From Bacteroidia bacterium (GTDB lineage Bacteria > Bacteroidota > Bacteroidia > Cytophagales > Cyclobacteriaceae): 64,000 nucleotides of DNA. The DNA lies in NCBI GenBank assembly GCA_030425425.1, contig JAUIAO010000015.1, forward strand, positions 1 to 64,000. The letters are read 5' to 3'. Positions 1 through 64,000 of this stretch are shown piece after piece. Positions within the stretch are counted from its first letter, which is position 1. Each line of letters starts with the position of its first letter. Below the pieces are notes generated by a model. It worked only from the letters and a program-made list of their open reading frames with translations, did not search any database and was not told the DNA's origin. The translations under genes and the position numbers were made by a program.

Positions 1-126
1 TGATGGACAGATACCCCTTGGATCAAATCCACAATCCTCTGAGGTTTTAACATCTTCTCTACAGCTAATGGCTAGTGTGATGAGAATAATGATCGTGAGC
101 AAAAATATTTCTTTAGTAAGTTTCAT
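1..126 (-). CDS. Lipoprotein, N-terminal fragment (cut by window edge)
   Basis: Only the first 42 codons are inside the window, reading leftward from an ATG at 126-124. The start MKLTKEIFLL is followed by a run of I, L and T residues and then AISC, which is a type II (lipoprotein) signal peptide with the lipid-attached cysteine at residue 22. The mature part begins CREDVKTSEDCGFDPRG and leaves the window. The protein is probably an outer- or inner-membrane lipoprotein; nothing visible points to a function. The 600 bp upstream region is AT-rich. Confidence 0.6.
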   Translation of the reverse strand, partial: MKLTKEIFLLTIIILITLAISCREDVKTSEDCGFDPRGICPS

Positions 127-742
127 ATCAGCTTTTTTTTGTGGTGGAGACTATATATACCAATAAATATATTCTATTGGTCTTTTTATCACACACTACT
201 TTTCCATAAAACGTTCTTTGAGCAATTGTAAAAAAAAAAACACAACTAATCAAAGAAAACGGCATTGACTTTTATCATTGTTTGGGTGGGTAATTTTGAT
301 TATACCTTATTGGGGTAATAGTGAGAATCACTTATTTGGAGCTTAGAAAGTAAAATCGAGAAAGCTAAATGAGCAAAGGGTTATTTATAGGAGCGATAAA
401 TATTAAAATCTTAAAAATTCTAAAAGCCTTGGAAACGCGAGATTTCAAGGCCTTAGTTTGATATCATTTTATGATTATCTTGTTTGTTCCGTATTCATCC
501 ATGTTGAAGATACCAACCAAAAACTCACCCTGCTAAACTCCCAAAATACTGTTTGGACCCAAACGAATATTACAAAACTGCATTTCGCTACAATCTCAGA
601 GTAAATATTTTATTCTGTTTGTACAAACATAAACATACTTTTTATTTGTTTATATAATTTATCAACAATCTTTTATTCTTATTATTTGTATTTGAACCAA
701 CTTTTCTATATATTGATAGATTCACATAAACAAGAAGAGACT
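127..742. other. Intergenic region without a convincing gene
   Basis: This AT-rich stretch separates the divergent lipoprotein and CBS genes. It holds a 7-bp inverted repeat, ACCAATA (159-165) and TATTGGT (175-181), followed by CTTTTT on the plus strand. It also holds an imperfect hairpin, GCCTTGGAAA (426-435) with TTTCAAGGC (443-451), that lacks a T-run. A 30-codon reading frame at 369-461 has no supporting feature. Promoters for both flanking genes should lie here, but I see no clear consensus match. Confidence 0.5.
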
Positions 743-1201
743 ATGGTAAAGAGTTATAGAGGCGTCCCTATGGAGAAGCCCAAAGCACAAGCACAAAAGG
801 TAACAGTATCAGACTACATGTCCACTAAGCTCATCACCTTTACGGCAGATCAGCACATGGACGAAGTGATCGAAACTCTGCTCAAGCATCGCATTTCTGG
901 TGCTCCGGTGATCAGTAAATCCGGAGATCTGGTAGGTGTCATATCTGAGGGTGACTGTATGAAAGAAGTGGTAAAAGGAAAATATAATAACATGCCTACC
1001 CTCATGGGGTTGGTAGGTGAATACATGACCCAGGATGTGATCAGCATTCCTCCGGAAACCAATATTTTTGATGCTGCCAAGATGTTTCTTGAGAAAAGAA
1101 TCAGACGATTTCCAGTGGTCAATCGTGGTAAATTGGTAGGACAAATATCCCAGAAAGATATCATGCGCGCTGTGCATAGCATGCAGAGCCAGACCTGGTA
1201 A
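743..1201 (+). CDS. CBS-domain pair protein
   Basis: The 152-residue protein is two CBS domains (about 24-80 and 90-148) with almost nothing else. Typical CBS features are visible: VSDYMSTKLITF at the start of the first, HRISGAPVISKSGDLVGVIS in its core, then EYMTQDVISIPPETNIFDAA and RIRRFPVVNRGKLVGQIS in the second. Such stand-alone pairs usually bind adenine nucleotides or S-adenosylmethionine and act as energy or ligand sensors for a partner; the partner is not evident here. The ATG at 743 is chosen because AAGAAGAGA lies just upstream; an in-frame TTG at 686 would add 19 residues not typical of the family. A strong terminator follows, so it is probably monocistronic. Confidence 0.85.
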   Translation: MVKSYRGVPMEKPKAQAQKVTVSDYMSTKLITFTADQHMDEVIETLLKHRISGAPVISKSGDLVGVISEGDCMKEVVKGKYNNMPTLMGLVGEYMTQDVISIPPETNIFDAAKMFLEKRIRRFPVVNRGKLVGQISQKDIMRAVHSMQSQTW

Positions 1202-1263
1202 AAATTTCCGTTTGAATTAGGGTAAAGGCTTAAACTGTAGAAAGTTGAGTCAGCGGTTAAACA

Positions 1264-1290
1264 CCCCGGCCAAAGGCCGGGGATTTTTTT
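1264..1290 (+). terminator. Rho-independent terminator after CBS gene
   Basis: A perfect 8-bp GC-rich stem, CCCCGGCC (1264-1271) and GGCCGGGG (1275-1282), closes an AAA loop and is followed by A and seven T residues. It lies 62 bp after the CBS stop codon and separates that gene from the permease. Confidence 0.93.
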
Positions 1291-1446
1291 GTACTTATCA
1301 AGTCCTGTTTGAGTCACCCCACACAAAGTGAGTTTCTCACCGTTTGCATAAATTAACCATCCAAAGTCGTTGCAATATCGATTGATGAATACGATACTTT
1401 GAAAGTAGATCAATCTAAATACTCGGGCCAACTAACCACTTCGATC

Positions 1447-3885
1447 ATGCTCAAAAACATCTGGAGAATCACACTCAGAAACTTGCTTAAAAAACCCTCT
1501 TTTACTCTGATCAATATTTTTGGTTTGGGACTAGGTATGGCAAGCTGCTTGGCCATTTCATTATACGTATGGTATGACCTTTCTTTTGATGACTTTCAGA
1601 ATGAGAATGTTTATCGCATTGCATTAAACAGGGTGTACCCAGAACGAGAAGTAGACTATGCCTTCATCCCACATTCAATTTCTCCTCAGATGGTGGAGGA
1701 TTTCCCGGAGGTCGTCCAGCAGGCAAGAGTATTCAAAGTTTTCGCTCCGGTAAATATCAGAATCGGAGAGGATAAATACAGCGAAGAAAAAGTGGTTTTT
1801 GCAGACTCTACTGTGTTTGAAGTGCTAAGCATTCCTTTGATAGAAGGAGATCCTAACACAGCACTTCAAAAACCCGATGGTATGGTCATCACCAGAAGCA
1901 CCGCAAAAAAACTTTTCAAAAGCACAGAGGTAGTTGGTGAGATTGTGGAAACACAAAACGGAACATTTAGCATTACTGGCGTATCAGAAGATTATCCTAA
2001 AAACTCTCATTTCGAATTTGATTACTTGCTTCCGCTCCATTCATTAGATTTCTTTAATCAAACGAATTGGACGGGGTTTACCTGTATCGCTTATATCAAA
2101 TCTACTCCTGGCATTAACCCTGAAATCATACAAAACAAACTACCAAACCTAATCAGACAATATGCAGATGGTGAGATAAAGGCAAGAAACGGTATTTCTT
2201 ATGACGAATATATTGAAGCTGGAAATGGCTACAACTATTCACTTCAGCCAATCAAAGACATTCATCTTCACTCAAATCTGGAGGGTGAAATCAAACCAAA
2301 TGGTAACATCACCTATGTTTATATTTTCTCCATAGTAGCCGTGTTTATTTTAGTGATTGCCAGTATCAATTTTATGAACCTATCCACCGCGAGATCTACT
2401 GAGAGAGGCAAAGAAGTGGGTATACGAAAGGTATTGGGAAGTAGCCGAAAACAGCTGGTGATGCAGTTTCTCATGGAAGCTGTGATCATAGCAGCGGCCA
2501 GTTTTGCAGCAGCATTAACTTTGGTCTTCTTCGTCTTACCGTTTTTCAATGAACTTGCCAACCGTCCGCTGAGTCTTGAAACGCTACTGACTCCAGACAA
2601 AATGATTTTGATAGGAATAATTGTCTTATTAGTTGGGTTGTCTTCAGGGCTATACCCGGCGTTTTTTATTTCTGCCTTTTCTCCACTGAAAGTAATGAAG
2701 GGAGAGCTAAAAACGTCTTCCAAAGGGATGAGTCTGCGCAATGGATTGGTGATTGTCCAATTTGCAATATCGGTAGCTTTAATCAGCGCCACTCTGATCG
2801 TAGGAAAGCAAATGAACTTTCTAATGAACAAATCTTTAGGATTTGATCACTCACAAGTGTTAGTTATAGAAAATGCCTTTGCATTAAACACACAGCAAAA
2901 TGCTGTGAACTGGGAAAGATTTGAGACTTTCAAAAAAGAGATTAACGACCTACAGTCAGTACTGAACTCTTCCTACTCAAGCGCTATGCCTGGATCAGTG
3001 ATGCCTGGCTACATTGTAAGAGTGCCAGGAACAGGTAAGGAAAGTATGGTAGCCCGGAATATCACTTTTGATGATGACATGCTCGATTGTATGAAAATGA
3101 ATTTGAAAGAAGGACGCTTCTTCGAACAGTCATTTAATGATTCACTCAGCATGGTGCTCAATGAGACTGCCGTTCTTAAACTTGGAATCCCAGAACCCGT
3201 CATCGGAAGTAAAATCATTAATATCAACAACAACAATGAACAGGTAGAATATACCATTGTCGGCATGGTGGAGGATTTTCATTTCCAAAGCTTACATACG
3301 GCTATGGAGCCTATAGCCATCACCTCCAATGAAGACGCAAACGCATTTTTTGCTGATATGATCATTCGGGTGAAAGCTGGAGAATATCAAGAGGCCATCA
3401 ATCAAATTGAAAAGTCCTGGTCTTCATTCGTTCCAGACAGCCCGATTTCTTATTACGCCCTTGATGATCAGCTAGCGAGCTATTATGATACCGAAAGAGC
3501 AACCATGAAAATTTTTGGATTCTTCACATCATTGGCCATTGTAATTGCCTGCATAGGACTACTGGGTCTTTCTGCATTTATTATTAACCTAAGGATCAAA
3601 GAAATTGGAGTAAGAAAAGTATTGGGTGCCTCCACTGGCCAGATCATGATTCTTTTGGGTTCGGATTTTGGAAAATTAATCCTGCTGTCCTCCTTGATCG
3701 CAGTTCCTCTGGCCATATATTGGACATCATCCTGGCTGGAAAATTTTGCTTACAGCATCGCTATCCCCTATTTTTCGTTTTTCATATCTGTGATTTTAGC
3801 ATTACTCATTGGGCTTATAACCGTGAGTATACAGACATTCAAGGCGGCACATAGTAATCCTGTAAATTCGTTGAGAAGTGAATAA
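1447..3885 (+). CDS. MacB/FtsX-type ABC transporter permease
   Basis: This 812-residue protein has the double architecture of large Bacteroidota MacB-like permeases. An N-terminal membrane segment (about 21-41) is followed by a periplasmic MacB_PCD-type domain and an FtsX block of three membrane helices. That block begins near residue 295 and includes NFMNLSTARSTERGKEVGIR. A second periplasmic domain follows, then a C-terminal FtsX block with LRIKEIGVRKVLGAS. Proteins of this class work with an ABC ATPase to drive transport or mechanotransmission across the envelope. No ATPase gene is adjacent, which is common for these solitary permeases. The ATG at 1447 is preferred to an in-frame TTG at 1399 because MLKNIWRITLRNLLKKPS is the usual family start. 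The substrate is unknown. Confidence 0.88.
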   Translation: MLKNIWRITLRNLLKKPSFTLINIFGLGLGMASCLAISLYVWYDLSFDDFQNENVYRIALNRVYPEREVDYAFIPHSISPQMVEDFPEVVQQARVFKVFAPVNIRIGEDKYSEEKVVFADSTVFEVLSIPLIEGDPNTALQKPDGMVITRSTAKKLFKSTEVVGEIVETQNGTFSITGVSEDYPKNSHFEFDYLLPLHSLDFFNQTNWTGFTCIAYIKSTPGINPEIIQNKLPNLIRQYADGEIKARNGISYDEYIEAGNGYNYSLQPIKDIHLHSNLEGEIKPNGNITYVYIFSIVAVFILVIASINFMNLSTARSTERGKEVGIRKVLGSSRKQLVMQFLMEAVIIAAASFAAALTLVFFVLPFFNELANRPLSLETLLTPDKMILIGIIVLLVGLSSGLYPAFFISAFSPLKVMKGELKTSSKGMSLRNGLVIVQFAISVALISATLIVGKQMNFLMNKSLGFDHSQVLVIENAFALNTQQNAVNWERFETFKKEINDLQSVLNSSYSSAMPGSVMPGYIVRVPGTGKESMVARNITFDDDMLDCMKMNLKEGRFFEQSFNDSLSMVLNETAVLKLGIPEPVIGSKIININNNNEQVEYTIVGMVEDFHFQSLHTAMEPIAITSNEDANAFFADMIIRVKAGEYQEAINQIEKSWSSFVPDSPISYYALDDQLASYYDTERATMKIFGFFTSLAIVIACIGLLGLSAFIINLRIKEIGVRKVLGASTGQIMILLGSDFGKLILLSSLIAVPLAIYWTSSWLENFAYSIAIPYFSFFISVILALLIGLITVSIQTFKAAHSNPVNSLRSE

Positions 3886-3925
3886 TGAAGAACAAATAAT
3901 CAAACTAACCATTCGGATAAGTCAA

Positions 3926-3946
3926 TACTGATTTACAGAATCAGTA
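3926..3946. other. Small perfect hairpin before prfB
   Basis: TACTGATT (3926-3933) and AATCAGTA (3939-3946) form a perfect 8-bp stem with a 5-nt loop. No T-run follows, so it is not a standard terminator. It lies 74 bp upstream of the prfB start and may be incidental or part of the leader. Confidence 0.3.
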
Positions 3947-4019
3947 AATCATGAGATTATAAATTGGTATCAAGTTGATAACTTCGCATTTCATTTTTAA
4001 TTAAAATCAATTCTACAAC

Positions 4020-5103
4020 ATGACAACAGATCAGTTGAAAGACTTGAAGGCTCGCATCACGGCCTTGAGGAGGTATCTTTGACTATGATACCAAGAAGAA
4101 AGAAATAGAAGAAGAAGAACTAGTTACTGTTCAGCCTGACTTCTGGAATGACCCGGAAAAAGCAGAGGCTACACTCAAAGAAATCAGATCTAAAAAAACA
4201 TGGACAGATCATTTCGAAAAGGTTCAAGATGCAGTAGAGGAAACAGAAACACTACAGGAGTTTTTCGAAGAGGGAGAAGGATCGGATGAAGAGGTAGAAG
4301 AAGCCTACCAGGCCGCACTGAAAGAAGTAGAAGAGCTGGAGTACAAAAAAATGCTCTCAGGTGAGGAAGATCAGCTCTCCGCCATGTTACAGATCACACC
4401 AGGTGCAGGGGGTACAGAAAGTAATGACTGGGCGGGCATACTCATGAGAATGTACATCATGTGGGGTGAATCTAATGGGTACAAGGTACGAGAAGTTGAC
4501 TTTCAGGCAGGAGATGTGGCAGGTGTAAAATCTGTGACTTTGGAATTCGAAGGACCTCTTGCTTATGGTTATCTCAAATCAGAAAATGGCGTGCATCGAT
4601 TAGTGAGAATTTCCCCTTTTGATAGTGGTGGAAGACGTCACACTTCATTTGCTTCAGTATATGTATATCCGGTTGCTGATGATTCCATAGAAATAGACAT
4701 TCATCCCAATGATATAGAGCTGCAAACTTCGCGCTCTGGCGGTGCAGGTGGACAAAATGTAAACAAGGTAGAAACCAAAGTTCAGCTTACACATAAGCCG
4801 ACTGGCATAGTGGTAGTTTGTCAGGTAGAACGCTCGCAATTGGCAAACCGCGAACGTGCTATGCAGATGTTAAAATCACAGCTTTATCAACAAGAGCTTG
4901 AAAAGAGAAACGCCGAACGTGATAAAGTAGAAGCAGGCAAGATGAAAATTGATTTCGGATCGCAAATCAGGAACTATGTTTTGCATCCTTATAAGCTCAT
5001 CAAAGATGCCCGCACAGGCCATGAACGTACTGACGTACAAAATGTACTTGATGGAGACATCAATGATTATATTAAAGCCTTTTTATTGCATCAGCACGAG
5101 TGA
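4020..5103 (+). CDS. prfB: Peptide chain release factor 2 (programmed +1 frameshift)
   Basis: RF2 recognises UGA and UAA and triggers hydrolysis of peptidyl-tRNA. Translation begins at ATG 4020 and reads 20 codons to CTT (4077-4079), where the in-frame TGA (4080-4082) is met. A +1 slip drops T4080 and continues with GAC at 4081, giving a 360-residue protein, close to the usual 365. The slip site AGGAGG-TAT-CTT-TGA-C matches the classic prfB recoding signal. Downstream the protein has the RF2-specific tripeptide SPF (about residues 198-200) and the catalytic GGQ (about 243-245) in [15 protein letters not shown]. The first 20 codons lie in a different frame, so simple gene calling would start at an internal ATG (4351) and lose the N-terminal domain. 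The stop overlaps the start of the MFS gene. Confidence 0.96.
4068..4083 (+). promoter_or_regulatory. prfB recoding site (SD-like element, slippery CTT, TGA C)
   Basis: AGGAGG (4068-4073) sits three bases before the slippery CTT codon (4077-4079), and the in-frame stop is TGA followed by C, a poor termination context. In known prfB genes this arrangement makes frameshifting rise when RF2 is scarce, so RF2 sets its own level. Here the SD-like hexamer is the full AGGAGG rather than the common AGGGGG. The mechanism is known for the family; its working here is inferred from the exact match. Confidence 0.93.
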
Positions 5104-6254
5104 CGATCTTCTCACAGTATTCTCGCAATTTTTGGTTGCTTTGCCTAAGTTCTTTCTTATTCTTCGCTTCTTTCACCATGCTGATCCCGGAGCTACCAGG
5201 TCATCTCAGCAGAATGGGGGGCGAAGAATATATTGGACTCATCATCTCACTATTTACACTTACTGCTGGAATATCCAGGCCATATAGCGGCAAACTCACT
5301 GACAAATGGGGACGCATTCCGGTAATGATCGTTGGAGCTGTGGTAAGTGGCGTAGCTGCACTACTTTACCCGGTTTTTTTATCGGTAACCGGGTTTCTTT
5401 TGTTAAGGTTGTTTCATGGTTTTTCTACTGGTTTCAAACCAACCGGAACCTCCGCCTATGTAGCAGACATTGTTCCTGCAAATAAGCGAGGAGAAGCCAT
5501 GGGAATCTCAAGCTTTTTTGGATCAATTGGCATGGCAGGAGGACCAGCAATAGGCTCCTGGATATTTCTGACATATGGAATCAATACACTTTTCTATGTG
5601 AGTTCAGCTTTGGCTATTTCCTCAGTTGTTGTGCTCATGGGAATGAAAGAAACACTTAGAGACCACCAGTCATTCAACTTATCGATGTTGAAAATTGGTC
5701 GGACTGATATTTTTGAAGCGAGTGTAATCAAGCCTTCCATTGTGATGATTCTTACAACTTTGGGGTTCGGAACGGTAGTCACCTTAGCTCCTGATTTCGG
5801 TGATTATCTGGAAATTGAAAATCGAGGCTTATTTTTCATTGTGTTTACCGGATCATCTATGTTGGTTCGAATCGCTGGAGGGAAAATCTCTGATAAATTT
5901 GGGAGAAGAGTTATTCTGAAATACAGCACTTCTATCTTGTTCATAAGCCTCCTGGTGATCGGCTTTTCTACTTCCCCAATTCAGTTTTTTATCGGAGCAT
6001 TTATTTTTGGAATTGGATATGGACTCAATTCACCCACGCTATTTGCCTGGACCATTGATCTTAGCCCTGATTTATCCAGAGGAAGAGGCGTCTCCACCCT
6101 GTTTATTTTTTTGGAAATAGGAATTGGAACTGGCGCTCTTATTTCCGGCTCATATTATCAAGGCATCAATGAAAGATTTCCACTGATATTTGGAATAGCA
6201 GCTATTTTCTCATTATTTGCTTTCTTTTATTTGATGCTGAGCCCCAAAAAATAA
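5100..6254 (+). CDS. MFS transporter
   Basis: This 384-residue integral membrane protein has about 12 predicted helices. It carries the MFS signature between helices 2 and 3 ([13 protein letters not shown]) and its counterpart in the second half ([13 protein letters not shown]). It resembles drug/proton antiporters of the DHA1 type, but the substrate cannot be read from the sequence. The GTG start at 5100 overlaps the prfB stop by four bases (GTGA), suggesting translational coupling to the release factor. No later start would keep helix 1. The codon use looks like that of its neighbours. Confidence 0.82.
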
Positions 6255-6330
6255 ATTTGATTTTTCGAGGCATTGAGGATTCTCGTGATATTGAACACAG
6301 AACCATAGAGTTCAAACCAACATTGATCTG

Positions 6331-6993
6331 ATGAAAATTAAAATAATTACCACCATCTACTGGGTTACTGCGCTAATCCATATAATCAGCGGCTGGTTGA
6401 ACAAACCAGACCTGCATGATATGTCTAAAACACTGTTAATGCCATTACTCATTTATCTGCTATTTGCAATAGCGAACGGAGTAATCACCTTACCCAGATT
6501 ATTACTTGGTGTAGCCCTAATTTTCTCTTGGGGAGGAGATATTCTTTTGATTACGAAAGAGAATGAAACTTATTTTCTGGCAGGTCTGGGATCTTTTTTG
6601 ATCGCTCAGCTATTGTATAGCTACATCATGCTCAAGTCAACTTACCAAAAACCAAAACTTCAACTTAAACCCATTATACCTGTTCTGGTCTATGGCCTCA
6701 TACTCTTATACTTCGTGATACCAAAGGCAGAGACAATGGCTGCCCCGATCGTTATTTACTCTATTTGCATATTGGCAATGGTGAGCAGTTCGTTGATCAG
6801 ACAGGGTCTCACTGCAAATGATAGCTTTCTATGGACAGCAATCGGTGCAGTACTTTTCATTCTTTCAGATAGTATGATCGCTATCAACAAATTTGTCGTC
6901 CCAATACCTCTTGGCGAAACCTTGATCATGGCCACATATATTACTGCTCAGTATCTGATTGTAAGAGGAATCCTGAAGCATCCGGGAGGATAA
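6331..6993 (+). CDS. YhhN/TMEM86 family membrane protein (lysoplasmalogenase-like)
   Basis: The 220-residue protein is almost entirely hydrophobic, with about eight membrane helices. It carries the motifs of the YhhN/TMEM86 family: KPDLHDMSKTLLMPLL near residue 25-40, FSWGGDILL near 69 and FILSDSMIAINKF near 175. Family members hydrolyse the vinyl-ether bond of lysoplasmalogens in animals; the bacterial role is less settled and probably lies in lipid turnover at the inner membrane. It follows the MFS gene by 76 bp and may be in the same transcript. The family assignment is firm and the substrate is inferred. Confidence 0.8.
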   Translation: MKIKIITTIYWVTALIHIISGWLNKPDLHDMSKTLLMPLLIYLLFAIANGVITLPRLLLGVALIFSWGGDILLITKENETYFLAGLGSFLIAQLLYSYIMLKSTYQKPKLQLKPIIPVLVYGLILLYFVIPKAETMAAPIVIYSICILAMVSSSLIRQGLTANDSFLWTAIGAVLFILSDSMIAINKFVVPIPLGETLIMATYITAQYLIVRGILKHPGG

Positions 6994-7078
6994 TCAGTTG
7001 GATAATGAGCGGTAATTGTAAAATGAGCAGAAAAAAATATAGGTTTTAATTCTTCCAGAATCACCTCTTTTGGTTCAC

Positions 7079-7966
7079 CTAATGCCCATAGATAAAAGCT
7101 ACATTACCTAAAGCAACATCTACATTGAAGGTTAATAAATTCGGAGCATCTGCCCTGTAACTCATATTGACAAATACATTATTCTCCACCTCTTCAAAGC
7201 CATCAGCAATCCTCACACCACAAAATGGACTGTCTTTTAGATAAATGATCATAGGAGTGCTGGTGTCAGGCAAGAAAACATCCAGGTTTCCAGCTCCTAC
7301 CGAAGCATCAATTGCACACTTGTTGTTATTTGCATCACTAAAATCAAGAAGAGCTCTACCAAAACCGATATTCGCTTTGATATATTTCGCACGGGAAAGA
7401 TCCAAATGTTTGGCAATTATGGAGCCCATGTCAGCCTTAACATAGAATGTATCCATTTCTATCTTGTTCGGTTGACCATTGTTATAGTCCACCAAAATAT
7501 CTGCACTGCCTGTTTTTACCTTGAAATATTGAACCGATGTACCACTTAAGTCCACATCTGCATGACCAAACCCATAGCTCAGGTTCAGCCGATAGATTTT
7601 ATCTTCATCACATAGAATTTTCCAAAAATTGTTACGTTCTGCATGTTCTTTAAACATGGCTATCAATAGCCCGTCCCCCACACTGGATGATTTAAATTCC
7701 TGTAATTTCAGTCTGACATTACAGGTTTGCCCACGCATATCCGTCTTGAAGGAGGGGTTGATTCTTTCCAGATCTGGATTACCATAAATGACTAACGGAC
7801 CCTCACCTTCGGATGCTTTCAGGACACAATTTCCTGCGGTAGCCTGAAGTGAAAAATCAATAGTATCGAAGTGTTCTTCCTCATTTAAGGTATAAAACTT
7901 CTTAAGCTGTCCGTAACTAAACAAGGAAAGCAGCCCAAAGGCTGCTGCAAATACCAACCGCAACAT
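7079..7966 (-). CDS. Secreted protein with adhesin-like beta repeats, function unknown
   Basis: The 295-residue protein begins with a signal peptide (cleavage near SYGQ, residues 17-20). The rest is rich in alternating beta-strand patterns such as VKTGSADILVDY, VKADMGSIIAKHLD and IDASVGAGNLDVFLP. This spacing resembles the right-handed beta fold of DUF4097/DUF2154-type (LiaF-like, toastrack) domains, but I cannot assign a family with certainty. It has three or four cysteines and is probably periplasmic or surface-exposed. The gene is 44 bp upstream of dnaJ on the other side of its 3' end, and may be read through from the chaperone operon. Confidence 0.6.
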   Translation of the reverse strand: MLRLVFAAAFGLLSLFSYGQLKKFYTLNEEEHFDTIDFSLQATAGNCVLKASEGEGPLVIYGNPDLERINPSFKTDMRGQTCNVRLKLQEFKSSSVGDGLLIAMFKEHAERNNFWKILCDEDKIYRLNLSYGFGHADVDLSGTSVQYFKVKTGSADILVDYNNGQPNKIEMDTFYVKADMGSIIAKHLDLSRAKYIKANIGFGRALLDFSDANNNKCAIDASVGAGNLDVFLPDTSTPMIIYLKDSPFCGVRIADGFEEVENNVFVNMSYRADAPNLLTFNVDVALGNVAFIYGH

Positions 7967-8010
7967 TCCTAGAAATACGAATTATTAATTCCAGAGTTGC
8001 AAAATATATT

Positions 8011-9138
8011 CTACGAACGGAAAAATTCGCGCATATTTTCAAAAAAACCCTTCTCACCCTTCACAGGGCTAGGCTGAAAATTCTCTGAGCTACGCAATGT
8101 TTCCATCATTTGACGCTCATCTTTCGTCAATGTTTTTGGAGTCCAGACATTCACGTGAATCAATTGATCTCCGGTTCCGTATCCCTCAATATCTTTAATC
8201 CCCTTACCTCTAAGTCTAAGGATTTTACCACTTTGAGTTCCCGGCTCTATTTTAATTTTTACTCTACCATTGATCGTAGGTACTTCTAATGAGGCTCCCA
8301 GTACTGCATCTATAAAGCTTACATGAAGATCATATACTACGTTGTTGCCATCTCTTTTCAAAGTGTCATCTACATGCTCTTCGATCACAATCAACAGATC
8401 TCCAGGTATGCCTCCTGCGACTTCATTACCCTTACCACTCATGCTCAGCTGCATACCATCTGTAACACCCGCTGGTATTTTCACACTGATCACATCTTCT
8501 TCGCGTTTCATCCCTGAGCTATCAGTACCCGGCGCACGACTACCTACTGTCTGTCCCACTCCTCCGCAAGTAGGACAAGTAGTTGTGGACATCATTTGGC
8601 CAAGCATGGTATTCATTACCTTTCTGACCTGACCAGTTCCATTACAGGTACTACACGTGTCAAATTTGGTATTTGGATCAACAACGAGCCTGTTTACTTT
8701 GATTTTTTTCTCCACTCCATTGGCAATCTCCTGAAGTGTAAGTTTGAGCTTAATACGAAGATTTGTTCCCTTACGAGTTCTGCGACCTCTGCTACTTCCA
8801 CCACCGAAAAAGCTATCAAATGGGCTGCCGCCACCACCACCAAAAATATCTCCGAACTGTGAGAATATGTCATCCATATTCATTCCACCACCGCCGAAAC
8901 CTCCTCCGGCACCACCTACTCCTTGATGACCAAAGCGATCGTAGCGCTGACGCTTTTCGTTATTGCTAAGCACCTCGTAAGCCTCAGCCGCTTCTTTAAA
9001 CTTCTCTTCCGCTTCTTTATCGTCAGGGTTTTTATCTGGGTGATATTTGATCGCTATCTTTCGATATGCTTTTTTGATCTCATCCTTTGACGCCCCTTTA
9101 TCTACTCCTAATATCTCGTAATAGTCTCTTTTGCTCAT
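8011..9138 (-). CDS. dnaJ: Chaperone DnaJ (Hsp40), reduced zinc-binding region
   Basis: DnaJ delivers unfolded clients to DnaK and stimulates its ATPase. The 375-residue protein has the J domain (1-70, HPD at 33-35) and a Gly/Phe-rich linker (about 72-118). Then come a cysteine region and two C-terminal substrate-binding beta domains. The zinc region has only two of the usual four CxxCxGxG motifs, CSTCNGTG and CPTCGGVG. The positions of the first and fourth motifs are replaced by non-cysteine sequence ([19 protein letters not shown]), so one of the two zinc centres is missing. From family knowledge this reduced form is common in Bacteroidota. The gene starts one base after the grpE stop, so the two are co-translated. 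DnaK is not in this window. Confidence 0.96.
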
Positions 9139-9139
9139 G

Positions 9140-9730
9140 TTATCCTTTTGCTCCGGTTACTACTTTTGCAAACCTCACGACTTTTTCATTCAGGAAATAA
9201 CCATTCTCCACTACATCCACAACTTTTCCAGCCATCTCATCACCTGCCGGGATCTGGGTAATGGCTTCATGAAAATCATCATCAAAATCAGCACCTTTTT
9301 CCACTTCCATTTTCTTCAGGCCCTTGTTTTCCAGCACCCTTTTGAATTTGTTGTAAATCAACTCGGTACCTTCTTTTGCAGTGGCTAATTCTTCTTTCCC
9401 ATCCAATGACTTCAATGCACGCTCGAAATCATCGATAATAGGAACCAATTCTTCAACCAAACCTTTATTCGCCGAACCAATTAAATCAATCTTTTCTTTG
9501 GCTGTTCTTCTCCTGAAGTTTTCAAACTCTGAGTACAGTCTCAGATACTTATCTTTTGCTTCAGCTACTTCTCTTTGGAGCTTTTCCTCCAGAGACTCCT
9601 CCTCATCTTTTTCTTCAGAACTATTCTCAGCTTCAGTATTCAATTGCTCTTCCTGAGCATTCGTGTTTTCTTCCTGAGCTTGATCCTGTTTCAGGTCTTT
9701 ATCTTGTTCTTCTACTTTTTCCTTCTGCAT
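9140..9730 (-). CDS. grpE: Nucleotide exchange factor GrpE
   Basis: GrpE releases ADP from DnaK. The 196-residue protein has a highly charged, Gln/Glu-rich disordered start (about 1-50), then a long coiled coil containing [20 protein letters not shown]. It ends with the compact beta domain carrying [15 protein letters not shown] and [20 protein letters not shown]-like sequence typical of the family. It is the first gene of the grpE-dnaJ operon. The 104 bp upstream contain a 13-bp palindrome that could be an operator (see the separate entry). Confidence 0.96.
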
Positions 9731-9796
9731 TTTCTAAATTCAAAACGTGATTAGACAATCTCCTCCAGTCAATTTTTTTGCCAAACCTCACAGTGC

Positions 9797-9809
9797 TGAC
9801 AACTTGTCA
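9797..9809. promoter_or_regulatory. Palindrome upstream of grpE-dnaJ, candidate operator
   Basis: TGACAA-C-TTGTCA is a perfect 6+1+6 palindrome 67-79 bp upstream of the grpE start. It is unlike the CIRCE element (TTAGCACTC-N9-GAGTGCTAA) bound by HrcA. Its place in front of a heat-shock operon makes a regulatory role plausible, but this is inference. Confidence 0.4.
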
Positions 9810-9834
9810 CATTAATCTCGAATGTCTGATTATT

Positions 9835-10818
9835 TTAATTGAGCATCTGCCAAATCTGATCCTTCAATGGTTGAATCCCTAAACTGGTAACACTTGATAT
9901 GAAGACATAAGGAACATCTGGCAGTTCTTGTTTCATTTCTTCCATCAACTCGTCATCCAGCATATCGCACTTTGAAATGGCCAAAAGTCTCTCTTTATCC
10001 AATAATTCCGGATTGTACTTTTTGAGTTCATTGATCAGTATTGCGTACTCCTTCTTGATATCTCCCGCATCTGCCGGCACCAAAAATAGCAACATAGAAT
10101 TGCGCTCAATATGACGTAGAAACCTGATTCCCAGCCCTCTTCCTTCAGCAGCTCCTTCTATGATTCCCGGAATATCCGCCACCACAAATGATCTGTCGTC
10201 TCTATATGACACTACTCCAAGATTGGGAACTAAAGTGGTAAAAGCATAATCTGCAATCTCCGGTTTTGCCGCTGAAATAACAGAAAGTAGTGTTGATTTT
10301 CCTGCATTTGGGAATCCGACAAGGCCTACATCAGCAAGTATTTTGAGCTCAAGAATGATGGTCTTTTCTACACCTGATGTTCCTGGCTGAGCATATCTTG
10401 GGGCTTGGTTGGTTGGGGATTTAAAGTGGGAGTTTCCCAGTCCTCCTACTCCTCCGGGTAAGAGAATCTGTTCTTCACCATCCTCCATAATTTCCAGAAG
10501 CACTTCTCCAGTTTCGTCATCTTTGGCTACCGTACCTACGGGAACCTCCAAAATTATATCATCCGCATTTACGCCAAATCGGTTACCTCCCTCACCGGGA
10601 CCACCATGCTGCGCCTTGATGTGTTTGCGGTATTTGAGGTGGATGAGTGTCCACATCTGCTTATTGCCCCTCAAAATGATGTGACCACCACGACCACCGT
10701 CACCTCCATCCGGACCGCCTTTTGGAACGTGCTTTTCTCTACGAAAATGCACTGAACCACTTCCGCCGTTACCGGATTGGCAATAAAGTTTTACGTAATC
10801 TATAAAGTTAGAATCCAT
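9835..10818 (-). CDS. obgE: GTPase Obg (ribosome assembly)
   Basis: Obg is an essential GTPase that binds the maturing 50S subunit and responds to (p)ppGpp. The 327-residue protein has the glycine-rich Obg fold (1-158: [28 protein letters not shown]). The G domain follows, with the P loop GFPNAGKS, switch I region TTLVPN, DIPG and SKCD (G4). It lacks the C-terminal extension of some Obg proteins and stops soon after the G domain, the usual length in Bacteroidota. The start codon lies inside one arm of an 11-bp inverted repeat. It is transcribed in the same direction as adk and hpt upstream. Confidence 0.97.
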
Positions 10819-10876
10819 ATTCCTGATAAAATTGGTTGCATCTCAGAGGAAGCGATCCTATCAAAATCAGGAATAT
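10817..10876. repeat. 11-bp inverted repeat across the obgE start
   Basis: ATATTCCTGAT (10817-10827) and ATCAGGAATAT (10866-10876) are perfect inverted arms separated by 38 bp in the adk-obgE gap. The left arm includes part of the obgE start codon. In the mRNA the arms could pair and hide the start, or the arms may be two half-sites for a protein. There is no T-run, so it is not a terminator. Confidence 0.5.
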
Positions 10877-10914
10877 GAATCTATTCCAGGATGGAGGATA
10901 ATTGCAGCGATAGC

Positions 10915-11487
10915 TTATTTTTTACTATCCAGTACTTCTGAGATGGACGCAAAAATAGCATCAATTTCACCAATGCCATTGACCGTACTCAGCCTTCCTT
11001 GTTCTTTGTAATACGGAAGTACATGAATCGTCTTGTTGAAATACTCCTGAATCCTTCTTTCCAGCTTATCATCGGCATCATCTGCACGCCCTTCCAGCTC
11101 CTTCCTTTTGGCGATTCTTCCGCGCACTTCCTCTTCCGTTACGTCCAGTTCTACTACAGCATCTATTTGCTGATTCATAGACTTCATAAGTTCATCCAGG
11201 GCTTCTGCCTGAGGCACTGTTCTGGGAAAACCGTCGAAAAGAAAACCTGAAGCATCAGGGTTTTTTTCCACTTCTTCTCTTAACATAGCAATCGTGATAT
11301 CGTCAGATACCAGTTGTCCACTATTCATGATTTCTTTTACCTTCAATCCAAGTGGTGTATCATTTTTGGTATGCCATCTAAACAAATCCCCTGTGGAAAT
11401 GTGTACCACTCCATATTTCTCTATGATCTTTTCACTTTGAGTTCCTTTACCTGCTCCTGGAGGGCCAAAAATTACAATGTTTATCAT
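10915..11487 (-). CDS. adk: Adenylate kinase
   Basis: The enzyme interconverts ATP plus AMP and two ADP. The 190-residue protein has the P loop GPPGAGKGTQ (8-17), the AMP-binding motif FDGFPRTVPQAEAL and the LID region RIAKRKELEGRADDADDK. The short LID without zinc cysteines and the total length place it among short-type adenylate kinases. It lies between hpt and obgE on the same strand, an order often seen in Bacteroidota. Its neighbours suggest a growth-linked purine and ribosome cluster. Confidence 0.97.
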   Translation of the reverse strand: MINIVIFGPPGAGKGTQSEKIIEKYGVVHISTGDLFRWHTKNDTPLGLKVKEIMNSGQLVSDDITIAMLREEVEKNPDASGFLFDGFPRTVPQAEALDELMKSMNQQIDAVVELDVTEEEVRGRIAKRKELEGRADDADDKLERRIQEYFNKTIHVLPYYKEQGRLSTVNGIGEIDAIFASISEVLDSKK

Positions 11488-11537
11488 GATTATGTTTATG
11501 CTTATTTCTTAGAATTAAAGATAGTGATTAATGCATT

Positions 11538-12086
11538 TTATGAAGGATCTTTCAGGACATAAATATCTGGAATATGACGACCTAGTCCGTCGTAATCCAT
11601 GCCATATCCGACCACAAATTTATTGTCTATGCTTATCCCTGAATAGTTCACAGGAAACTTATTTTTAAAGACTTCTTCCTTAATTAGCAGTGTAAGTACA
11701 CCGAGCGATTTCGGCTGAAAGCCTGCTAATACTGCTCTTAATTCCGTCAGGGTATGACCAGTATCAATTATATCTTCAACGATGATGACGTTCTTATCTT
11801 TCAAGTCTAATGAAGCTCCCAGCAATTGTTTCCCTTTGCCGGTAGATTGTTGGCCTACATAAGACTTAAACTTCACAAAATCTATGTAGCAATTGACGCT
11901 GAGGTTTTTCACCAAATCTGACAAAACCATAAATGCTCCATCAAGAATCCCCAACAATATCACTTCCTGTCCCTCAAAATCCTCATTGATTCGATTTGCC
12001 AACTTTTTGATAGCCTGACTTATCTCCTCTCGATGAATGTACGGCACGAACGTTTTGTCGTGTAATTGGATCTCTGGTTCATTCAT
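11538..12086 (-). CDS. hpt: Hypoxanthine phosphoribosyltransferase
   Basis: This purine-salvage enzyme joins hypoxanthine or guanine to PRPP to give IMP or GMP. The 182-residue protein carries the PRPP-binding motif VIIVEDIIDTGHTL, the flexible-loop region FVKFKSYVGQQSTG and a C-terminal purine-binding part KFVVGYGMDYDGLGRHIPD. The start overlaps the stop of the upstream peptidase by four bases (ATGA), which indicates a shared transcript and coupled translation. Confidence 0.95.
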   Translation of the reverse strand: MNEPEIQLHDKTFVPYIHREEISQAIKKLANRINEDFEGQEVILLGILDGAFMVLSDLVKNLSVNCYIDFVKFKSYVGQQSTGKGKQLLGASLDLKDKNVIIVEDIIDTGHTLTELRAVLAGFQPKSLGVLTLLIKEEVFKNKFPVNYSGISIDNKFVVGYGMDYDGLGRHIPDIYVLKDPS

Positions 12087-12997
12087 AGTTTTTCCATCAA
12101 ATATTGATACATGGCAATCATTGCATGGAGGTCTTCAATATGTACTTTCTCACTCGGTGAATGCACATGATCCTCAGGTGCGCCCATAAACAACCAGTCT
12201 ATGGGATATGGAGAAAAATGAACCTCTCTCCCATCACTAGATCCTCCACTTTCTACTTCCAACTGATATGGAATACCTGACTCATCTGCAAGTTGAATTA
12301 CTTTGTCCAAAAATTTTTTCCGAGGAATATTTCGATCACGCATCGATATTGCTACACCTTTACCGTGTTCCACACCTTCAGTCACCCAGGTAATATCAGA
12401 AATTAAAGCTTGTCTAACTGAGTAATTTTCGGCAATATATTTGATCAACAATGGCACCGATCCTCCTCCATGCTCTTCGTAAGAAGAAAAAACAATCATT
12501 CCATTTTCCAGAGTCTCTGCCACTTTCAAGGCATTGTAAATTCCTAGCCGATTATCCATGTAGGGGGCCTCAATGAAATCATCGTTCATTTTCAATTCCG
12601 GCTCCCAGGTAAGGGTAGTTCCACGATCAATTGCTCGTCCAAAATCATAAAAAAGGTGAGAATCTTCATCAACTTTCAGTTTACACCGGATTGGCCCTAA
12701 ACTATCCTCCCCGACTAAAACGAATCCGTCCTTTGCTTCTGGACCACCAATGGGTACCAATTGATTCTGATACCGAACTGTAAACCCAACACTATCCATG
12801 TGCGCAAAAATGGCCGTACGTGGCTCACCAAAAACCAATATTAAATTGTCTTGTAGATGATTCCCCTGGATAATTTGAGGTTTTACCCTCCAGGACGATG
12901 CATTTGAATTCACATACTGAAGAAGGAATTCCTTCATTCGGAATTCACTGCCAGAGGGAGCGTGGATTTTTATGAGTTCTTTCAGCAATTCAACCAT
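12083..12997 (-). CDS. M42/M20-type zinc aminopeptidase
   Basis: The 304-residue protein looks like a di-zinc exopeptidase of the M42/M20-M28 clan. Likely metal ligands are visible in order: HMD in AIFAHMDSVGF, D in APYMDNRLGIYNAL, EE in SSYEEHGGGSVP, D in ALISDITWV and a late H in APEDHVHSPSEKVH. It probably trims peptides in the cytoplasm since no signal peptide is seen. The ATG at 12997 is chosen over a TTG 24 bases upstream, because MVELLKELIKIHAPSGSE is the usual opening of the family. A TATATTTG -7-like box lies just before it. It is the first gene of the hpt operon. Confidence 0.82.
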   Translation of the reverse strand: MVELLKELIKIHAPSGSEFRMKEFLLQYVNSNASSWRVKPQIIQGNHLQDNLILVFGEPRTAIFAHMDSVGFTVRYQNQLVPIGGPEAKDGFVLVGEDSLGPIRCKLKVDEDSHLFYDFGRAIDRGTTLTWEPELKMNDDFIEAPYMDNRLGIYNALKVAETLENGMIVFSSYEEHGGGSVPLLIKYIAENYSVRQALISDITWVTEGVEHGKGVAISMRDRNIPRKKFLDKVIQLADESGIPYQLEVESGGSSDGREVHFSPYPIDWLFMGAPEDHVHSPSEKVHIEDLHAMIAMYQYLMEKL

Positions 12998-13005
12998 GAG
13001 GCCGA

Positions 13006-13013
13006 CAAATATA
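13006..13013 (-). promoter_or_regulatory. Candidate -7 box (TATATTTG) for peptidase-hpt operon
   Basis: Read on the minus strand, TATATTTG matches the Bacteroidota -7 consensus TAnnTTTG exactly. It sits eight bases before the ATG at 12997, so the transcript would have a very short leader. A TTG about 24 bases further upstream could serve as the -33 element. Confidence 0.45.
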
Positions 13014-13142
13014 GTTGACAAGAATAATTATTCAGATCAATTATCAAGTTTGCAACAAAAGGCACTGAAATAGTGTAAGAATAAATCGATTATTGTTCAC
13101 ACAAATCAGCTACTTTATAGTTGTAACTGCGTATAACTAACA

Positions 13143-13604
13143 ATGCCAACACCAATTAAATACCTGATTATCTATACACTGAGTGGACTCAAAATCATTT
13201 TTGGTCCTACGCTAGGCATGGCGTATGGTTTTAATGTGGTGGAAACAGCGCTAATATCTTGGCTAGGCATGATGACGACAGTCTATATACTTAGCTATTT
13301 CGGAACCGAAATCCGTACATTGACCGTCAGAGTTTTTGGTAAAAAGAAACAAAAGAAGAAGGTTTTCACCCCTCGAAAAAGAAGGTTTGTTAAAATCTGG
13401 AAAACTTATGGCGTAATGGGAATAGCTTTTCTAACCCCTGTTCTTCTATCCCCCCCTGGAGGCACAATTCTGGCCAATGCATTTGGTGGGAAAAGAGAAG
13501 ACATAATCCGATGGATGTGGATATTCGGCGGGTTCTGGTCTTTCACTCTTACACTTTTGGTGAAGTATGCCAGTTGGTTTTTGAAAGACATAGGAATTAT
13601 TTGA
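13143..13604 (+). CDS. Small integral membrane protein, function unknown
   Basis: The 153-residue protein has about four hydrophobic helices interrupted by a very basic cytoplasmic loop (KKKQKKKVFTPRKRRF, about 62-80). GPTLGMAYGFNVVETALIS near the start and TPVLLSPPGGTILANAFGG in the second half look like the two related halves of small-multidrug-export (PF06695-like) or SNARE-associated proteins. I cannot confirm either family. It converges on the serine dehydratase gene with a 4-bp gap and has no obvious operon partner. Confidence 0.65.
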   Translation: MPTPIKYLIIYTLSGLKIIFGPTLGMAYGFNVVETALISWLGMMTTVYILSYFGTEIRTLTVRVFGKKKQKKKVFTPRKRRFVKIWKTYGVMGIAFLTPVLLSPPGGTILANAFGGKREDIIRWMWIFGGFWSFTLTLLVKYASWFLKDIGII

Positions 13605-13608
13605 TTTG

Positions 13609-14517
13609 TCAACTATTCTCTTCCTCATCATCCATGATCTCAATATCCTGTATCAAAACTCTTTTCGAAATGGCCTGACCTGTAGGTGTTGCAGCAAGCC
13701 CACCCAATGCTGTTTCTTTGTATTTCACATCCATTGTTTGTCCGATCTCGCCCATCGCATCCACACACTCATCAACGGGGATCACCGGACTCACATCCGC
13801 AATTGCAATCTGAGCGGAAGAATTGGCAATAGCCGCAGCACTGGCATTTCTCACTACGCACGGCACTTCTACAAGACCAGCCACAGGATCACAAATCAAT
13901 CCGAGCATTGACTGAATGGTAATCGCTACCGCATTAAATACCTGGTCTGTATTACCACCTAGTGCATAAACAATGGCCGCAGAAGCCATGGCCGCAGCAG
14001 TACCTGTTTCCGCCTGACATCCACCAACAGCACCGGCAATTGATGCTCGTTTTTCAATAATCAGTGCCACACCAGCGCCGATTAGCAAACATTCATGAAT
14101 CTTTTGATCAGGCAAATCATGCAATTCCTGTAGTGTGACGAGCACACCGGGTAAAATTCCAGAAGCACCTGCGGTAGGTGCTGCCACTACCCTACCCATA
14201 CATGAATTGACCTCTTTGGCAGCCAAAGCTCTTGAAACAAGTTTTTGAAATTCTGGTGATAATACTGCAATTGGAACATTGGCAACCTTTTTTGCACCTC
14301 CATTGATCATTCCAGAGTAGGAATTCATATCCGCTGAAAGTCCGGTTTTCACTGCGTCTTTCATTACCTGATACGCTTTTTTTAATCCCTCCCAAACTTC
14401 CTGTTCAGAAGCTCCTTTCTGTTTGATTTCATACTCCAGTGTAGGTTGATAAAGCGGGGTTTCAGATTTGTGACAAAAGCTGCGCCACTCCTCAAAGCTG
14501 TCAAATAAGATATTCAT
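13609..14517 (-). CDS. sdaAA: L-serine ammonia-lyase, iron-sulfur, alpha domain
   Basis: The enzyme deaminates L-serine to pyruvate with a [4Fe-4S] cluster. The 302-residue protein matches the alpha domain of serine dehydratase. It has SCMGRVVAAPTAGASGILPG, the cysteine-containing AVGGCQAETGTAAAM and LICDPVAGLVEVPCVVRNA; these cysteines should hold the cluster. The usual N-terminal beta domain is absent, so a separate sdaAB gene is expected elsewhere, or the protein works alone. A TACTTTTG -7-like box lies 25 bases before the start. Confidence 0.9.
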   Translation of the reverse strand: MNILFDSFEEWRSFCHKSETPLYQPTLEYEIKQKGASEQEVWEGLKKAYQVMKDAVKTGLSADMNSYSGMINGGAKKVANVPIAVLSPEFQKLVSRALAAKEVNSCMGRVVAAPTAGASGILPGVLVTLQELHDLPDQKIHECLLIGAGVALIIEKRASIAGAVGGCQAETGTAAAMASAAIVYALGGNTDQVFNAVAITIQSMLGLICDPVAGLVEVPCVVRNASAAAIANSSAQIAIADVSPVIPVDECVDAMGEIGQTMDVKYKETALGGLAATPTGQAISKRVLIQDIEIMDDEEENS

Positions 14518-14542
14518 TTTGGGTAGTTGTTTTTGGGTACTA

Positions 14543-14550
14543 CAAAAGTA
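14543..14550 (-). promoter_or_regulatory. Candidate -7 box (TACTTTTG) for sdaAA
   Basis: The minus-strand sequence TACTTTTG fits the TAnnTTTG consensus, about 26 bases upstream of the serine dehydratase start. No clear -33 TTTG is seen at the usual distance, so confidence is modest. Confidence 0.35.
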
Positions 14551-14738
14551 TCAACTTGAGTTGAATATATCGATATATTGAATTTTCATACTGATTGATT
14601 ATCAATAAGTTAATTGAATGAATTGGACGATTAGTTTATATAGTGTTAAAACTACTTCTGAGAGTATCAATGTTATGTCCGACGGATATTCCCAAAAGGA
14701 TTATGATAAAACTCAAACATGGTTCTAAATTTGCGCTC

Positions 14739-15755
14739 ATGTTGGAAAATGATTTAATACTTAGAGCTGCAAGAGGCGAAAAAACAGAGAGAACCCCTGT
14801 ATGGGTGATGAGACAAGCAGGAAGAATTCTCCCTGAATACCGTGCCGTAAGAGCAAAACTCTCTGGTTTTAAAGAGTTGGTAGAAACTCCTGAGTTGGCT
14901 GCTGAAGTCACTATTCAGCCAGTAGACCATCTGGGTGTAGATGCAGCGATCATTTTCTCAGACATTCTGGTGATACCGGAGGCGATGGGTTTGCAATATG
15001 AAATGATTGAAAAGAAAGGGCCAATTTTCCCGAGCACTATTCAGTCAGCATCAGATTTGAATAAAATCCATGTTGCCCAGGCGGATGAACTATCCTACAC
15101 CATTGAGGCTATTAAAATCACCAAAAAGGAACTGAACGGCAGAGTACCTGTCATTGGTTTTGCAGGAGCACCATGGACAATATTTGCCTATATGATTGAG
15201 GGAGCTGGTAGCAAGACTTTTTCGAAAGCTCGTAAAATGCTCTACACAAACCCCGAGTTGTCTCATCAACTGATGGAAATGATCACTGAAAGTACCATTG
15301 CTTATCTGAAAGGACAAATAGAAGCTGGGGCTGATATGGTTCAGGTTTTCGACTCATGGGCAGGTATTTTACCAGCCGATCAATACCGCGAATTCTCCAT
15401 TCGATACATTTCTGCAATCTGCAAATCCATCACGGAAGTCCCAGTCACTGTTTTTGCAAAGGGAGCATATTTCGCACTAAAAGATATAAAAAATCTATCC
15501 TGCGACACTGTAGGGCTGGATTGGAATATGGACATAGCTGAAGCAAAGGAATTACTGAACAATAAAACACTTCAAGGAAACCTAGATCCGTGTGTACTCT
15601 ACGGCTCTGACGAACAGGTGATTTCAGCTACTCAAAGCATGCTAGATCAGTTCAAGGGACACCATCACATTGCAAACCTTGGTCATGGTGTGTACCCAGA
15701 TACCAACCCAAAAAAAGTGAAATTATTCATCGACACAGTGAAAGGCTACAATTAA
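14739..15755 (+). CDS. hemE: Uroporphyrinogen decarboxylase
   Basis: HemE removes four carboxyl groups from uroporphyrinogen III in haem synthesis. The 338-residue protein opens with [20 protein letters not shown], the family signature, and keeps [14 protein letters not shown] (substrate-binding Arg residues) and [16 protein letters not shown]. The aspartate in [10 protein letters not shown] and the C-terminal LGHGVYPDT are also present. In-frame codons from 14643 would add 32 residues that do not resemble the family, so ATG 14739 is preferred. The stop shares the bases TTAA with the stop of the convergent kinase gene. The haem gene hemA lies far away at the right edge. Confidence 0.95.
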
Positions 15756-18073
15756 CCTTTCAAATTTTTGGCAATTTTTTTCTTGAGTTCTTCTGGGTCG
15801 AAAGGCTTAGTAATGTAATCATTCATTCCTGACATCAGGACTTTTTCCTGAATACTGATCAACGCAGAAGCCGTTAAAGCAACTATGGGAACAGTGTTTT
15901 TAGAACCCCTGATTTCCTTCGCAGCTGTGTAGCCATCCATTTCTGGCATTTGCAAATCCATCAGGATAATGTCATATTGATTATTACTTGCTTTGTTTAC
16001 TCCTTCAAATCCATTGTTGGCCACCTCCATGAGCATATTCCATCTGGAAAGAAATCTCTCAGCCACCATCACATTCATCGGGTTATCTTCTACCAATAAC
16101 ACCCTTTTTCCTCGTAGCTTATCCTCTAAGAATTTGGCATCTACTGAAGGCTTGTTTTCGGAAACGGGCTTCCCTTTTTTAAAGGTCTGATCAAAATAAA
16201 ACTTGGTGCCCACACCTGGGGTACTGTGAAGCTTGATTTGCACACCTTGTAATTCTAACAATCTTTTAATTATCGATAGTCCTAATCCCGTCCCACCAAA
16301 CTCACGAGTTGTAGATGAGCTTGCCTGAGTAAACCGATCAAAAATGGTTGCTTGTTTGTCAAATGGTATACCAATGCCGGTATCCTCTACTTCAAACCGA
16401 ATCTGTAAATGCTCACCTTCTTCTGAGAATTTGATGACCCGTATGGCAACAAATCCTTTTCTTGTAAATTTCAGTGCATTATCAGTAAGGTTATTCAGAA
16501 TCTGAATGAGACGGGTACGGTCTGCAACTACACATTCTTTGATGGCTTCATCAAACTCCAATTTCAAAATGATTCCCTTCGCATCTGCTTGCGGCTTATG
16601 GCTGGAGAATATCGTTTTGGCAACTTCACTAAGATCTGTATCGAGATGCTCAAATTCTACAAAACCTGATTCAAGCTTATTGTAATCCAATATATCATTA
16701 ATCAATGTCGTCAAATGCTCAGCAGAATATTTTAGAGACACAAGGTTTTCTCTCTGGTCCTGTCTTGGGTTTTCTTCCAGTAAAAAATGTGAAATACCTA
16801 CTACAGCATTGAGTGGTGTTCTGATCTCGTGAGAAATAGTGCTCAAAAACTCGGTTTTTGCTTGTGACGCTTGTTCAGCCTGCTCCTTTGCATTCGTAAG
16901 AAAATAAGCAAACCGAAATGATAAAATCAGTGATTGACTAAAGAAAAACAACATATAACCCCAAAACGAGGCAGCTACCCAGCTGGAAACTAAACCGAAA
17001 TAGACTAAAATATTATAAGCAAATACCAGAAACACTATACCTGTACTCACCAGCGCATATTGTGAACCAGGCCGCTCCCGAAGAAAAGCCCGGATATAAA
17101 TCACAAATGTAAGGATCAAATAGAGCAGCAGAATGATAAAGAAAGGCTCTACAGTATAGGTATAAATAGATGCAGGACTCAAGATGGTGACTACAATGAA
17201 ACCAATACAAATGACACTAATAATGTCCCAAATGATGCGTCGAGCTTCATTCGGATATAAATGCTGAACAAATTTTCCGAACAAAAAAGTGGAAAGGAAT
17301 AGTGTCAGATATTCCAGTTTGGTGGTGAGATACCATGACCAATCTACAATTTGGTGCAAGGCGTAATATCCAAAACCGATGATCCGATAGGCATATACAA
17401 TACAGAAAAGTGAAAAATATAATAATGCCTGATCATGTCTTCCGAAAAAGTACAATCCAAGAAAGAACAGTCCTCCCATGATCAAACTACCTGTAAGGAA
17501 AAGGTCGCGACTAATCTGACGCACCTCTTTAGCTTTCATGGTTGCTGCATATCCAATACTGATACTCTCAAGAGCTCCGCCTTTAGCATGATCAAAATTG
17601 GCTACCTGAAGGACGATTTCATTTATCTCTTGCACATTGGGGATCACTACGAATAGTGGTTGCCATTCCGGATTATAAGATTCTTCCACATCTGCCACTT
17701 GTCCATTTTGAGCAATGAGTTTGCCATTGAAATACAGTGAAAAGGCAGAATAGGTATCCTCTATAAACAATGTATAACTGCCCGTATCAGGCAAAATCAG
17801 AAAACACCTATAGGTGGCAAAACCCTTTGAATTGAGTTTTTGCCCATCTACACTGCCGCCATTCCAGAGCTCCGGGTAAGGATAATAATTTGATTCAGTC
17901 GGAAAATTTCCTGGTTCAAATAACTCGCGCCAGTAAAACTCCCAGTTTCCATCAAGCTTTATAACTTCAGATTCTCGAAGATCCCGCAGATCAAAAATTG
18001 CTTCTTTGAGCTCCTCTGCATAAGTATTGCCCATTGAAACCATGAAAACAAAAAATGCAATAAACCTCATCAT
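15752..18073 (-). CDS. 7TMR-DISM hybrid histidine kinase (copy 1)
   Basis: The 773-residue protein starts with a signal peptide (cleavage near TYAEE). A periplasmic DISM-type sensor domain follows (about 25-175, containing [16 protein letters not shown]). Next are seven membrane helices (about 190-385), then HisKA with the phospho-acceptor in [15 protein letters not shown], then HATPase ([19 protein letters not shown]). It ends in a receiver domain with phospho-acceptor D in [21 protein letters not shown] sensors are thought to bind sugars or other small ligands outside the membrane. It is very similar throughout to the next gene upstream, so the pair comes from a tandem duplication. No output domain is fused; a separate regulator would be needed. 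Confidence 0.92.
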
Positions 18074-18147
18074 GGAGCAAGTGTGAATTCAGTTTTCACT
18101 GAATTACTAGATGGTGAAGAGTAAAAATAATTCGATTCGAAACGAAA

Positions 18148-20502
18148 TCAAACTTTTAAATTCTTGACCAATTTGGTTTTAAGTTCTGCCGGGTCAAAGG
18201 GCTTTGTGATATAATCATTCATGCCAGCAGCAAAGACCCTTTCCTGTACGGAAATTAAAGCGGAAGCAGTCAATGCTATAATTGGAATGGGGTTTTTATG
18301 TCCCCTGATTTCTGTAGCTGCTGTATAGCCATCCATTTCTGGCATCTGCAAATCCATCAGTATAATATCATAGCTATTATCCTCAGATCGAGCTACCGCT
18401 TCACGGCCATTTTTTGCTGTTTCTATCTCCATCCCCCAGCGGGTCAGAAACTGCGTGGCTACAAGGATATTCATTTCATTATCTTCTACCAACAAAACCC
18501 GCTTTCCGCTGAGTTTATGACCGTTTTCAATATCCTTTTTCTCGTTTGGTTTGATGATTTGCTGACCAATTCTAAATTCCTGTTCAAAAAATATCTTTGT
18601 CCCCTTTCCTTCGGCGCTTTCCAGTTTGATCTGAATATTTTGCAATTCCAACAATCTCTTGATGATAGATAGCCCCAGACCTGTGCCTCCAAACTCTCGC
18701 GTGGTGGATGAACTAGCTTGTGTAAACCTTTCGAAGACCATTACCTGCTTCTCTTTTGGTATGCCAATACCTGTGTCTTGTACTTCGAATCGCAGCGTCT
18801 TATGACTTGCTGTTGCACTTAACTTGGTCACACGAATAGTCACAGAGCCTTTCCTGGTAAACTTTATCGCATTATCCGTGAGATTGTTAATAATCTGAAT
18901 CATCCGCGTGCGATCAGTTATGATACTCTCCTTGATGGATGGATCAAATTCCAGGATCAGTTCAATACCCTTGTTTTCAGCTTTTGGTTTGTAGGAAGTA
19001 TAGATGCTGTTGACCAATTCAAACAAATCCGTGTCTAACTCTTCGAACTCCACGAATCCAGATTCCAATTTATTGTAGTCCAGGATATCATTAATCAACG
19101 CTGTAAGGTGCTCTGCCGAATACTTCAGTGAAACCAGATTATCCTTCTGATCTTGACGCGGCGCATCATCGAGCAAGAAATGAGAGATGCCCACTACAGC
19201 ATTTAGTGGCGTCCGAATCTCATGAGAGATCGTACTCAGAAACTCGGTTTTTGCGGCTACCGCCAGTTCCGCCTGCTCTTTGGCCTTTTTCAGAGAATTG
19301 GTGAACAAGAAAAAAAGTATCAATGACTGAAAAAAGAAAAATGCCAGATAACCTGTAAAATTGATAACCTCCAATTCTTGTGTAACTCCTACATAGATTA
19401 GAATATCATAAATAAAAACAGCCAAGACTACAGCAGTACTCATCAGCGCATAAAATGACCCTTCATATTGCGCACGATAGGCTCTCACGTATGTAATAGC
19501 AGCCAGTGCGATCGCCAATAGCAACATGGCCAGGTAAGGTTCAACAAGAAAAGAAAAAACGGAAACAGGGAAGAATATTGTCACCAATGCCAGAACACCG
19601 GAAATCGCCGCAAACAAATAAAATGGATTGAGTTTGTACCTAAAGGGATACAATGCATGTGTATAGAGTGCAAAAAACAGCGGAGGAATGAATAAAGACA
19701 AATATTCCAGTCGCAAAAACAACTGCCAATTCTGGTTCGGAGCAATTACGGTGATGACATAATCATCAGCTCCTATGATCCGGTAAGAAAACGTAAGGCA
19801 AAAAAGCGAAAAATAGATAGCAGAGTATTCATGCTGACCAAAAAAGAAAAGCCCCATGAAAAACAAACCTGTCATAATCAGAGTACCTGTCAACAATAGA
19901 TCATAAAATAGATCCTCTGAATAATTACCATCCAGAGTAACTTCATCACCTAGGTAAATTGGTTCTCTTGCACCTCCTTTTCTATGATGAAAATTGGAGA
20001 TTTGCATCACTATTTCCAGGGTATCAGAGGGCATGCTCGGTAAGTGAATTACTTTCGGAATCCACTGTGGCTTTGAGGATTGCTTGGTAGCGCCAACTTG
20101 CCCTCCAAAAGCAACGTGGTTTCCATTGACCCATATATCTGAAGCGGAGTAAACGTGCTTGATATACAATGCTATGTCAGGACGCTCAGTGGGTAGATAA
20201 ACCAGTAGTCGATAGGTAGCAAAACCAAAATTATCTAAAGAATCACCTTGCACAGTAACTCCTTTGTTCCACAGTTCAGGGAAAGGAAAGTAATCTGGTT
20301 TTATTCTTGGCCCAAACTCTTCAGGTTCTAACAATTTCCTCCAATAGAACTCCCATTCACCATTCAATGCGATTCTCGAAGACTCCAAAGAAGTGTTTGT
20401 AAGATCCAAAACGCCATACTGAATCTCCTCTGCCCTCAGTGCTATAGAGGACAAAAACATCAATCCGATAAATACTATATATCTCATGGTCATATAAGCC
20501 AT
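18148..20502 (-). CDS. 7TMR-DISM hybrid histidine kinase (copy 2)
   Basis: This 784-residue paralogue has the same layout: signal peptide (about 1-24), DISM sensor (LNGEWEFYWRKLLEPEEFG), seven helices, HisKA ([20 protein letters not shown]), HATPase and receiver ([14 protein letters not shown]). The kinase core is nearly identical to copy 1, while the sensor and helices differ much more, which suggests a shared output with different ligands. ATGs at 20502, 20493 and 20487 are all possible; 20502 is seven bases after the hldA stop, supporting co-transcription from the aminotransferase-hldA side. Confidence 0.92.
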   Translation of the reverse strand: MAYMTMRYIVFIGLMFLSSIALRAEEIQYGVLDLTNTSLESSRIALNGEWEFYWRKLLEPEEFGPRIKPDYFPFPELWNKGVTVQGDSLDNFGFATYRLLVYLPTERPDIALYIKHVYSASDIWVNGNHVAFGGQVGATKQSSKPQWIPKVIHLPSMPSDTLEIVMQISNFHHRKGGAREPIYLGDEVTLDGNYSEDLFYDLLLTGTLIMTGLFFMGLFFFGQHEYSAIYFSLFCLTFSYRIIGADDYVITVIAPNQNWQLFLRLEYLSLFIPPLFFALYTHALYPFRYKLNPFYLFAAISGVLALVTIFFPVSVFSFLVEPYLAMLLLAIALAAITYVRAYRAQYEGSFYALMSTAVVLAVFIYDILIYVGVTQELEVINFTGYLAFFFFQSLILFFLFTNSLKKAKEQAELAVAAKTEFLSTISHEIRTPLNAVVGISHFLLDDAPRQDQKDNLVSLKYSAEHLTALINDILDYNKLESGFVEFEELDTDLFELVNSIYTSYKPKAENKGIELILEFDPSIKESIITDRTRMIQIINNLTDNAIKFTRKGSVTIRVTKLSATASHKTLRFEVQDTGIGIPKEKQVMVFERFTQASSSTTREFGGTGLGLSIIKRLLELQNIQIKLESAEGKGTKIFFEQEFRIGQQIIKPNEKKDIENGHKLSGKRVLLVEDNEMNILVATQFLTRWGMEIETAKNGREAVARSEDNSYDIILMDLQMPEMDGYTAATEIRGHKNPIPIIALTASALISVQERVFAAGMNDYITKPFDPAELKTKLVKNLKV

Positions 20503-20509
20503 GAGTCTG

Positions 20510-21493
20510 TTACAATTGTAAACTCAAGGCTTCATTCATTAGCTGATCTCTGTCAATTGGAATCACACCTACTGTCTCACAGACAATCCCTCCACCTAAA
20601 TTAGCTAACTCAGCGATTAATCTCACCGGCAAACCAAGTGCTACTCCTAGTGAACTGATAGAAATGACTGTATCTCCAGCTCCTGAAACATCGGCAATCG
20701 ATCTTACTTTTGCTGGAATGACACCTTGCTGGTTTTGATCTGAATAAGCAATTCCACGATCTGACAATGTCACTAAGATACGTTCATGATGGCTTTTAAC
20801 TCTCCATTTTTCGATAAGTTGTATCAACTGACCGTCATCATTGCATTTTTCTCCTGTATTTTGAGCAAACTCCTTCAGATTTGGCTTGAATAATGCTGCC
20901 GATTGATAGTCAAAATAATGTCTGAATTTTGGGTCTACAGTAACCGGTATTTTATGTATTTTGGCAAGAGCTGTAATCTGGGAAATCACCTCGTTGCTTA
21001 ATACACCCTTGTCATAATCCTGGATAATAATCAAATCTATTTCACTCAGCATGGGTTTTACCTGACCCAATATTTGCCGAATCTCATCTTCTTTCAGATC
21101 AAAGTTGTCTTCCTGGTCAATACGCAGTATTTGCTTACCAGAAGACATAATCCGATGTTTTACAGTAGTCATTCGATGACTACTTTTTACTATTCCTGTA
21201 GATGATAAATTAGCCGAATGTAGAAGGTTTATAAATTCATGTCCTGAATGATCATCACCAACCACAGAACATAAAAAAGGTGATGCTCCCAGGGCTGCAA
21301 CATTTAATGCAACATTGGCGGCACCACCTAATCTTTTCTCTGTTTTTTGAACGTCAACCACCGGAACCGGAGCCTCAGGAGATAGTCTACTGACAGAACC
21401 GAATGTGTATTCGTCTATCATGACATCTCCAATAATCAGCACTCTTAGTTGCCGAAAAGCCTCAAAAATCTCACCGATGGTTTGGTAAACCAT
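20510..21493 (-). CDS. hldA: PfkB-family kinase, heptose-7-phosphate kinase type
   Basis: The 327-residue protein is closest to the kinase half of HldE. It has GDVMIDEYTFGSVSRLSPEA, PVPVVDVQKTEKRLGGAANV and the PfkB signature DVSGAGDTVIS, whose Asp is the catalytic base. HldE phosphorylates D-glycero-D-manno-heptose 7-phosphate for lipopolysaccharide core synthesis. The nucleotidyltransferase half is absent, so it resembles the stand-alone HldA form. It overlaps the aminotransferase stop by one base (TAATG). Substrate is inferred by similarity; another sugar kinase role is possible. Confidence 0.82.
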   Translation of the reverse strand: MVYQTIGEIFEAFRQLRVLIIGDVMIDEYTFGSVSRLSPEAPVPVVDVQKTEKRLGGAANVALNVAALGASPFLCSVVGDDHSGHEFINLLHSANLSSTGIVKSSHRMTTVKHRIMSSGKQILRIDQEDNFDLKEDEIRQILGQVKPMLSEIDLIIIQDYDKGVLSNEVISQITALAKIHKIPVTVDPKFRHYFDYQSAALFKPNLKEFAQNTGEKCNDDGQLIQLIEKWRVKSHHERILVTLSDRGIAYSDQNQQGVIPAKVRSIADVSGAGDTVISISSLGVALGLPVRLIAELANLGGGIVCETVGVIPIDRDQLMNEALSLQL

Positions 21494-22689
21494 TAAGAAA
21501 GTTTGGCCAAAGACTCTTTGATTCTGGCAATGGCTGTTTTCAATTCATCTACAGAAGCTGCATAAGACATTCTGATGCAATTAGGATCACCAAAAGCATC
21601 TCCAGTTACTACCGATACATTCGCATCTTCCAGAATGTACAAGCTCAGGTCTGTAGCGTTTGCTATCGTCTTACCATTCACACTCTTACCGAAATAGCTA
21701 CTAACATTAGGGAAGAAATAAAACGCACCACCTGGCATATTTACTTCCACGCCCGGGATTTCACTTAGCAATCCATGAACCATTTCCCTTCTGCTCCTAT
21801 ATTCTTTTACCATTTCGTAAGATGGCTCATAATCAGAGGTTAGTGCAGTTAGTGCAGCGCGTTGCGCAATGCTACAGTTGGCTGATGTGATCTGACCTTG
21901 TATTTTACTGGCAGCTTTAGCCAGCCAAAGTGGAGCACCAATATATCCAACTCTCCATCCAGTCATCGCAAAACCTTTCGCAAAACCATTGATAGTCACT
22001 GTGCGATCAATCATTCCATCTATGGCGCCTATACTGTAGTGCTTCTCACCGTAATTGATTAGCTCATATATTTCATCAGATAAGACTACAATATTCGGAT
22101 AGTCTTTCAGCACAGCAGCAATCTCTTCCAATTCTTCTTTGGTGAAAACCGAACCTGTAGGATTACAAGGAGAAGAAAAAATCAATGCTTTTGTCTTATC
22201 AGTAATAGCTGCTTTGAGTTGGGCTGCAGTCGGTTTGAATTCATTTTCAATTCCTCCTCCTACAAACACACACTTACCTTCTGCCAGTTCGACCAATGCA
22301 CTGTAACTCACCCAATATGGAGAAAATACAATCACTTCATCGCCCGGATCGAGCAGTGCTAAAAATGTGTTGGCAATAGACTGCTTAGCTCCATTGGATA
22401 CTACGATCTGATCAGGCGCATAATCAAGGTTGTTTTCTTTCTTGAACTTAGCGCTGATAGCTTCTCTCAAATCCAAATATCCATTTACCGGAGGATAGGC
22501 AAAATATTTACCCTCATCTATCGCCGCTTTGGCACCTTCCTGTATATGCTTTGGTGTTTTGAAATCAGGCTCTCCCAAGCTCAAACTTATAACATCAACC
22601 CCCTGCTGCTTTAGCTCACGTGCTTTTGCAGCCATAGCTAGAGTCGCTGACTCTGCCATGTTTTTGATACGCTCTGACCGTAAATCCAT
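21493..22689 (-). CDS. Class I PLP-dependent aminotransferase (aspartate type)
   Basis: The 398-residue protein has the fold-type I signatures: SLGEPDFKTPKHI, the aromatic YPPVNGYLDLREAIS, SSPCNPTGSVFTKEEL, the aspartate and tyrosine in VVLSDEIYELINY and the PLP lysine in GFAKGFAMTGWRVGYIG. It ends with the substrate-carboxylate Arg region CIRMSYA. It is most like bacterial aspartate aminotransferases (AspC/AAT of the Thermus type), which transfer amino groups between aspartate or glutamate and keto acids. It heads a minus-strand run of four genes that continues through hldA and the two kinases. Confidence 0.9.
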   Translation of the reverse strand: MDLRSERIKNMAESATLAMAAKARELKQQGVDVISLSLGEPDFKTPKHIQEGAKAAIDEGKYFAYPPVNGYLDLREAISAKFKKENNLDYAPDQIVVSNGAKQSIANTFLALLDPGDEVIVFSPYWVSYSALVELAEGKCVFVGGGIENEFKPTAAQLKAAITDKTKALIFSSPCNPTGSVFTKEELEEIAAVLKDYPNIVVLSDEIYELINYGEKHYSIGAIDGMIDRTVTINGFAKGFAMTGWRVGYIGAPLWLAKAASKIQGQITSANCSIAQRAALTALTSDYEPSYEMVKEYRSRREMVHGLLSEIPGVEVNMPGGAFYFFPNVSSYFGKSVNGKTIANATDLSLYILEDANVSVVTGDAFGDPNCIRMSYAASVDELKTAIARIKESLAKLS

Positions 22690-22741
22690 TATCTTTATTG
22701 TGTTTTAGCGGCAAAATTAATACAACAACACACCCCATCAA

Positions 22742-23791
22742 ATGAGAATATCTATCTATTTTATATTTTTTAGCGCCCTTTTTTTAAAATTTTTCAATAG
22801 TCATTCGCAAGAATCCAAAATCAAGTTTGGTGCATACGTGGATGCTTATTATGTCTACGACATCAGCAAGCCATTCAACAACTCGCGGCAGTACGTTACC
22901 CAGTACGACCGGCACAACGAATTCAACATCTCTCATGCAATCCTTTCTGGGACATTCGAAGATGAAAAAATTCGGGCAAACCTTGGATTACATACAGGAT
23001 CATATCCCATCAACAATTATAGCGCGGAGCCCAATACACTTTATCAAGCCATATATGAAGCTAATGCTGGTTATAAAATCTCCGAAAATGGCTGGCTTGA
23101 TGTAGGCATATTCGGTGGTCATTTTGGTTATGAAAGTGCACTGGCAATTGATCGTGAATTATATAGTCCCGCTTTAGCAACAGAGTATACACCCTACTAT
23201 CAAACAGGCGTTAGATACACGCATGATATCTCTGCTAGTACTCAGTTCAGAGTTGTAGTATTGAATGGATGGCAAAACATAGCTGAGACCAACGAACACA
23301 AATCTGTTGGGATTGCTATAGACCATTCGTTCACTGAAAAATTTTCCTTGAGTTATGGAAATTATTATGGAAATGAATCTATAGCCTCTTCAACAGACAA
23401 TTTTCGATTTCATAACAACTTACTTGTGAAAGTTGAACCCTCAAACAATCTAGCTCTGATTGGAGTGGTAGATTATACGACTGAATCGAATGCCAATAGC
23501 GATGCACTTTTTCTCACTGCAATTGGTAAATATGATTTCTCAGAAAAGTGGACGTTGGCTGGTAGATATGAGTACGTTTCGGACAAAGACGAAATCTTGA
23601 TCGAAAGCATCACTGATCAATTCGAAGTTCAAGTGATCAGCCTTTCTATGAACTATTCAGCAACCGAGAATGCATCCCTCAAAGTAGAATCCAAACTCTA
23701 CAGGGGTTCTGAAAAAATATTCTCCGGTACAGAAGGCATTGGTGATACCAACTTCATCATAAATGCAGGCATCATGATTCGGGTGGAATAA
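22742..23791 (+). CDS. Outer-membrane beta-barrel (porin-like) protein
   Basis: The 349-residue protein has an N-terminal signal sequence ending near SHSQE. Alternating strands suit a barrel (FGAYVDAYYVYDISKP, TEYTPYYQTGVRYTHDI, FRVVVLNGWQNI). It ends in the aromatic-free but strand-like INAGIMIRVE. It resembles the BBP2/porin-like proteins of Bacteroidota that show the motif of two aromatic-rich hairpins and a conserved LNGWQN near mid-length. The substrate is unknown. A bidirectional terminator immediately follows, and rpoD is convergent. Confidence 0.8.
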   Translation: MRISIYFIFFSALFLKFFNSHSQESKIKFGAYVDAYYVYDISKPFNNSRQYVTQYDRHNEFNISHAILSGTFEDEKIRANLGLHTGSYPINNYSAEPNTLYQAIYEANAGYKISENGWLDVGIFGGHFGYESALAIDRELYSPALATEYTPYYQTGVRYTHDISASTQFRVVVLNGWQNIAETNEHKSVGIAIDHSFTEKFSLSYGNYYGNESIASSTDNFRFHNNLLVKVEPSNNLALIGVVDYTTESNANSDALFLTAIGKYDFSEKWTLAGRYEYVSDKDEILIESITDQFEVQVISLSMNYSATENASLKVESKLYRGSEKIFSGTEGIGDTNFIINAGIMIRVE

Positions 23792-23792
23792 A

Positions 23793-23820
23793 AAATCCCG
23801 ACTTTTTTGAGCCGGGATTT
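23793..23820. terminator. Bidirectional terminator between barrel gene and rpoD
   Basis: AAATCCCG (23793-23800) and CGGGATTT (23813-23820) form an 8-bp stem with a 12-nt loop. On the minus strand the stem is followed by an unbroken T-run, so it is a strong terminator for rpoD. On the plus strand the T-run is short (TTT), so it probably serves the barrel gene too but less well. Confidence 0.85.
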
Positions 23821-23843
23821 GATATATGCTGTCAGCGCTAAGA

Positions 23844-24716
23844 TTAGTTAGCAACGAATTCTTTCAATCTTCTGTTTTTACCAGGCTCTCTCAATTTCTG
23901 AAGTGCCTTCTCTCGGATCTGGCGTACACGCTCACGGGTAAGCCCCATTGCGTCACCGATCTCTTCCAATGTGTAAGGATTATCATGACCAATACCGAAA
24001 CTCATCATGATCACTTCTCTTTCTCTTGCAGTTAATGTAGAAAGAGCTCTCAAAGTCTCTACTTTTAATGAATCGTTGAATACCAACTCACCATCAGTAG
24101 GACCAGTAGTCACGTTTTCCAATACATCAAGCAATGAACCAGACTCGTCCTCACCAAATGGAGCATCCATAGACATCTGCTTCACCTCAGCACCAAGCGT
24201 ATTTCTCACTTCGCTAGGCTTCATATCAAGAATATCTGCCAATTCTTCCTCTGTTGGCTCACGCTCAAACTGCTGCTCCAACTCAGCGTAAGCTCTCCTG
24301 ATTTGGTTGATTGCACCAGATTTGTTCATTGGCAAACGAACAATTCTAGACTGCTCTGCCAATGCTTGCATGATTGACTGACGAATCCACCATACTGCGT
24401 ACGAAATGAATTTGAAACCTTTCGTCTCATCAAATTTCTTTGCTGCCTTGATCAATCCTAAGTTTCCTTCATTGATCAGGTCATTCAATGGCAAACTCCT
24501 GTTCTGGTATTGCTTAGCTACAGATACCACAAATCTAAGGTTTGCTTTTACCAATTTTTCAAGAGCCAGTTCGTCACCTTCACGGATTCTCTTTGCCAAT
24601 GTTACTTCCTCATCAGGAGTAATCATAGGCACGTTACTTACTTCAGTAAAGTACTTTTCGAGCGTGTGGCTTTCTCGCCTGTTGGTGATCGACTGTGTAA
24701 TCTTGAGTTGACGCAT
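23844..24716 (-). CDS. rpoD: Housekeeping sigma factor RpoD/SigA (short Bacteroidota form)
   Basis: The 290-residue protein is a primary sigma factor without region 1.1. Region 1.2 (about 17-50, SHTLEKYFTEVSNVP) leads to region 2 (NLRFVVSVAKQYQNRSLPLNDLINEGNLGLIKAAKKFD, then FKFISYAVWWIRQSIMQALAEQSR). Region 3 and region 4 follow, with the -33-binding helix-turn-helix TLEEIGDAMGLTRERVRQIREKALQKL. It directs transcription from the TAnnTTTG-type promoters of this phylum. The length is typical for Bacteroidota primary sigma factors. The gene ends in a strong terminator and probably has its own promoter in the 346-bp upstream gap. Confidence 0.96.
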   Translation of the reverse strand: MRQLKITQSITNRRESHTLEKYFTEVSNVPMITPDEEVTLAKRIREGDELALEKLVKANLRFVVSVAKQYQNRSLPLNDLINEGNLGLIKAAKKFDETKGFKFISYAVWWIRQSIMQALAEQSRIVRLPMNKSGAINQIRRAYAELEQQFEREPTEEELADILDMKPSEVRNTLGAEVKQMSMDAPFGEDESGSLLDVLENVTTGPTDGELVFNDSLKVETLRALSTLTAREREVIMMSFGIGHDNPYTLEEIGDAMGLTRERVRQIREKALQKLREPGKNRRLKEFVAN

Positions 24717-25063
24717 ATGTTTGCTTTATTAGTAAATTTTGATGTCTTTAATCCAATGAACTTTTGAATATAATAATTTCAAAAAAAGATATCAAAGAAC
24801 CGCGAAATTAATTACAAATTACTTACCGTTCAAAAAATCAATGAATTAATCTATTAGCCTATTAAAAACCAGACTATTAGGCATTTAGTTTCATATCACC
24901 CCATATTTTCTACAGTTAGCGCTCCTGAGGTGATCTTATAGTTCATTCCACTGCCCTAATCGCCTTTTTACCCTATTACAGGATTTTACAGACCAAATCG
25001 AAATTCCTAAATAAAATGCAACGTTACAACGATTAATAAAAAAACTGAGTCATTGTCAGTAAC
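24717..25063. other. Intergenic region between divergent rpoD and TonB receptor genes
   Basis: The 347-bp AT-rich gap must hold promoters for both genes, but I see no exact TAnnTTTG box with a good -33 element for either. Small features are the repeated CTATTAG around 24851-24889 and a weak pairing of ATCACC with GGTGAT around 24894-24940. The octamer CATTGTCAGTAACTTGTCAG (two TTGTCAG units near 25051-25070) directly precedes the receptor start. Nothing here is coding. Confidence 0.45.
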
Positions 25064-27439
25064 TTGTCAGTACCTAAAATCAAAGCCTTGACTAAATACC
25101 TTTTTTCAGTCCTGATTGTTCTTGGTATACTCCAATCAGCACAATCACAAAATTACACGCTCAGCGGATTCATTCGAGATCAATCAACCGGAGAAAACCT
25201 GATTGGCGCCACCATTCTGGAACCCAATAAATATCAGGGAACCATTTCAAATGCGTTCGGATTCTATTCCCTCACTTTACCAGGAGATTCTTACACTATT
25301 AGGTTTTCATTCGTTGGTTACCAGCCAGTAGAAATGACCGTAGATCTTAAAGAGAACCTAACGCTTAATGTCAACCTAACCCCTGGAACCGCACTGGAAG
25401 AAGTAGTAATCACGGCCGAGGAAAGCATTGAAATGACACCACGAATGAGCACAATTGATGTTCCTATCGAGCAAATCAAAGCACTTCCTGTACTCATGGG
25501 AGAAACAGATTTGCTCAAATCCCTTCAACTGCTCCCTGGGATACAAGGTGGCACAGAGGGATCTAGTGGCATATATGTGAGAGGAGGAGGTCCGGATCAA
25601 AATCTTATTTTATTAGATGGAGTGCCAGTTTATAATGTTTCACACTTATTTGGATTCTTTTCTGTCTTTAATCCGGATGCAATCAATCAATTATCTGTAG
25701 TAAAAGGTGGTTTCCCTGCTAGATACGGAGGCCGGTTATCATCAGTAATTGACATCAATATGAGAGAGGGAAATAATCAGAAACTTCACGGTGAAGGTGC
25801 GATTGGAATCATTGCTTCCAAGCTTTCTTTAGATGGCCCAATTGGAAAAGATAAAAAAACGACTTTTATCGTTTCCGGTAGACGGACTTACATCGATTTA
25901 TTGACACGCCCTATTATCAAAGCCCAGTCAGATGGGGAAGCCAGTGGCGGATATTACTTCTATGATTTCAATGCGAAAATCAACCGAACAATATCTGAAA
26001 AGGATCGAATCTACCTGAGCTTCTATAATGGAAAAGACAAAGCTTTCGCAAGAGATAATTATGACTATACATATGATGGCAGTGACTACCAATATGTTGA
26101 AGAGTTTTCAGAGTTCGGTTTGAATTGGGGAAATACCATCTCTGCATTGAGATGGAATCACGTTTTCAACCCGCAGCTTTTTGCTAATCTCACCGGCACG
26201 TATAGTAAGTACAAATTCAGGATATTTAGCGAATATGAAACCATCACACATTTCCGAGATAGCGTGGAAAACGATCAGGAAGCGATCGAATACTTTTCTG
26301 GGATCGATGACCTGGGATTAAAACTTGACTTTGATTATCTACCATCTCCGAATCATAGCATTAAAGCCGGGATCAATGCTATCCACCATCAATTCAACCC
26401 TGGAATATTTGGATTTGAAACCAATCAGGAAGGCACCAATGACACGGTAATAGGCGGACAAAAAACCTATGCTGTAGAACTGGCAACTTACATCGAAGAT
26501 GATATTAAGCTTTCAGAGCAGCTTAGAGCCAATATAGGTCTGCATTACTCATCTTTCCTGGTCAATGAAAAATACTATGATGGCTTGCAGCCCAGGGTAT
26601 CAGCAAGATATCTGATGAATAACAATCTGGCACTGAAGGGTTCTTTTGCCACTATGGTTCAATACATCCATTTGCTAACGAATGGTGGGCTGGGTTTGCC
26701 AACAGACCTTTGGGTACCAGCAACGGATCGTGTAAAACCTCAAAGAAGCTGGCAAGCTGCGTTTGGTGCGGCTCGAACATTTGGCGGCATAGAAACGAGC
26801 CTGGAGGTTTATTACAAAGAAATGAGCGGATTGATAGAGTATAAAGATGGTTCATCATTTTTCAATCTCGGGTCTGACTGGCAAGACAAAGTGGCCAGTG
26901 GCACCGGAAATAGCTACGGAATGGAATTGCTTTTCCAGAAAAAAACCGGGCAACTATCCGGATGGATAGGATATACTTTATCGTGGACCAATCGTCAATT
27001 TGAAGCAATCAACTTTGGCAGAGAATTTCCCTACAAGTATGACAGAAGACATGACATCAGCGTAGTAGGAGTTTACCAGGTTTCAAAGGACTTCTCGATC
27101 TCTGCTACCTGGGTGTATGGTACGGGCAGTGCCATGACATTACAATTGGGCGAGTATGAGGGCAATTCGGACGAGTGGTACAGACAAACCATTACCAGAT
27201 ACTCTGATAGAAATGACTTCAGGATGAGAGACTACCATCGGATGGACATAGGGTTCACCTGGGACAAACCGAAAGGCAAATTTGAGCGATCATGGTCTCT
27301 GGGTGCTTACAACCTGTACAACAGAAAGAATCCATTTTTCTATGATCTGCAAGAGAACTATTCATCTGGTAAAAAACAATTTGTCCAATACAGCCTCTTC
27401 CCTATATTACCTTACCTGCGATATAGCTTTAAATTCTAA
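25064..27439 (+). CDS. TonB-dependent outer-membrane receptor with regulatory-like domain
   Basis: The 791-residue protein has a signal peptide (cleavage near QSAQSQ). A CarboxypepD_reg-like domain of about 85 residues follows (YTLSGFIRDQSTGENLIGAT), then the TonB box region and plug (VVITAEESIEMTPRMSTIDVP, GIYVRGGGPDQNLILLDGVPV). A beta-barrel ends in FPILPYLRYSFKF with a terminal aromatic residue. It takes up an unknown ligand, probably with the DUF4249 lipoprotein five bases downstream. No ATG exists before the signal peptide, so translation must begin at TTG (25064, or 25088 if shorter). TonB/ExbBD energy components are not in the window. Confidence 0.92.
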   Translation: MSVPKIKALTKYLFSVLIVLGILQSAQSQNYTLSGFIRDQSTGENLIGATILEPNKYQGTISNAFGFYSLTLPGDSYTIRFSFVGYQPVEMTVDLKENLTLNVNLTPGTALEEVVITAEESIEMTPRMSTIDVPIEQIKALPVLMGETDLLKSLQLLPGIQGGTEGSSGIYVRGGGPDQNLILLDGVPVYNVSHLFGFFSVFNPDAINQLSVVKGGFPARYGGRLSSVIDINMREGNNQKLHGEGAIGIIASKLSLDGPIGKDKKTTFIVSGRRTYIDLLTRPIIKAQSDGEASGGYYFYDFNAKINRTISEKDRIYLSFYNGKDKAFARDNYDYTYDGSDYQYVEEFSEFGLNWGNTISALRWNHVFNPQLFANLTGTYSKYKFRIFSEYETITHFRDSVENDQEAIEYFSGIDDLGLKLDFDYLPSPNHSIKAGINAIHHQFNPGIFGFETNQEGTNDTVIGGQKTYAVELATYIEDDIKLSEQLRANIGLHYSSFLVNEKYYDGLQPRVSARYLMNNNLALKGSFATMVQYIHLLTNGGLGLPTDLWVPATDRVKPQRSWQAAFGAARTFGGIETSLEVYYKEMSGLIEYKDGSSFFNLGSDWQDKVASGTGNSYGMELLFQKKTGQLSGWIGYTLSWTNRQFEAINFGREFPYKYDRRHDISVVGVYQVSKDFSISATWVYGTGSAMTLQLGEYEGNSDEWYRQTITRYSDRNDFRMRDYHRMDIGFTWDKPKGKFERSWSLGAYNLYNRKNPFFYDLQENYSSGKKQFVQYSLFPILPYLRYSFKF

Positions 27440-27444
27440 TCACC

Positions 27445-28401
27445 GTGAAAAACATCATATATCTAAGCATAATTCTGACACTCATCTCTGGTTGCGAACT
27501 AGTGGTAGATGTTGATTTGCCTGAGTTTAAACCTTCATTGGTTATGAATGGGACCATCAGCACAGACGACACCATAATTACGGTTTACCTTTCTCAGGAC
27601 AAGGACATTTTGGACAATTCGAATTATTATGAATTCAAAGCGATCACAGGTGCAGATGTTAAGTTGTTTGAAGGTGAAAGTTTGATCCAACAATTGGTAG
27701 AATCTGAATCCGGTACTTACAAATCTGCTCTCTATCCGGAGCCTGGAAAAACGTACTCCATCAGCGCTGGCAAAAATGGCTTTGAATCAATTGTAGCTCA
27801 AACCACCATCCCAGTAGATGCTCCTATCGTAGTGATCAATAGTATGAGCATAAGGCCTACAGAATATGGAGGAGAAAATATCCGGCTTTCTTACAGCATC
27901 AATGACAAGCCCGGAAAAGACTACTATGAAATCAAATTGTATGCGCTGTATCGCTATGAAGAAACATATTATGATGAAGATCTGGACTCGATAATCGTAA
28001 TTGAATCTAATGCCAACTGGGAGGAATGGTGGTATACCAAGGTAGGAGCGGACCTGGATGAATTTGAGGAAAACTCAGAAGACTATACGCTCAGTGATGA
28101 ACTATTCAATGGTCGTCCAAAAGAGTTCCTTATAGAGTTCGATAAGCCGTATAGTTATAGCTATTATGAAGGAATGGAAAATCATTCTGATACCTCGCAA
28201 TTCAAGTTGGTGGTAAAAAAACTCAATGAAGAATACTACCAATACCTTGTGAGCTCGCAATTGCAATATGATGTAGATGGATCTCCTTTTTCCGAACCAG
28301 TACAGGTTTACTCCAATGTACAAAATGGATATGGGATTCTTAGTTCATACCATCCAGTAGAAATGCCTTTTGCTATTTATGACGATAAGTTATTGAAGTA
28401 A
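27445..28401 (+). CDS. DUF4249-family lipoprotein, partner of the TonB receptor
   Basis: The 318-residue protein starts at GTG and has a lipoprotein signal ending LISGC (Cys 17). Beta-rich repeats of the DUF4249 family follow: YSISAGKNGFESIVAQTTIPVDAPI and PGKDYYEIKLYALYRYEE. Such lipoproteins sit beside TonB receptors of this type in many Bacteroidota and probably help bind or hold the ligand on the surface. It is five bases after the receptor stop. The cargo is unknown. Confidence 0.85.
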   Translation: MKNIIYLSIILTLISGCELVVDVDLPEFKPSLVMNGTISTDDTIITVYLSQDKDILDNSNYYEFKAITGADVKLFEGESLIQQLVESESGTYKSALYPEPGKTYSISAGKNGFESIVAQTTIPVDAPIVVINSMSIRPTEYGGENIRLSYSINDKPGKDYYEIKLYALYRYEETYYDEDLDSIIVIESNANWEEWWYTKVGADLDEFEENSEDYTLSDELFNGRPKEFLIEFDKPYSYSYYEGMENHSDTSQFKLVVKKLNEEYYQYLVSSQLQYDVDGSPFSEPVQVYSNVQNGYGILSSYHPVEMPFAIYDDKLLK

Positions 28402-28418
28402 CTCCGGTATAGTCCTGT

Positions 28419-28426
28419 AGCTTTGA
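28419..28426 (+). promoter_or_regulatory. Candidate -7 box (TAGCTTTG) for MFS/SDR operon
   Basis: TAGCTTTG matches TAnnTTTG and lies nine bases before the ATG at 28435. A TTG about 22 bases upstream (in ATTGAAGTAAC) fits the -33 position. If used, the transcript has almost no leader. Confidence 0.5.
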
Positions 28427-28434
28427 CAATACTT

Positions 28435-29631
28435 ATGAGTTACATCAAACTACTAAGAAAACACCCCGGATTTCTGACCTATGGTGGACTGCACTACTTT
28501 TTCAGCAGTGTTGGACAGACTTTTTTGATTTCAGTTTTTGTACCGTTCATCATTGAAGAATTTGACCTTTCCAGCAGCCAATTTAGTAGCTATTATGGTA
28601 TGGCCACTGTAGCTTCCGCACTAGTGCTGCCTTTCATAGGCAAGTATGTGGACCGGCTACCACTAAAAACCTTGAGCACATTGGGAGGCATCGGATTAGC
28701 TCTTGCCACATGGGTGATGTTTTACTCACCTTCTCTGGCTATTCTGATTTTAGGAATGTTTATGCTGCGCTTTTTTGGTCAAGGTAGCATGGTACTGATA
28801 GGCACTACAGCAATTGGTAGGTTTTTTAACAAGAATAGAGGAAAAGCGCTTTCTATTTCTTCCATTGGTCTTGCACTGGCAGAAACCTCTCTCCCGGGGC
28901 TGATGATACTGCTTATACATTTGAGCGATTGGCGAATGACATGGCTGGCTTTAGGAATCTCATCACTAATTCTTTTTATTCCAATATCGAGGTTTTTAGC
29001 TGGAGACATGGGCACTGAAAATGTTTCAGATTCAACCTCTTCAAAGCAAGCAAATAATTTTAGCAGATCACTGTTACTGAAAGGTCACAAATTTTACCTA
29101 CTGGTCATAGCATTTATGTTTTTACCCTTCTTCATTACAGGCATGTTCATACACCAAAGTTTATTGGCTAAAGCTCAGAACTGGTCTTTGGAATGGATGG
29201 CCTGGTCATTTACCGCCTATGGAATAGCAAAAGTGATCACCTCATTTATTGGCGGCAGTTTGATAGATAGATTCTCTGCAAAAAGCGTATTTATCTTCTT
29301 TTTGACACCACTGGCCGTAGGACTCATATTGATGGCGATCAGCGATCATAGAATTATAGCATTCATCTACATGACTCTTTTGGGAATTACTGCGAGTCTG
29401 GGATCGCTCACTGGTACAGCCGTGTGGGCTGAACTATATGGCGTGAAAAACCTCGGAACGATCAAGAGTATGACGACCACATTTCTCGTGTTAGCCACTG
29501 CAGCAGGCCCTATTGCTATTGGGTGGAGTCTGGAAAGCAACTTTCTGGTGACGTTAATTTCCTCTGTAATGATCATTATTTTGATCACAATAAGTAACTT
29601 TTTCATTTTGAATAAGACAATACATCAATGA
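28435..29631 (+). CDS. MFS transporter (monocarboxylate/oxalate-type)
   Basis: This 398-residue membrane protein has 12 predicted helices in two halves separated by a polar loop (about 190-215). The region GKYVDRLPLKTLSTLGGIGLA and the second-half GGSLIDRFSAKSVFIFF match MFS signatures. The FGQGSMVLIGTTAIGRFFNKNRGKA stretch resembles the OFA/monocarboxylate-transporter group. ATG 28435 is preferred to a TTG 12 bases earlier because a -7-like box overlaps that TTG. Its end overlaps the SDR gene by four bases (ATGA). Confidence 0.82.
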   Translation: MSYIKLLRKHPGFLTYGGLHYFFSSVGQTFLISVFVPFIIEEFDLSSSQFSSYYGMATVASALVLPFIGKYVDRLPLKTLSTLGGIGLALATWVMFYSPSLAILILGMFMLRFFGQGSMVLIGTTAIGRFFNKNRGKALSISSIGLALAETSLPGLMILLIHLSDWRMTWLALGISSLILFIPISRFLAGDMGTENVSDSTSSKQANNFSRSLLLKGHKFYLLVIAFMFLPFFITGMFIHQSLLAKAQNWSLEWMAWSFTAYGIAKVITSFIGGSLIDRFSAKSVFIFFLTPLAVGLILMAISDHRIIAFIYMTLLGITASLGSLTGTAVWAELYGVKNLGTIKSMTTTFLVLATAAGPIAIGWSLESNFLVTLISSVMIIILITISNFFILNKTIHQ

Positions 29632-30401
29632 AAAATGTAGCCCTTATTACAGGAGCCTCAAGCGGCATTGGTTTGGAACTAGCAAAAGTTCACGCCAGGC
29701 AAGGGGGTGACTTGATTCTTGTAGCAAGAAGTACGACCAAACTGCAAAAGTTGAAAGAAGAGATCGAGGATCAGCATGGTATTTTTGCGCTTATTATTCC
29801 CAAAGATCTGTCCATTCCCGATGCTGCATTGGAGATCCATGAAGAAGTTGTCAAAAGAGAAATTTCTGTGGAATACCTGATCAACAACGCAGGTTTTGGA
29901 GATTACGGGCCTTATCACGAGACAGACTGGCACAAAGAGGAAATGATGATCAACCTCAACATTTTGGCTCTCACGCAATTCACTAAACTATTTGGACGAG
30001 ATATGATAAGTAGAAAAAGCGGTCATATTATGAACGTTTCTTCCATTATGGCTTTTCAGCCTGGCCCGCTGATGACTGTGTATGCCGCCACCAAACATTA
30101 CGTGCAGGCTTACAGTGAAGCACTCTATGAAGAATGGAAAGAGTTTGGGGTGACTGTAACGGCACTATGCCCGGGAGCTACCACTACTGGTTTTGCAGAG
30201 GTGGCCAATCTGGAAAATTCTAAAATCTTCAAAAATCCAAAACTTCCGTCTGCCAGAGTGGTAGCAGAGTACGGATATGCCGCGATGCTCAAGGGAGAAA
30301 TGACTGCCATTCATCAGCTCAAAAACAAAGTAATGGTGAACTCTGCCAAGTTTACACCTAAAAAGCTACTGCTAAAAATCGTCAGAAAAATGCAGGAATG
30401 A
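29628..30401 (+). CDS. Short-chain dehydrogenase/reductase
   Basis: The 257-residue enzyme has the SDR cofactor motif TGASSGIG (residues 7-14), NNAGFG, the catalytic Ser in NVSSIMA and YxxxK in YAATKHY. It should use NAD(P)H to oxidise or reduce a small substrate. The sequence resembles the DltE/YqjQ-like branch, whose substrates are unclear. It is translationally coupled to the MFS gene upstream, suggesting a shared substrate. Confidence 0.88.
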   Translation: MKNVALITGASSGIGLELAKVHARQGGDLILVARSTTKLQKLKEEIEDQHGIFALIIPKDLSIPDAALEIHEEVVKREISVEYLINNAGFGDYGPYHETDWHKEEMMINLNILALTQFTKLFGRDMISRKSGHIMNVSSIMAFQPGPLMTVYAATKHYVQAYSEALYEEWKEFGVTVTALCPGATTTGFAEVANLENSKIFKNPKLPSARVVAEYGYAAMLKGEMTAIHQLKNKVMVNSAKFTPKKLLLKIVRKMQE

Positions 30402-30403
30402 TT

Positions 30404-32248
30404 CTATTGATCGTGCGAATGATCGAGGATGGGCACAATAATCAGAATATTAGTCCCTTTTTTGGGTTTGGAAGATATATCTATAGTACCGTGCATAGCC
30501 TGAACCCGACTCCTCATAGATAGCAATCCTTTGCCTTTGTGAGTTTTAGAGGTATCGAACCCTACTCCATTATCATCTATGGTCAACGTTAACTCCCCGG
30601 AATGACCGATCATCTGAACTTCTGCCTCAGAAGCCTGCGAATGATTCAGTATGTTCTGGAGCGCCTCTTGGACGATCCTCAGCATTTGGTTCGAAATGGA
30701 TTCATCGATCCTTGGCAAGTCAAAACTTTCAAACATGACTTTAATGCCTGTATCACGTCCAAATCTTTTCACATAATCCTTGATCACTTGAGCCACGCCC
30801 ATCATCTGCATCTGATGCGGCAACAGCTGATGAGAAAGCCCCCTCACTTCCTTGCAGAGCACATCTATATCTGTGGTTATTTCAGAGTCACTGGATTTTT
30901 TTCTTTCAATTTTCTTTTTGAGAATCGATAAGCCACTTCCAATATTATCATGCAATTCTGCCGAAATCCGCTGCCTTTCACTGTCCACTCCATGAATATA
31001 GGCACGCATCATTTCTTTTTGTTGTCTAAGTAATCGATCTGTCAGATCATTCTTTCGATCATTGATCCTCTTCACCCTAAAAACCATAGAGAGAGATAAA
31101 ATCAACACCTCAAATGCAGACCCTATCATAATTGGATTAACCGGAAGGGACGATTCCGGAATTACGCCATACTCCACCAATATGTAAGTCACAGACCCGA
31201 TCATCAAAGCGAAGAAGGCCGCCAAAACCAGCAAAATATTTCCTTTTTGTTGATGCCATGTTTTGTAACTGACGTAAAAAATGGTGATGAAAAAGACGAA
31301 AATCAGTATATAAAGGATGTTGATCACATAAATAGTCAACACAGCATAGTTTGGGTTGAACAAGCGGTTCACAATCCAAAAAACAATCGTGACTAATAAG
31401 AACAACCATCCTCCCCGATAGAACTTATCGAGTTTTGGCAGGTAGCTTTCTATTTCGAGCAGCTTGCTGAAAAAGTCCATAGATGCGATGATCAGTAGAT
31501 AAGCCAAAACCAATCTGGAGTAATTGTTGAGCACGGACGAATCAGGATACAAATACTCAAACGAAAGCCCAAGCTGAGTAAACATATAGACCATCAAAAC
31601 CCCTACGTAGAGTGAGTAAGACAGGAAGTGTCTTTCTTTTAGGGCCAGCCCTACGATCAGACTGAATGCGCTGATGAAGACGAGGATGCCGAAGTAATTG
31701 CCAAAAATCAGATTGAGAAATGATTCCTGCACATAGAAGCTTTCCCTAGACCACAATTTCAGAGGAAAGCTCACCGCTGCATTGCGCTTGTCTACCATCA
31801 TCAGGTAATCCGCCTCCCCAACCGGAAAAAGATATCTTCGGTTCTTAATCGTCCTATTGCTAAACTTCCATTTGTCACCTCCCCACCCTACTAATTCTGC
31901 GCTATCTTTTACTTCAAACAAATAAACATAATCGATATGTGGATTGTCCAACTCCAGCAATAGCTCCTGATTTGATGTTTGCTCTATCTGAAATTTCAGC
32001 CAATAATATGCTGATGAAAAACCCGGAGAGGTCGTATTTTCGGATACTTTTATTTCTCCATTAGCGATTTTTTCCAGTACCTGATCAGGTCCCAGAGAAT
32101 CGGTGGTATGATATACTTCCAAATACGGATTGATGGTCAAACTCTCCAACTGCTCATCTACAGGTATCTGTTTTGCCATTAGGGTTCCTGTCCAAAATAT
32201 GAGGAGAACCCCAGATATAGTTTTATACCAGTTTATTGCGGTACGCAT
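30404..32248 (-). CDS. 7TMR-DISM sensor kinase of the NarX/DesK (HisKA_3) type
   Basis: The 614-residue protein has a signal peptide (1-24), a DISM extracellular domain (about 30-170), seven helices (about 185-385) and a dimerisation helix with the phospho-acceptor His in RQRISAELHDNIGSGLSIL. It ends in an ATPase domain with NILNHSQASEAEVQM, DDNGVGFD and GKGLLSMRSRVQAMHG. It phosphorylates the LuxR-type regulator encoded just upstream; the two genes overlap by 26 bases. The kinase type differs from the two hybrid kinases at 15752-20502, although the sensor is related. Ligand unknown. Confidence 0.9.
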   Translation of the reverse strand: MRTAINWYKTISGVLLIFWTGTLMAKQIPVDEQLESLTINPYLEVYHTTDSLGPDQVLEKIANGEIKVSENTTSPGFSSAYYWLKFQIEQTSNQELLLELDNPHIDYVYLFEVKDSAELVGWGGDKWKFSNRTIKNRRYLFPVGEADYLMMVDKRNAAVSFPLKLWSRESFYVQESFLNLIFGNYFGILVFISAFSLIVGLALKERHFLSYSLYVGVLMVYMFTQLGLSFEYLYPDSSVLNNYSRLVLAYLLIIASMDFFSKLLEIESYLPKLDKFYRGGWLFLLVTIVFWIVNRLFNPNYAVLTIYVINILYILIFVFFITIFYVSYKTWHQQKGNILLVLAAFFALMIGSVTYILVEYGVIPESSLPVNPIMIGSAFEVLILSLSMVFRVKRINDRKNDLTDRLLRQQKEMMRAYIHGVDSERQRISAELHDNIGSGLSILKKKIERKKSSDSEITTDIDVLCKEVRGLSHQLLPHQMQMMGVAQVIKDYVKRFGRDTGIKVMFESFDLPRIDESISNQMLRIVQEALQNILNHSQASEAEVQMIGHSGELTLTIDDNGVGFDTSKTHKGKGLLSMRSRVQAMHGTIDISSKPKKGTNILIIVPILDHSHDQ

Positions 32249-32858
32249 AGCTCACAAGTTCGGAAACCTTATTGAAAGAGAGCTTTTTCAGCATGTTTTT
32301 GCGGTGTGTCTTTACCGTCTCAGGACTGATGCTCAATTCCTCTCCAATCTCAGAAGAAGAAAACCCCTGGACCAACAATTTCAAAATCTCTTTCTCACGA
32401 GAGGTGAGTTTTACCACCGTACTGAATTCGTCCTCATCTGCCAGCTCGAATTCTTCACTTACAGTCGGAGAGTCTACAGCTGCAGATATGTAAAAGTCCT
32501 CTGCAGTCAGTCCAGACGCTGCCTTTAGCAGTTCATCTTCATCACTATTTTTCAGAAAATAACCATTGCCTCCTTCTTTCTTTACAGAATTGATCATGGA
32601 GTGATCGTCGTACATGGTAACTATGAGCACGACAATTTTATCTGAGTAATCTCTCACCTCTTTGAGGACTTCAAAACCATTCTTCTTTGGCAAATTCAGA
32701 TCCAAAATAAGAATATCAGGGCTTTTCGAAATGACCTGATAAAGCACTTCATCTCCTTCCTCTACAGTACCCACCACATCATATCCTTCCTGCAAAAAAA
32801 GAGAAGACATTCCCGAACCAAAAAGCGAATGATCATCCGCAATCAAGACCTTTTTCAT
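32223..32858 (-). CDS. NarL/LuxR-type response regulator
   Basis: The 211-residue protein has a receiver domain (1-120; acidic pocket DD near 8-9, phospho-acceptor D in DILILDLNLPKKNG, K in GYFLKNSDEDEL). A C-terminal LuxR helix-turn-helix follows (LTSREKEILKLLVQGFSSSE, then ISPETVKTHRKNMLKKLSF). It overlaps the kinase gene downstream by 26 bases. A 14-bp palindrome lies about 23 bp upstream of its start and may be its own operator. Targets are unknown. Confidence 0.93.
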   Translation of the reverse strand: MKKVLIADDHSLFGSGMSSLFLQEGYDVVGTVEEGDEVLYQVISKSPDILILDLNLPKKNGFEVLKEVRDYSDKIVVLIVTMYDDHSMINSVKKEGGNGYFLKNSDEDELLKAASGLTAEDFYISAAVDSPTVSEEFELADEDEFSTVVKLTSREKEILKLLVQGFSSSEIGEELSISPETVKTHRKNMLKKLSFNKVSELVSYAYRNKLV

Positions 32859-32880
32859 GTTTTATCAATCATGTGATTGT

Positions 32881-32894
32881 TTGGCACAAGCCAA
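32881..32894. promoter_or_regulatory. Palindrome upstream of response regulator gene
   Basis: TTGGC-ACAA-GCCAA is a perfect 5+4+5 palindrome starting 23 bp before the regulator start codon. It could be a binding site for the regulator itself or another repressor. It is not followed by a T-run on the minus strand, so it is unlikely to be the MATE terminator. Confidence 0.35.
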
Positions 32895-33002
32895 TAAAAA
32901 ATTAGGCGGATGAAATAATAGTGGTGAATATAGTGGATTTCGCGGGAAGAAAGTTGACCAAAGTTACATTTCATTCCCAACCATGCTTTACCACTTTTTT
33001 GG

Positions 33003-34310
33003 CTAGAATCGCAGCTTTCGAACCAATCGCACAAACCTCAGAATATGTAAAATGGCAGCAACGCTCAGCCCAAGTAACAAGGCATACCAAACACCTTCTA
33101 TCCCCATGTCCCAATGGAAAGCAAATAGGTATCCTCCAGGAATGGCGATTAACCAATAAGACACAAACGTCACCATAGTCGGTACTTTGACGTCCGTCAA
33201 TCCTCTCAAAATACCTAAGCCAACTGCCTGCAGGCCATCCGAGACCTGATAACCGGCAACAATAATGAGCAACCCAGCAGCTACTGATTGCACATATTCA
33301 TCATTGACATACCAGGAACTCATCGTAAATCTGAAAAGAATAAACAGCACAGCCATGACAGCCATAAACCCTGTCACCAATCCATAAGCTGTATAACCTG
33401 CCGTTTTCAATCCATGAAGATCTTTAAGACCAATTTGATTTCCTATTCGGATGGTTGCAGCAGATGCCAGACCGGTCGCGCACATGTAAGTGATAGCGGA
33501 TAAATTCAGTGCTACCTGGTGTGCTGCAAGTGCTTCTGCACTGATCCAGCCAACCATGATAGCTGCCATGGCAAATGCTCCTACTTCAAATACATATTGC
33601 ATCCCTGAAGGAATACCAATTTTGAGCATACGCTTGATGTTGATCCAATCAAAATGAAATTGAAATCCTGCAAATCGATTTCGAATGGCCCATATAAGCA
33701 ATACAGCCATTACCACCCTGGAAATCAAAGTAGCATAGCCTGCACCATCCAAACCAAGTGCAGTAAAACCAAATTTCCCATAAATCATCACATAGTTTAG
33801 TGCTACATTCAACAGATTGGCAATGACAGACACCACCATGGGGTTGAAGGTATCTGACAAGCCCTCTGAAAACTGCCTAAAAGTCTGAAAAACCATCAGA
33901 GGAATAAGTGAGGCACTTACAATAATCAGATATGACTTTGCTTCAATGGCCACAGCTTCTTCTTGCCCAAAATTCATCAGAAACTGGCTAGCAATAAGAC
34001 CAATGCCTAACAGAGCAAGAGATAAAACCGCATTCAAAATCAAGCCATTCTGCAAGTATTTCATCAAAATTGGCTGATCATCCGGCTTGGTTGCCGCTAC
34101 CAGTGGCGTGATCGCATAACTCACCCCGATTCCAAACAGTAAAAGTGTGTGATAAATGGTGCCCGCAAAAGTGGCAGCAGCCAGAGGAATAACCCCTACA
34201 TGGCCAACCATCATGGTATCAGCCACGGAGACCATGATATGTCCCAGCTGACCAATCACCACCGGATATGCCAGCACGATGTGCTTCTTAAAATGCTCTT
34301 TGAGGGTCAA
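33003..34310 (-). CDS. MATE-family multidrug efflux protein
   Basis: The 435-residue protein has 12 helices in two homologous halves. VIGQLGHIMVSVADTMMVGHVG lies at the start and the NorM-like GIPSGMQYVFEVGAFAMAAIMVGW begins the second half. NorM proteins exchange cationic drugs for Na+ or H+. An in-frame stop lies five codons upstream, so the TTG at 34310 (TTG ACC CTC) is the only start that keeps the family N-terminus. A duplicate of this leader and start lies about 880 bp upstream beyond the toxin-antitoxin genes. Confidence 0.92.
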   Translation of the reverse strand: MTLKEHFKKHIVLAYPVVIGQLGHIMVSVADTMMVGHVGVIPLAAATFAGTIYHTLLLFGIGVSYAITPLVAATKPDDQPILMKYLQNGLILNAVLSLALLGIGLIASQFLMNFGQEEAVAIEAKSYLIIVSASLIPLMVFQTFRQFSEGLSDTFNPMVVSVIANLLNVALNYVMIYGKFGFTALGLDGAGYATLISRVVMAVLLIWAIRNRFAGFQFHFDWINIKRMLKIGIPSGMQYVFEVGAFAMAAIMVGWISAEALAAHQVALNLSAITYMCATGLASAATIRIGNQIGLKDLHGLKTAGYTAYGLVTGFMAVMAVLFILFRFTMSSWYVNDEYVQSVAAGLLIIVAGYQVSDGLQAVGLGILRGLTDVKVPTMVTFVSYWLIAIPGGYLFAFHWDMGIEGVWYALLLGLSVAAILHILRFVRLVRKLRF

Positions 34311-34338
34311 TGTATAGAGGTTTTAGAGCGCGAAGGTA
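34294..34338. repeat. Direct repeat copy A (MATE leader and start)
   Basis: This 45-bp segment covers the MATE start codon and its 5' leader on the minus strand. It matches 35172-35216 at 41 of 45 positions (differences at positions 3, 14, 19 and 31). On the minus strand it starts with TACCTTCG, a near match to the -7 consensus, preceded by a TTG about 17 bases upstream. The two copies bracket the toxin-antitoxin pair. Confidence 0.85.
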
Positions 34339-34528
34339 GAGGTTTCGAGTTAAATCAACATTTTGGAATTAACAACCTCGTGGCATGGTATTAAAGATGT
34401 TTAATGAAAACTGCTTTGAAAATCAGAAAATATTTCCCACTTGAGGGTTTGAAATGGCTAACAAAATGCAATTAAATTTCCCTTCTCATTTGTGTTTTTG
34501 ATCAATCTAAAAAACTAAAAATTGTTGA

Positions 34529-34858
34529 TTATTTTAATGTATCAGAATCAGGCTTCTTCAGCAATTTCTTCAATACAAAATCATCTTTTCGATTACTCCA
34601 AAAAGTTATCAGATCTATAGAAGTGATCGAAACCCGATAGTACAAAGTGATATATTTGTTGACAATGAATTTATGAATGTGCCTGGTTTTATCAACCTCA
34701 AGGTAAGTTTCCGGGTCATTCTGTACAGCTATTAAGGATTCCTCTACCCGATTCAAAAAATTGATCGCAGAGTTTGATCCCCATTTCGATTCCAGATGTT
34801 CGAGGATTTCTTCCACATCCTGATCAGCCAACTCTGACCAGTTGAGCTCACGACTCAT
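34529..34858 (-). CDS. RelE/ParE-family toxin
   Basis: The 109-residue protein begins MSRELNWSELADQDVEEILEHL and continues with the RelE/ParE pattern: VEESLIAVQNDPETY, then KFIVNKYITLYYRV (central beta sheet) and IDLITFWSNRKD near the end. Family toxins either cut mRNA on the ribosome or poison gyrase; ParE-like proteins act on gyrase. The end is extended by a Lys-rich tail. The start overlaps the antitoxin stop by four bases, the usual toxin-second order. Confidence 0.82.
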   Translation of the reverse strand: MSRELNWSELADQDVEEILEHLESKWGSNSAINFLNRVEESLIAVQNDPETYLEVDKTRHIHKFIVNKYITLYYRVSITSIDLITFWSNRKDDFVLKKLLKKPDSDTLK

Positions 34859-35088
34859 TGATGGTATTTTCGCCTGAATTTGGACATCACCTCATGATGT
34901 GATTTTATCTTTCCTAGTTCAACCTGTTTCAACCCCTTCTCAATAGCCGCTTTTTCATCATCTCCGATTTCTTCCGAAGTAGAATGTTCGTGATTTTCAA
35001 ATACTCGCTTTATTTGCTCAAGGACATCTTCCTTATGGGTATTTAGTAGGAGTTGCATCAATTCAAGTTTAGTTGACTGGATATCCAT
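34855..35088 (-). CDS. Antitoxin of the ParE-type pair
   Basis: The 77-residue acidic protein ends in IEKGLKQVELGKIKSHHEVM followed by a basic tail, like Bacteroidota antitoxins paired with ParE. The first 30 residues form a helix (LELMQLLLNTHKEDVLEQIKRV). I see no clear DNA-binding domain by eye, although autorepression is usual in such pairs. It precedes and overlaps the toxin gene. Confidence 0.78.
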   Translation of the reverse strand: MDIQSTKLELMQLLLNTHKEDVLEQIKRVFENHEHSTSEEIGDDEKAAIEKGLKQVELGKIKSHHEVMSKFRRKYHQ

Positions 35089-35171
35089 AGACTATACTTT
35101 TAATTCACTTAAAGTTAAGGATTTTAATAATTTCTGAGATCGTAACCAAATAACATCAATTCAAATCAATG

Positions 35172-35216
35172 TGTTCTTTGAGGGCCAATCTATAGAGGTT
35201 TAAGAGCGCGAAGGTA
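35172..35216. repeat. Direct repeat copy B (duplicated MATE leader)
   Basis: This second copy lies 84 bp upstream of the antitoxin start. In it the MATE-like start TTG GCC CTC AAA GAA CAC runs into a stop after ten codons, so it is a remnant of the 5' end of the MATE gene, not a gene. It retains the TACCTTCG box on the minus strand and could supply the promoter for the antitoxin-toxin pair. Confidence 0.85.
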
Positions 35217-35276
35217 AGACAGATTTAGATCAAAACATTTTATCCGTGGATCATCGAAAGTGTAACATATTTTCTA

Positions 35277-36875
35277 TTAACCATTTTTCATTGATGGTAA
35301 GGGCCTCATTACATCCTGTTTTTCTAGTTCTTCCTGTATCGATATCCATTTATGCCAATGATAATTTCTAATCCAGATTGCATTTGTTAATTCAGCTTCA
35401 TCAATATTATTTATTTGAAAAGGAACGACAATTTCATAGTCAACATTTTCGCCATTCACCTTCATCCTCTGCAATTTGACTGGTTTTAGTCCTTGAACAA
35501 CCATATTCGTATCCAACAAACCATCAACTAAATGAAACCCATTCATACTCTTAAGCTCACCTTTGCCATCTATATTTAAACTAAACAGATAAACTGCTGA
35601 TTTTTTCGATTTGGAGTACTTTGATCGCCATTGATCAATCACTCGGTCTTTCCAATTACTTTTTAATCCGTAAAGGTCTAAATGACTTCTTTCTTTCTTG
35701 TTTATATATTGATAGATTATATCCCCTGTCCTTTCAAAATACGATTTCACTATCTTGCCTTCTTCGTAATGACGTGTAATGACTCGATTTTGAATTTCAT
35801 CTCTAAAGGTTTCAACTCCATTCCCATTTACATCCAAAACAGGGTCACCGTTAGTATTATAGACCTCAACAAATCTGAAATTATCTAATTCAAGAGGGAA
35901 CTGAATATCCCATTTAATTCCATAGTGTAGTTGCCCATTTTCGAAATAATGAGAAGTATACAGCAACCGATTTTTGTCATACTTATTTAATTTCCTAATC
36001 ATTCCAGAGGGATAATACCACTTCGATTCTCCATCCCTACTCTGTCTTATCAAACTACTGTAGGTTGATTCATTCACTAAAACAGTGTCATTGAAAAATT
36101 TTGCTTTCCAGATTCCTCTCGTGTATTTCAATTCACCTCTGTATCTAGCCTGATTTTTATCGGCAACCTCTTGCCACAATTCATTGAAATAAATAGGAAT
36201 CTCCTCCTTTTCTTTAATGGCATAAATGATGCTCTTAATCCAATCAGTATCATAGGTAGAATATAGATCATTCGTCTGTAGCCCTTCAAATAGAGTATTT
36301 AGGATATCATCCAATTCGGACGGTTTTTTGGATATAGAAAACCAATCAGTACTCCCCATTTTCCTTCCAATATAATATTCATGAGCGCCAAAAACGTCAT
36401 ATTCAGTATAACAAGCAAACTCAAAACCATTAAACTCAGTGATGAACCTCACATACCTCGGCTTATTCTTGAATTTCTTCCTTTTTACATTACCATTATA
36501 TTCATTGATTTTATCGATATAAAAATTACTAACTGTAAAAAATGAGTCCTCATCGATTATAAAAGACTTTACTTCATCAGGCATCAAACTCACCGTCTCA
36601 TACCCCTCTGGCTGGGCGATTTCAACATGGTCAGATTGTTCCAATAGCAGCGCTTCAATTTTTTCTCCTTTCTGGTCATAGTAATATCCCGTTCCAAAAC
36701 CCGTGCTTCTACTTCTTGTATCAATGATTGCTGGTTCGTTGTTCCAATATTCTAGCGGATCAAAATACCCTACAATGGGCATACCTTGAGTATCCATATA
36801 ATGACCTACGGGAATCTGGGCGTGAAGAAAGCATGAAAGGAATAAAAATGTGATAGTTAAAAAATCGGATCTCAT
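35277..36875 (-). CDS. Secreted protein with YwqK-like repeats, function unknown
   Basis: The 532-residue protein has a signal peptide (cleavage near CFLHAQ, 15-20) and an N-terminal beta-rich part with VGYFDPLEYWNNEP. Several short units of the toxin-antitoxin YwqK/MORN-like type follow (WYYPSGMIRKLNKYD, HYFENGQLHYGIKWD, RHYEEGKIVKSYFE). A calcium-like VLDVNGNGVETF follows, where D-x-N-G-N-G resembles a short EF-hand or dockerin loop. It is probably exported to the periplasm or surface. No neighbour indicates a role. Confidence 0.6.
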   Translation of the reverse strand: MRSDFLTITFLFLSCFLHAQIPVGHYMDTQGMPIVGYFDPLEYWNNEPAIIDTRSRSTGFGTGYYYDQKGEKIEALLLEQSDHVEIAQPEGYETVSLMPDEVKSFIIDEDSFFTVSNFYIDKINEYNGNVKRKKFKNKPRYVRFITEFNGFEFACYTEYDVFGAHEYYIGRKMGSTDWFSISKKPSELDDILNTLFEGLQTNDLYSTYDTDWIKSIIYAIKEKEEIPIYFNELWQEVADKNQARYRGELKYTRGIWKAKFFNDTVLVNESTYSSLIRQSRDGESKWYYPSGMIRKLNKYDKNRLLYTSHYFENGQLHYGIKWDIQFPLELDNFRFVEVYNTNGDPVLDVNGNGVETFRDEIQNRVITRHYEEGKIVKSYFERTGDIIYQYINKKERSHLDLYGLKSNWKDRVIDQWRSKYSKSKKSAVYLFSLNIDGKGELKSMNGFHLVDGLLDTNMVVQGLKPVKLQRMKVNGENVDYEIVVPFQINNIDEAELTNAIWIRNYHWHKWISIQEELEKQDVMRPLPSMKNG

Positions 36876-36923
36876 TTGATTAGAATATTGATTGGCAGCA
36901 AGATATCAAACCTTCATCTGAAA

Positions 36924-37466
36924 TCAAACTCCCAACATCCGCCCCAACTTCAGGATAGCCACCATACTCAGGCTATCAGTTATCTTACCATCCAATACCA
37001 TTTGATAAGCCTCTTGGAATTGCAATTTCCAGATTTTCAAATCTTCTGTCTCTTCAAACTCCGTCTCACCTTGTGTTAGATCTTCTGCCAGAAAAGCGTA
37101 CCCCACTTCATTCGTCACTGAGTTGGAAGTATGCATTTTCACAAACTCTGTCCATTTTGCTGCTGTTAGCCCGGTTTCTTCTTTGAGTTCTCTCTGGGCA
37201 GACTCCAGCTTATCAATTCCGATAGGCCCTCCACCCATTGGTATCTCCCAGCTATATTCATCAAGAGAATAGCGCCACTGACCGACCAACCAGGTATTCT
37301 GATTTTCATCAATCGGGACAATTCCTATCGCGAGGTTTTTGAAAAGTACTTTACCATAGATCCCATTTCCTCCTCCGGGATTGATCACCTGATCTTCCTC
37401 TACTGTGATCCATGAGTTATCATATATACGCTTGCTTGAGAGCTTTTGCCACGGGTTCTTTTCCAT
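36924..37466 (-). CDS. Nudix hydrolase (ADP-ribose pyrophosphatase-like)
   Basis: The 180-residue enzyme has a Nudix box, GIDKLESAQRELKEETGL, with the catalytic REL-EETG core intact. The first glutamate of the consensus (E at the GxxxxxE position) appears to be replaced by Ile. IPMGGGP precedes the box as in ADP-ribose pyrophosphatases, and YGKVLFKNLAIGIVPIDENQ is typical of their N-terminus. It probably cleaves ADP-ribose or similar nucleoside diphosphates. The gene stands alone. Confidence 0.82.
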   Translation of the reverse strand: MEKNPWQKLSSKRIYDNSWITVEEDQVINPGGGNGIYGKVLFKNLAIGIVPIDENQNTWLVGQWRYSLDEYSWEIPMGGGPIGIDKLESAQRELKEETGLTAAKWTEFVKMHTSNSVTNEVGYAFLAEDLTQGETEFEETEDLKIWKLQFQEAYQMVLDGKITDSLSMVAILKLGRMLGV

Positions 37467-37535
37467 CTTTCAAAGAAACAAAATACAGAAGCACTATATA
37501 ACCAAGGTCTGAATTAAATGAAATATTGATTATTT

Positions 37536-38324
37536 CTACTTCATCCCAAAACTGTAGGAAGTCCAGAAGCTGATCCAATCTGTATCTCCTTCTGAATTAG
37601 GAATCATATGAGTAGCATGAATGAACCATTCTCCACCACGCTCTAATTTGAATGAGCAAACACCATCCTGGTCAGTTCGGGAATATTGATAGGTTGCCGG
37701 TTCATTCCCTGTTCTGTTCCTTGCAGTAATGGCCTTATTAGCTAGTGGCCTACCATTGAAAAAAACCTGAGCACTAATCCAATCCTCTGAAGTGAGCTCA
37801 TATGGATTTTGTAATAGAACTATTTCAAATTGATGCCCAACTTTCTTACTGTAAAGATCATCACCCTTTTTGGGATTACTCTGAACAAGAGTTTTTATGA
37901 ACCTAAGATATTTTTCTTTCTGCTCCGGCTTACTCTCATCCACTACTACATTCTCAATGTTATCACCTTTCACATAGCTTTTGAATCGATCTGTTGGCAA
38001 GGAAATCTGAGCATAGTTTCGTTCCATTGTAATCAACCCTAAACCTTCGAAATCCACTTTCATTTCTAGAATAGGAATATCTCCTTGTTCTGATGATTTT
38101 TTTAAGTCCTTTTGCCCGTCTTCAGTAAATAGGATGAAACCCTTAGTCATAGACTTTTGGTATACTCGCTCCGCTTCTACATTAAATCCATCCGCAACGA
38201 ACAAATGCAATTCCAGCGTCTGGCCTCTTTCTAAAAAGAAGCTCTCTGCCAATAAAATGTATTCATGTGCAGAAATGACTGTGGTCAAAATCACGATTAT
38301 TGTTGTGAGAATTATCTTTTTCAT
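37536..38324 (-). CDS. DUF4198-family periplasmic protein
   Basis: The 262-residue protein has a signal peptide (MKKIILTTIIVILTTVISAH) whose cleavage exposes HEY, a usual start for DUF4198 proteins. The family is often linked with metal uptake (NikM-like) and binds through N-terminal His. The middle has a beta-sandwich region and the end has DQDGVCSFKLERGGEWFIHAT. ATG 38324 is preferred over 38363 because it begins at the signal peptide. No metal transporter genes are adjacent, so the role is inferred weakly. Confidence 0.75.
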   Translation of the reverse strand: MKKIILTTIIVILTTVISAHEYILLAESFFLERGQTLELHLFVADGFNVEAERVYQKSMTKGFILFTEDGQKDLKKSSEQGDIPILEMKVDFEGLGLITMERNYAQISLPTDRFKSYVKGDNIENVVVDESKPEQKEKYLRFIKTLVQSNPKKGDDLYSKKVGHQFEIVLLQNPYELTSEDWISAQVFFNGRPLANKAITARNRTGNEPATYQYSRTDQDGVCSFKLERGGEWFIHATHMIPNSEGDTDWISFWTSYSFGMK

Positions 38325-38529
38325 TTTGTAATCTGTGGTTAAAGAGGGCAAGTTAAGGGCCAATTGTAGAAATAACCAGAATTAGACAAAACTCTATAAA
38401 ACGGATTTGGAAAATGAAATACAAACAATAATCAAGACCGTTTGCACGTCTGAAATTCAACTTCATTTCGCTTCGGCCTATTCTCAAGCTCTTGGTCAGT
38501 AAAGAGAATTTTATATTTATTTTTACCCG

Positions 38530-39129
38530 ATGCTGAAATCTCAATTTCAAGATGAACTGATAGAAGCCGGTTGTGATGAAGCGGGACGCGGTTGCCTGGC
38601 AGGACCGGTGGTAGCTGCCGCTGTGATTTTACCAAAAGACTACCAGCACTCAATCCTCAACGATTCCAAGCAATTGAAAGAAAAACAGCGCGATGAACTG
38701 TTAATAGACATTAAAAAGGACGCAATCGCTTGGGCAATCGGCATGGCTTCTCCAGCTGAAATAGATGAAATCAACATCCTCAATGCCTCGTATCTGGCTA
38801 TGCACAGGGCTGTAGATGGTCTGACCCAGATCCCTGAATTGCTCTTGATCGACGGCAATCGTTTTAAACCAAAACAGGATATTCCTTACGAATGCATCAT
38901 CAAAGGTGATGGTAAATATCTATCCATAGCTGCGGCATCTATCATCGCGAAAACACATCGAGATAAGCTGATGCGTAAACTGGCAGAGGAGTTCCCAGGT
39001 TATAGCTGGGAAACGAACTTTGGATATCCCACACCGCCACATAGACGCGGGATCAAAGAATTGGGAATCACACCGCATCATCGCAAAAGCTTTCAGCTAC
39101 TACCTAGCCAGCTTGACTTATTTATCTAA
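38530..39129 (+). CDS. rnhB: Ribonuclease HII
   Basis: RNase HII removes ribonucleotides from DNA and RNA primers. The 199-residue protein opens with [19 protein letters not shown], carrying the conserved DEAGRG with the first catalytic acids. It continues with [12 protein letters not shown], a later acidic residue in LLIDGNRF and [20 protein letters not shown]. The length is usual. It is preceded by a 166-bp gap and followed by a 113-bp gap, so it is probably transcribed alone. Confidence 0.95.
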
Positions 39130-39242
39130 AAGCGATTCAAAACTCAAACATTGCGCTCCTACTAAAAATCATTTTAGTGTGTCTTTGAAAAAACTTTGCA
39201 GGAAATTGTAATTTTATCGTATCACACAACCGATCCTAACCG

Positions 39243-40163
39243 ATGATTCAAAAAGGAAAAAACATATTCAGAACGATCATTTTTCTTCTGATTATTGGCA
39301 TCACCTCCTCTGCATATGCTCAGGAAACTGAAAGCAATCTTTATCAGGTACAAACTACAGATGGGAATATCTATAGAGGTTATTTGATCGAAAAAAACTT
39401 CAATACGATCCAACTCCAGACTAAAAGCATTGGCATCATTACCATTCAGTTTGAAGATGTAGTCAAAATAGAAAAATTGAATGGGGATGAACCAGCAGTA
39501 CAACCTCCCCAGACCTACTACCAAGACCCTTCAGACTTCCGGGAGGCGAGCAAAAAAAGTCCAAATGGAGCTCCCCAAACTTATTTTGTGAGTCCATCAT
39601 CCTTCGGATTGAAAAAAGGTGAAGCTTATTATCAAAATATTTATGTGTTCCTCAATCAGGTAAATGTGGGTATAACTGATCGGTTTTCATTGGGTTTAGG
39701 TGGTGTATTAATCCCGGCAGTTGATACTGGTATTCCGATCTGGGTAATGCCCAAAATAAAAATCCCTTTGATTGAAGATAAATTGATTTGGGGTGTTGGG
39801 TCGCTCCACGGTGCATTGCTTGAAACAGATCCGTACGGATTTGGGGCGGTATTTACTGATTTTTCCTTCGGTAGTAAACATAATCACGTAAGCGTAGGAT
39901 TCGGTGGAGCGTACGAATATGGGGTGTGGTCCGATCAGCCATTTTTCTCTTTTAATGGAATGCTGAGAGTGAGTCCGAGTATTTCCATTACCTCAGAAAA
40001 TTACGTTTCGGAGTTCAACAGTTTTCTTTCTTTGCATGCCTATCAATACCTATCTTCTGAGGTAGTCTTACAGTGGGGACTCATGCTTGTGGGAGATAAC
40101 TATGACCTTATCCCATTGCCTCTATTAGGATTGCAGGTACCAATAAGAATGAAATTGAAATAA
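39243..40163 (+). CDS. Outer-membrane or surface protein, function unknown
   Basis: The 306-residue protein has a signal peptide (cleavage near SSAYAQ) and a short N-terminal region YQVQTTDGNIYRGYLIEKNF that resembles an SH3-like or Sm-like strand set. A long beta-rich part follows (FSLGLGGVLIPAVDTGIP, HNHVSVGFGGAYEYGVWS, VLQWGLMLVGDNYDLIPLP) that fits an outer-membrane barrel. It ends in IRMKLK. It is seven bases upstream of the CsaA-like gene. Function not recognised. Confidence 0.6.
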   Translation: MIQKGKNIFRTIIFLLIIGITSSAYAQETESNLYQVQTTDGNIYRGYLIEKNFNTIQLQTKSIGIITIQFEDVVKIEKLNGDEPAVQPPQTYYQDPSDFREASKKSPNGAPQTYFVSPSSFGLKKGEAYYQNIYVFLNQVNVGITDRFSLGLGGVLIPAVDTGIPIWVMPKIKIPLIEDKLIWGVGSLHGALLETDPYGFGAVFTDFSFGSKHNHVSVGFGGAYEYGVWSDQPFFSFNGMLRVSPSISITSENYVSEFNSFLSLHAYQYLSSEVVLQWGLMLVGDNYDLIPLPLLGLQVPIRMKLK

Positions 40164-40169
40164 CATAGG

Positions 40170-40499
40170 ATGATTAAATGGGAAGATTTCGAAAAAATTG
40201 ATCTAAGGGTTGGTACAATCATCAAGTGTGAGAGGTTTCTTGAAGCGAAAAAACCTGCCTTCAAACTTCTGATTGATTTTGGAGATGGAATTGGGCTAAA
40301 AAAAAGCTCTGCACAGATCACCCATCTGTATGCGCCGGAAGATTTAGTTGACCGGCAAATTGTAGCCATTATTAATTTTCCTCCTAAACAGATTGGATCA
40401 TTCATAAGTGAGTGCCTGGTTCTGGGTATTTATGGTCAGGATGGAGTAATACTCTTGAGTCCTGAAAGAAAGGCAGCTAATGGTGCCAAAATCGGATAG
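40170..40499 (+). CDS. csaA: tRNA-binding (CsaA-like) protein
   Basis: The 109-residue protein is one OB-fold tRNA-binding domain of the CsaA/Trbp111 type, with FEKIDLRVGTIIKCERFLEAKKPAFKL-like start, LKKSSAQITHLY and RQIVAIINFPPKQIGSF. It binds tRNA in related proteins; in Bacillus CsaA also acts as an export chaperone. Its stop (TAG, 40497-40499) directly abuts the stop of the convergent SiaC-type gene, with no room for a terminator between. Confidence 0.88.
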   Translation: MIKWEDFEKIDLRVGTIIKCERFLEAKKPAFKLLIDFGDGIGLKKSSAQITHLYAPEDLVDRQIVAIINFPPKQIGSFISECLVLGIYGQDGVILLSPERKAANGAKIG

Positions 40500-40901
40500 T
40501 CAGGCCACTCGCTGCAATTCCTGCTCCTCCTCCATCATTATATAATCAAAATTGAGTCCAAGAATATCTTCATAATCCTCCCCAGTCTCTAACATATCCT
40601 CATCATCTTCTTCAAAGTGCCAGTTAATGACTACCTCCGCGCCGCTGATTTCCAGTTTCTTCAGTGTCCGAAACATGTCAAATAAACACTTGCTGCTGCT
40701 GGTATTGAAGTAATCCAACGCCACGTCTACTTCTATCCTATTATTTGTAGCAAATAGTCTCCTGATCTTCTCAATCAGAGGAAAATAAAAGTTAATCGCA
40801 CTCTCGGGTGTGGACTTGCCTCTTAGCTCGATTCTTCCTATTTCTGAATCGAGCTGAACAAAAGGCGTTGTTTTAGTTGGTTCAATTCTCAGGTCAATCA
40901 T
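40500..40901 (-). CDS. SiaC/DUF1987-family phosphoprotein
   Basis: The 133-residue protein fits the DUF1987/SiaC family: IEPTKTTPFVQLDSEIGRIELRGKSTPES-like start, YFPLIEKI, LDYFNTSSSKCLFDMFRTL (the serine-rich NTSSSK segment is the expected phosphorylation site) and INWHFEEDDEDMLETGEDYE. In Pseudomonas, SiaC is switched by the kinase SiaB and the PP2C phosphatase SiaA and controls a diguanylate cyclase. Here a PP2C phosphatase lies on the other side of a divergent gap. It follows the STAS-like gene by eight bases. Confidence 0.82.
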   Translation of the reverse strand: MIDLRIEPTKTTPFVQLDSEIGRIELRGKSTPESAINFYFPLIEKIRRLFATNNRIEVDVALDYFNTSSSKCLFDMFRTLKKLEISGAEVVINWHFEEDDEDMLETGEDYEDILGLNFDYIMMEEEQELQRVA

Positions 40902-40909
40902 GATGATTT

Positions 40910-41335
40910 TTATTCTGCGTTTACAGCTTCCTCCACTGTTTCAAAATATTCAATTTTAAGCTTAGCCAGCAATTCTTTCGGGTATTTGGCTAAAAGTGGT
41001 TTACGCGCTGCTTCTACAGACTTTCTGAAATATTCCAACTTCGGCAATACCTTATAGTGCTTGGTGAGACCGTAGTTAATTACCTCAGTTTTCCACTCTG
41101 TAAAATACCATTTCATCGAAGGCTGATGAAAGGTTCTGAGGTTCGATTTGTCAAATACGAATTTGGTATACTCACCCTCCTTGATCTCGTCTGAAAGCAT
41201 TTCAAAAATCTGCTTGAACTTACCGATAGGTACATAATCAGCGGTCAATACACAGCCAATCATTTTCTTCTCTTCATTGACTAGCCCTTTGGCATATTCG
41301 TTCACAAATATTTCTGTAAATCCTAAATTTTCCAT
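40910..41335 (-). CDS. STAS/SpoIIAA-like protein
   Basis: The 141-residue protein has an alternating beta-alpha pattern with YTKFVFDKSNLRTFHQPSMKW and WKTEVINYGLTKHYKVLPKL followed by EYFRKSVEAARK. This looks like SpoIIAA-like STAS proteins in which the WK and EYFRKSVEA segments are conserved. Such proteins act in partner-switching or lipid sensing. It lies upstream of the SiaC-type gene on the same strand and is divergent from the roadblock-like and phosphatase genes. The domain call is by eye and moderate. Confidence 0.6.
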   Translation of the reverse strand: MENLGFTEIFVNEYAKGLVNEEKKMIGCVLTADYVPIGKFKQIFEMLSDEIKEGEYTKFVFDKSNLRTFHQPSMKWYFTEWKTEVINYGLTKHYKVLPKLEYFRKSVEAARKPLLAKYPKELLAKLKIEYFETVEEAVNAE

Positions 41336-41399
41336 TTTGATGGGTTGGTTAAAAGTTCCACGCTAGATATACCAATTACCACCCTCAATTGTTTTCATC

Positions 41400-41432
41400 T
41401 TGTTTAACTTTTTAAAATTTTTAATTAAACAA
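41400..41432. promoter_or_regulatory. Inverted repeat in divergent signalling promoter region
   Basis: TTGTTTAA (41400-41407) and TTAAACAA (41425-41432) are perfect inverted arms 17 bp apart in the 142-bp gap between the STAS-like gene (minus) and the roadblock-like gene (plus). The spacing of one to three helical turns and the divergent position suggest an operator or shared regulatory site. Confidence 0.45.
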
Positions 41433-41477
41433 AACATTTTCATTCCATTCAGGCTTATTCTCAAATAAAACATATAA

Positions 41478-41846
41478 ATGATGAATGAGGAACTGGAAGA
41501 ATTATTGGAAAAACTTTTGGGAGATTACTCCGATGCAATCGGAATAGCCTTTCAAAGCCTAGAACTGCCTATTGCGAGTCACTACGGTGAGAAAACTGAT
41601 ATATTAGAAAAATACAAAGACATCCCAATGATGTCAATTGACGAATCGTTTAACACTTCGTTTAATTTCATCATCACTGAAGGAGGAACAATAGTGATTT
41701 TTTTTATTAAAAATCTGCATTTCATTTCTGTTTTTGTCAAAAATGAAATGCCCAACAAAGAACTGGCATTAAGGATATACCAGAAATACGCACCGAAATT
41801 CGAACAACTGATCAACAGACTATATGAAGCCGAAAAAATTCATTAA
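41478..41846 (+). CDS. Roadblock/LC7-like small protein
   Basis: The 122-residue protein has the pattern of a roadblock-like fold: an N-terminal helix (MNEELEELLEKLLGDYSDAIGI), two strands (AFQSLELPIASHYG), a helix and a strand pair (FNFIITEGGTIVIFFIKNLH, FISVFVKNEM), and a final helix. Such proteins sense or scaffold small GTPases or kinases. It overlaps the next gene, a phosphatase, by 23 bases, so the two are translated together. The identification is tentative. Confidence 0.55.
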   Translation: MMNEELEELLEKLLGDYSDAIGIAFQSLELPIASHYGEKTDILEKYKDIPMMSIDESFNTSFNFIITEGGTIVIFFIKNLHFISVFVKNEMPNKELALRIYQKYAPKFEQLINRLYEAEKIH

Positions 41847-42909
41847 TCAACTCAACCAAAATTTCGAGGAGATACTTAGCCTTGGATTTATTTCCGAAGG
41901 GGAACTCAAGGAATTCAGCAACTTTTCGACCATAGATTCTGAACATCTCGAAGGTATCGTCATGCGGCTATATTTCCTCACCCTCGATCCGGAAAAAGAC
42001 ATCAAATTTTTCATCAACCAATATGAAGAAAATAGGTATTTGTATTTGGTAAAAATCACCGAAGAAGTCTGGCTATTTGTCATGTGCAGTGATTCGAATT
42101 TTGCTAAACTTCATTTTTTCATCAAGTACATGTTGTCTGATGTGGTAATAGACTTTGACGATTCTGAACCACAAGACGAAGAAAAATTGACTGTGGAGCA
42201 AGAAAAGCTATTATCGGCTCAGAGGATACAACAAATGTTGCTTCCGGATCTGGACAAACAGATACCTTCTTTTAAAACACGTCAGCTACATTACAAGCCT
42301 AAAGATATTGTTGGAGGAGATTTTTATTGGGCAAAAAAAACCAAAACACATGAATGGATAGTCGTAGGAGATTGTACCGGCCATTCGGTAGAAGGTGCTC
42401 TGGGATCGGTCAGCGTGATGTCCATACTCAATGAGGTTTTTTACAGTAACATGAACCCTCACCACTTGATTAAAGCACTTCATGAAAGTCTGAATAACAT
42501 GCAGAGCCAGGATCTGGTGGACGGTTACGGTATCGGAGTAGAACTGATGGTGATGAAATATGAACCTAAAACCAAAACGCTAAAATATAGTAGTAACGGG
42601 CTCACCTTGTACCTGATCGATGATCGTGTGCGTCATTTCAAAACTAAAAAATCCTCTTTCGATCCCGATAGAGTCATTAAGTATATCCGTTCAAGAACCA
42701 TACACCTTGATGAAAACCGGGCTGTATTCACTCATTCAGACGGGATTCCTGACCAACTAAATTCAGAAGGCAAGAAACTGAAAACAGCTAAACTCAGAAG
42801 GACTCTTGGCGAAGGTGGTGATGGAAATAGCATTCGTCAGCTCTTTGATGATTGGAAAAACGAAGAAATTCAAACTGATGATGTGGTGAGTATCTACCTG
42901 AAACCATAA
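41824..42909 (+). CDS. SpoIIE-type PP2C protein phosphatase
   Basis: The 361-residue protein has a 115-residue N-terminal domain of unknown fold and a linker helix (EEKLTVEQEKLLSAQRIQQM). A complete PP2C/SpoIIE domain follows, with metal-binding acids visible in DIVGGDFYWAKK, GDCTGHSVEGALGS, FTHSDGIPDQ and QTDDVVSIYLKP. It should remove phosphate from serine on a STAS- or SiaC-type partner. The N-terminal domain resembles the roadblock-like protein encoded just upstream in its strand-helix pattern. It has no membrane segment. Confidence 0.85.
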   Translation: MKPKKFINQLNQNFEEILSLGFISEGELKEFSNFSTIDSEHLEGIVMRLYFLTLDPEKDIKFFINQYEENRYLYLVKITEEVWLFVMCSDSNFAKLHFFIKYMLSDVVIDFDDSEPQDEEKLTVEQEKLLSAQRIQQMLLPDLDKQIPSFKTRQLHYKPKDIVGGDFYWAKKTKTHEWIVVGDCTGHSVEGALGSVSVMSILNEVFYSNMNPHHLIKALHESLNNMQSQDLVDGYGIGVELMVMKYEPKTKTLKYSSNGLTLYLIDDRVRHFKTKKSSFDPDRVIKYIRSRTIHLDENRAVFTHSDGIPDQLNSEGKKLKTAKLRRTLGEGGDGNSIRQLFDDWKNEEIQTDDVVSIYLKP

Positions 42910-42989
42910 TTAATTTAGCAGTCGGTCATAGTGGAAGATTCCCATTAAATTCGTGATCTGAATATTTCTAATTTCAAAACACAAGCATT

Positions 42990-43766
42990 ATGACTGATCT
43001 GCACCTGGTATCCTGGAATGTAAATGGCATCAGAGCTATCATGAAAAAAGACTTTCAAAAAGACATTTCAGAGTTGAACCCAGACGTATTCTGCTTACAG
43101 GAAACGAAAGCTCAGCCTGTAGATGTAAAGAAGGCTTTGGAGCCATTTGAAGAAGATTATCACGTTTTCACCAATTCTTCAAAAGCTCGAAAGGGTTATT
43201 CTGGAACAGCTATTTTATCAAAAAAGGAACCTCTGGAGGTTACCTATGACATGGGAATAGAGGAGCACGATCAGGAGGGGCGTGTAATCACTGCAGAATT
43301 CGAAAAGTTTTTCTTAGTGACGGTATACACACCTAATTCAGGCAGCTCCAGATTACAGTACCGCACCACTTGGGATGAAGCTTTCAGAGATCACATGACT
43401 GCCTTGGATGAGAAAAAACCAGTAGTGGTCTGTGGAGACCTGAATGTTTGTCATCAAGCCATTGATTTGGCGAGACCAAAACAAAATTACAACAAATCTG
43501 CCGGCTACTTCCAGGAAGAAATTGACGGGTTTAGCAACATACTAGCAGAAGGATTTGTAGACACTTTCAGAGAACTCTATCCTGATGAGGTGAAATATTC
43601 TTGGTGGAATTATAAGTTCAAAGCGCGCGAAAGAAATGTGGGCTGGCGTATTGACTATTTTCTCGCTAGCGAAAGATTAATGCCGAATGTAAAAGATTCT
43701 CTGATTTACAACGATCGTTTTGGATCTGATCACTGTCCGGTAGCAATCCAGCTTAGCGTAGATTAA
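42990..43766 (+). CDS. xth: Exodeoxyribonuclease III / AP endonuclease
   Basis: The 258-residue enzyme belongs to the Xth/ExoA family, which cuts abasic sites and trims 3' ends. It carries SWNVNGIRA (N-terminal Asn), FCLQETKA (metal Glu), YTPNSG, GDLNVCHQAIDLARPK and the C-terminal SDHCPV with the catalytic His. The gene is flanked by short gaps, with a hairpin 15 bp after its stop. Confidence 0.95.
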   Translation: MTDLHLVSWNVNGIRAIMKKDFQKDISELNPDVFCLQETKAQPVDVKKALEPFEEDYHVFTNSSKARKGYSGTAILSKKEPLEVTYDMGIEEHDQEGRVITAEFEKFFLVTVYTPNSGSSRLQYRTTWDEAFRDHMTALDEKKPVVVCGDLNVCHQAIDLARPKQNYNKSAGYFQEEIDGFSNILAEGFVDTFRELYPDEVKYSWWNYKFKARERNVGWRIDYFLASERLMPNVKDSLIYNDRFGSDHCPVAIQLSVD

Positions 43767-43780
43767 ACCATATTTGGATC

Positions 43781-43817
43781 AAGTCTATTTGCATTAATGC
43801 CTTTCGCAAATAGACTT
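43781..43817 (+). terminator. Hairpin after xth, possible terminator
   Basis: AAGTCTATTTGC (43781-43792) and GCAAATAGACTT (43806-43817) form a perfect 12-bp stem with a 13-nt loop, 14 bp after the xth stop. Only short T-runs follow, so termination is likely but not strong. The hairpin also sits just before the gcvT promoter region. Confidence 0.5.
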
Positions 43818-43819
43818 CA

Positions 43820-43827
43820 TACTTTTG
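43820..43827 (+). promoter_or_regulatory. Candidate -7 box (TACTTTTG) for gcvT
   Basis: TACTTTTG matches the TAnnTTTG -7 consensus 33 bases before the gcvT start, directly after the xth hairpin. No convincing -33 TTTG is seen at normal spacing, so this is tentative. Confidence 0.3.
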
Positions 43828-43859
43828 GCTATTTTTGAGGCCAAAACAACAATATTCCC

Positions 43860-44939
43860 ATGAATACTCAACGAATTCCCCTACATGATCTGCACGTTTC
43901 CCTTGGTGCAAAAATGACTCCTTTTGCTGGTTTTGAGATGCCAGTGAGATACAGTTCCGACAAGGAAGAGCACATGAAAGTGAGAGAGGCGGTGGGCGTG
44001 TTTGATGTGTCGCACATGGGCGAATTTATGATCTCGGGCCCAAATGCACTAGAGTTAATTCAGCTGGTCACTTCCAATGATGCTTCCACGCTGGTGGATG
44101 GTCAAGCACAATATTCTTGTCTTCCAAATGACCAAGGTGGCATTGTGGATGATTTGATCGTTTACAGAATAAATGCAGAAAAGTACATGTTGGTGGTCAA
44201 TGCTTCCAACATCGAAAAAGACTGGAATTGGATCAGCTCTCAGAACAGTTTTGGCGCAGTGATGTCGGACATTTCTGACGACACGGTTCTTTTTGCTGTA
44301 CAAGGTCCAAAAGCGGCAGATACTCTTCAAAAGCTTACTGACGTAGATTTAGCTGACATCAAATTCTATCATTTTGCGGAAGGACAATTAGCAGATGTAA
44401 GCATGATCATCTCAGCGACCGGATATACTGGCGCAGGTGGCTTTGAACTGTATATCCCAAAGACAGAGGCTGACAAAGTCTGGAAGGAGATCTTTGAAGC
44501 TGGTGCCGAGTATGAAATCGCACCGATAGGACTGGGAGCCAGAGACACGCTCAGACTAGAAATGGGATATTGCCTTTACGGCAATGACATTACAGACGAA
44601 ACATCTCCTTTAGAAGCAGGTCTTGGTTGGATCACAAAATTCACCAAGAACTTCATCAATTCTGAATCTTTGAAAACACAAAAAGAAGCCAGCGTAACCA
44701 GAAGGTTGGTGGGATTCAAAATGGTAGATAAAGGAATTCCCAGACACGGTTATGAAATTTTGGATGCAGAGGGAAACAAAATTGGCGAAGTTACATCTGG
44801 CACTATTTCTCCCGTTTTAGGAATCGGTGTAGGACTTGGGTATGTCCAAACAGGATTTCACAAGAAAGAAACTGAAATATTCATAGCTGTAAGGAACAAA
44901 CAACTCAAAGCTGTAGTCACCAGACCACCATTCATCTAA
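43860..44939 (+). CDS. gcvT: Aminomethyltransferase (glycine cleavage T protein)
   Basis: GcvT takes the aminomethyl group from the H protein and makes 5,10-methylene-tetrahydrofolate and ammonia. The 359-residue protein begins with [20 protein letters not shown] and has [30 protein letters not shown] and the folate-site Asp in [13 protein letters not shown]-like sequence. A C-terminal domain follows with [18 protein letters not shown] and IGVGLGYV. Other gcv genes are not here. The start is 15 bases upstream of a stretch shared with comB, which follows by 15 bp. Confidence 0.95.
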
Positions 44940-44954
44940 AACTGAAGATATCAA

Positions 44955-45662
44955 ATGAGGAAAATAGAAGTCTGTCTCACTCCCGAGTTAATTCACCAAT
45001 ATGATCTTGAAGGTAAAATCGCTGTTGCAGTAGATATTTTCAGGGCTACTTCCTGTATGGTTTCTGGCATAGCCAATGGAGTGGCAGACATCTATCCTGT
45101 CGCAACGGTAGATGAGTGCTTTGAGCTAGGCAAGGAAGGAATGATCATGGCAGGAGAACGAGGAGGTATCAAAGTAGACGGTTTTGATATAGGCAATTCT
45201 CCTTTTGACTACATGAGTGACGAGGTGAAAGGAAAGTCCGTAGTAGTATCAACAACGAACGGCACCAGAACGATTCTTGCGTCGCTGAATGCGGATGAAG
45301 TTTTAATCGGTGCATTCTTAAACATCGGAGTGCTTGCCGAATACCTGAAAAATGCTCAAAAGGATGTTGTAATTCACTGTGCCGGATGGAAAGGCACTGT
45401 AAACCTAGAGGACACCCTTTTTGCTGGAGCATTGATCAATCTACTAATTGACCAAATGGAAATATCTGGTGACTCAGCTTTAATCGCCCATCAACTATAT
45501 CTGGCTAATCAAGATAAACTACTTGAAATAGCCCGACAATCTGCCCATGCTCAGCGCCTTTCAGGGTTTGGAGTAGCTAAAGACATTGAGTTCTGTATGA
45601 CCTCTAACCAATACGAGACAATCCCGGTCTACGTAGATGGCAAACTCAAAAGCCTTAACTAA
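44955..45662 (+). CDS. comB: 2-phosphosulfolactate phosphatase (ComB family)
   Basis: The 235-residue protein has the ComB motifs: AVDIFRATSCMVSGIANG (metal and substrate site), AGERGGIKVDGFDIGNSP and VVSTTNGTRTI. ComB removes phosphate from 2-phosphosulfolactate in coenzyme M synthesis. Coenzyme M is not expected in Bacteroidota, so here the product sulfolactate may feed sulfonate or sulfonolipid metabolism; this is inference. It follows gcvT by 15 bp. Its end overlaps the convergent YciI-like gene by eight bases. Confidence 0.86.
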   Translation: MRKIEVCLTPELIHQYDLEGKIAVAVDIFRATSCMVSGIANGVADIYPVATVDECFELGKEGMIMAGERGGIKVDGFDIGNSPFDYMSDEVKGKSVVVSTTNGTRTILASLNADEVLIGAFLNIGVLAEYLKNAQKDVVIHCAGWKGTVNLEDTLFAGALINLLIDQMEISGDSALIAHQLYLANQDKLLEIARQSAHAQRLSGFGVAKDIEFCMTSNQYETIPVYVDGKLKSLN

Positions 45663-45939
45663 AAATTGGCGGTACAGCGCACTCAGTGACTTCTACCGAT
45701 TCCCAAACTTTACCAGTCACATAAGGCTCATTGTCTTTCCATTCATTGAAAGCAGCTTCAGTTTCAAAGTTGAAGACCATCACTGAGCCGACCATCTTGC
45801 CGTTTTCAATCATTGCAACGGCATAAAGGAGCTTACCTTCTTCTTTCAGCTTTTTAGCGCCTTCCAGGTGTGCCTGTCTTTGGGCTTGTCGGCGTTCAGC
45901 CGCATCGGCTCCATCTCTTCCTATTACTAAAAAATTCAT
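45655..45939 (-). CDS. YciI-like protein
   Basis: The 94-residue protein has the YCII fold pattern: AHLEGAKKLKEEGKLLYAVAM, VGSVMVFNFETEAAFNEW and NDPYV-like sequence (DNEPYVTGKVWESVEV). YciI proteins are small ferredoxin-like enzymes or binding proteins of mostly unknown role. The stop overlaps comB by eight bases in the convergent direction. The start overlaps the DUF2721 gene stop by four bases, so the two are in one operon. Confidence 0.8.
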   Translation of the reverse strand: MNFLVIGRDGADAAERRQAQRQAHLEGAKKLKEEGKLLYAVAMIENGKMVGSVMVFNFETEAAFNEWKDNEPYVTGKVWESVEVTECAVPPIFS

Positions 45940-46352
45940 GTTTTCGATTTTTTCTGTTCAGATCCAAATTCCATATCACTAAGTTCGATCTCCAAAGCTA
46001 TAGTGGAAAGCTGAATTTCTCTCAAAGATATAAAGAGTGAAATCAGCAACAGCACAAGGCTGATTCCAAAAATATAGCTACCCCACTCACCGACTTGTAA
46101 ATAGATAAAAAACATGGCCAACACACACAAAAACAGGCTGGCTACTCCGATAAATTGCATGGCTCTGATCAGGAACAGCCGTTTATTCAAGTTACTCAAC
46201 TGCCCTTTCAATACGATCTTAGGATCGTCCATGTATGATTTGTGTAACTGACGAATGATATTGGCGATTGCCAAAAATCGATTCGTATATGCCAGAAGCA
46301 ATAGCGAAATCGCAGGAAATAATAATGCGGGAGTGGTTAAATTGATTTGCAT
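45936..46352 (-). CDS. DUF2721 membrane protein
   Basis: The 138-residue protein has an N-terminal helix (LTTPALLFPAISLLLLAYTNRF) and two more helices near 64-85 and 90-110. It shows the DUF2721 pattern in which the first helix is followed by a long polar linker with RQLHKSYMDD. It has no known function and probably lies in the inner membrane. It is coupled to the YciI-like gene by a 4-bp overlap. Confidence 0.78.
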   Translation of the reverse strand: MQINLTTPALLFPAISLLLLAYTNRFLAIANIIRQLHKSYMDDPKIVLKGQLSNLNKRLFLIRAMQFIGVASLFLCVLAMFFIYLQVGEWGSYIFGISLVLLLISLFISLREIQLSTIALEIELSDMEFGSEQKKSKT

Positions 46353-46390
46353 ATCTGTGTATTTAATACATAGATATAACTAAAAATTGA

Positions 46391-46717
46391 CTACTTGAGT
46401 TTTTGATTTTCCTTGTGGCGCGTAGCATCTCTCACATTTTTCTTTTCAAAATTCTTCTTCAAAGCGTCAGTAAGATTTACTCCGGTTTGATTGGCCAGAC
46501 AAATCAAGACCCACAGGACATCTGCCATTTCATCACTGAGATCGTGCTTTTTATCAGATTCTTTAAAAGATTGTTCACCGTATTTTCTAGCTATGATCCG
46601 GGCCAATTCGCCAACTTCTTCTGTCAGGATGGCCATATTAGTGAGCTCACTGAAATACCGCACTCCAACGGTCTTTATCCATTGATCTACTTCCTCCTGT
46701 GCTTCATCTATGGTCAT
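46391..46717 (-). CDS. MazG-like nucleotide pyrophosphohydrolase
   Basis: The 108-residue protein is a single MazG/all-alpha NTP-PPase domain. The metal-binding acids are in LTEEVGELARIIARKYG and LSDEMADVLWVLICLANQ, the usual ExxE and ExxD pairs. It removes pyrophosphate from unwanted nucleotides. The start overlaps the stop of the upstream lipoprotein gene by four bases (ATGA). Confidence 0.87.
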   Translation of the reverse strand: MTIDEAQEEVDQWIKTVGVRYFSELTNMAILTEEVGELARIIARKYGEQSFKESDKKHDLSDEMADVLWVLICLANQTGVNLTDALKKNFEKKNVRDATRHKENQKLK

Positions 46718-47286
46718 TGGCCACTTTTTTCGGTATTTGCTTCGAGGTTTTCGTTGAGGTGTTTGATTTCAAATCCCTCCATGTTGATTTTACTTAGAAA
46801 AAAGAAGAGTCTATCTTCCTCTTTTTCTCTCAATGAATCACGATTCGGCTCAAACTCTATGAAGTGTTCATGAGGGAACCGTTCACCATCTTTGTAGTGA
46901 TCCTCCCAATACAGCGCCTCTTCTACCATTCCATTCTTACCGTAGTAAAACTTGTACTCCGAAGCAATCTTAGAATCCTTCTCTACCATTAGATGACCAC
47001 TGAAAATAGGAGCATTCTTTTCGAAATAGAAATAATCATCCCGATCTATATGCGGAGTATGTAAGACACCCACTAGTTTGAGCAGATGATTATCCATAAA
47101 ATATCCTCTGATTTTATAAATAGTATCAGATGCATGAAAGTCATCCTCTACAATTCTGACCCGGTGATTCGCATCAATATCATTGACTTTTTTATTCACA
47201 CCATCTACTAAGGGCTGCTTTTCGCGGCTCACATCACTGCATGCCACCATGGAAATAAGAACAAGTATGGATAGTAAATACTTCAT
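46714..47286 (-). CDS. Lipoprotein, function unknown
   Basis: The 190-residue protein begins MKYLLSILVLISMVACSD, a lipoprotein signal with the cysteine at 16. The remainder is polar with FYYGKNGMVEEALYWEDHYK (one YwqK/MORN-like unit) and a Glu-rich tail. The ATG at 47286 is chosen over an upstream frame start at 47361 because it starts at the signal peptide. It is coupled to the MazG-like gene downstream. No function recognised. Confidence 0.65.
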   Translation of the reverse strand: MKYLLSILVLISMVACSDVSREKQPLVDGVNKKVNDIDANHRVRIVEDDFHASDTIYKIRGYFMDNHLLKLVGVLHTPHIDRDDYFYFEKNAPIFSGHLMVEKDSKIASEYKFYYGKNGMVEEALYWEDHYKDGERFPHEHFIEFEPNRDSLREKEEDRLFFFLSKINMEGFEIKHLNENLEANTEKSGQ

Positions 47287-47436
47287 AAGGTAATGCGGAT
47301 TTTTGCACAATATAATGATTTCCTTAGATTCCTGAGGATTACAATAGTGGTATGATCTCAATATTGAGATATCTTAAAACTTAGATAAATTTTACCAGTC
47401 GAATAATGAAACCTATTCATAAGAGTTGAGTTTATA

Positions 47437-47988
47437 ATGCAAATAATAAAACGTTCAAAAATGATATTGAATCAAAATAAACAACTCACTTTGCTACTGG
47501 GTATATTTTTCTGCATAACATATACCTCCATTGCGCAAACAGACAAAAGTAAAAGACCTAGCCCCCCAGCTCAGGTATCCGACACAATCAAGAACACGGT
47601 CATTACCATTGATTATAGCCAACCTTCGGTCAGAGAAAGAAAAATCTGGGACGGATTGGTACCTTACGGCAAAGTTTGGAGAACAGGTGCCAATGAAGCG
47701 TCATGGTTTGAGGTTTCTGAAGATGTGAAAATCAACGGGAAAGAATTAAAAGCAGGGAAATACGGTTTATTCACTATTCCGGGAGATAATAAGTGGGTGA
47801 TTATTTTCAATGAAGTATGGAACCAATGGGGAGCATACGACTATGATAAAAACAAAGATGTACTTAGAGTGAAAGCCACTCCAGAGGAATCAGAATCATT
47901 CAATGAACAATTCACAATTACAATTTCTGATGATGGAACTGTGAAACTGGAATGGGAGAATGTTTCAGTGCCCTTTACGGTTGAATAA
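47437..47988 (+). CDS. DUF2911-family exported protein
   Basis: The 183-residue protein has a signal peptide (LLLGIFFCITYTSIAQ, ending near residue 34) and the DUF2911 body: VITIDYSQPSVRERKIWDGL, VPYGKVWRTGANEASWFEVS, KAGKYGLFTIPGDNKWVIIF, NQWGAYDYDKNKDVLRV. These proteins are exported and common in Bacteroidota, with no known activity. The start could also be ATG 47461 (MILNQNKQL). A strong bidirectional terminator follows. Confidence 0.82.
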   Translation: MQIIKRSKMILNQNKQLTLLLGIFFCITYTSIAQTDKSKRPSPPAQVSDTIKNTVITIDYSQPSVRERKIWDGLVPYGKVWRTGANEASWFEVSEDVKINGKELKAGKYGLFTIPGDNKWVIIFNEVWNQWGAYDYDKNKDVLRVKATPEESESFNEQFTITISDDGTVKLEWENVSVPFTVE

Positions 47989-47993
47989 AGGAA

Positions 47994-48029
47994 AAGGCTC
48001 GGATGTCTTCCGACATCCTAGCCTTTTTT
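47994..48029. terminator. Bidirectional terminator between DUF2911 gene and yicC
   Basis: The stem AAGGCT/AGCCTT plus GGATGTC (48001-48007) pairing with GACATCC (48012-48018) closes a TTCC loop, with one mismatched pair inside. TTTTTT follows on the plus strand and four T residues follow on the minus strand. It separates the convergent DUF2911 and yicC genes; the yicC stop lies just beyond. Confidence 0.88.
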
Positions 48030-48900
48030 ATATAACGTTCAAGCTCTGCTCTTTTATTTTTTCCAATTCATCTTTCATTTTTACGACCACTCGCTGGATG
48101 ACAGCATCATTTGCTTTTGCTCCAATGGTATTGATCTCTCTTCCGATCTCTTGCGAGATAAACCCTAGCTTTTTTCCTTGAGAATCAGGAGCATCTATTA
48201 CCTCATCAAAATAGTCGAGATGCTGACCCAGTCTAACTTTCTCCTCGGTAATGTCTAATTTTTCTAGATAGTATATAAGCTCTTGTTCGAATCGGTTCTG
48301 ATCTACTTGAGTTTTTTCTTTGATATCCTCTATGCTTGCAGATATTCTCTGGCGAATTTGTTGGATCCGCTCAGGATCTCTTTCTGTTACTTCAGCAAGC
48401 CCATTCCGAATCTCCTGAATATAACTTTTTAGTTTTTCTTGAAGCACTTTCCCCTCCATTTCCCTGAAATTGGCACATTTATCCAATGCCTCTTCAAGGA
48501 CTGACTTTACCAACGTCCATTCTACAGAGGGGGCAGAGTCATCCGGCACTATCACATCAGGAGAATGCAGTGCAAGCTTGAACAAGTCCTTCACATTACC
48601 GTCCAACTCCTTGGCCAACTCATAATATTCAGAATAATACTTTTTGAACAGCTCTCTATTGATATGTACAGTAGGTTCTTCCAGATGAATAGGTTTCAGC
48701 TCTATCATCAGGTTGGCTTTTCCCCTTGTAAGCTTCTGAGTAACCAGGTTTTTTATCTCCAGTTCCTTGTCCGCAAGTTCTCTTGGGATTTTCTGTATCA
48801 GGTCTAAAAATTTACTGTTGAGCGTCTTGATCTCAACTTTTACAAGGTATCGGTCAGACTCAGCTTCTGCTGAACCAAAACCAGTCATGGAATAAAGCAT
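48028..48900 (-). CDS. yicC: YicC/YloC family endoribonuclease
   Basis: The 290-residue protein starts MLYSMTGFGSAEAESDRY, the family signature. It has VKVEIKTLNSKFLDLIQKIPRELADKE, RGKANLMIEL, and a C-terminal YLEKLDITEEKVRLGQHLDYF followed by KKLGFISQEIGREINTIGAKAND. YicC has been linked to RNA turnover and stationary-phase survival in bacteria. ATG 48900 is preferred to an upstream TTG. It is nine bases downstream of the large fusion gene on the same strand. Confidence 0.92.
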   Translation of the reverse strand: MLYSMTGFGSAEAESDRYLVKVEIKTLNSKFLDLIQKIPRELADKELEIKNLVTQKLTRGKANLMIELKPIHLEEPTVHINRELFKKYYSEYYELAKELDGNVKDLFKLALHSPDVIVPDDSAPSVEWTLVKSVLEEALDKCANFREMEGKVLQEKLKSYIQEIRNGLAEVTERDPERIQQIRQRISASIEDIKEKTQVDQNRFEQELIYYLEKLDITEEKVRLGQHLDYFDEVIDAPDSQGKKLGFISQEIGREINTIGAKANDAVIQRVVVKMKDELEKIKEQSLNVI

Positions 48901-48908
48901 GGGCAAAT

Positions 48909-51900
48909 TTAAAAATCTAATCCAAGAGTAAGGTATACTCTTGTATCCTCAGTCTGAGAATCTCTGATCGGTTGTGCAAAATCCAACTTCACATAATATC
49001 CTAAAAGCACAGACCTCACTCCCCATCCATAACTGCTAAGCCATGGATTCTGAAAGCTTGCTATTTCTGCACTAAATGGCTGATTATCTATTTCATATTT
49101 TTTAGCAAAAGCACCCCCATTTTTTGAGAATGGTGAAAATCCCGTCCAGGCCGATCCCAGATCATAAAATGCTAAAAGTTCAAAATTCCGGAGAAACGTA
49201 GAAGAAATCGGGGCATTGGATAAGTATCTGAACAGTGGCAATCGGAGCTCAGCATTAATGCTCAGTGCATTGGTTCCATAAAGTTCATTATAGTCAAACC
49301 CACGCAGGTTTGTTACAAACTCCGTGAACAAAACATTCGAGTTGTCCTTACTGTTCGTCATTCTTAGTGGATCTGTGGAACCCTGGTCTTCAAAAGTCCT
49401 GAATACCCAATTATCCATTCCACCAAGTAGAAAATTCAACTTATTCGGCCCCATAGATCGTCCATAAAAAATTCTTGTGGCCAGCGTGAATTCCTTGTGA
49501 ATCTTTTGATAATGTCTCAAATCAACTTTCAACTTACTGAAAGTTTTATTGTAATTGTTTAAGCCAAGATTGTATTCATACTCTACTAGCCCTCGCGTGC
49601 CCTGATAACTATTAAATCCTTTTTCCAGGGTATTGTCTATCACCATTGCAGACCTGAAGCCACCATAGTAATACAAGCTATTTTTAGCTAGTCCTGCTTG
49701 ATTATTAACTGCCTGCCACTGAAGATTTGAGAATCTGGTATTAGATAAAACCGGCGCTAGTTCAAACCGAAATAGGTTGGAAAGCGGCAATGCAAAAGCA
49801 ACTTCCAGTCTGTTGAGTGTATATTTCTGAGCTAAGTCAATTTCAGAATCTCGATCTTGTAAAAATCTGGCATCAGAATCAATCAAATAAGTATTCCTAT
49901 TGAACCGAACATGTAGATCCATCCAATATTTCAAAAACTGATATTCGGCATACACATTGCCGCTTTTAAAGTTGGAAGTGGTTTCCGCTCCTCCGATTAC
50001 CCTATGATTCTCTAATAAATCATTGATTTCAGTTTCAAACAATAAGCTAAAACCACGGATAGGCTCCATAGCAAACGAAGTAATCAGGTTATTGAAACTA
50101 AATCTTGGTTGGTATTTGGAAGGACCAACAACCCGGTTTTCTTTTTCAAATTTCTGATAAGTAGAAAAAAATGAATCAGGTCTAAAACCACTGCTTTGAT
50201 TCGGTTCATCTTCAAAGACATAATCATCTGTATCTATAAAGTTTTGATCTTCCTGATCATCCAAATCCGGGCTAACAGAATCAGGTTCATCTTTGAAAAA
50301 AAATGAGTCTGGTAAAATCAGTGAATCAACCTTAGAATACGAAGAAGGCAGGGTATCAACTTTAACCGTTTGCTGTTCTTCTTCCAGTTTCAACCTCTTC
50401 GCCAGAAACTGGGCCTGAACCATTCTCTGACGACCAGTTTGTGGAGTAAACAATCGGTTATCCAGATTATATGGTGACTCTAAAAACACTTTCTTCCTAC
50501 CATCATCCAACATAAGATATGTGATTTTATTAGGATCATCAAAAGAAAGATCATAGTCTACAATACTGTGCTCATAGTTAGACACCTGAACAAAGGTAGA
50601 ATCCGTAAAACTGTACTTGTAAAGATTACTGATTCCTTTTTGATCACTGAGATAATAGACCTCTGAAGTATTTTTAGCAATCGGCTTATGATCCATACTA
50701 TAAGTGTTGGTCAACCGATAAAATGCTGAAGTAGTTGTATCAAGGTTGTATAGAAACAAATTGAAATTATCATCAATATTTTCAAGACTCACTTCATTCA
50801 CCCGAATAGAATCATTGATCCTGTTGGAAGAAAAAATCATAGTAGCCGTACCAGGAATAAATACCGGATCAATATCATCATATTCATCTTTGGTAATGCG
50901 TTTCAGTGCATTTCGGCGCATGCTTATCAGAAAAATATCATTCATTCCATCTACATCCCCACTTATTACAGCGAGGCGGCCATTATCATTGAAGCTAAAA
51001 CTCTCAATCTGATTGAAACGTGTAAGGGGTTTTTGAAACTTTTCACCAGTATTCACATTATAAGTGTGCAAATAAAGGTAGCCACGCTTGAATAGAATCA
51101 CACCCAGGGTGGTTTCATCCTGCCAGTCTATAAGTGGAAGTTTTTTATCCTGCTCCTGGTTATTGACCAGATATCCTCCTTTAACTACAGTTTTTTCTTT
51201 ACCAGAATTCAAATCAATGACATTAACACGATACTTTCCGTTTTCATGCAATGCATAAGCCAATTTCTGACCATCCTTACTAATCTTCGAATGGTTTAAA
51301 ACAATATCCTTGTTCTTGTACTTTGCTACCACATCTGCACTTTCAGGCTCCTTGTAGTTTTGGGCAATTTCCTCTTGCTGTACGGAATAGTATTGCTGCC
51401 AGTCTTGCAAAAAATATTTGAAGCTTACGCCCAGTGTACTTGAAATACTGTTTTCTTCGTTTCGAATAATTCTGGTAAGATTCAGAAGATTAGAGATATT
51501 GCTTTTTCCGTATTTAATAGCAATGTAATTCCAGATACTCTGCCCAATCATTTCCGACTCGTATCCATCAATTTTCATCAATTTATTCACCTTATTTCTG
51601 GACAGGTAATCCCTCACCTGGTCGTCCATATCTCTAGACCATCCATAAGCAAGGTATCGTGCGGCACCTCCCATAAACCAGTCTGGTAGAGACAGCAGGT
51701 ATGAATTCTGAAAAATCTCCGCTAGGCTGCCCCCAAACATCATATCGTTGATTAGATTTTTGCTCAGGTGATATAGTATTTCTTGTTTGAACTCATGAGC
51801 CTGACCTGGATAAGCCAACTCAACTTGTAGTTTGACAAAATCAGTTTTCCCTCCAATAGTATATACATCACCTCCAATCCCGATATTGGATTGCTGCAGG

Positions 51901-52184
51901 TCCTCTACAGAATTGTAAATGAAAAGTTTGGTTTTGGAATACGGTGCATATCCGAGCATATCTGTCAGCTTTACATATTCGCTCTCAAGATATTTCAAAG
52001 CTTCCCTTGCATACTCCTGTCCTCCCGGGTAATAGTAAACTTCAAAATTATTGGTGCTGTAATAAAACCAGTCGAACCTCTTGTATTGAACACGACTCTG
52101 ACCAAATTCTGTATGATAATACTGCGCTGAAGTCACGAAGCTCATCATCAAAATTAATATGGTTATATATGCTTTTTCTCTCAT
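48909..52184 (-). CDS. Pseudo-peptidase / TolB-like propeller / Omp85-like barrel protein
   Basis: The 1091-residue protein has a signal peptide (1-20). A peptidase_MA-like domain follows (about 35-280; LPDWFMGGAARYLAYG is the expected core), then a WD40/PD40-type beta-propeller (about 290-600). A very acidic linker (about 620-690) leads to a beta-barrel that resembles Omp85/surface-antigen proteins and ends VYLTLGLDF. The HExxH of the peptidase is replaced (ILYHLSKN at the HExxH position) and the downstream Glu is Gly (WFMGGAA), so it should not be an active protease. It probably sits in the outer membrane and binds or guides envelope proteins. It overlaps the FAD oxidoreductase gene by four bases. 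Confidence 0.75.
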   Translation of the reverse strand: MREKAYITILILMMSFVTSAQYYHTEFGQSRVQYKRFDWFYYSTNNFEVYYYPGGQEYAREALKYLESEYVKLTDMLGYAPYSKTKLFIYNSVEDLQQSNIGIGGDVYTIGGKTDFVKLQVELAYPGQAHEFKQEILYHLSKNLINDMMFGGSLAEIFQNSYLLSLPDWFMGGAARYLAYGWSRDMDDQVRDYLSRNKVNKLMKIDGYESEMIGQSIWNYIAIKYGKSNISNLLNLTRIIRNEENSISSTLGVSFKYFLQDWQQYYSVQQEEIAQNYKEPESADVVAKYKNKDIVLNHSKISKDGQKLAYALHENGKYRVNVIDLNSGKEKTVVKGGYLVNNQEQDKKLPLIDWQDETTLGVILFKRGYLYLHTYNVNTGEKFQKPLTRFNQIESFSFNDNGRLAVISGDVDGMNDIFLISMRRNALKRITKDEYDDIDPVFIPGTATMIFSSNRINDSIRVNEVSLENIDDNFNLFLYNLDTTTSAFYRLTNTYSMDHKPIAKNTSEVYYLSDQKGISNLYKYSFTDSTFVQVSNYEHSIVDYDLSFDDPNKITYLMLDDGRKKVFLESPYNLDNRLFTPQTGRQRMVQAQFLAKRLKLEEEQQTVKVDTLPSSYSKVDSLILPDSFFFKDEPDSVSPDLDDQEDQNFIDTDDYVFEDEPNQSSGFRPDSFFSTYQKFEKENRVVGPSKYQPRFSFNNLITSFAMEPIRGFSLLFETEINDLLENHRVIGGAETTSNFKSGNVYAEYQFLKYWMDLHVRFNRNTYLIDSDARFLQDRDSEIDLAQKYTLNRLEVAFALPLSNLFRFELAPVLSNTRFSNLQWQAVNNQAGLAKNSLYYYGGFRSAMVIDNTLEKGFNSYQGTRGLVEYEYNLGLNNYNKTFSKLKVDLRHYQKIHKEFTLATRIFYGRSMGPNKLNFLLGGMDNWVFRTFEDQGSTDPLRMTNSKDNSNVLFTEFVTNLRGFDYNELYGTNALSINAELRLPLFRYLSNAPISSTFLRNFELLAFYDLGSAWTGFSPFSKNGGAFAKKYEIDNQPFSAEIASFQNPWLSSYGWGVRSVLLGYYVKLDFAQPIRDSQTEDTRVYLTLGLDF

Positions 52185-53224
52185 TTAGTCACTCTAGTAA
52201 TATCCACTTCTGGCATCAAATCACCATCACCCCTCAGGTAATTTACCAATTGCTCAGCAAAATACGGTATCAATGACACTCCTTTAGAACCAAATCCATT
52301 GAACACTCCCACAGCTGGCTGCTCTCTGTGAAAACCTATAAATGGTCTTCTGTCAAATGTAGCAGGTCGCACTCCGGCTTTTGCTTTCACGAATTGATAT
52401 TCCCCTCCATATATTTTCCTTAACCGTTCCTCGAGGTTTTTGATTCCCTTTTCCGAGGGAGTATGGTCCAAGTGATTGTGGTCATAGGTTGCTCCCACGG
52501 TGTACCTTCCTTCCTTGGGTAATATAAAAACACCCTTATTCACAATCATGTCTTCAGGTAACTCTGTGATAATTTCTAATGTTTCACCTTTGACCAGTCG
52601 AAATGGTAAATCTTTCCAAAAAGGATTTTTATTCGCTTCAGGTCCTTCACAGAATATCACTTTATCAGCCTTCAGGTTTTTATAATTTATTCCCACACCC
52701 ACTGTCAATTCATTGTATTCAAACACTTCACTATGGTAAACTCCCTTATGGATGAAAAAATTTCGACAGGCCGTCAATAAATCAGGCACATTGACATAGC
52801 CACATTTTTTAAGCATTAGCCCACCAAATTCGTCCTTTACTCCATTCAAGCCAATACTTTTCCCTTTCATCTCTTCCACAAACTGCTTGTATCCAGGTTC
52901 CGAAATTTTTATAGACCAATCATTTTGCTCTTCATAAGATCCAAACATCCGGTAGATAGGCATTGGATATATAAAACGTGCCGAAAGTTTAATTTCCAAC
53001 TCCTGATAAAATGATTCGAGATTCAAAAAAAGTTCATCGGCCAACCAGGTTTTCACCATCTTCCGCCCCGTTATGGGATTATAAATACCACCAGCTTTCA
53101 GAGATGATATCTCTTGTTTTTCTTCATTTATTATCTTTATAGAATACCCTGCATCCATTAGCTTCACGGCCAGAATACTCCCGGCAATCCCCTGACCCAC
53201 AATCAAAAAATCAACTTTCTCCAC
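52181..53224 (-). CDS. FAD-dependent oxidoreductase (DadA/glycine oxidase type)
   Basis: The 347-residue protein starts with GTG and has the dinucleotide-binding motif VDFLIVGQGIAGSILAVKL, then IYNPITGRKMVKTW, AGVRPATFDRRPFIGFHREQ and FNGFGSKGVSLIPYFAEQL. The layout resembles DAO-family oxidoreductases (glycine or D-amino-acid oxidase, MnmC-like). The substrate is unknown. It is the first gene of the fusion protein-yicC run and overlaps the downstream gene by four bases. Confidence 0.84.
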   Translation of the reverse strand: MEKVDFLIVGQGIAGSILAVKLMDAGYSIKIINEEKQEISSLKAGGIYNPITGRKMVKTWLADELFLNLESFYQELEIKLSARFIYPMPIYRMFGSYEEQNDWSIKISEPGYKQFVEEMKGKSIGLNGVKDEFGGLMLKKCGYVNVPDLLTACRNFFIHKGVYHSEVFEYNELTVGVGINYKNLKADKVIFCEGPEANKNPFWKDLPFRLVKGETLEIITELPEDMIVNKGVFILPKEGRYTVGATYDHNHLDHTPSEKGIKNLEERLRKIYGGEYQFVKAKAGVRPATFDRRPFIGFHREQPAVGVFNGFGSKGVSLIPYFAEQLVNYLRGDGDLMPEVDITRVTK

Positions 53225-53280
53225 TTGCTTGACTATCTTTTATACAAATTTGCACCTTTAGATCTCCTGAATTTACTTCG

Positions 53281-53919
53281 ATGAAAATAAAATCTTTTGT
53301 CTTTAACCCTTTTTATGAAAACACCTACTTGCTTTGGGATGACACCAAAGAGGGAATAATCGTTGATCCTGGGTGCTACGAAGATTATGAACGTAAAGAA
53401 ATCATTGATTTTGTAGAAAGCAATGAGATTAAAATCAAATACATTGTGAATACTCATTGTCATATTGATCATGTATTGGGAAATTATGATTTAAAAACTC
53501 AGTTCAATTGCCCACTTTGGCTGCCCAAAGGTGAGCTTGAAATTTTCCAGTCTGTTGTAGCATACGCTCCTAATTGGGGAATCAACCAATATTCTCCAGC
53601 CGAACCGGATCATTTGATAGAAGAAAATGAAATTATCGAATTCGGGAATACTTCACTGAAATCAATTCTCTGCCCTGGACACTCCCCGGGTCACTTGGTA
53701 TTTTATCATGAAAATGAAGAAACCCTAATCGCCGGAGATGTGTTATTCCGAGAAAGCATTGGCAGAACAGACCTGCCCGGTGGAAACCATCAACAATTAT
53801 TAGAGAACATTGCACAGAAGATTTACAAACTCCCCGATGACTGTGGAGTGTACCCTGGTCACGGACCTTCCACTACTATCGGTCACGAACGTCAATTCAA
53901 CCCTTTCATAAGAGGATGA
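53281..53919 (+). CDS. MBL-fold hydrolase (glyoxalase II-like)
   Basis: The 212-residue protein has the metallo-beta-lactamase metal motif THCHIDHVLGN (HxHxDH), a later His in CPGHSPGHLVFY, the Asp in LIAGDVLFRESIGRTD and the last His in YPGHGPSTTIGHE. It resembles stand-alone glyoxalase-II-like hydrolases (YcbL type), acting on thioesters or similar bonds in the cytoplasm. Its stop overlaps the pssA start by four bases (ATGA). Confidence 0.9.
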   Translation: MKIKSFVFNPFYENTYLLWDDTKEGIIVDPGCYEDYERKEIIDFVESNEIKIKYIVNTHCHIDHVLGNYDLKTQFNCPLWLPKGELEIFQSVVAYAPNWGINQYSPAEPDHLIEENEIIEFGNTSLKSILCPGHSPGHLVFYHENEETLIAGDVLFRESIGRTDLPGGNHQQLLENIAQKIYKLPDDCGVYPGHGPSTTIGHERQFNPFIRG

Positions 53920-54590
53920 AGAAACACATTCCTAACTTTCTCACGAGTCTCAACCTGGTCACGGGTGCAATTGGTTGCTTTTATCTCATAGAGCAAGATC
54001 ATCATCGTGCGATTTACTTTGTAATCCTCGCTGCTTTTTTCGATTTTTTGGATGGTTTTATAGCTCGGTTATTGAAGGTACAATCTGGCATTGGGAAAGA
54101 GCTGGATTCTCTGGCTGATGTGGTATCATTTGGACTATTGCCAGCCGTATACATGGTAATGAGTATTCGTCAGCAAACCGACCATCAATTTCTACCATAT
54201 TTTGGATTACTAATTGCAGCATTGTCAGCTATTCGGTTAGCAAAATTCAATCTGGATACACGGCAGACTGATCAATTCATTGGGTTACCCACTCCGGCCA
54301 ATGCAATTATGATCACCTCACTTTCTTTCCTACCTGGATCATTCTCGCTTGGTGTGCCAGCACTACTAATCATCACTTTGATAACGTCACTTATATTAGT
54401 CGCCAATCTACCTCTGATCGCATTGAAATTTATAGGCTTTAGCTGGGTTTCCAACCAATGGAAATATCTCCTGATCATAGCAATAGTAATTTTAGTGAGC
54501 ATTTTTCGGGAAAAGGCTTTGCCACTCATTATTCCTGTATATCTACTCATTTCGGTTTTGAATATTGTCCTTAGAACCGGCAAACGCTAA
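53916..54590 (+). CDS. pssA: CDP-diacylglycerol-serine O-phosphatidyltransferase
   Basis: The 224-residue membrane enzyme makes phosphatidylserine. It has the CDP-alcohol transferase motif in DGFIARLLKVQSGIGKELD, with both downstream aspartates in ELDSLADVVSFG. It has about seven membrane helices. It is coupled to the MBL gene by a 4-bp overlap and precedes porU by 43 bp. Phosphatidylserine is normally decarboxylated to phosphatidylethanolamine by Psd, not seen here. Confidence 0.93.
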   Translation: MKKHIPNFLTSLNLVTGAIGCFYLIEQDHHRAIYFVILAAFFDFLDGFIARLLKVQSGIGKELDSLADVVSFGLLPAVYMVMSIRQQTDHQFLPYFGLLIAALSAIRLAKFNLDTRQTDQFIGLPTPANAIMITSLSFLPGSFSLGVPALLIITLITSLILVANLPLIALKFIGFSWVSNQWKYLLIIAIVILVSIFREKALPLIIPVYLLISVLNIVLRTGKR

Positions 54591-54633
54591 AGTGATTTTC
54601 ACAATATTTAACAAAAAACACGTTGATCACCAT

Positions 54634-57600
54634 ATGCAAAAAATATTCACCTTCTTATTGATTTTGATACAATTTTCTGCTCTTGGTCAGAGTGTGTTTT
54701 CGAATGGAGAATGGTATAAAGTGGGAATCACAGAATCAGGAATTTACAAGCTTGACTACAGTTTTCTGGTTAATAGATTAGATATCCCATCATCTATAGA
54801 TCCGCGAACTCTCCGTGTCTATGGGATTGCCGGAGGAATGTTGCCTCAGGAAAATGCGATCTATCGTCCGAATGACCCTGTCGAAATCCCTGTTCTGGCT
54901 CATGGTCCACAAGGTAGCAGTTTGGATAGGGAAGATTACTTTTTGTTTTATGGTGAAGGGCCACACAAACTCTCCGTTAATGCTGATGGCACGCCTAATT
55001 TTGAAACAAATCTTTACAGCGATACGGCATACTTTTTCATTACATACGGCCAAGTCGTAGGTAAAAGGATTTCTTCAGTTTCTGGCTCTCCATCCGGAAC
55101 GGTGACTAGCTCTGAGTATACGGAGTACCAGGTTCATGAGTTGGAAGATTATAACCTTTTAAAATCTGGACGAGAGTGGCTTGGGGAACAATTTCGTAAG
55201 GGTAGTAATCGAACCAGGAAATTTGAATTTCAACCTCTGAATAGTGTTTCAAGAACACATGTATGGCTGAAAGTGGCATCAAGCTCTGAAGGAACCAGTA
55301 GTTTTGACGTAGAATTGAACGGTGAAAATCTTGGAAATGTGCCAATTAGTGCGATTCCGGGATCTACCTATGGAGAAAAAATCAAGTATAGCTCTGGACA
55401 TTTTGTTGCAAATCAGAGTGCTCAAGATATTGAATTAAAACTCTCTTTTAATGCATCAGAAGGCAATTCTCTCGGTTACCTGGATCAAATAATAGTAGGA
55501 ATGGACCAGGAATTGGCTTTACAGGACGACCAAACAATCCATATCCATCAGACAGAAGCAGGAACTAATCTTTCAATTAAAAATGCCAGCTCAGAATCAA
55601 GTATATTGGATGTACATAATCCTACCAACCCTTCTTTGATTACTGGAAATTTATCAGGAAATACACTTGCTTTTTTACCGCGAGAAGGACATCATAAATT
55701 CATAATCTTCAACGTCAATGATGATTTTGAAGCTCCACTAAGATTTGGAAGGATCAATAATCAAAACATCAAATCACTCTCAGCAAGTGATGCCATGATC
55801 ATTACACATCCCAAATTTTTGCATGAAGCCAATCGTCTAGCCAATTTTCATATGAATGAAGATGGAATGAGTATAGGTGTTGTTACTACTCAGCAGATTT
55901 ACAATGAGTTTTCGGGAGGAAGACAAGATATCACTGCGATACGGGATTTTTTGAAGTACAGTTATGAAAATATAGGTATGATCAGACAGGCACTTCTGTT
56001 TGGTGATGCTTCGTATGATTATAAATACCGGATAGCCAATAACACCAATTACGTGCCCGTGTATGAAAGTCGTGAATCTTCAAATAACTTATATAGCCAT
56101 TCCTCGGATGATTATTTCGGTTTTTTTGATGAATCCGAAGGATACTGGAAAGAAGATTCTATCAGAGTAAATTCTCTGAAAGTGCTACAGTATGGAGATA
56201 ACGACGATATGGAGATAGGTATCGGCAGACTGCCAGTGAGAAACGAAGAGGAAGCAAAGTCTATAGTGGACAAAATAATTTCTTATAAAACCTCTGCTCA
56301 GCAATTTGGGAAGTGGAGAAATCAAATAGCTTATTTCGCTGATGATGGAGACAACAATATACATATGACACAAGCTGAATCACTCTATCAGCTTTTAGAT
56401 ACGATTGCCAGTGAGTTCCGAACAGAAAAAATTTATCTGGACCTATACGATCAGCGAGTGAATGGCACTAACTCGAAAACTACAGGGATCATTAAAAACA
56501 CACTGAAAGAAGGTGTTTTTATGTTCAATTACATAGGGCACGGGAATGAAGGACAGCTGACCAGCGAAAATGTGATCAATCTTGATGTAATCAACTCTCT
56601 GACAAACGGCGTAAAAATGCCATTGTTCATTACTGCTACCTGTGAGTTCGGGAAATATGACAATCCCTTAAGAAAATCAGGAGCAGAGTATCTCCTCTTT
56701 CATGAAAATGGTGGAGCCATTGCGCTGCTAACAACTACCCGAGCTGTATATGCCAGCACAAATTTCCCATTGAACCAGGCTTTACATGAAAACCTTTTTT
56801 TTACCGAGAATGGTAAGCACCTAAAATTGGGGGAGGTAATTCGAAGAACAAAAAATGAAGCATTAAAAGGTTCCATCAATCGCAACTTTGCTCTTTTAGG
56901 GGATCCAATGCTGACCTTAAACTATCCGGAACTACAGGTAAACTATGATGGTCTCAACGGATCTTCAGACACTTTGAGTGCACTGGAAAACTATCAGATT
57001 TCCGGACATATCGGATTCAATGACCAACTTTTTGACTCCTTCAACGGAAAAGGGATATTGACTCTTTATGATGTACCCCAAAACAGAATCACTAAAGGCC
57101 AGGAAAGTGACCCGTTTCTTTTCGAAGATCAAAATAATGCTCTATTTCGTGGCGAAATCAGTATTACCAACGGATCATTTGCTGCCGAAATGATCTTACC
57201 TAAGAACATCTCTTATGATTACAAACCGGGTAAGATCACACTTTATGCCTGGGACGAGACTAATCAAATAGATGCATCAGGCTCCAATACCAATTTTGTT
57301 TTAGGAGGAACTTCAGAAAATCTGGAAGAAGACAATACTTCTCCGATCGTCAATCTTTTCCTCAATGAAGACGGCTTCCAAAACGGCCAAACGGTAGGCC
57401 CCAACAGCTTACTTATCGCGAGAATATCGGACGAAAGTGGCCTCAACATTTCAAATGATGGCATCAATCAAGGGCTTACACTGGCACTCAATGATGGCAC
57501 ACCAGTAGATCTCAATCAATATTACACGGCTTCTAAGGACACATACAAGGAAGGAACTCTCATCTACCCTTTGCAGAATCTAGCACCTGGCCAATACACT

Positions 57601-58002
57601 GCCACATTAAAAGTTCTTGATGCACACAATAATTTATCTGTTTCCACTGTTGATTTTAAGGTATCTGATCAATCGACCATTCGGTTGTTCAATTTGACTA
57701 GCTACCCCAATCCAGCAAGTCTAAGCACAGATCAGAAAACAACAATAGCTTTCGAACATGACCGGGAAGACGAAAACCTGGAAGTACAGATCAAAATATA
57801 TAACATGAATGGCGAAATAATGCGCACTATCTATTACGACGTGGAAAGCAGTCCCCGCAACATCGACAATCTGGAGGTGCCACTGTATGATCATAATAAT
57901 ATCCCCATGAAACCTGGGGTTTATCTGTTCGCGGTTGGTGTTTCCAGCACCTTGGATAATGCTACAAATCAGGAAGTTAAACGCCTAATAATCATTAATT
58001 AA
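54634..58002 (+). CDS. porU: Type IX secretion sortase PorU (C25 family)
   Basis: PorU removes the C-terminal signal from T9SS cargo and attaches it to A-LPS at the outer membrane. The 1122-residue protein has a signal peptide (ALGQS near residue 18) and a beta-rich N-terminal region with GEWYKVGITESGIYKLDY. A C25 (gingipain-type) catalytic domain carries His about 636 in FNYIGHGNEGQ and Cys about 670 in FITATCEFGKY. A final Ig-like T9SS C-terminal domain follows, SYPNPASLSTDQKTTIAF to RLIIIN. An upstream in-frame GTG would add 23 residues; the ATG at 54634 starts the signal peptide. porV follows by 30 bp. Confidence 0.94.
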   Translation: MQKIFTFLLILIQFSALGQSVFSNGEWYKVGITESGIYKLDYSFLVNRLDIPSSIDPRTLRVYGIAGGMLPQENAIYRPNDPVEIPVLAHGPQGSSLDREDYFLFYGEGPHKLSVNADGTPNFETNLYSDTAYFFITYGQVVGKRISSVSGSPSGTVTSSEYTEYQVHELEDYNLLKSGREWLGEQFRKGSNRTRKFEFQPLNSVSRTHVWLKVASSSEGTSSFDVELNGENLGNVPISAIPGSTYGEKIKYSSGHFVANQSAQDIELKLSFNASEGNSLGYLDQIIVGMDQELALQDDQTIHIHQTEAGTNLSIKNASSESSILDVHNPTNPSLITGNLSGNTLAFLPREGHHKFIIFNVNDDFEAPLRFGRINNQNIKSLSASDAMIITHPKFLHEANRLANFHMNEDGMSIGVVTTQQIYNEFSGGRQDITAIRDFLKYSYENIGMIRQALLFGDASYDYKYRIANNTNYVPVYESRESSNNLYSHSSDDYFGFFDESEGYWKEDSIRVNSLKVLQYGDNDDMEIGIGRLPVRNEEEAKSIVDKIISYKTSAQQFGKWRNQIAYFADDGDNNIHMTQAESLYQLLDTIASEFRTEKIYLDLYDQRVNGTNSKTTGIIKNTLKEGVFMFNYIGHGNEGQLTSENVINLDVINSLTNGVKMPLFITATCEFGKYDNPLRKSGAEYLLFHENGGAIALLTTTRAVYASTNFPLNQALHENLFFTENGKHLKLGEVIRRTKNEALKGSINRNFALLGDPMLTLNYPELQVNYDGLNGSSDTLSALENYQISGHIGFNDQLFDSFNGKGILTLYDVPQNRITKGQESDPFLFEDQNNALFRGEISITNGSFAAEMILPKNISYDYKPGKITLYAWDETNQIDASGSNTNFVLGGTSENLEEDNTSPIVNLFLNEDGFQNGQTVGPNSLLIARISDESGLNISNDGINQGLTLALNDGTPVDLNQYYTASKDTYKEGTLIYPLQNLAPGQYTATLKVLDAHNNLSVSTVDFKVSDQSTIRLFNLTSYPNPASLSTDQKTTIAFEHDREDENLEVQIKIYNMNGEIMRTIYYDVESSPRNIDNLEVPLYDHNNIPMKPGVYLFAVGVSSTLDNATNQEVKRLIIIN

Positions 58003-58032
58003 TTATCTTTGCCATCCTTAAAAAATAACTGA

Positions 58033-59208
58033 ATGAGTTCACGTCTTAAACAGGCCTTTGTAATATTAATTGGAATTTTCCCAATTACACTTTTGGCACA
58101 ATCGAACGCGCCGTATGTTTCGGGTATTGATAGCACCAGAAACCCCATTACTGTAGCTGTTCCATTTTTGAGTTTTGCTCCGGATAGCAGGGGATCCGCG
58201 TTAGGAGATGCTGGTGTAGCATCTGATCCAGATGAATACAGCGTGCATTGGAATAATGCCAAATTAGCATTCCTTGATGACGATTTAGGATTTTCATTTA
58301 ATTACTCTCCATGGCTAGCAACTATCGTGGACGATATGTCACTTAGCTACCTTACCTTTCATTATAAGCTTACGCGAAATGAGGCTCTGGGCGTCACTAT
58401 GAGATATTTTGACCTTGGTGAAATTTACCTGACAAATAAAGAAGGAGATCCTGCAGGTACAGACAACCCAACAGAAGCTGCTGTGGATGTAACATATTCT
58501 CGAAAACTTTCTGAAAATATGGGTGTTGGGGTTACGGCAAGATATATCTGGTCTAATCTTACTGGAATCGTACAAGGAGGTCCAAAAGCAGGACAAAGTG
58601 TGGCTGTAGATCTTGGATTTTACTACAAGAAAGAAATCATGATCAATGGCCTCAACTCTCAACTTTCACTTGGCGCCCATATGTCTAATTTCGGAAGAAA
58701 AATCACCTATAGCAGTGATTCTAATGAAGACTTCATTCCAGGCAATTTGCGGTTAGGTTCTGCTCTTAAAATGAATCTTGATCCTTACAATACAATCACT
58801 GTACTATTGGACTTCAACAAATTATTGGTACCTACTCCTCCAACCTACAGAGAAGACGCAAGCGGAACTTTGGTTTTGGACAAGGGAAAAGATCCTAACC
58901 GACCATTGCTCAGCGGGACTTTCGGATCTTTCAACGATGCACCACGTGGTTTCCAGGAAGAGTTACAAGAAATCATGATCTCAGGAGGAGTGGAATATAA
59001 GTATCAGGAGTTATTTGCCTTGCGTGGCGGATACTTTTATGAAAATGTCAACAAGGGAAATAGAAAATACTTTACAGCCGGTGTAGGTTTCAAATATCAG
59101 GTTTTCGGAATTGATTTTTCATATTTGATTCCACTGCAACAAAATCATCCGCTTGCAGAGACTTTGAGATTGTCTTTCCAATTTAGTTTCGATACTAAGG
59201 AGAGCTAA
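58033..59208 (+). CDS. porV: Type IX secretion protein PorV (LptO)
   Basis: The 391-residue protein has a signal peptide (cleavage near LLAQS) and the conserved PorV N-terminus VAVPFLSFAPDSRGSALGDAG plus VASDPDEYSVHWNNAKLAF. A 14-stranded barrel follows. PorV is an outer-membrane shuttle that carries cargo from the Sov translocon to PorU. The gene is 30 bp after porU, so they form one operon, the usual arrangement. Confidence 0.95.
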   Translation: MSSRLKQAFVILIGIFPITLLAQSNAPYVSGIDSTRNPITVAVPFLSFAPDSRGSALGDAGVASDPDEYSVHWNNAKLAFLDDDLGFSFNYSPWLATIVDDMSLSYLTFHYKLTRNEALGVTMRYFDLGEIYLTNKEGDPAGTDNPTEAAVDVTYSRKLSENMGVGVTARYIWSNLTGIVQGGPKAGQSVAVDLGFYYKKEIMINGLNSQLSLGAHMSNFGRKITYSSDSNEDFIPGNLRLGSALKMNLDPYNTITVLLDFNKLLVPTPPTYREDASGTLVLDKGKDPNRPLLSGTFGSFNDAPRGFQEELQEIMISGGVEYKYQELFALRGGYFYENVNKGNRKYFTAGVGFKYQVFGIDFSYLIPLQQNHPLAETLRLSFQFSFDTKES

Positions 59209-59252
59209 TTTAAGCCTGAATTAACATTTCTAACATTTAAAATCCACTGTTC

Positions 59253-60503
59253 ATGTTGGATCGCACGCTAGCGCCACCATCCAATCAAATACAGCGTCCC
59301 AAGTTTCCTGTGACAGATGAGTTATTCATCAATGATATACCTGTTGTATTACTCAATCAGGGAAATCAGCCGGTCACGCTCTTCGAACTGGTAATTCCCG
59401 TAGGTCGATGGCACGAGCCAAAACCCGGGCTATCCTATTTTTTATTTAAAATGATAACAGAAGGCACTAAAAATAAAAGTGCCTCCGAAATAGCATCCAC
59501 TTTCGATTTCTACGGAAGTCATTTGGAAGTTACTCCTACGCTTGACAATGTCTCTATCAAGCTGTATTCCCTAAATAAGTTTTTACCAAAAGTATTACCT
59601 CTTCTTATTTCACTCCTTTCAGAATCGATATTTCCAGAAAGAGAATTCGTCACACTGAAGCAAATAAGAAGTCAACAAATCAAACAGCAATTGGCAAGAA
59701 ACAATGTTTATGCTAGCATGAAGTTTCGGGAAATGCTATTTGGCGAAAATCATCCGTATGGATTCATGCTTTCTCCTGAAGCCGTTGATGATATATCATT
59801 AGATGATGTTGTGAGTTTTGAAGATGCTCTTTTAGTCAGACCAAGGATTTTCATATCCGGTCAAATCGACGAATTGGTGTTAACCGCCGTTTCGCAAGCA
59901 CTTGAAGATGCAAGCTTTGGTAAAGTGTTGGCATCATCTACTCATGATCTAAGTGCCAGCAACAGACAAACGATCGTGAGAGAGGATAGCACTCAAGCCA
60001 GTATCAGAATTGGAAAACTGGCTATAGATAAGCACCATGACGATATCCATCAACTGAAAATCACCAACACATTACTTGGTGGATATTTTGGATCGCGATT
60101 AATGAAGAATATTAGAGAAGAAAAAGGCCTTACCTATGGCATTCATGCTTCGATAATCAATTTGGAAAAATTCAGCTATTGGGCGATTAGTTCAGAAATC
60201 CAGAAGTCCAAAATTGAACTAGCCAAAACTGAAATCCTGAAAGAAGTAGAAAGATTGGCTAATAATGAGCCGGGTGAGAAAGAAATGCTGATGCTGAAAA
60301 ATTATACTCGGGGAAAATTTCTTAGTTCATTCGATAGTCCTTTCAGCTCCCATGAAATGATCAAGGGATTGCTACTTGCCAATTTAGATACCATCTATTT
60401 ACAGAATTTCCTTGACTCACTTGACCGGATTCAGCCAAATGACATTTCTGAAATGACCAAGAAACATCTTGTAGAGGGACTTTCAGAATTAGTGGTTTAT
60501 TAG
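59253..60503 (+). CDS. Catalytically inactive M16 peptidase homologue
   Basis: The 416-residue protein has the M16B architecture, with a second-half GGYFGSRLMKNIREEKGLTY typical of the family. The zinc-binding HxxEH is replaced: GLSYFLFKMITEGTK has Y, F and K where H, E and H should be. It should therefore not cut peptides and may act as the structural partner of an active M16 subunit, which is not adjacent. It has no signal peptide. It follows porV by 44 bp and may be part of that transcript. Confidence 0.85.
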   Translation: MLDRTLAPPSNQIQRPKFPVTDELFINDIPVVLLNQGNQPVTLFELVIPVGRWHEPKPGLSYFLFKMITEGTKNKSASEIASTFDFYGSHLEVTPTLDNVSIKLYSLNKFLPKVLPLLISLLSESIFPEREFVTLKQIRSQQIKQQLARNNVYASMKFREMLFGENHPYGFMLSPEAVDDISLDDVVSFEDALLVRPRIFISGQIDELVLTAVSQALEDASFGKVLASSTHDLSASNRQTIVREDSTQASIRIGKLAIDKHHDDIHQLKITNTLLGGYFGSRLMKNIREEKGLTYGIHASIINLEKFSYWAISSEIQKSKIELAKTEILKEVERLANNEPGEKEMLMLKNYTRGKFLSSFDSPFSSHEMIKGLLLANLDTIYLQNFLDSLDRIQPNDISEMTKKHLVEGLSELVVY

Positions 60504-60506
60504 ATA

Positions 60507-62654
60507 CTATTTCCTAATCAAAATATAATCTCCTTCAATCTTGATTTCGCTGTAGTCAAATGGAATCTGTTGCAATCCGGTATAGTCCATTACCCCTATT
60601 TTACCTGACCTATTGACAATCAAAAGATCCTTTGTCGTATCAGTGATTTTGTTATAATTGGGACGAAGTAAAAATCGACCATGCTCATTGGCAATGCCCT
60701 CCTTACCATTTTCATCAATCACAAGGTAATTTCCAGTTGCTAATCTTTCGATTTTCTTCCATTTTATCTGAATAATTTCTTTTCCAGATTTGTCTAGCAA
60801 TCCATACAAATCATCAATCTGCACAATAGCCAATCCCTCTTGAAATGTACTGGAATATTGGTAAAATGGCTGTATCAGTAAGTTTTCATACGGACCTATA
60901 AAGCCCCATTTCCCCATTAATTTCACAGGAGCCATTCCCTCATTAAAAAACTGAGCAGAGTCATAGCGATTCGCGATTCTCAGTTTACCATTGGTATCAA
61001 CAAAACCATGCTTTCCCTCCATAATCACATGAAAATATCCTTCTGAAAAAGAAATCACATCCTGAACTTCAGCTTCATAACCAAATGCTTCACTGCCATC
61101 CATTTTCAACACCATTGCTCTTTTACCTCCCTTCAATTCATAAAAATCTCCATGCTTTTGAATTTCCTCATAGATAGGCTCTATGTAGTTACCTCCGCTT
61201 AGAATCAGTCCAAATTTGTGATCATCTCCTTTTACTAACAGCAGATCTGTATTGATGACTTCATCAGATAGAGTAAACAATCTCCTGCCCTCACGATCAA
61301 ACACATGAGTCGCCTTCCCTTTCTGGGCGAAATACAATTCATGAGTAATGTAAATACTATCATACCTCGGCATCACTAACCAATCACCATAAAACTGTCG
61401 AATTCCCCAGCTACCAAAGTTCTTTGCCAGAAACTGATCTTCCATTCCCGCCTGAACAGCGTCATATTTGTTTTTCACAATAATATCTCCCTGAAAATCT
61501 ACCCAGCCCCAATATCCCGCAAACCGTACAGGAATAAAACCATTATGAGAATCACCCAATTCCTGAAATCCTCTATTTCCTATTTGTCTTCCAAACCGAT
61601 TGTATATTTTCCATTTGGATTGATCCAAAACATAAAAGAAAGTGGGGTCTACCACTACAGAGTCAAAGTTGGCAGCCACTTCTCTACCGTCTGTTTTGTG
61701 TATAGCCCATTTGGCCGTCGAAAGATCCTTGATCACCAAAAAACCCTGCCCAATATATTTCAGACTATTATTCTTACCTTGAAAAACCTTATCGCTGGCA
61801 CCTAAAATATGTTCCACATTATTGACGTGAGCAATCAATAGGCCTTCGTTAGAATCAAAACTCACAGAATCACACAAGATATCTTGAGTCACCTGAGAAG
61901 AAAATGACCTTATTTCCCATTCAGGAAAAGATTCCGCACGCTCACCATCAATCTTTTTATACTTGATATGATGAAAATATCCACCGTCAAGATCTAATAA
62001 TCCATAATAACCTTCGCTGGAAACGAGTAAGCCATCGGGCGTCTCCTGTATCTGATCAATCCATCGGTCAATCAATAAATTGCCTTCCAAATCAAAAATC
62101 CGTGATTTCTGCTGCATTCCCTGAGCCACCACAACCATTCCCATCTGGCGCATAAAGGAAAAATCTGCTGGGATGATCATTTCGCTTTCCCTATTGAGTA
62201 GCGCATATTTCAATTGTCCATCTATGTATTCTGATGCGATGATTTTTCCTTCTTCAATACGCTCAATCGTAAAATATTTGAAATCAAGAAGCACCTTCGA
62301 TTTGCTATCGATCAGACCTCTAAAAACCTGGTTTGTAAACCGACCAGTTATACCTGCCTCGTATAGTTCTGCATCAAATGGAAGTAAAATTGTATAATTC
62401 GCAGAAGTGAGTTTTTTACTCTTGAGGTTTATGAGACCCCATCGGTTGTTTTCAAAATATCCAATTGCATCCCCCAATATTTCGCTACTTCCATCCGACC
62501 AGCCCAGCTGCTCATATACCGCAGGAATAACAACTTCTCCCTGTGCATCAGCTATACCCTGATAGCCCCCTGGAGAAATGATAATTTCAAAACCATTGGC
62601 ATAGGTATATGACCCGAATAAAAATAAGAGGATAACCAAGTATTTTTCAAGCAT
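60507..62654 (-). CDS. WG-repeat exported protein
   Basis: The 715-residue protein has a signal peptide (MLEKYLVILLFLFGSYTYANG) and at least a dozen WG-type beta repeats: NRWGLINLKSKKL, GYYGLLDLDGGYF, GYWGWVDFQGDIIVKNKYDA, GKWGFIGPYENLLIQPFY and GKEGIANEHGRFLLRPNY. WG-repeat proteins are common in Bacteroidota, exported, and of unknown ligand. ATG 62654 is preferred over a TTG two codons upstream. It is convergent with the M16 gene, four bases apart. Confidence 0.83.
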   Translation of the reverse strand: MLEKYLVILLFLFGSYTYANGFEIIISPGGYQGIADAQGEVVIPAVYEQLGWSDGSSEILGDAIGYFENNRWGLINLKSKKLTSANYTILLPFDAELYEAGITGRFTNQVFRGLIDSKSKVLLDFKYFTIERIEEGKIIASEYIDGQLKYALLNRESEMIIPADFSFMRQMGMVVVAQGMQQKSRIFDLEGNLLIDRWIDQIQETPDGLLVSSEGYYGLLDLDGGYFHHIKYKKIDGERAESFPEWEIRSFSSQVTQDILCDSVSFDSNEGLLIAHVNNVEHILGASDKVFQGKNNSLKYIGQGFLVIKDLSTAKWAIHKTDGREVAANFDSVVVDPTFFYVLDQSKWKIYNRFGRQIGNRGFQELGDSHNGFIPVRFAGYWGWVDFQGDIIVKNKYDAVQAGMEDQFLAKNFGSWGIRQFYGDWLVMPRYDSIYITHELYFAQKGKATHVFDREGRRLFTLSDEVINTDLLLVKGDDHKFGLILSGGNYIEPIYEEIQKHGDFYELKGGKRAMVLKMDGSEAFGYEAEVQDVISFSEGYFHVIMEGKHGFVDTNGKLRIANRYDSAQFFNEGMAPVKLMGKWGFIGPYENLLIQPFYQYSSTFQEGLAIVQIDDLYGLLDKSGKEIIQIKWKKIERLATGNYLVIDENGKEGIANEHGRFLLRPNYNKITDTTKDLLIVNRSGKIGVMDYTGLQQIPFDYSEIKIEGDYILIRK

Positions 62655-62736
62655 GCCCAAATATAGAAATGCACCAACAAATTGTCATTGGCAAAATTGC
62701 AGATAGGTATTATTAATGTTTGACGAGGTTCAGACC

Positions 62737-64000
62737 TTATTTAGAGTATTTATGTTCTTCCTCTACGGTCTCTAAATTGAACAGATCATTTAGTACATCA
62801 ACAAGTGTCTCTTGTTCTCCACGCTTACATGCAGCCTTCAGCTGTAAAACAGGCAGTTTGATGACTTTTTGAATAATATTTTTGGTAGCCTGATCCAATA
62901 TTTTAGAATGCTTTTCATCTATTTTTCCCAGGTAGCGCTCCAGCTCTTGTTTCCTGATATCATCAAGTGCCAATTTTAGCTTTTTGATGGTAGGAGAAAT
63001 TTCCATCTCCTGAGACCAGTTACTAAACTCAGAAATACTTTCTTGTATGATTTTTTTCACATCCTGAACAGAATGCTTTCTTCTGTCGATAGCTTCATTG
63101 GCTTTCAATTGTAACTGATCCACATTATAAAGCAATATTCCAGGGGCTCGATCTACGTCCTCAGAAATACTCCTTGGTACTGATAAATCTATAAAAAGCT
63201 TCGGCTGTACCTTTTCACCCAACATCTCCATATTTATAATAGGAGATTCAGAACGTACCGCACTGATCACGACTTGACTGTGCTCTACATAGTCGGCAAG
63301 TTGTGTCATAGATGCTGATTGAAAACCAAATCTCTCTGCCATTTCCACGGCCTTGCTCTCCGTTCTATTGATCAATGTAACTTCGGCTTGCACTTCTTTC
63401 AGGTTTTCAGCAACATTCTCACCAATCTCACCTAAGCCTACAATTAAAATCTTAGGGTTGGTGAAATTCATGATAAACTTCTCAGCAATACCTACGGATG
63501 AAGAGGCAACGGAAGCGTTACCATCTTTGAATGGAGTCTCCTGAACGACCCTCTTATTAGTATAAAAAATAGTGTGTAATAAACGATGCAAGAATGGCCC
63601 TGCCATGTGCTCATCACATGTCCACTGATAGGCTTTTTTCACCTGGTTACTAATCTGAATATCTCCCAGCACCATAGAGTCTAACCCCATAGAAACCTCA
63701 AAAAGCTGATTAATGGCTTCAAAATGACCGAACCTTTGAAAATAAGAACCAGCAGAGTTATTAATTAGCCCATGAAAGACGTCTATGAGCTTGATCAGGT
63801 TTTCGGTAACATCCTCGGACGCGAAATAATAGATTTCTGTCCTGTTACAAGTAGATAATATCAAAGCCTCTTCGACTCCAAGAATGTCTCGCATCTGAAG
63901 AAGAAACTTTTTTGTTTGTTCTTCATCAAAAGTCACTGACTCCCGGATCTCCAACGGAGTATTTTTATATGATAAACCTACAGCTCTGAAATTCTCTTGC
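62737..64000 (-). CDS. hemA: Glutamyl-tRNA reductase, 5' end outside window
   Basis: HemA reduces glutamyl-tRNA to glutamate semialdehyde, the first step of the C5 haem pathway. The visible 420 codons begin inside the N-terminal domain (ENFRAVGLSYKNTPLEIRES), so the reading frame continues past the window edge. The catalytic Cys lies in LSTCNRTEIYYF. Then follow QIKKAYQ-like sequence (ISNQVKKAYQWTCD), the NADPH site VGLGEIGENVAENLKE and the dimerisation helix near LERYLGKIDEKHSKIL. An in-frame TTG at 63954 could be mistaken for the start, but family homology extends upstream of it. Confidence 0.96.
   Translation of the reverse strand, partial: QENFRAVGLSYKNTPLEIRESVTFDEEQTKKFLLQMRDILGVEEALILSTCNRTEIYYFASEDVTENLIKLIDVFHGLINNSAGSYFQRFGHFEAINQLFEVSMGLDSMVLGDIQISNQVKKAYQWTCDEHMAGPFLHRLLHTIFYTNKRVVQETPFKDGNASVASSSVGIAEKFIMNFTNPKILIVGLGEIGENVAENLKEVQAEVTLINRTESKAVEMAERFGFQSASMTQLADYVEHSQVVISAVRSESPIINMEMLGEKVQPKLFIDLSVPRSISEDVDRAPGILLYNVDQLQLKANEAIDRRKHSVQDVKKIIQESISEFSNWSQEMEISPTIKKLKLALDDIRKQELERYLGKIDEKHSKILDQATKNIIQKVIKLPVLQLKAACKRGEQETLVDVLNDLFNLETVEEEHKYSK

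Follow-up and report, generated by a model that had tools for sequence, protein, structure and literature searches.

A rare divergent cluster of SiaC-family, PP2C and predicted STAS- and roadblock-fold genes as a candidate partner-switching system in a marine Bacteroidota genome

Four genes at positions 40500–42909 of the window (the whole 64,000-nucleotide stretch of a marine Bacteroidota genome that we analysed; open reading frame (ORF) list) form a real, rare unit. We favour, at slightly better than an even chance, its reading as the phosphatase side of a specialised partner switch of the SiaC type, in which SiaB would act in trans and a predicted roadblock-fold protein would gate the phosphatase. 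The features are:

40500..40901, minus strand: SiaC-family phosphoprotein, 133 aa (PF09345 E 1.1e-35; PDB SiaC 6kko E 1.1e-16; tree clade 91/88)
40701..40703, minus strand: Thr67 codon of SiaC, aligned with phospho-Thr68 of P. aeruginosa SiaC
40910..41335, minus strand: predicted STAS-fold protein, 141 aa, without a Pfam family (AF2 pLDDT 94; Foldseek and VIA to STAS, RsbS and SpoIIAA)
41117..41119, minus strand: Ser73 codon of the STAS-fold protein, candidate phosphosite (S/T in 33/33 aligned homologues)
41336..41477, no strand: divergent intergenic region, 142 bp (ORF coordinates)
41478..41846, plus strand: predicted roadblock/LC7-fold protein, 122 aa, without a Pfam family (AF2 pLDDT 86; Foldseek to LAMTOR and MglB; VIA)
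41824..42150, plus strand: phosphatase N-terminal domain, ~109 aa, rare (domain searches; hhalign)
41824..42909, plus strand: PP2C/SpoIIE phosphatase, 361 aa (PF07228; five aspartates invariant in 5 orthologues)

The ORF coordinates agree with the predicted arrangement of four genes around a 142-bp divergent gap, with 8 bp between the SiaC and STAS genes and a 23-bp overlap of the roadblock and PP2C reading frames; relatives G124, G579 and G685 have gaps of 121, 83 and 101 bp, respectively, and a 4-bp overlap each. Inspection by eye of the ORFs of 36–48 kb revealed no SiaB kinase, no diguanylate cyclase (SiaD) and no sigma factor adjoining the cluster, and no Ras-like or MglA-like GTPase was recognised near the roadblock gene; a PHROGs search gave no match. 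The original prediction, that kinase, cyclase and sigma factor are missing next to the cluster, thus holds for 36–48 kb but fails genome-wide for the kinase, as SiaB-family (PF19788) genes are present at C103 and C18 in the window's genome.

The phosphatase N-terminal domain gives strong matches (E 1.5e-31 or better) in 5 of 390 family genomes, spanning three genera, and all four genes adjoin in identical divergent order in every one (the window's and 4 further genomes), so the arrangement is not chance; the neighbourhood conservation proposed as a check is borne out. At E 0.1 the family search listed 47/390 genomes, the best match beyond the five strong ones reaching E 1.7e-4, and the neighbourhoods of two weaker matches (G650, G800) are without the four-gene cluster. 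A class-wide search returned 3/395 genomes, strong only in the window's own, and one of the two weak matches (G269) has no such cluster; a genome-collection scan with the phosphatase N-terminus confirmed nothing. Even among the six same-genus genomes listed in the family search, only two carry the cluster. That the two gene pairs are transcribed apart, and that both STAS and SiaC often occur in the absence of the other cluster genes, would suit two separate systems, phosphatase–roadblock and STAS–SiaC, with only a promoter region in common; we consider this highly improbable, given that no strong match to the phosphatase N-terminus was found without the roadblock and STAS–SiaC genes (5/5, three genera).

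The SiaC/DUF1987 protein scores 122 bits with PF09345, where the cut-off is 24.5, and falls below the NCBIfam SiaC equivalog cut-off (75.4 against 150 bits). The phosphorylated residue of Pseudomonas SiaC is Thr68 according to the part of PMC7647112 drawn on here; its counterpart by alignment, and the putative acceptor, is Thr67, a position that is T in 9 of 10 aligned SiaCs and S in the other. The emphasis on serine in the predicted 'Ser-rich NTSSSK site' is not upheld; the residue to name is Thr67. In the tree, the window's cluster SiaC groups with those of G631, G579 and G685 (support 91/88), apart from the clade (94/92) that contains the SiaB-linked SiaC of the window's genome, and by this placement is a paralogue distinct from the latter. 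The G124 SiaC falls outside the cluster-SiaC clade on a long branch, and one origin for the six SiaCs appears in no bootstrap tree. SiaC copies number 10 in the window's genome, and one relative has 38 matches.

The phosphatase matches PF07228 (E 8.3e-16) and aligns to structure 6k4e ('putative serine phosphatase', E 1.8e-9), which we take to be SiaA-PP2C; its 49.3 bits lie below the NCBIfam SiaA equivalog cut-off of 700. The metal acids said to be kept are indeed retained: D166, D183, D306, D352 and D353, presumably metal-binding as in the family, are invariant in 5 orthologues, as is GDCTGH. With eight matches to this phosphatase and ten SiaCs in the genome, cross-talk is allowed, and the enzyme might act on one of the 9 other SiaCs, or on another STAS, encoded away from the cluster, while the local SiaC serves another enzyme. 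This alternative is improbable: each of the 5 carriers keeps the local SiaC next to the phosphatase, and a SiaC gene of G164 abuts the gene of a phosphatase of this kind tail to tail.

Ordinary SiaC loci have a different composition. We compared 36 of them (L001, L003–L008 and L010–L038, the window's two own entries being excluded), 7 of them in the window's genome and one in each of 29 further genomes; 66 other genomes have a match, and the 29 loci taken are those most like the window's SiaC. SiaB lies beside SiaC in 25/36 loci and is fused to it in 3/36; among the best-matching loci of the 29 other genomes it is beside or fused in 27. The fused proteins (PF19788 plus PF09345; three genomes, one genus of another family) show a partnership of SiaB with SiaC within this bacterial order. 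A window-type STAS or roadblock gene was found within 1.5 kb of SiaC in 0/36 loci. The proposal of a SiaABCD variant that differs in input and output is accordingly sustained in composition, and its input and output keep the standing of a suggestion. The SiaB-SiaC-coiled-coil locus at C103 has a SiaC of the same family with the same acceptor threonine (alignment).

Among cluster carriers, G124 has its sole detected SiaB, together with a coiled-coil membrane protein, adjoining the cluster SiaC on the opposite strand. Neither the window nor G685 has a SiaB next to the cluster; the contigs of G631 and G579 stop just past SiaC, leaving that flank unseen. The genome of G579, a MAG with a contig that starts at the cluster SiaC, yielded no SiaB at all, and G685 has, at the end of a contig, an apparent SiaB tail (by eye) that precedes another SiaC. 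We had considered that G579 and G685 carry the cluster without SiaB and so use another kinase, and dropped this reading because of that apparent tail and because G579 is a MAG with its contig beginning at SiaC.

Membrane coiled-coil proteins, present in 13/36 SiaC loci, mostly retain S-D-R/K-x-Q beside ordinary SiaCs, where the fair count uses 13 such proteins picked by overall similarity; rows of a separate 13-row stalk alignment were picked by pattern, so their invariance proves nothing. SiaD cyclase grips SiaC via S-D-R/K-x-Q residues, as quoted from the portion of the paper used, and it is from these quoted residues, not from a search, that the stalk is likened to SiaD. Comparison of the stalk family profile with PDB sequences gave no credible match.

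Structure modelling supports a STAS fold for the 141-aa protein, as had been guessed. The AF2 model (pLDDT 94) has STAS proteins and SiaC as its top Foldseek matches (4xs5 E 1.3e-3, prob 1.00; none at E 0.001 or better), and its best VIA rows are RsbS (Z 12.7) and a stressosome STAS domain (Z 12.0); the RsbS and SpoIIAA rows differ by <1 Z, so RsbS is not singled out as nearest. Sequence-level searches gave no such match: no STAS-type Pfam family matched any of 33 members of the family, the family profile found no STAS protein among PDB sequences (one unrelated row, E 0.27), and profile comparison gave no link to SiaC. Ser73 lies near the start of helix 71–86 in the model and is a candidate phosphosite. 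The alignment holds 33 rows and the neighbourhood set 28 loci, L065 being absent from both. The protein occurs in 39/98 genomes of the order, including three relatives (G035, G050 and G091) in which SiaC was not found, and so has a life apart from SiaC. Of 28 other STAS loci, 4 have a PP2C gene (PF07228) that precedes the STAS gene in the same orientation, at a distance of 12–54 bp.

RsbU–RsbV–RsbW and SpoIIE–SpoIIAA–SpoIIAB are partner switches with a PP2C and a STAS-fold protein, the latter with a conserved Ser/Thr near a helix start as in the predicted fold here; unlike them, the cluster has no RsbW-type kinase or sigma factor in view. The real substrate could instead be the STAS-fold protein, as the hub of a stressosome-like SiaC–STAS complex (compare RsbR/RsbS) acted on by an RsbW-type or other GHKL kinase and reset by the PP2C, with the SiaB link incidental. 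The best VIA rows, the PP2C–STAS gene pairs without SiaC (4/28 loci) and the small HATPase_c_2 (RsbW-like) proteins, two strong per genome in all five genomes checked, speak for this arrangement. We hold it unlikely: SpoIIAA scores within 1 Z of RsbS, the cluster keeps SiaC in 5/5 cases, and one of the two RsbW-like genes of the window's genome (C30) already has neighbours of its own, a PF01740 STAS gene and an apparent GAF-PP2C gene, in one run.

The roadblock-like assignment of the 122-aa protein is similarly supported by its AF2 model (pLDDT 86), for which LAMTOR and other roadblock chains are the top Foldseek matches (E 4.9e-5, prob 1.00; top 50 mostly roadblock-containing). In VIA, MglB reaches Z 11.9, level with a GAF-PHY chain (12.3), and GAF-type chains score in this range too. 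The Pfam roadblock family was matched neither by the window protein, at E 1, nor by three of its orthologues, at E 10, and a family profile gave no credible match to PDB sequences. Roadblock proteins are best known as small-GTPase partners. The modelled fold is common to MglB and LAMTOR2/3; unlike those, the cluster protein is paired with a PP2C, with no MglA-like GTPase seen nearby. A roadblock fold by itself gives no function. The phosphatase N-terminus faintly resembles N-termini of other PP2Cs adjoining small roadblock-looking genes (hhalign prob 69, E 4.6e-5); profile comparison linked the roadblock protein neither to the phosphatase N-terminus nor to those roadblock-looking neighbours.

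The analysis establishes gene content and order, modelled folds, the retention of catalytic and acceptor residues and a kinase homologue in the genome. For the favoured reading, a SiaC-type switch with its kinase in trans, we infer protein contacts, substrates, roadblock role, signal and output as follows. The PP2C would dephosphorylate SiaC Thr67 and probably also act on the STAS-fold protein, with Ser73 as candidate site; a SiaB-family kinase from C103 or C18 would rephosphorylate; the roadblock protein, as adaptor or sensor, would bind the phosphatase N-terminal domain and set its activity; and dephosphorylated SiaC (and STAS) would bind an output partner encoded outside the cluster. The four-gene layout and roadblock–PP2C overlap kept among carriers, the SiaB beside the G124 cluster, the SiaB–SiaC fusions, the PP2C–STAS gene pairs and the grouping of four cluster SiaCs speak for this reading; the lack of a SiaB next to the cluster in the window and G685 and of any found in G579, the STAS proteins in genomes where no SiaC was found, the placement of the G124 SiaC, the missing profile links of the roadblock protein and the two carriers among six same-genus genomes speak against it. 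As far as the passages used of PMC7647112 and PMC8457831 describe SiaABC(D) of P. aeruginosa, both systems combine a PP2C phosphatase with a switch protein of the SiaC family that carries the NTSS threonine, and a SiaB-family kinase is present in the window's genome and adjacent in one relative. SiaA has ~450 residues before its PP2C (PMC7647112, same passages), in contrast to the small N-terminal domain here; the cluster adds predicted STAS- and roadblock-fold proteins and, unlike SiaABC(D), includes neither SiaB nor a SiaD cyclase. Open-licence literature yielded nothing on roadblock proteins with SpoIIE/PP2C, STAS or partner switching, nothing on DUF6272 and, for SiaC partner switching in Bacteroidetes, nothing on this combination among the matches listed.

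One same-genus relative, G631, has an H-NOX (haem NO-sensor) gene 6 bp after the phosphatase gene, which suggests a gas input there. None was found in the three cluster carriers of other genera. A related H-NOX lies at C70 in the window's genome, with SiaC, PP2C-type genes, a roadblock-like gene and a globin. We offer only as a doubtful proposal that, in this genus, a stand-alone H-NOX haem protein signals NO or O2 through the roadblock adaptor to the PP2C and on to the phosphorylation of two STAS-fold switch proteins, SiaC and STAS; if true, this would be a roadblock-gated partner switch and, for H-NOX, an output of a new kind. Matches listed from open-licence literature held nothing on H-NOX with a PP2C/SpoIIE phosphatase partner.

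SiaC is numerous in these bacteria, and the worked example found in the papers used is that of Pseudomonas. The cluster provides a compact conserved set for asking how PP2Cs in SiaC switches are controlled, and raises the question of whether roadblock proteins can be phosphatase adaptors; with the SiaD-like contact residues of the membrane coiled-coil proteins as a testable rule, SiaC targets that are not diguanylate cyclases could be sought.

The cluster at 40500–42909 is formed by two divergent gene pairs:

40500–40901, minus strand: SiaC (PF09345 match, E 1.1e-35)
40910–41335, minus strand: 141-aa protein, no Pfam family, STAS fold in the model
41478–41846, plus strand: 122-aa protein, no Pfam family, roadblock fold in the model
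41824–42909, plus strand: PP2C phosphatase (PF07228 match, E 8.3e-16)

ORF coordinates agree with the original description, including the 142-bp divergent gap; the minus-strand genes lie 8 bp apart and the plus-strand genes share a 23 bp overlap. By NCBIfam, SiaC and the phosphatase are related to SiaC and SiaA of Pseudomonas but do not qualify as their equivalogs. Thr67 of the window SiaC aligns with Thr68 of the solved Pseudomonas SiaC, which is phosphorylated by SiaB and dephosphorylated by SiaA (PMC7647112).

Structure prediction supports the folds guessed for the two proteins that matched no Pfam family. The 122-aa model (5-row alignment, pLDDT 86) finds LAMTOR and other roadblock chains as best Foldseek matches in the PDB (E 4.9e-5, prob 1.00; TM 0.72 to MglB, 6hjm_B), and VIA ties MglB (Z 11.9, 3.0 Å over 114 residues) with a GAF-PHY chain (Z 12.3). 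The 141-aa model (33-row alignment, pLDDT 94) best matches STAS anti-sigma antagonists and SiaC itself (4xs5, E 1.3e-3, prob 1.00; no Foldseek match at E 0.001 or better), with VIA Z-scores of 12.7 to RsbS (2.4 Å, 112 residues) and 11.9 to SpoIIAA. Residue 73 is Ser in 30 of 33 homologues and Thr in the other 3, and sits near the start of modelled helix 71–86; PMC7647112 puts T68 of SiaC and S58 of 4QTP where helix 2 starts. Compared by helix position, not residue on residue, it would correspond approximately to the phosphorylation site of STAS switch proteins.

The phosphatase N-terminal domain is rare, with strong matches in 5/390 Cyclobacteriaceae genomes (E 1.5e-31 or better; next best 1.7e-4) and, among 395 Bacteroidia genomes, solely in the window's own. 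In each of the five carriers (the window's genome, G631 from the same genus, G124, G579 and G685) the four-gene set is complete and shares one divergent arrangement, so that the neighbourhood check proposed with the original observation comes out in its favour; two of six same-genus genomes listed have the cluster. In a further genome, G164, SiaC abuts a phosphatase of the cluster kind whose N-terminus is lost at the contig end. Across 98 Cytophagales genomes the roadblock protein occurs in two (the window's own, strong; one other, weak), STAS homologues in 39 and SiaC in 67. Separately, the 9.3-Mb genome G047 shows a striking expansion to 38 SiaC-family matches, and G650 (same genus) carries, repeated in tandem, a three-gene unit (L137:2727–6487) of a roadblock-looking 124–125-aa protein, a 102–104-aa protein and a PP2C.

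We compared 36 SiaC loci, 7 from the window's genome and 29 from 29 other genomes; none has the cluster's STAS or roadblock protein within 1.5 kb. SiaB (PF19788) lies ≤1.5 kb from SiaC in 25 and is fused to it in three more, as a single 321–322-aa frame between an upstream PP2C gene and a downstream coiled-coil gene:

L011:1483–2448, minus strand: SiaB–SiaC fusion (PF19788 + PF09345)
L012:1516–2484, minus strand: SiaB–SiaC fusion (PF19788 + PF09345)
L013:1483–2451, minus strand: SiaB–SiaC fusion (PF19788 + PF09345)

A membrane coiled-coil protein is present in 13 loci and a PP2C in 9. Outside the window's genome, SiaB is beside or fused in 27 of 29 loci; in the remaining two its place is taken by a contig end (L023) or a PP2C (L037). 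By maximum likelihood, the cluster SiaCs of the window, G579 and G685 form one group with both G631 copies (91/88, under the tool's support mark of 95/80), and family SiaCs linked to SiaB or a coiled coil form another (94/92), which holds the C103 contig copy of the window's genome and the second G685 copy. The G124 SiaC has a long branch in another part of the tree, so a single origin of the six is not shown (0% of bootstrap trees). Two other loci (L097:6492–9026 and L099:7551–9604) hold four divergent SiaC copies, each preceded by a 145–168-aa protein that looks exported and has a [TS]Y-x-E stretch behind its likely signal peptide, a pairing seen at both loci; L098:7150–8462 encodes two consecutive SiaC-family proteins lacking the NTSS acceptor site.

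Among 28 other STAS loci, a PF07228 gene lies immediately upstream of STAS on the same strand (12–54 bp) in four; one more has a nearby PP2C on the other strand and one a nearby SiaB-family gene. PP2C–STAS pairing is thus recurrent, and the window's cluster is this pairing plus SiaC and a roadblock protein.

SiaB-family genes occur in 8 of 10 genomes checked, the window's on contigs C103, as a SiaB–SiaC–coiled-coil set, and C18. The sole SiaB found in G124 (123.9 against an NCBIfam SiaB-family cut-off of 85) is encoded on the strand opposite to the cluster's SiaC and past it, a coiled-coil gene separating the two. G579 and G685 gave no SiaB match; G685 shows, by eye, an apparent SiaB tail ahead of another SiaC at a contig start, and the G631 and G579 contigs stop just past the cluster's SiaC. 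A SiaB kinase acting in trans is the simplest and most likely reading for the window.

No output partner was recognised inside the cluster. We selected 13 coiled-coil membrane proteins beside SiaC by overall similarity:

L094:6985–7542, minus strand: coiled-coil protein beside SiaC, by similarity
L091:9584–10141, minus strand: coiled-coil protein beside SiaC, by similarity
L011–L013, L017–L021, L023, L030 and L038: further such proteins

Twelve carry S-D-[RK]-L-Q and the other G-D-K-L-Q, with [RK]-V preceding the S in nine and S-V in three. Among 177 ORFs from stretches of the window's genome, S-D-x-x-Q occurs in 13 and the full motif in one, the set including the C103 coiled-coil protein, which has it. 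The motif matches S82-D83-R84-Y85-Q86 of the Pseudomonas diguanylate cyclase SiaD, whose SiaC-contacting stalk residues include R80, I81, S82, D83, R84, Y85 and Q86, S82 and Q86 being the residues to which Thr68 of SiaC bonds (PMC8457831). Because of this resemblance, the motif suggests these proteins as candidate non-cyclase SiaC targets; a profile search of PDB sequences with them did not recover SiaD. A single strong copy is present in the window's genome, at C103, and might act for both SiaCs.

For input, G631 has an H-NOX gene (PF07700, E 2e-33) starting 6 bp after the phosphatase gene, with a second SiaC 2 bp beyond on the other strand; the H-NOX has its YxSxR motif. The window's genome encodes a 48% identical H-NOX on contig C70, 0.5–1 kb from a roadblock-like/PP2C-like pair, with a SiaC and a globin about 6 and 7 kb away, respectively; the roadblock-like assignment is weak, and the PP2C-like gene, with no Pfam SpoIIE match at E 0.01, may be degenerate. 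This region (L096, G000:C70:39000–54000), which holds a stand-alone H-NOX, response regulators, the roadblock-like and PP2C-type genes, a PAS histidine kinase, SiaC and a globin, is a possible gas-sensing switch. Since the search for H-NOX gave nothing in G124, G579 and G685, it is unlikely to be the cluster's general input and is at most a local one.

ORFs, Pfam, models and conserved layout together confirm the divergent SiaC/STAS/roadblock/PP2C cluster. Its original interpretation as a SiaABCD variant stands in part, with kinase homologues present elsewhere in the genome. The cluster is best read as a SiaC partner-switch variant, rare and conserved, that is set apart by the added roadblock and STAS proteins and whose kinase is most likely supplied in trans.
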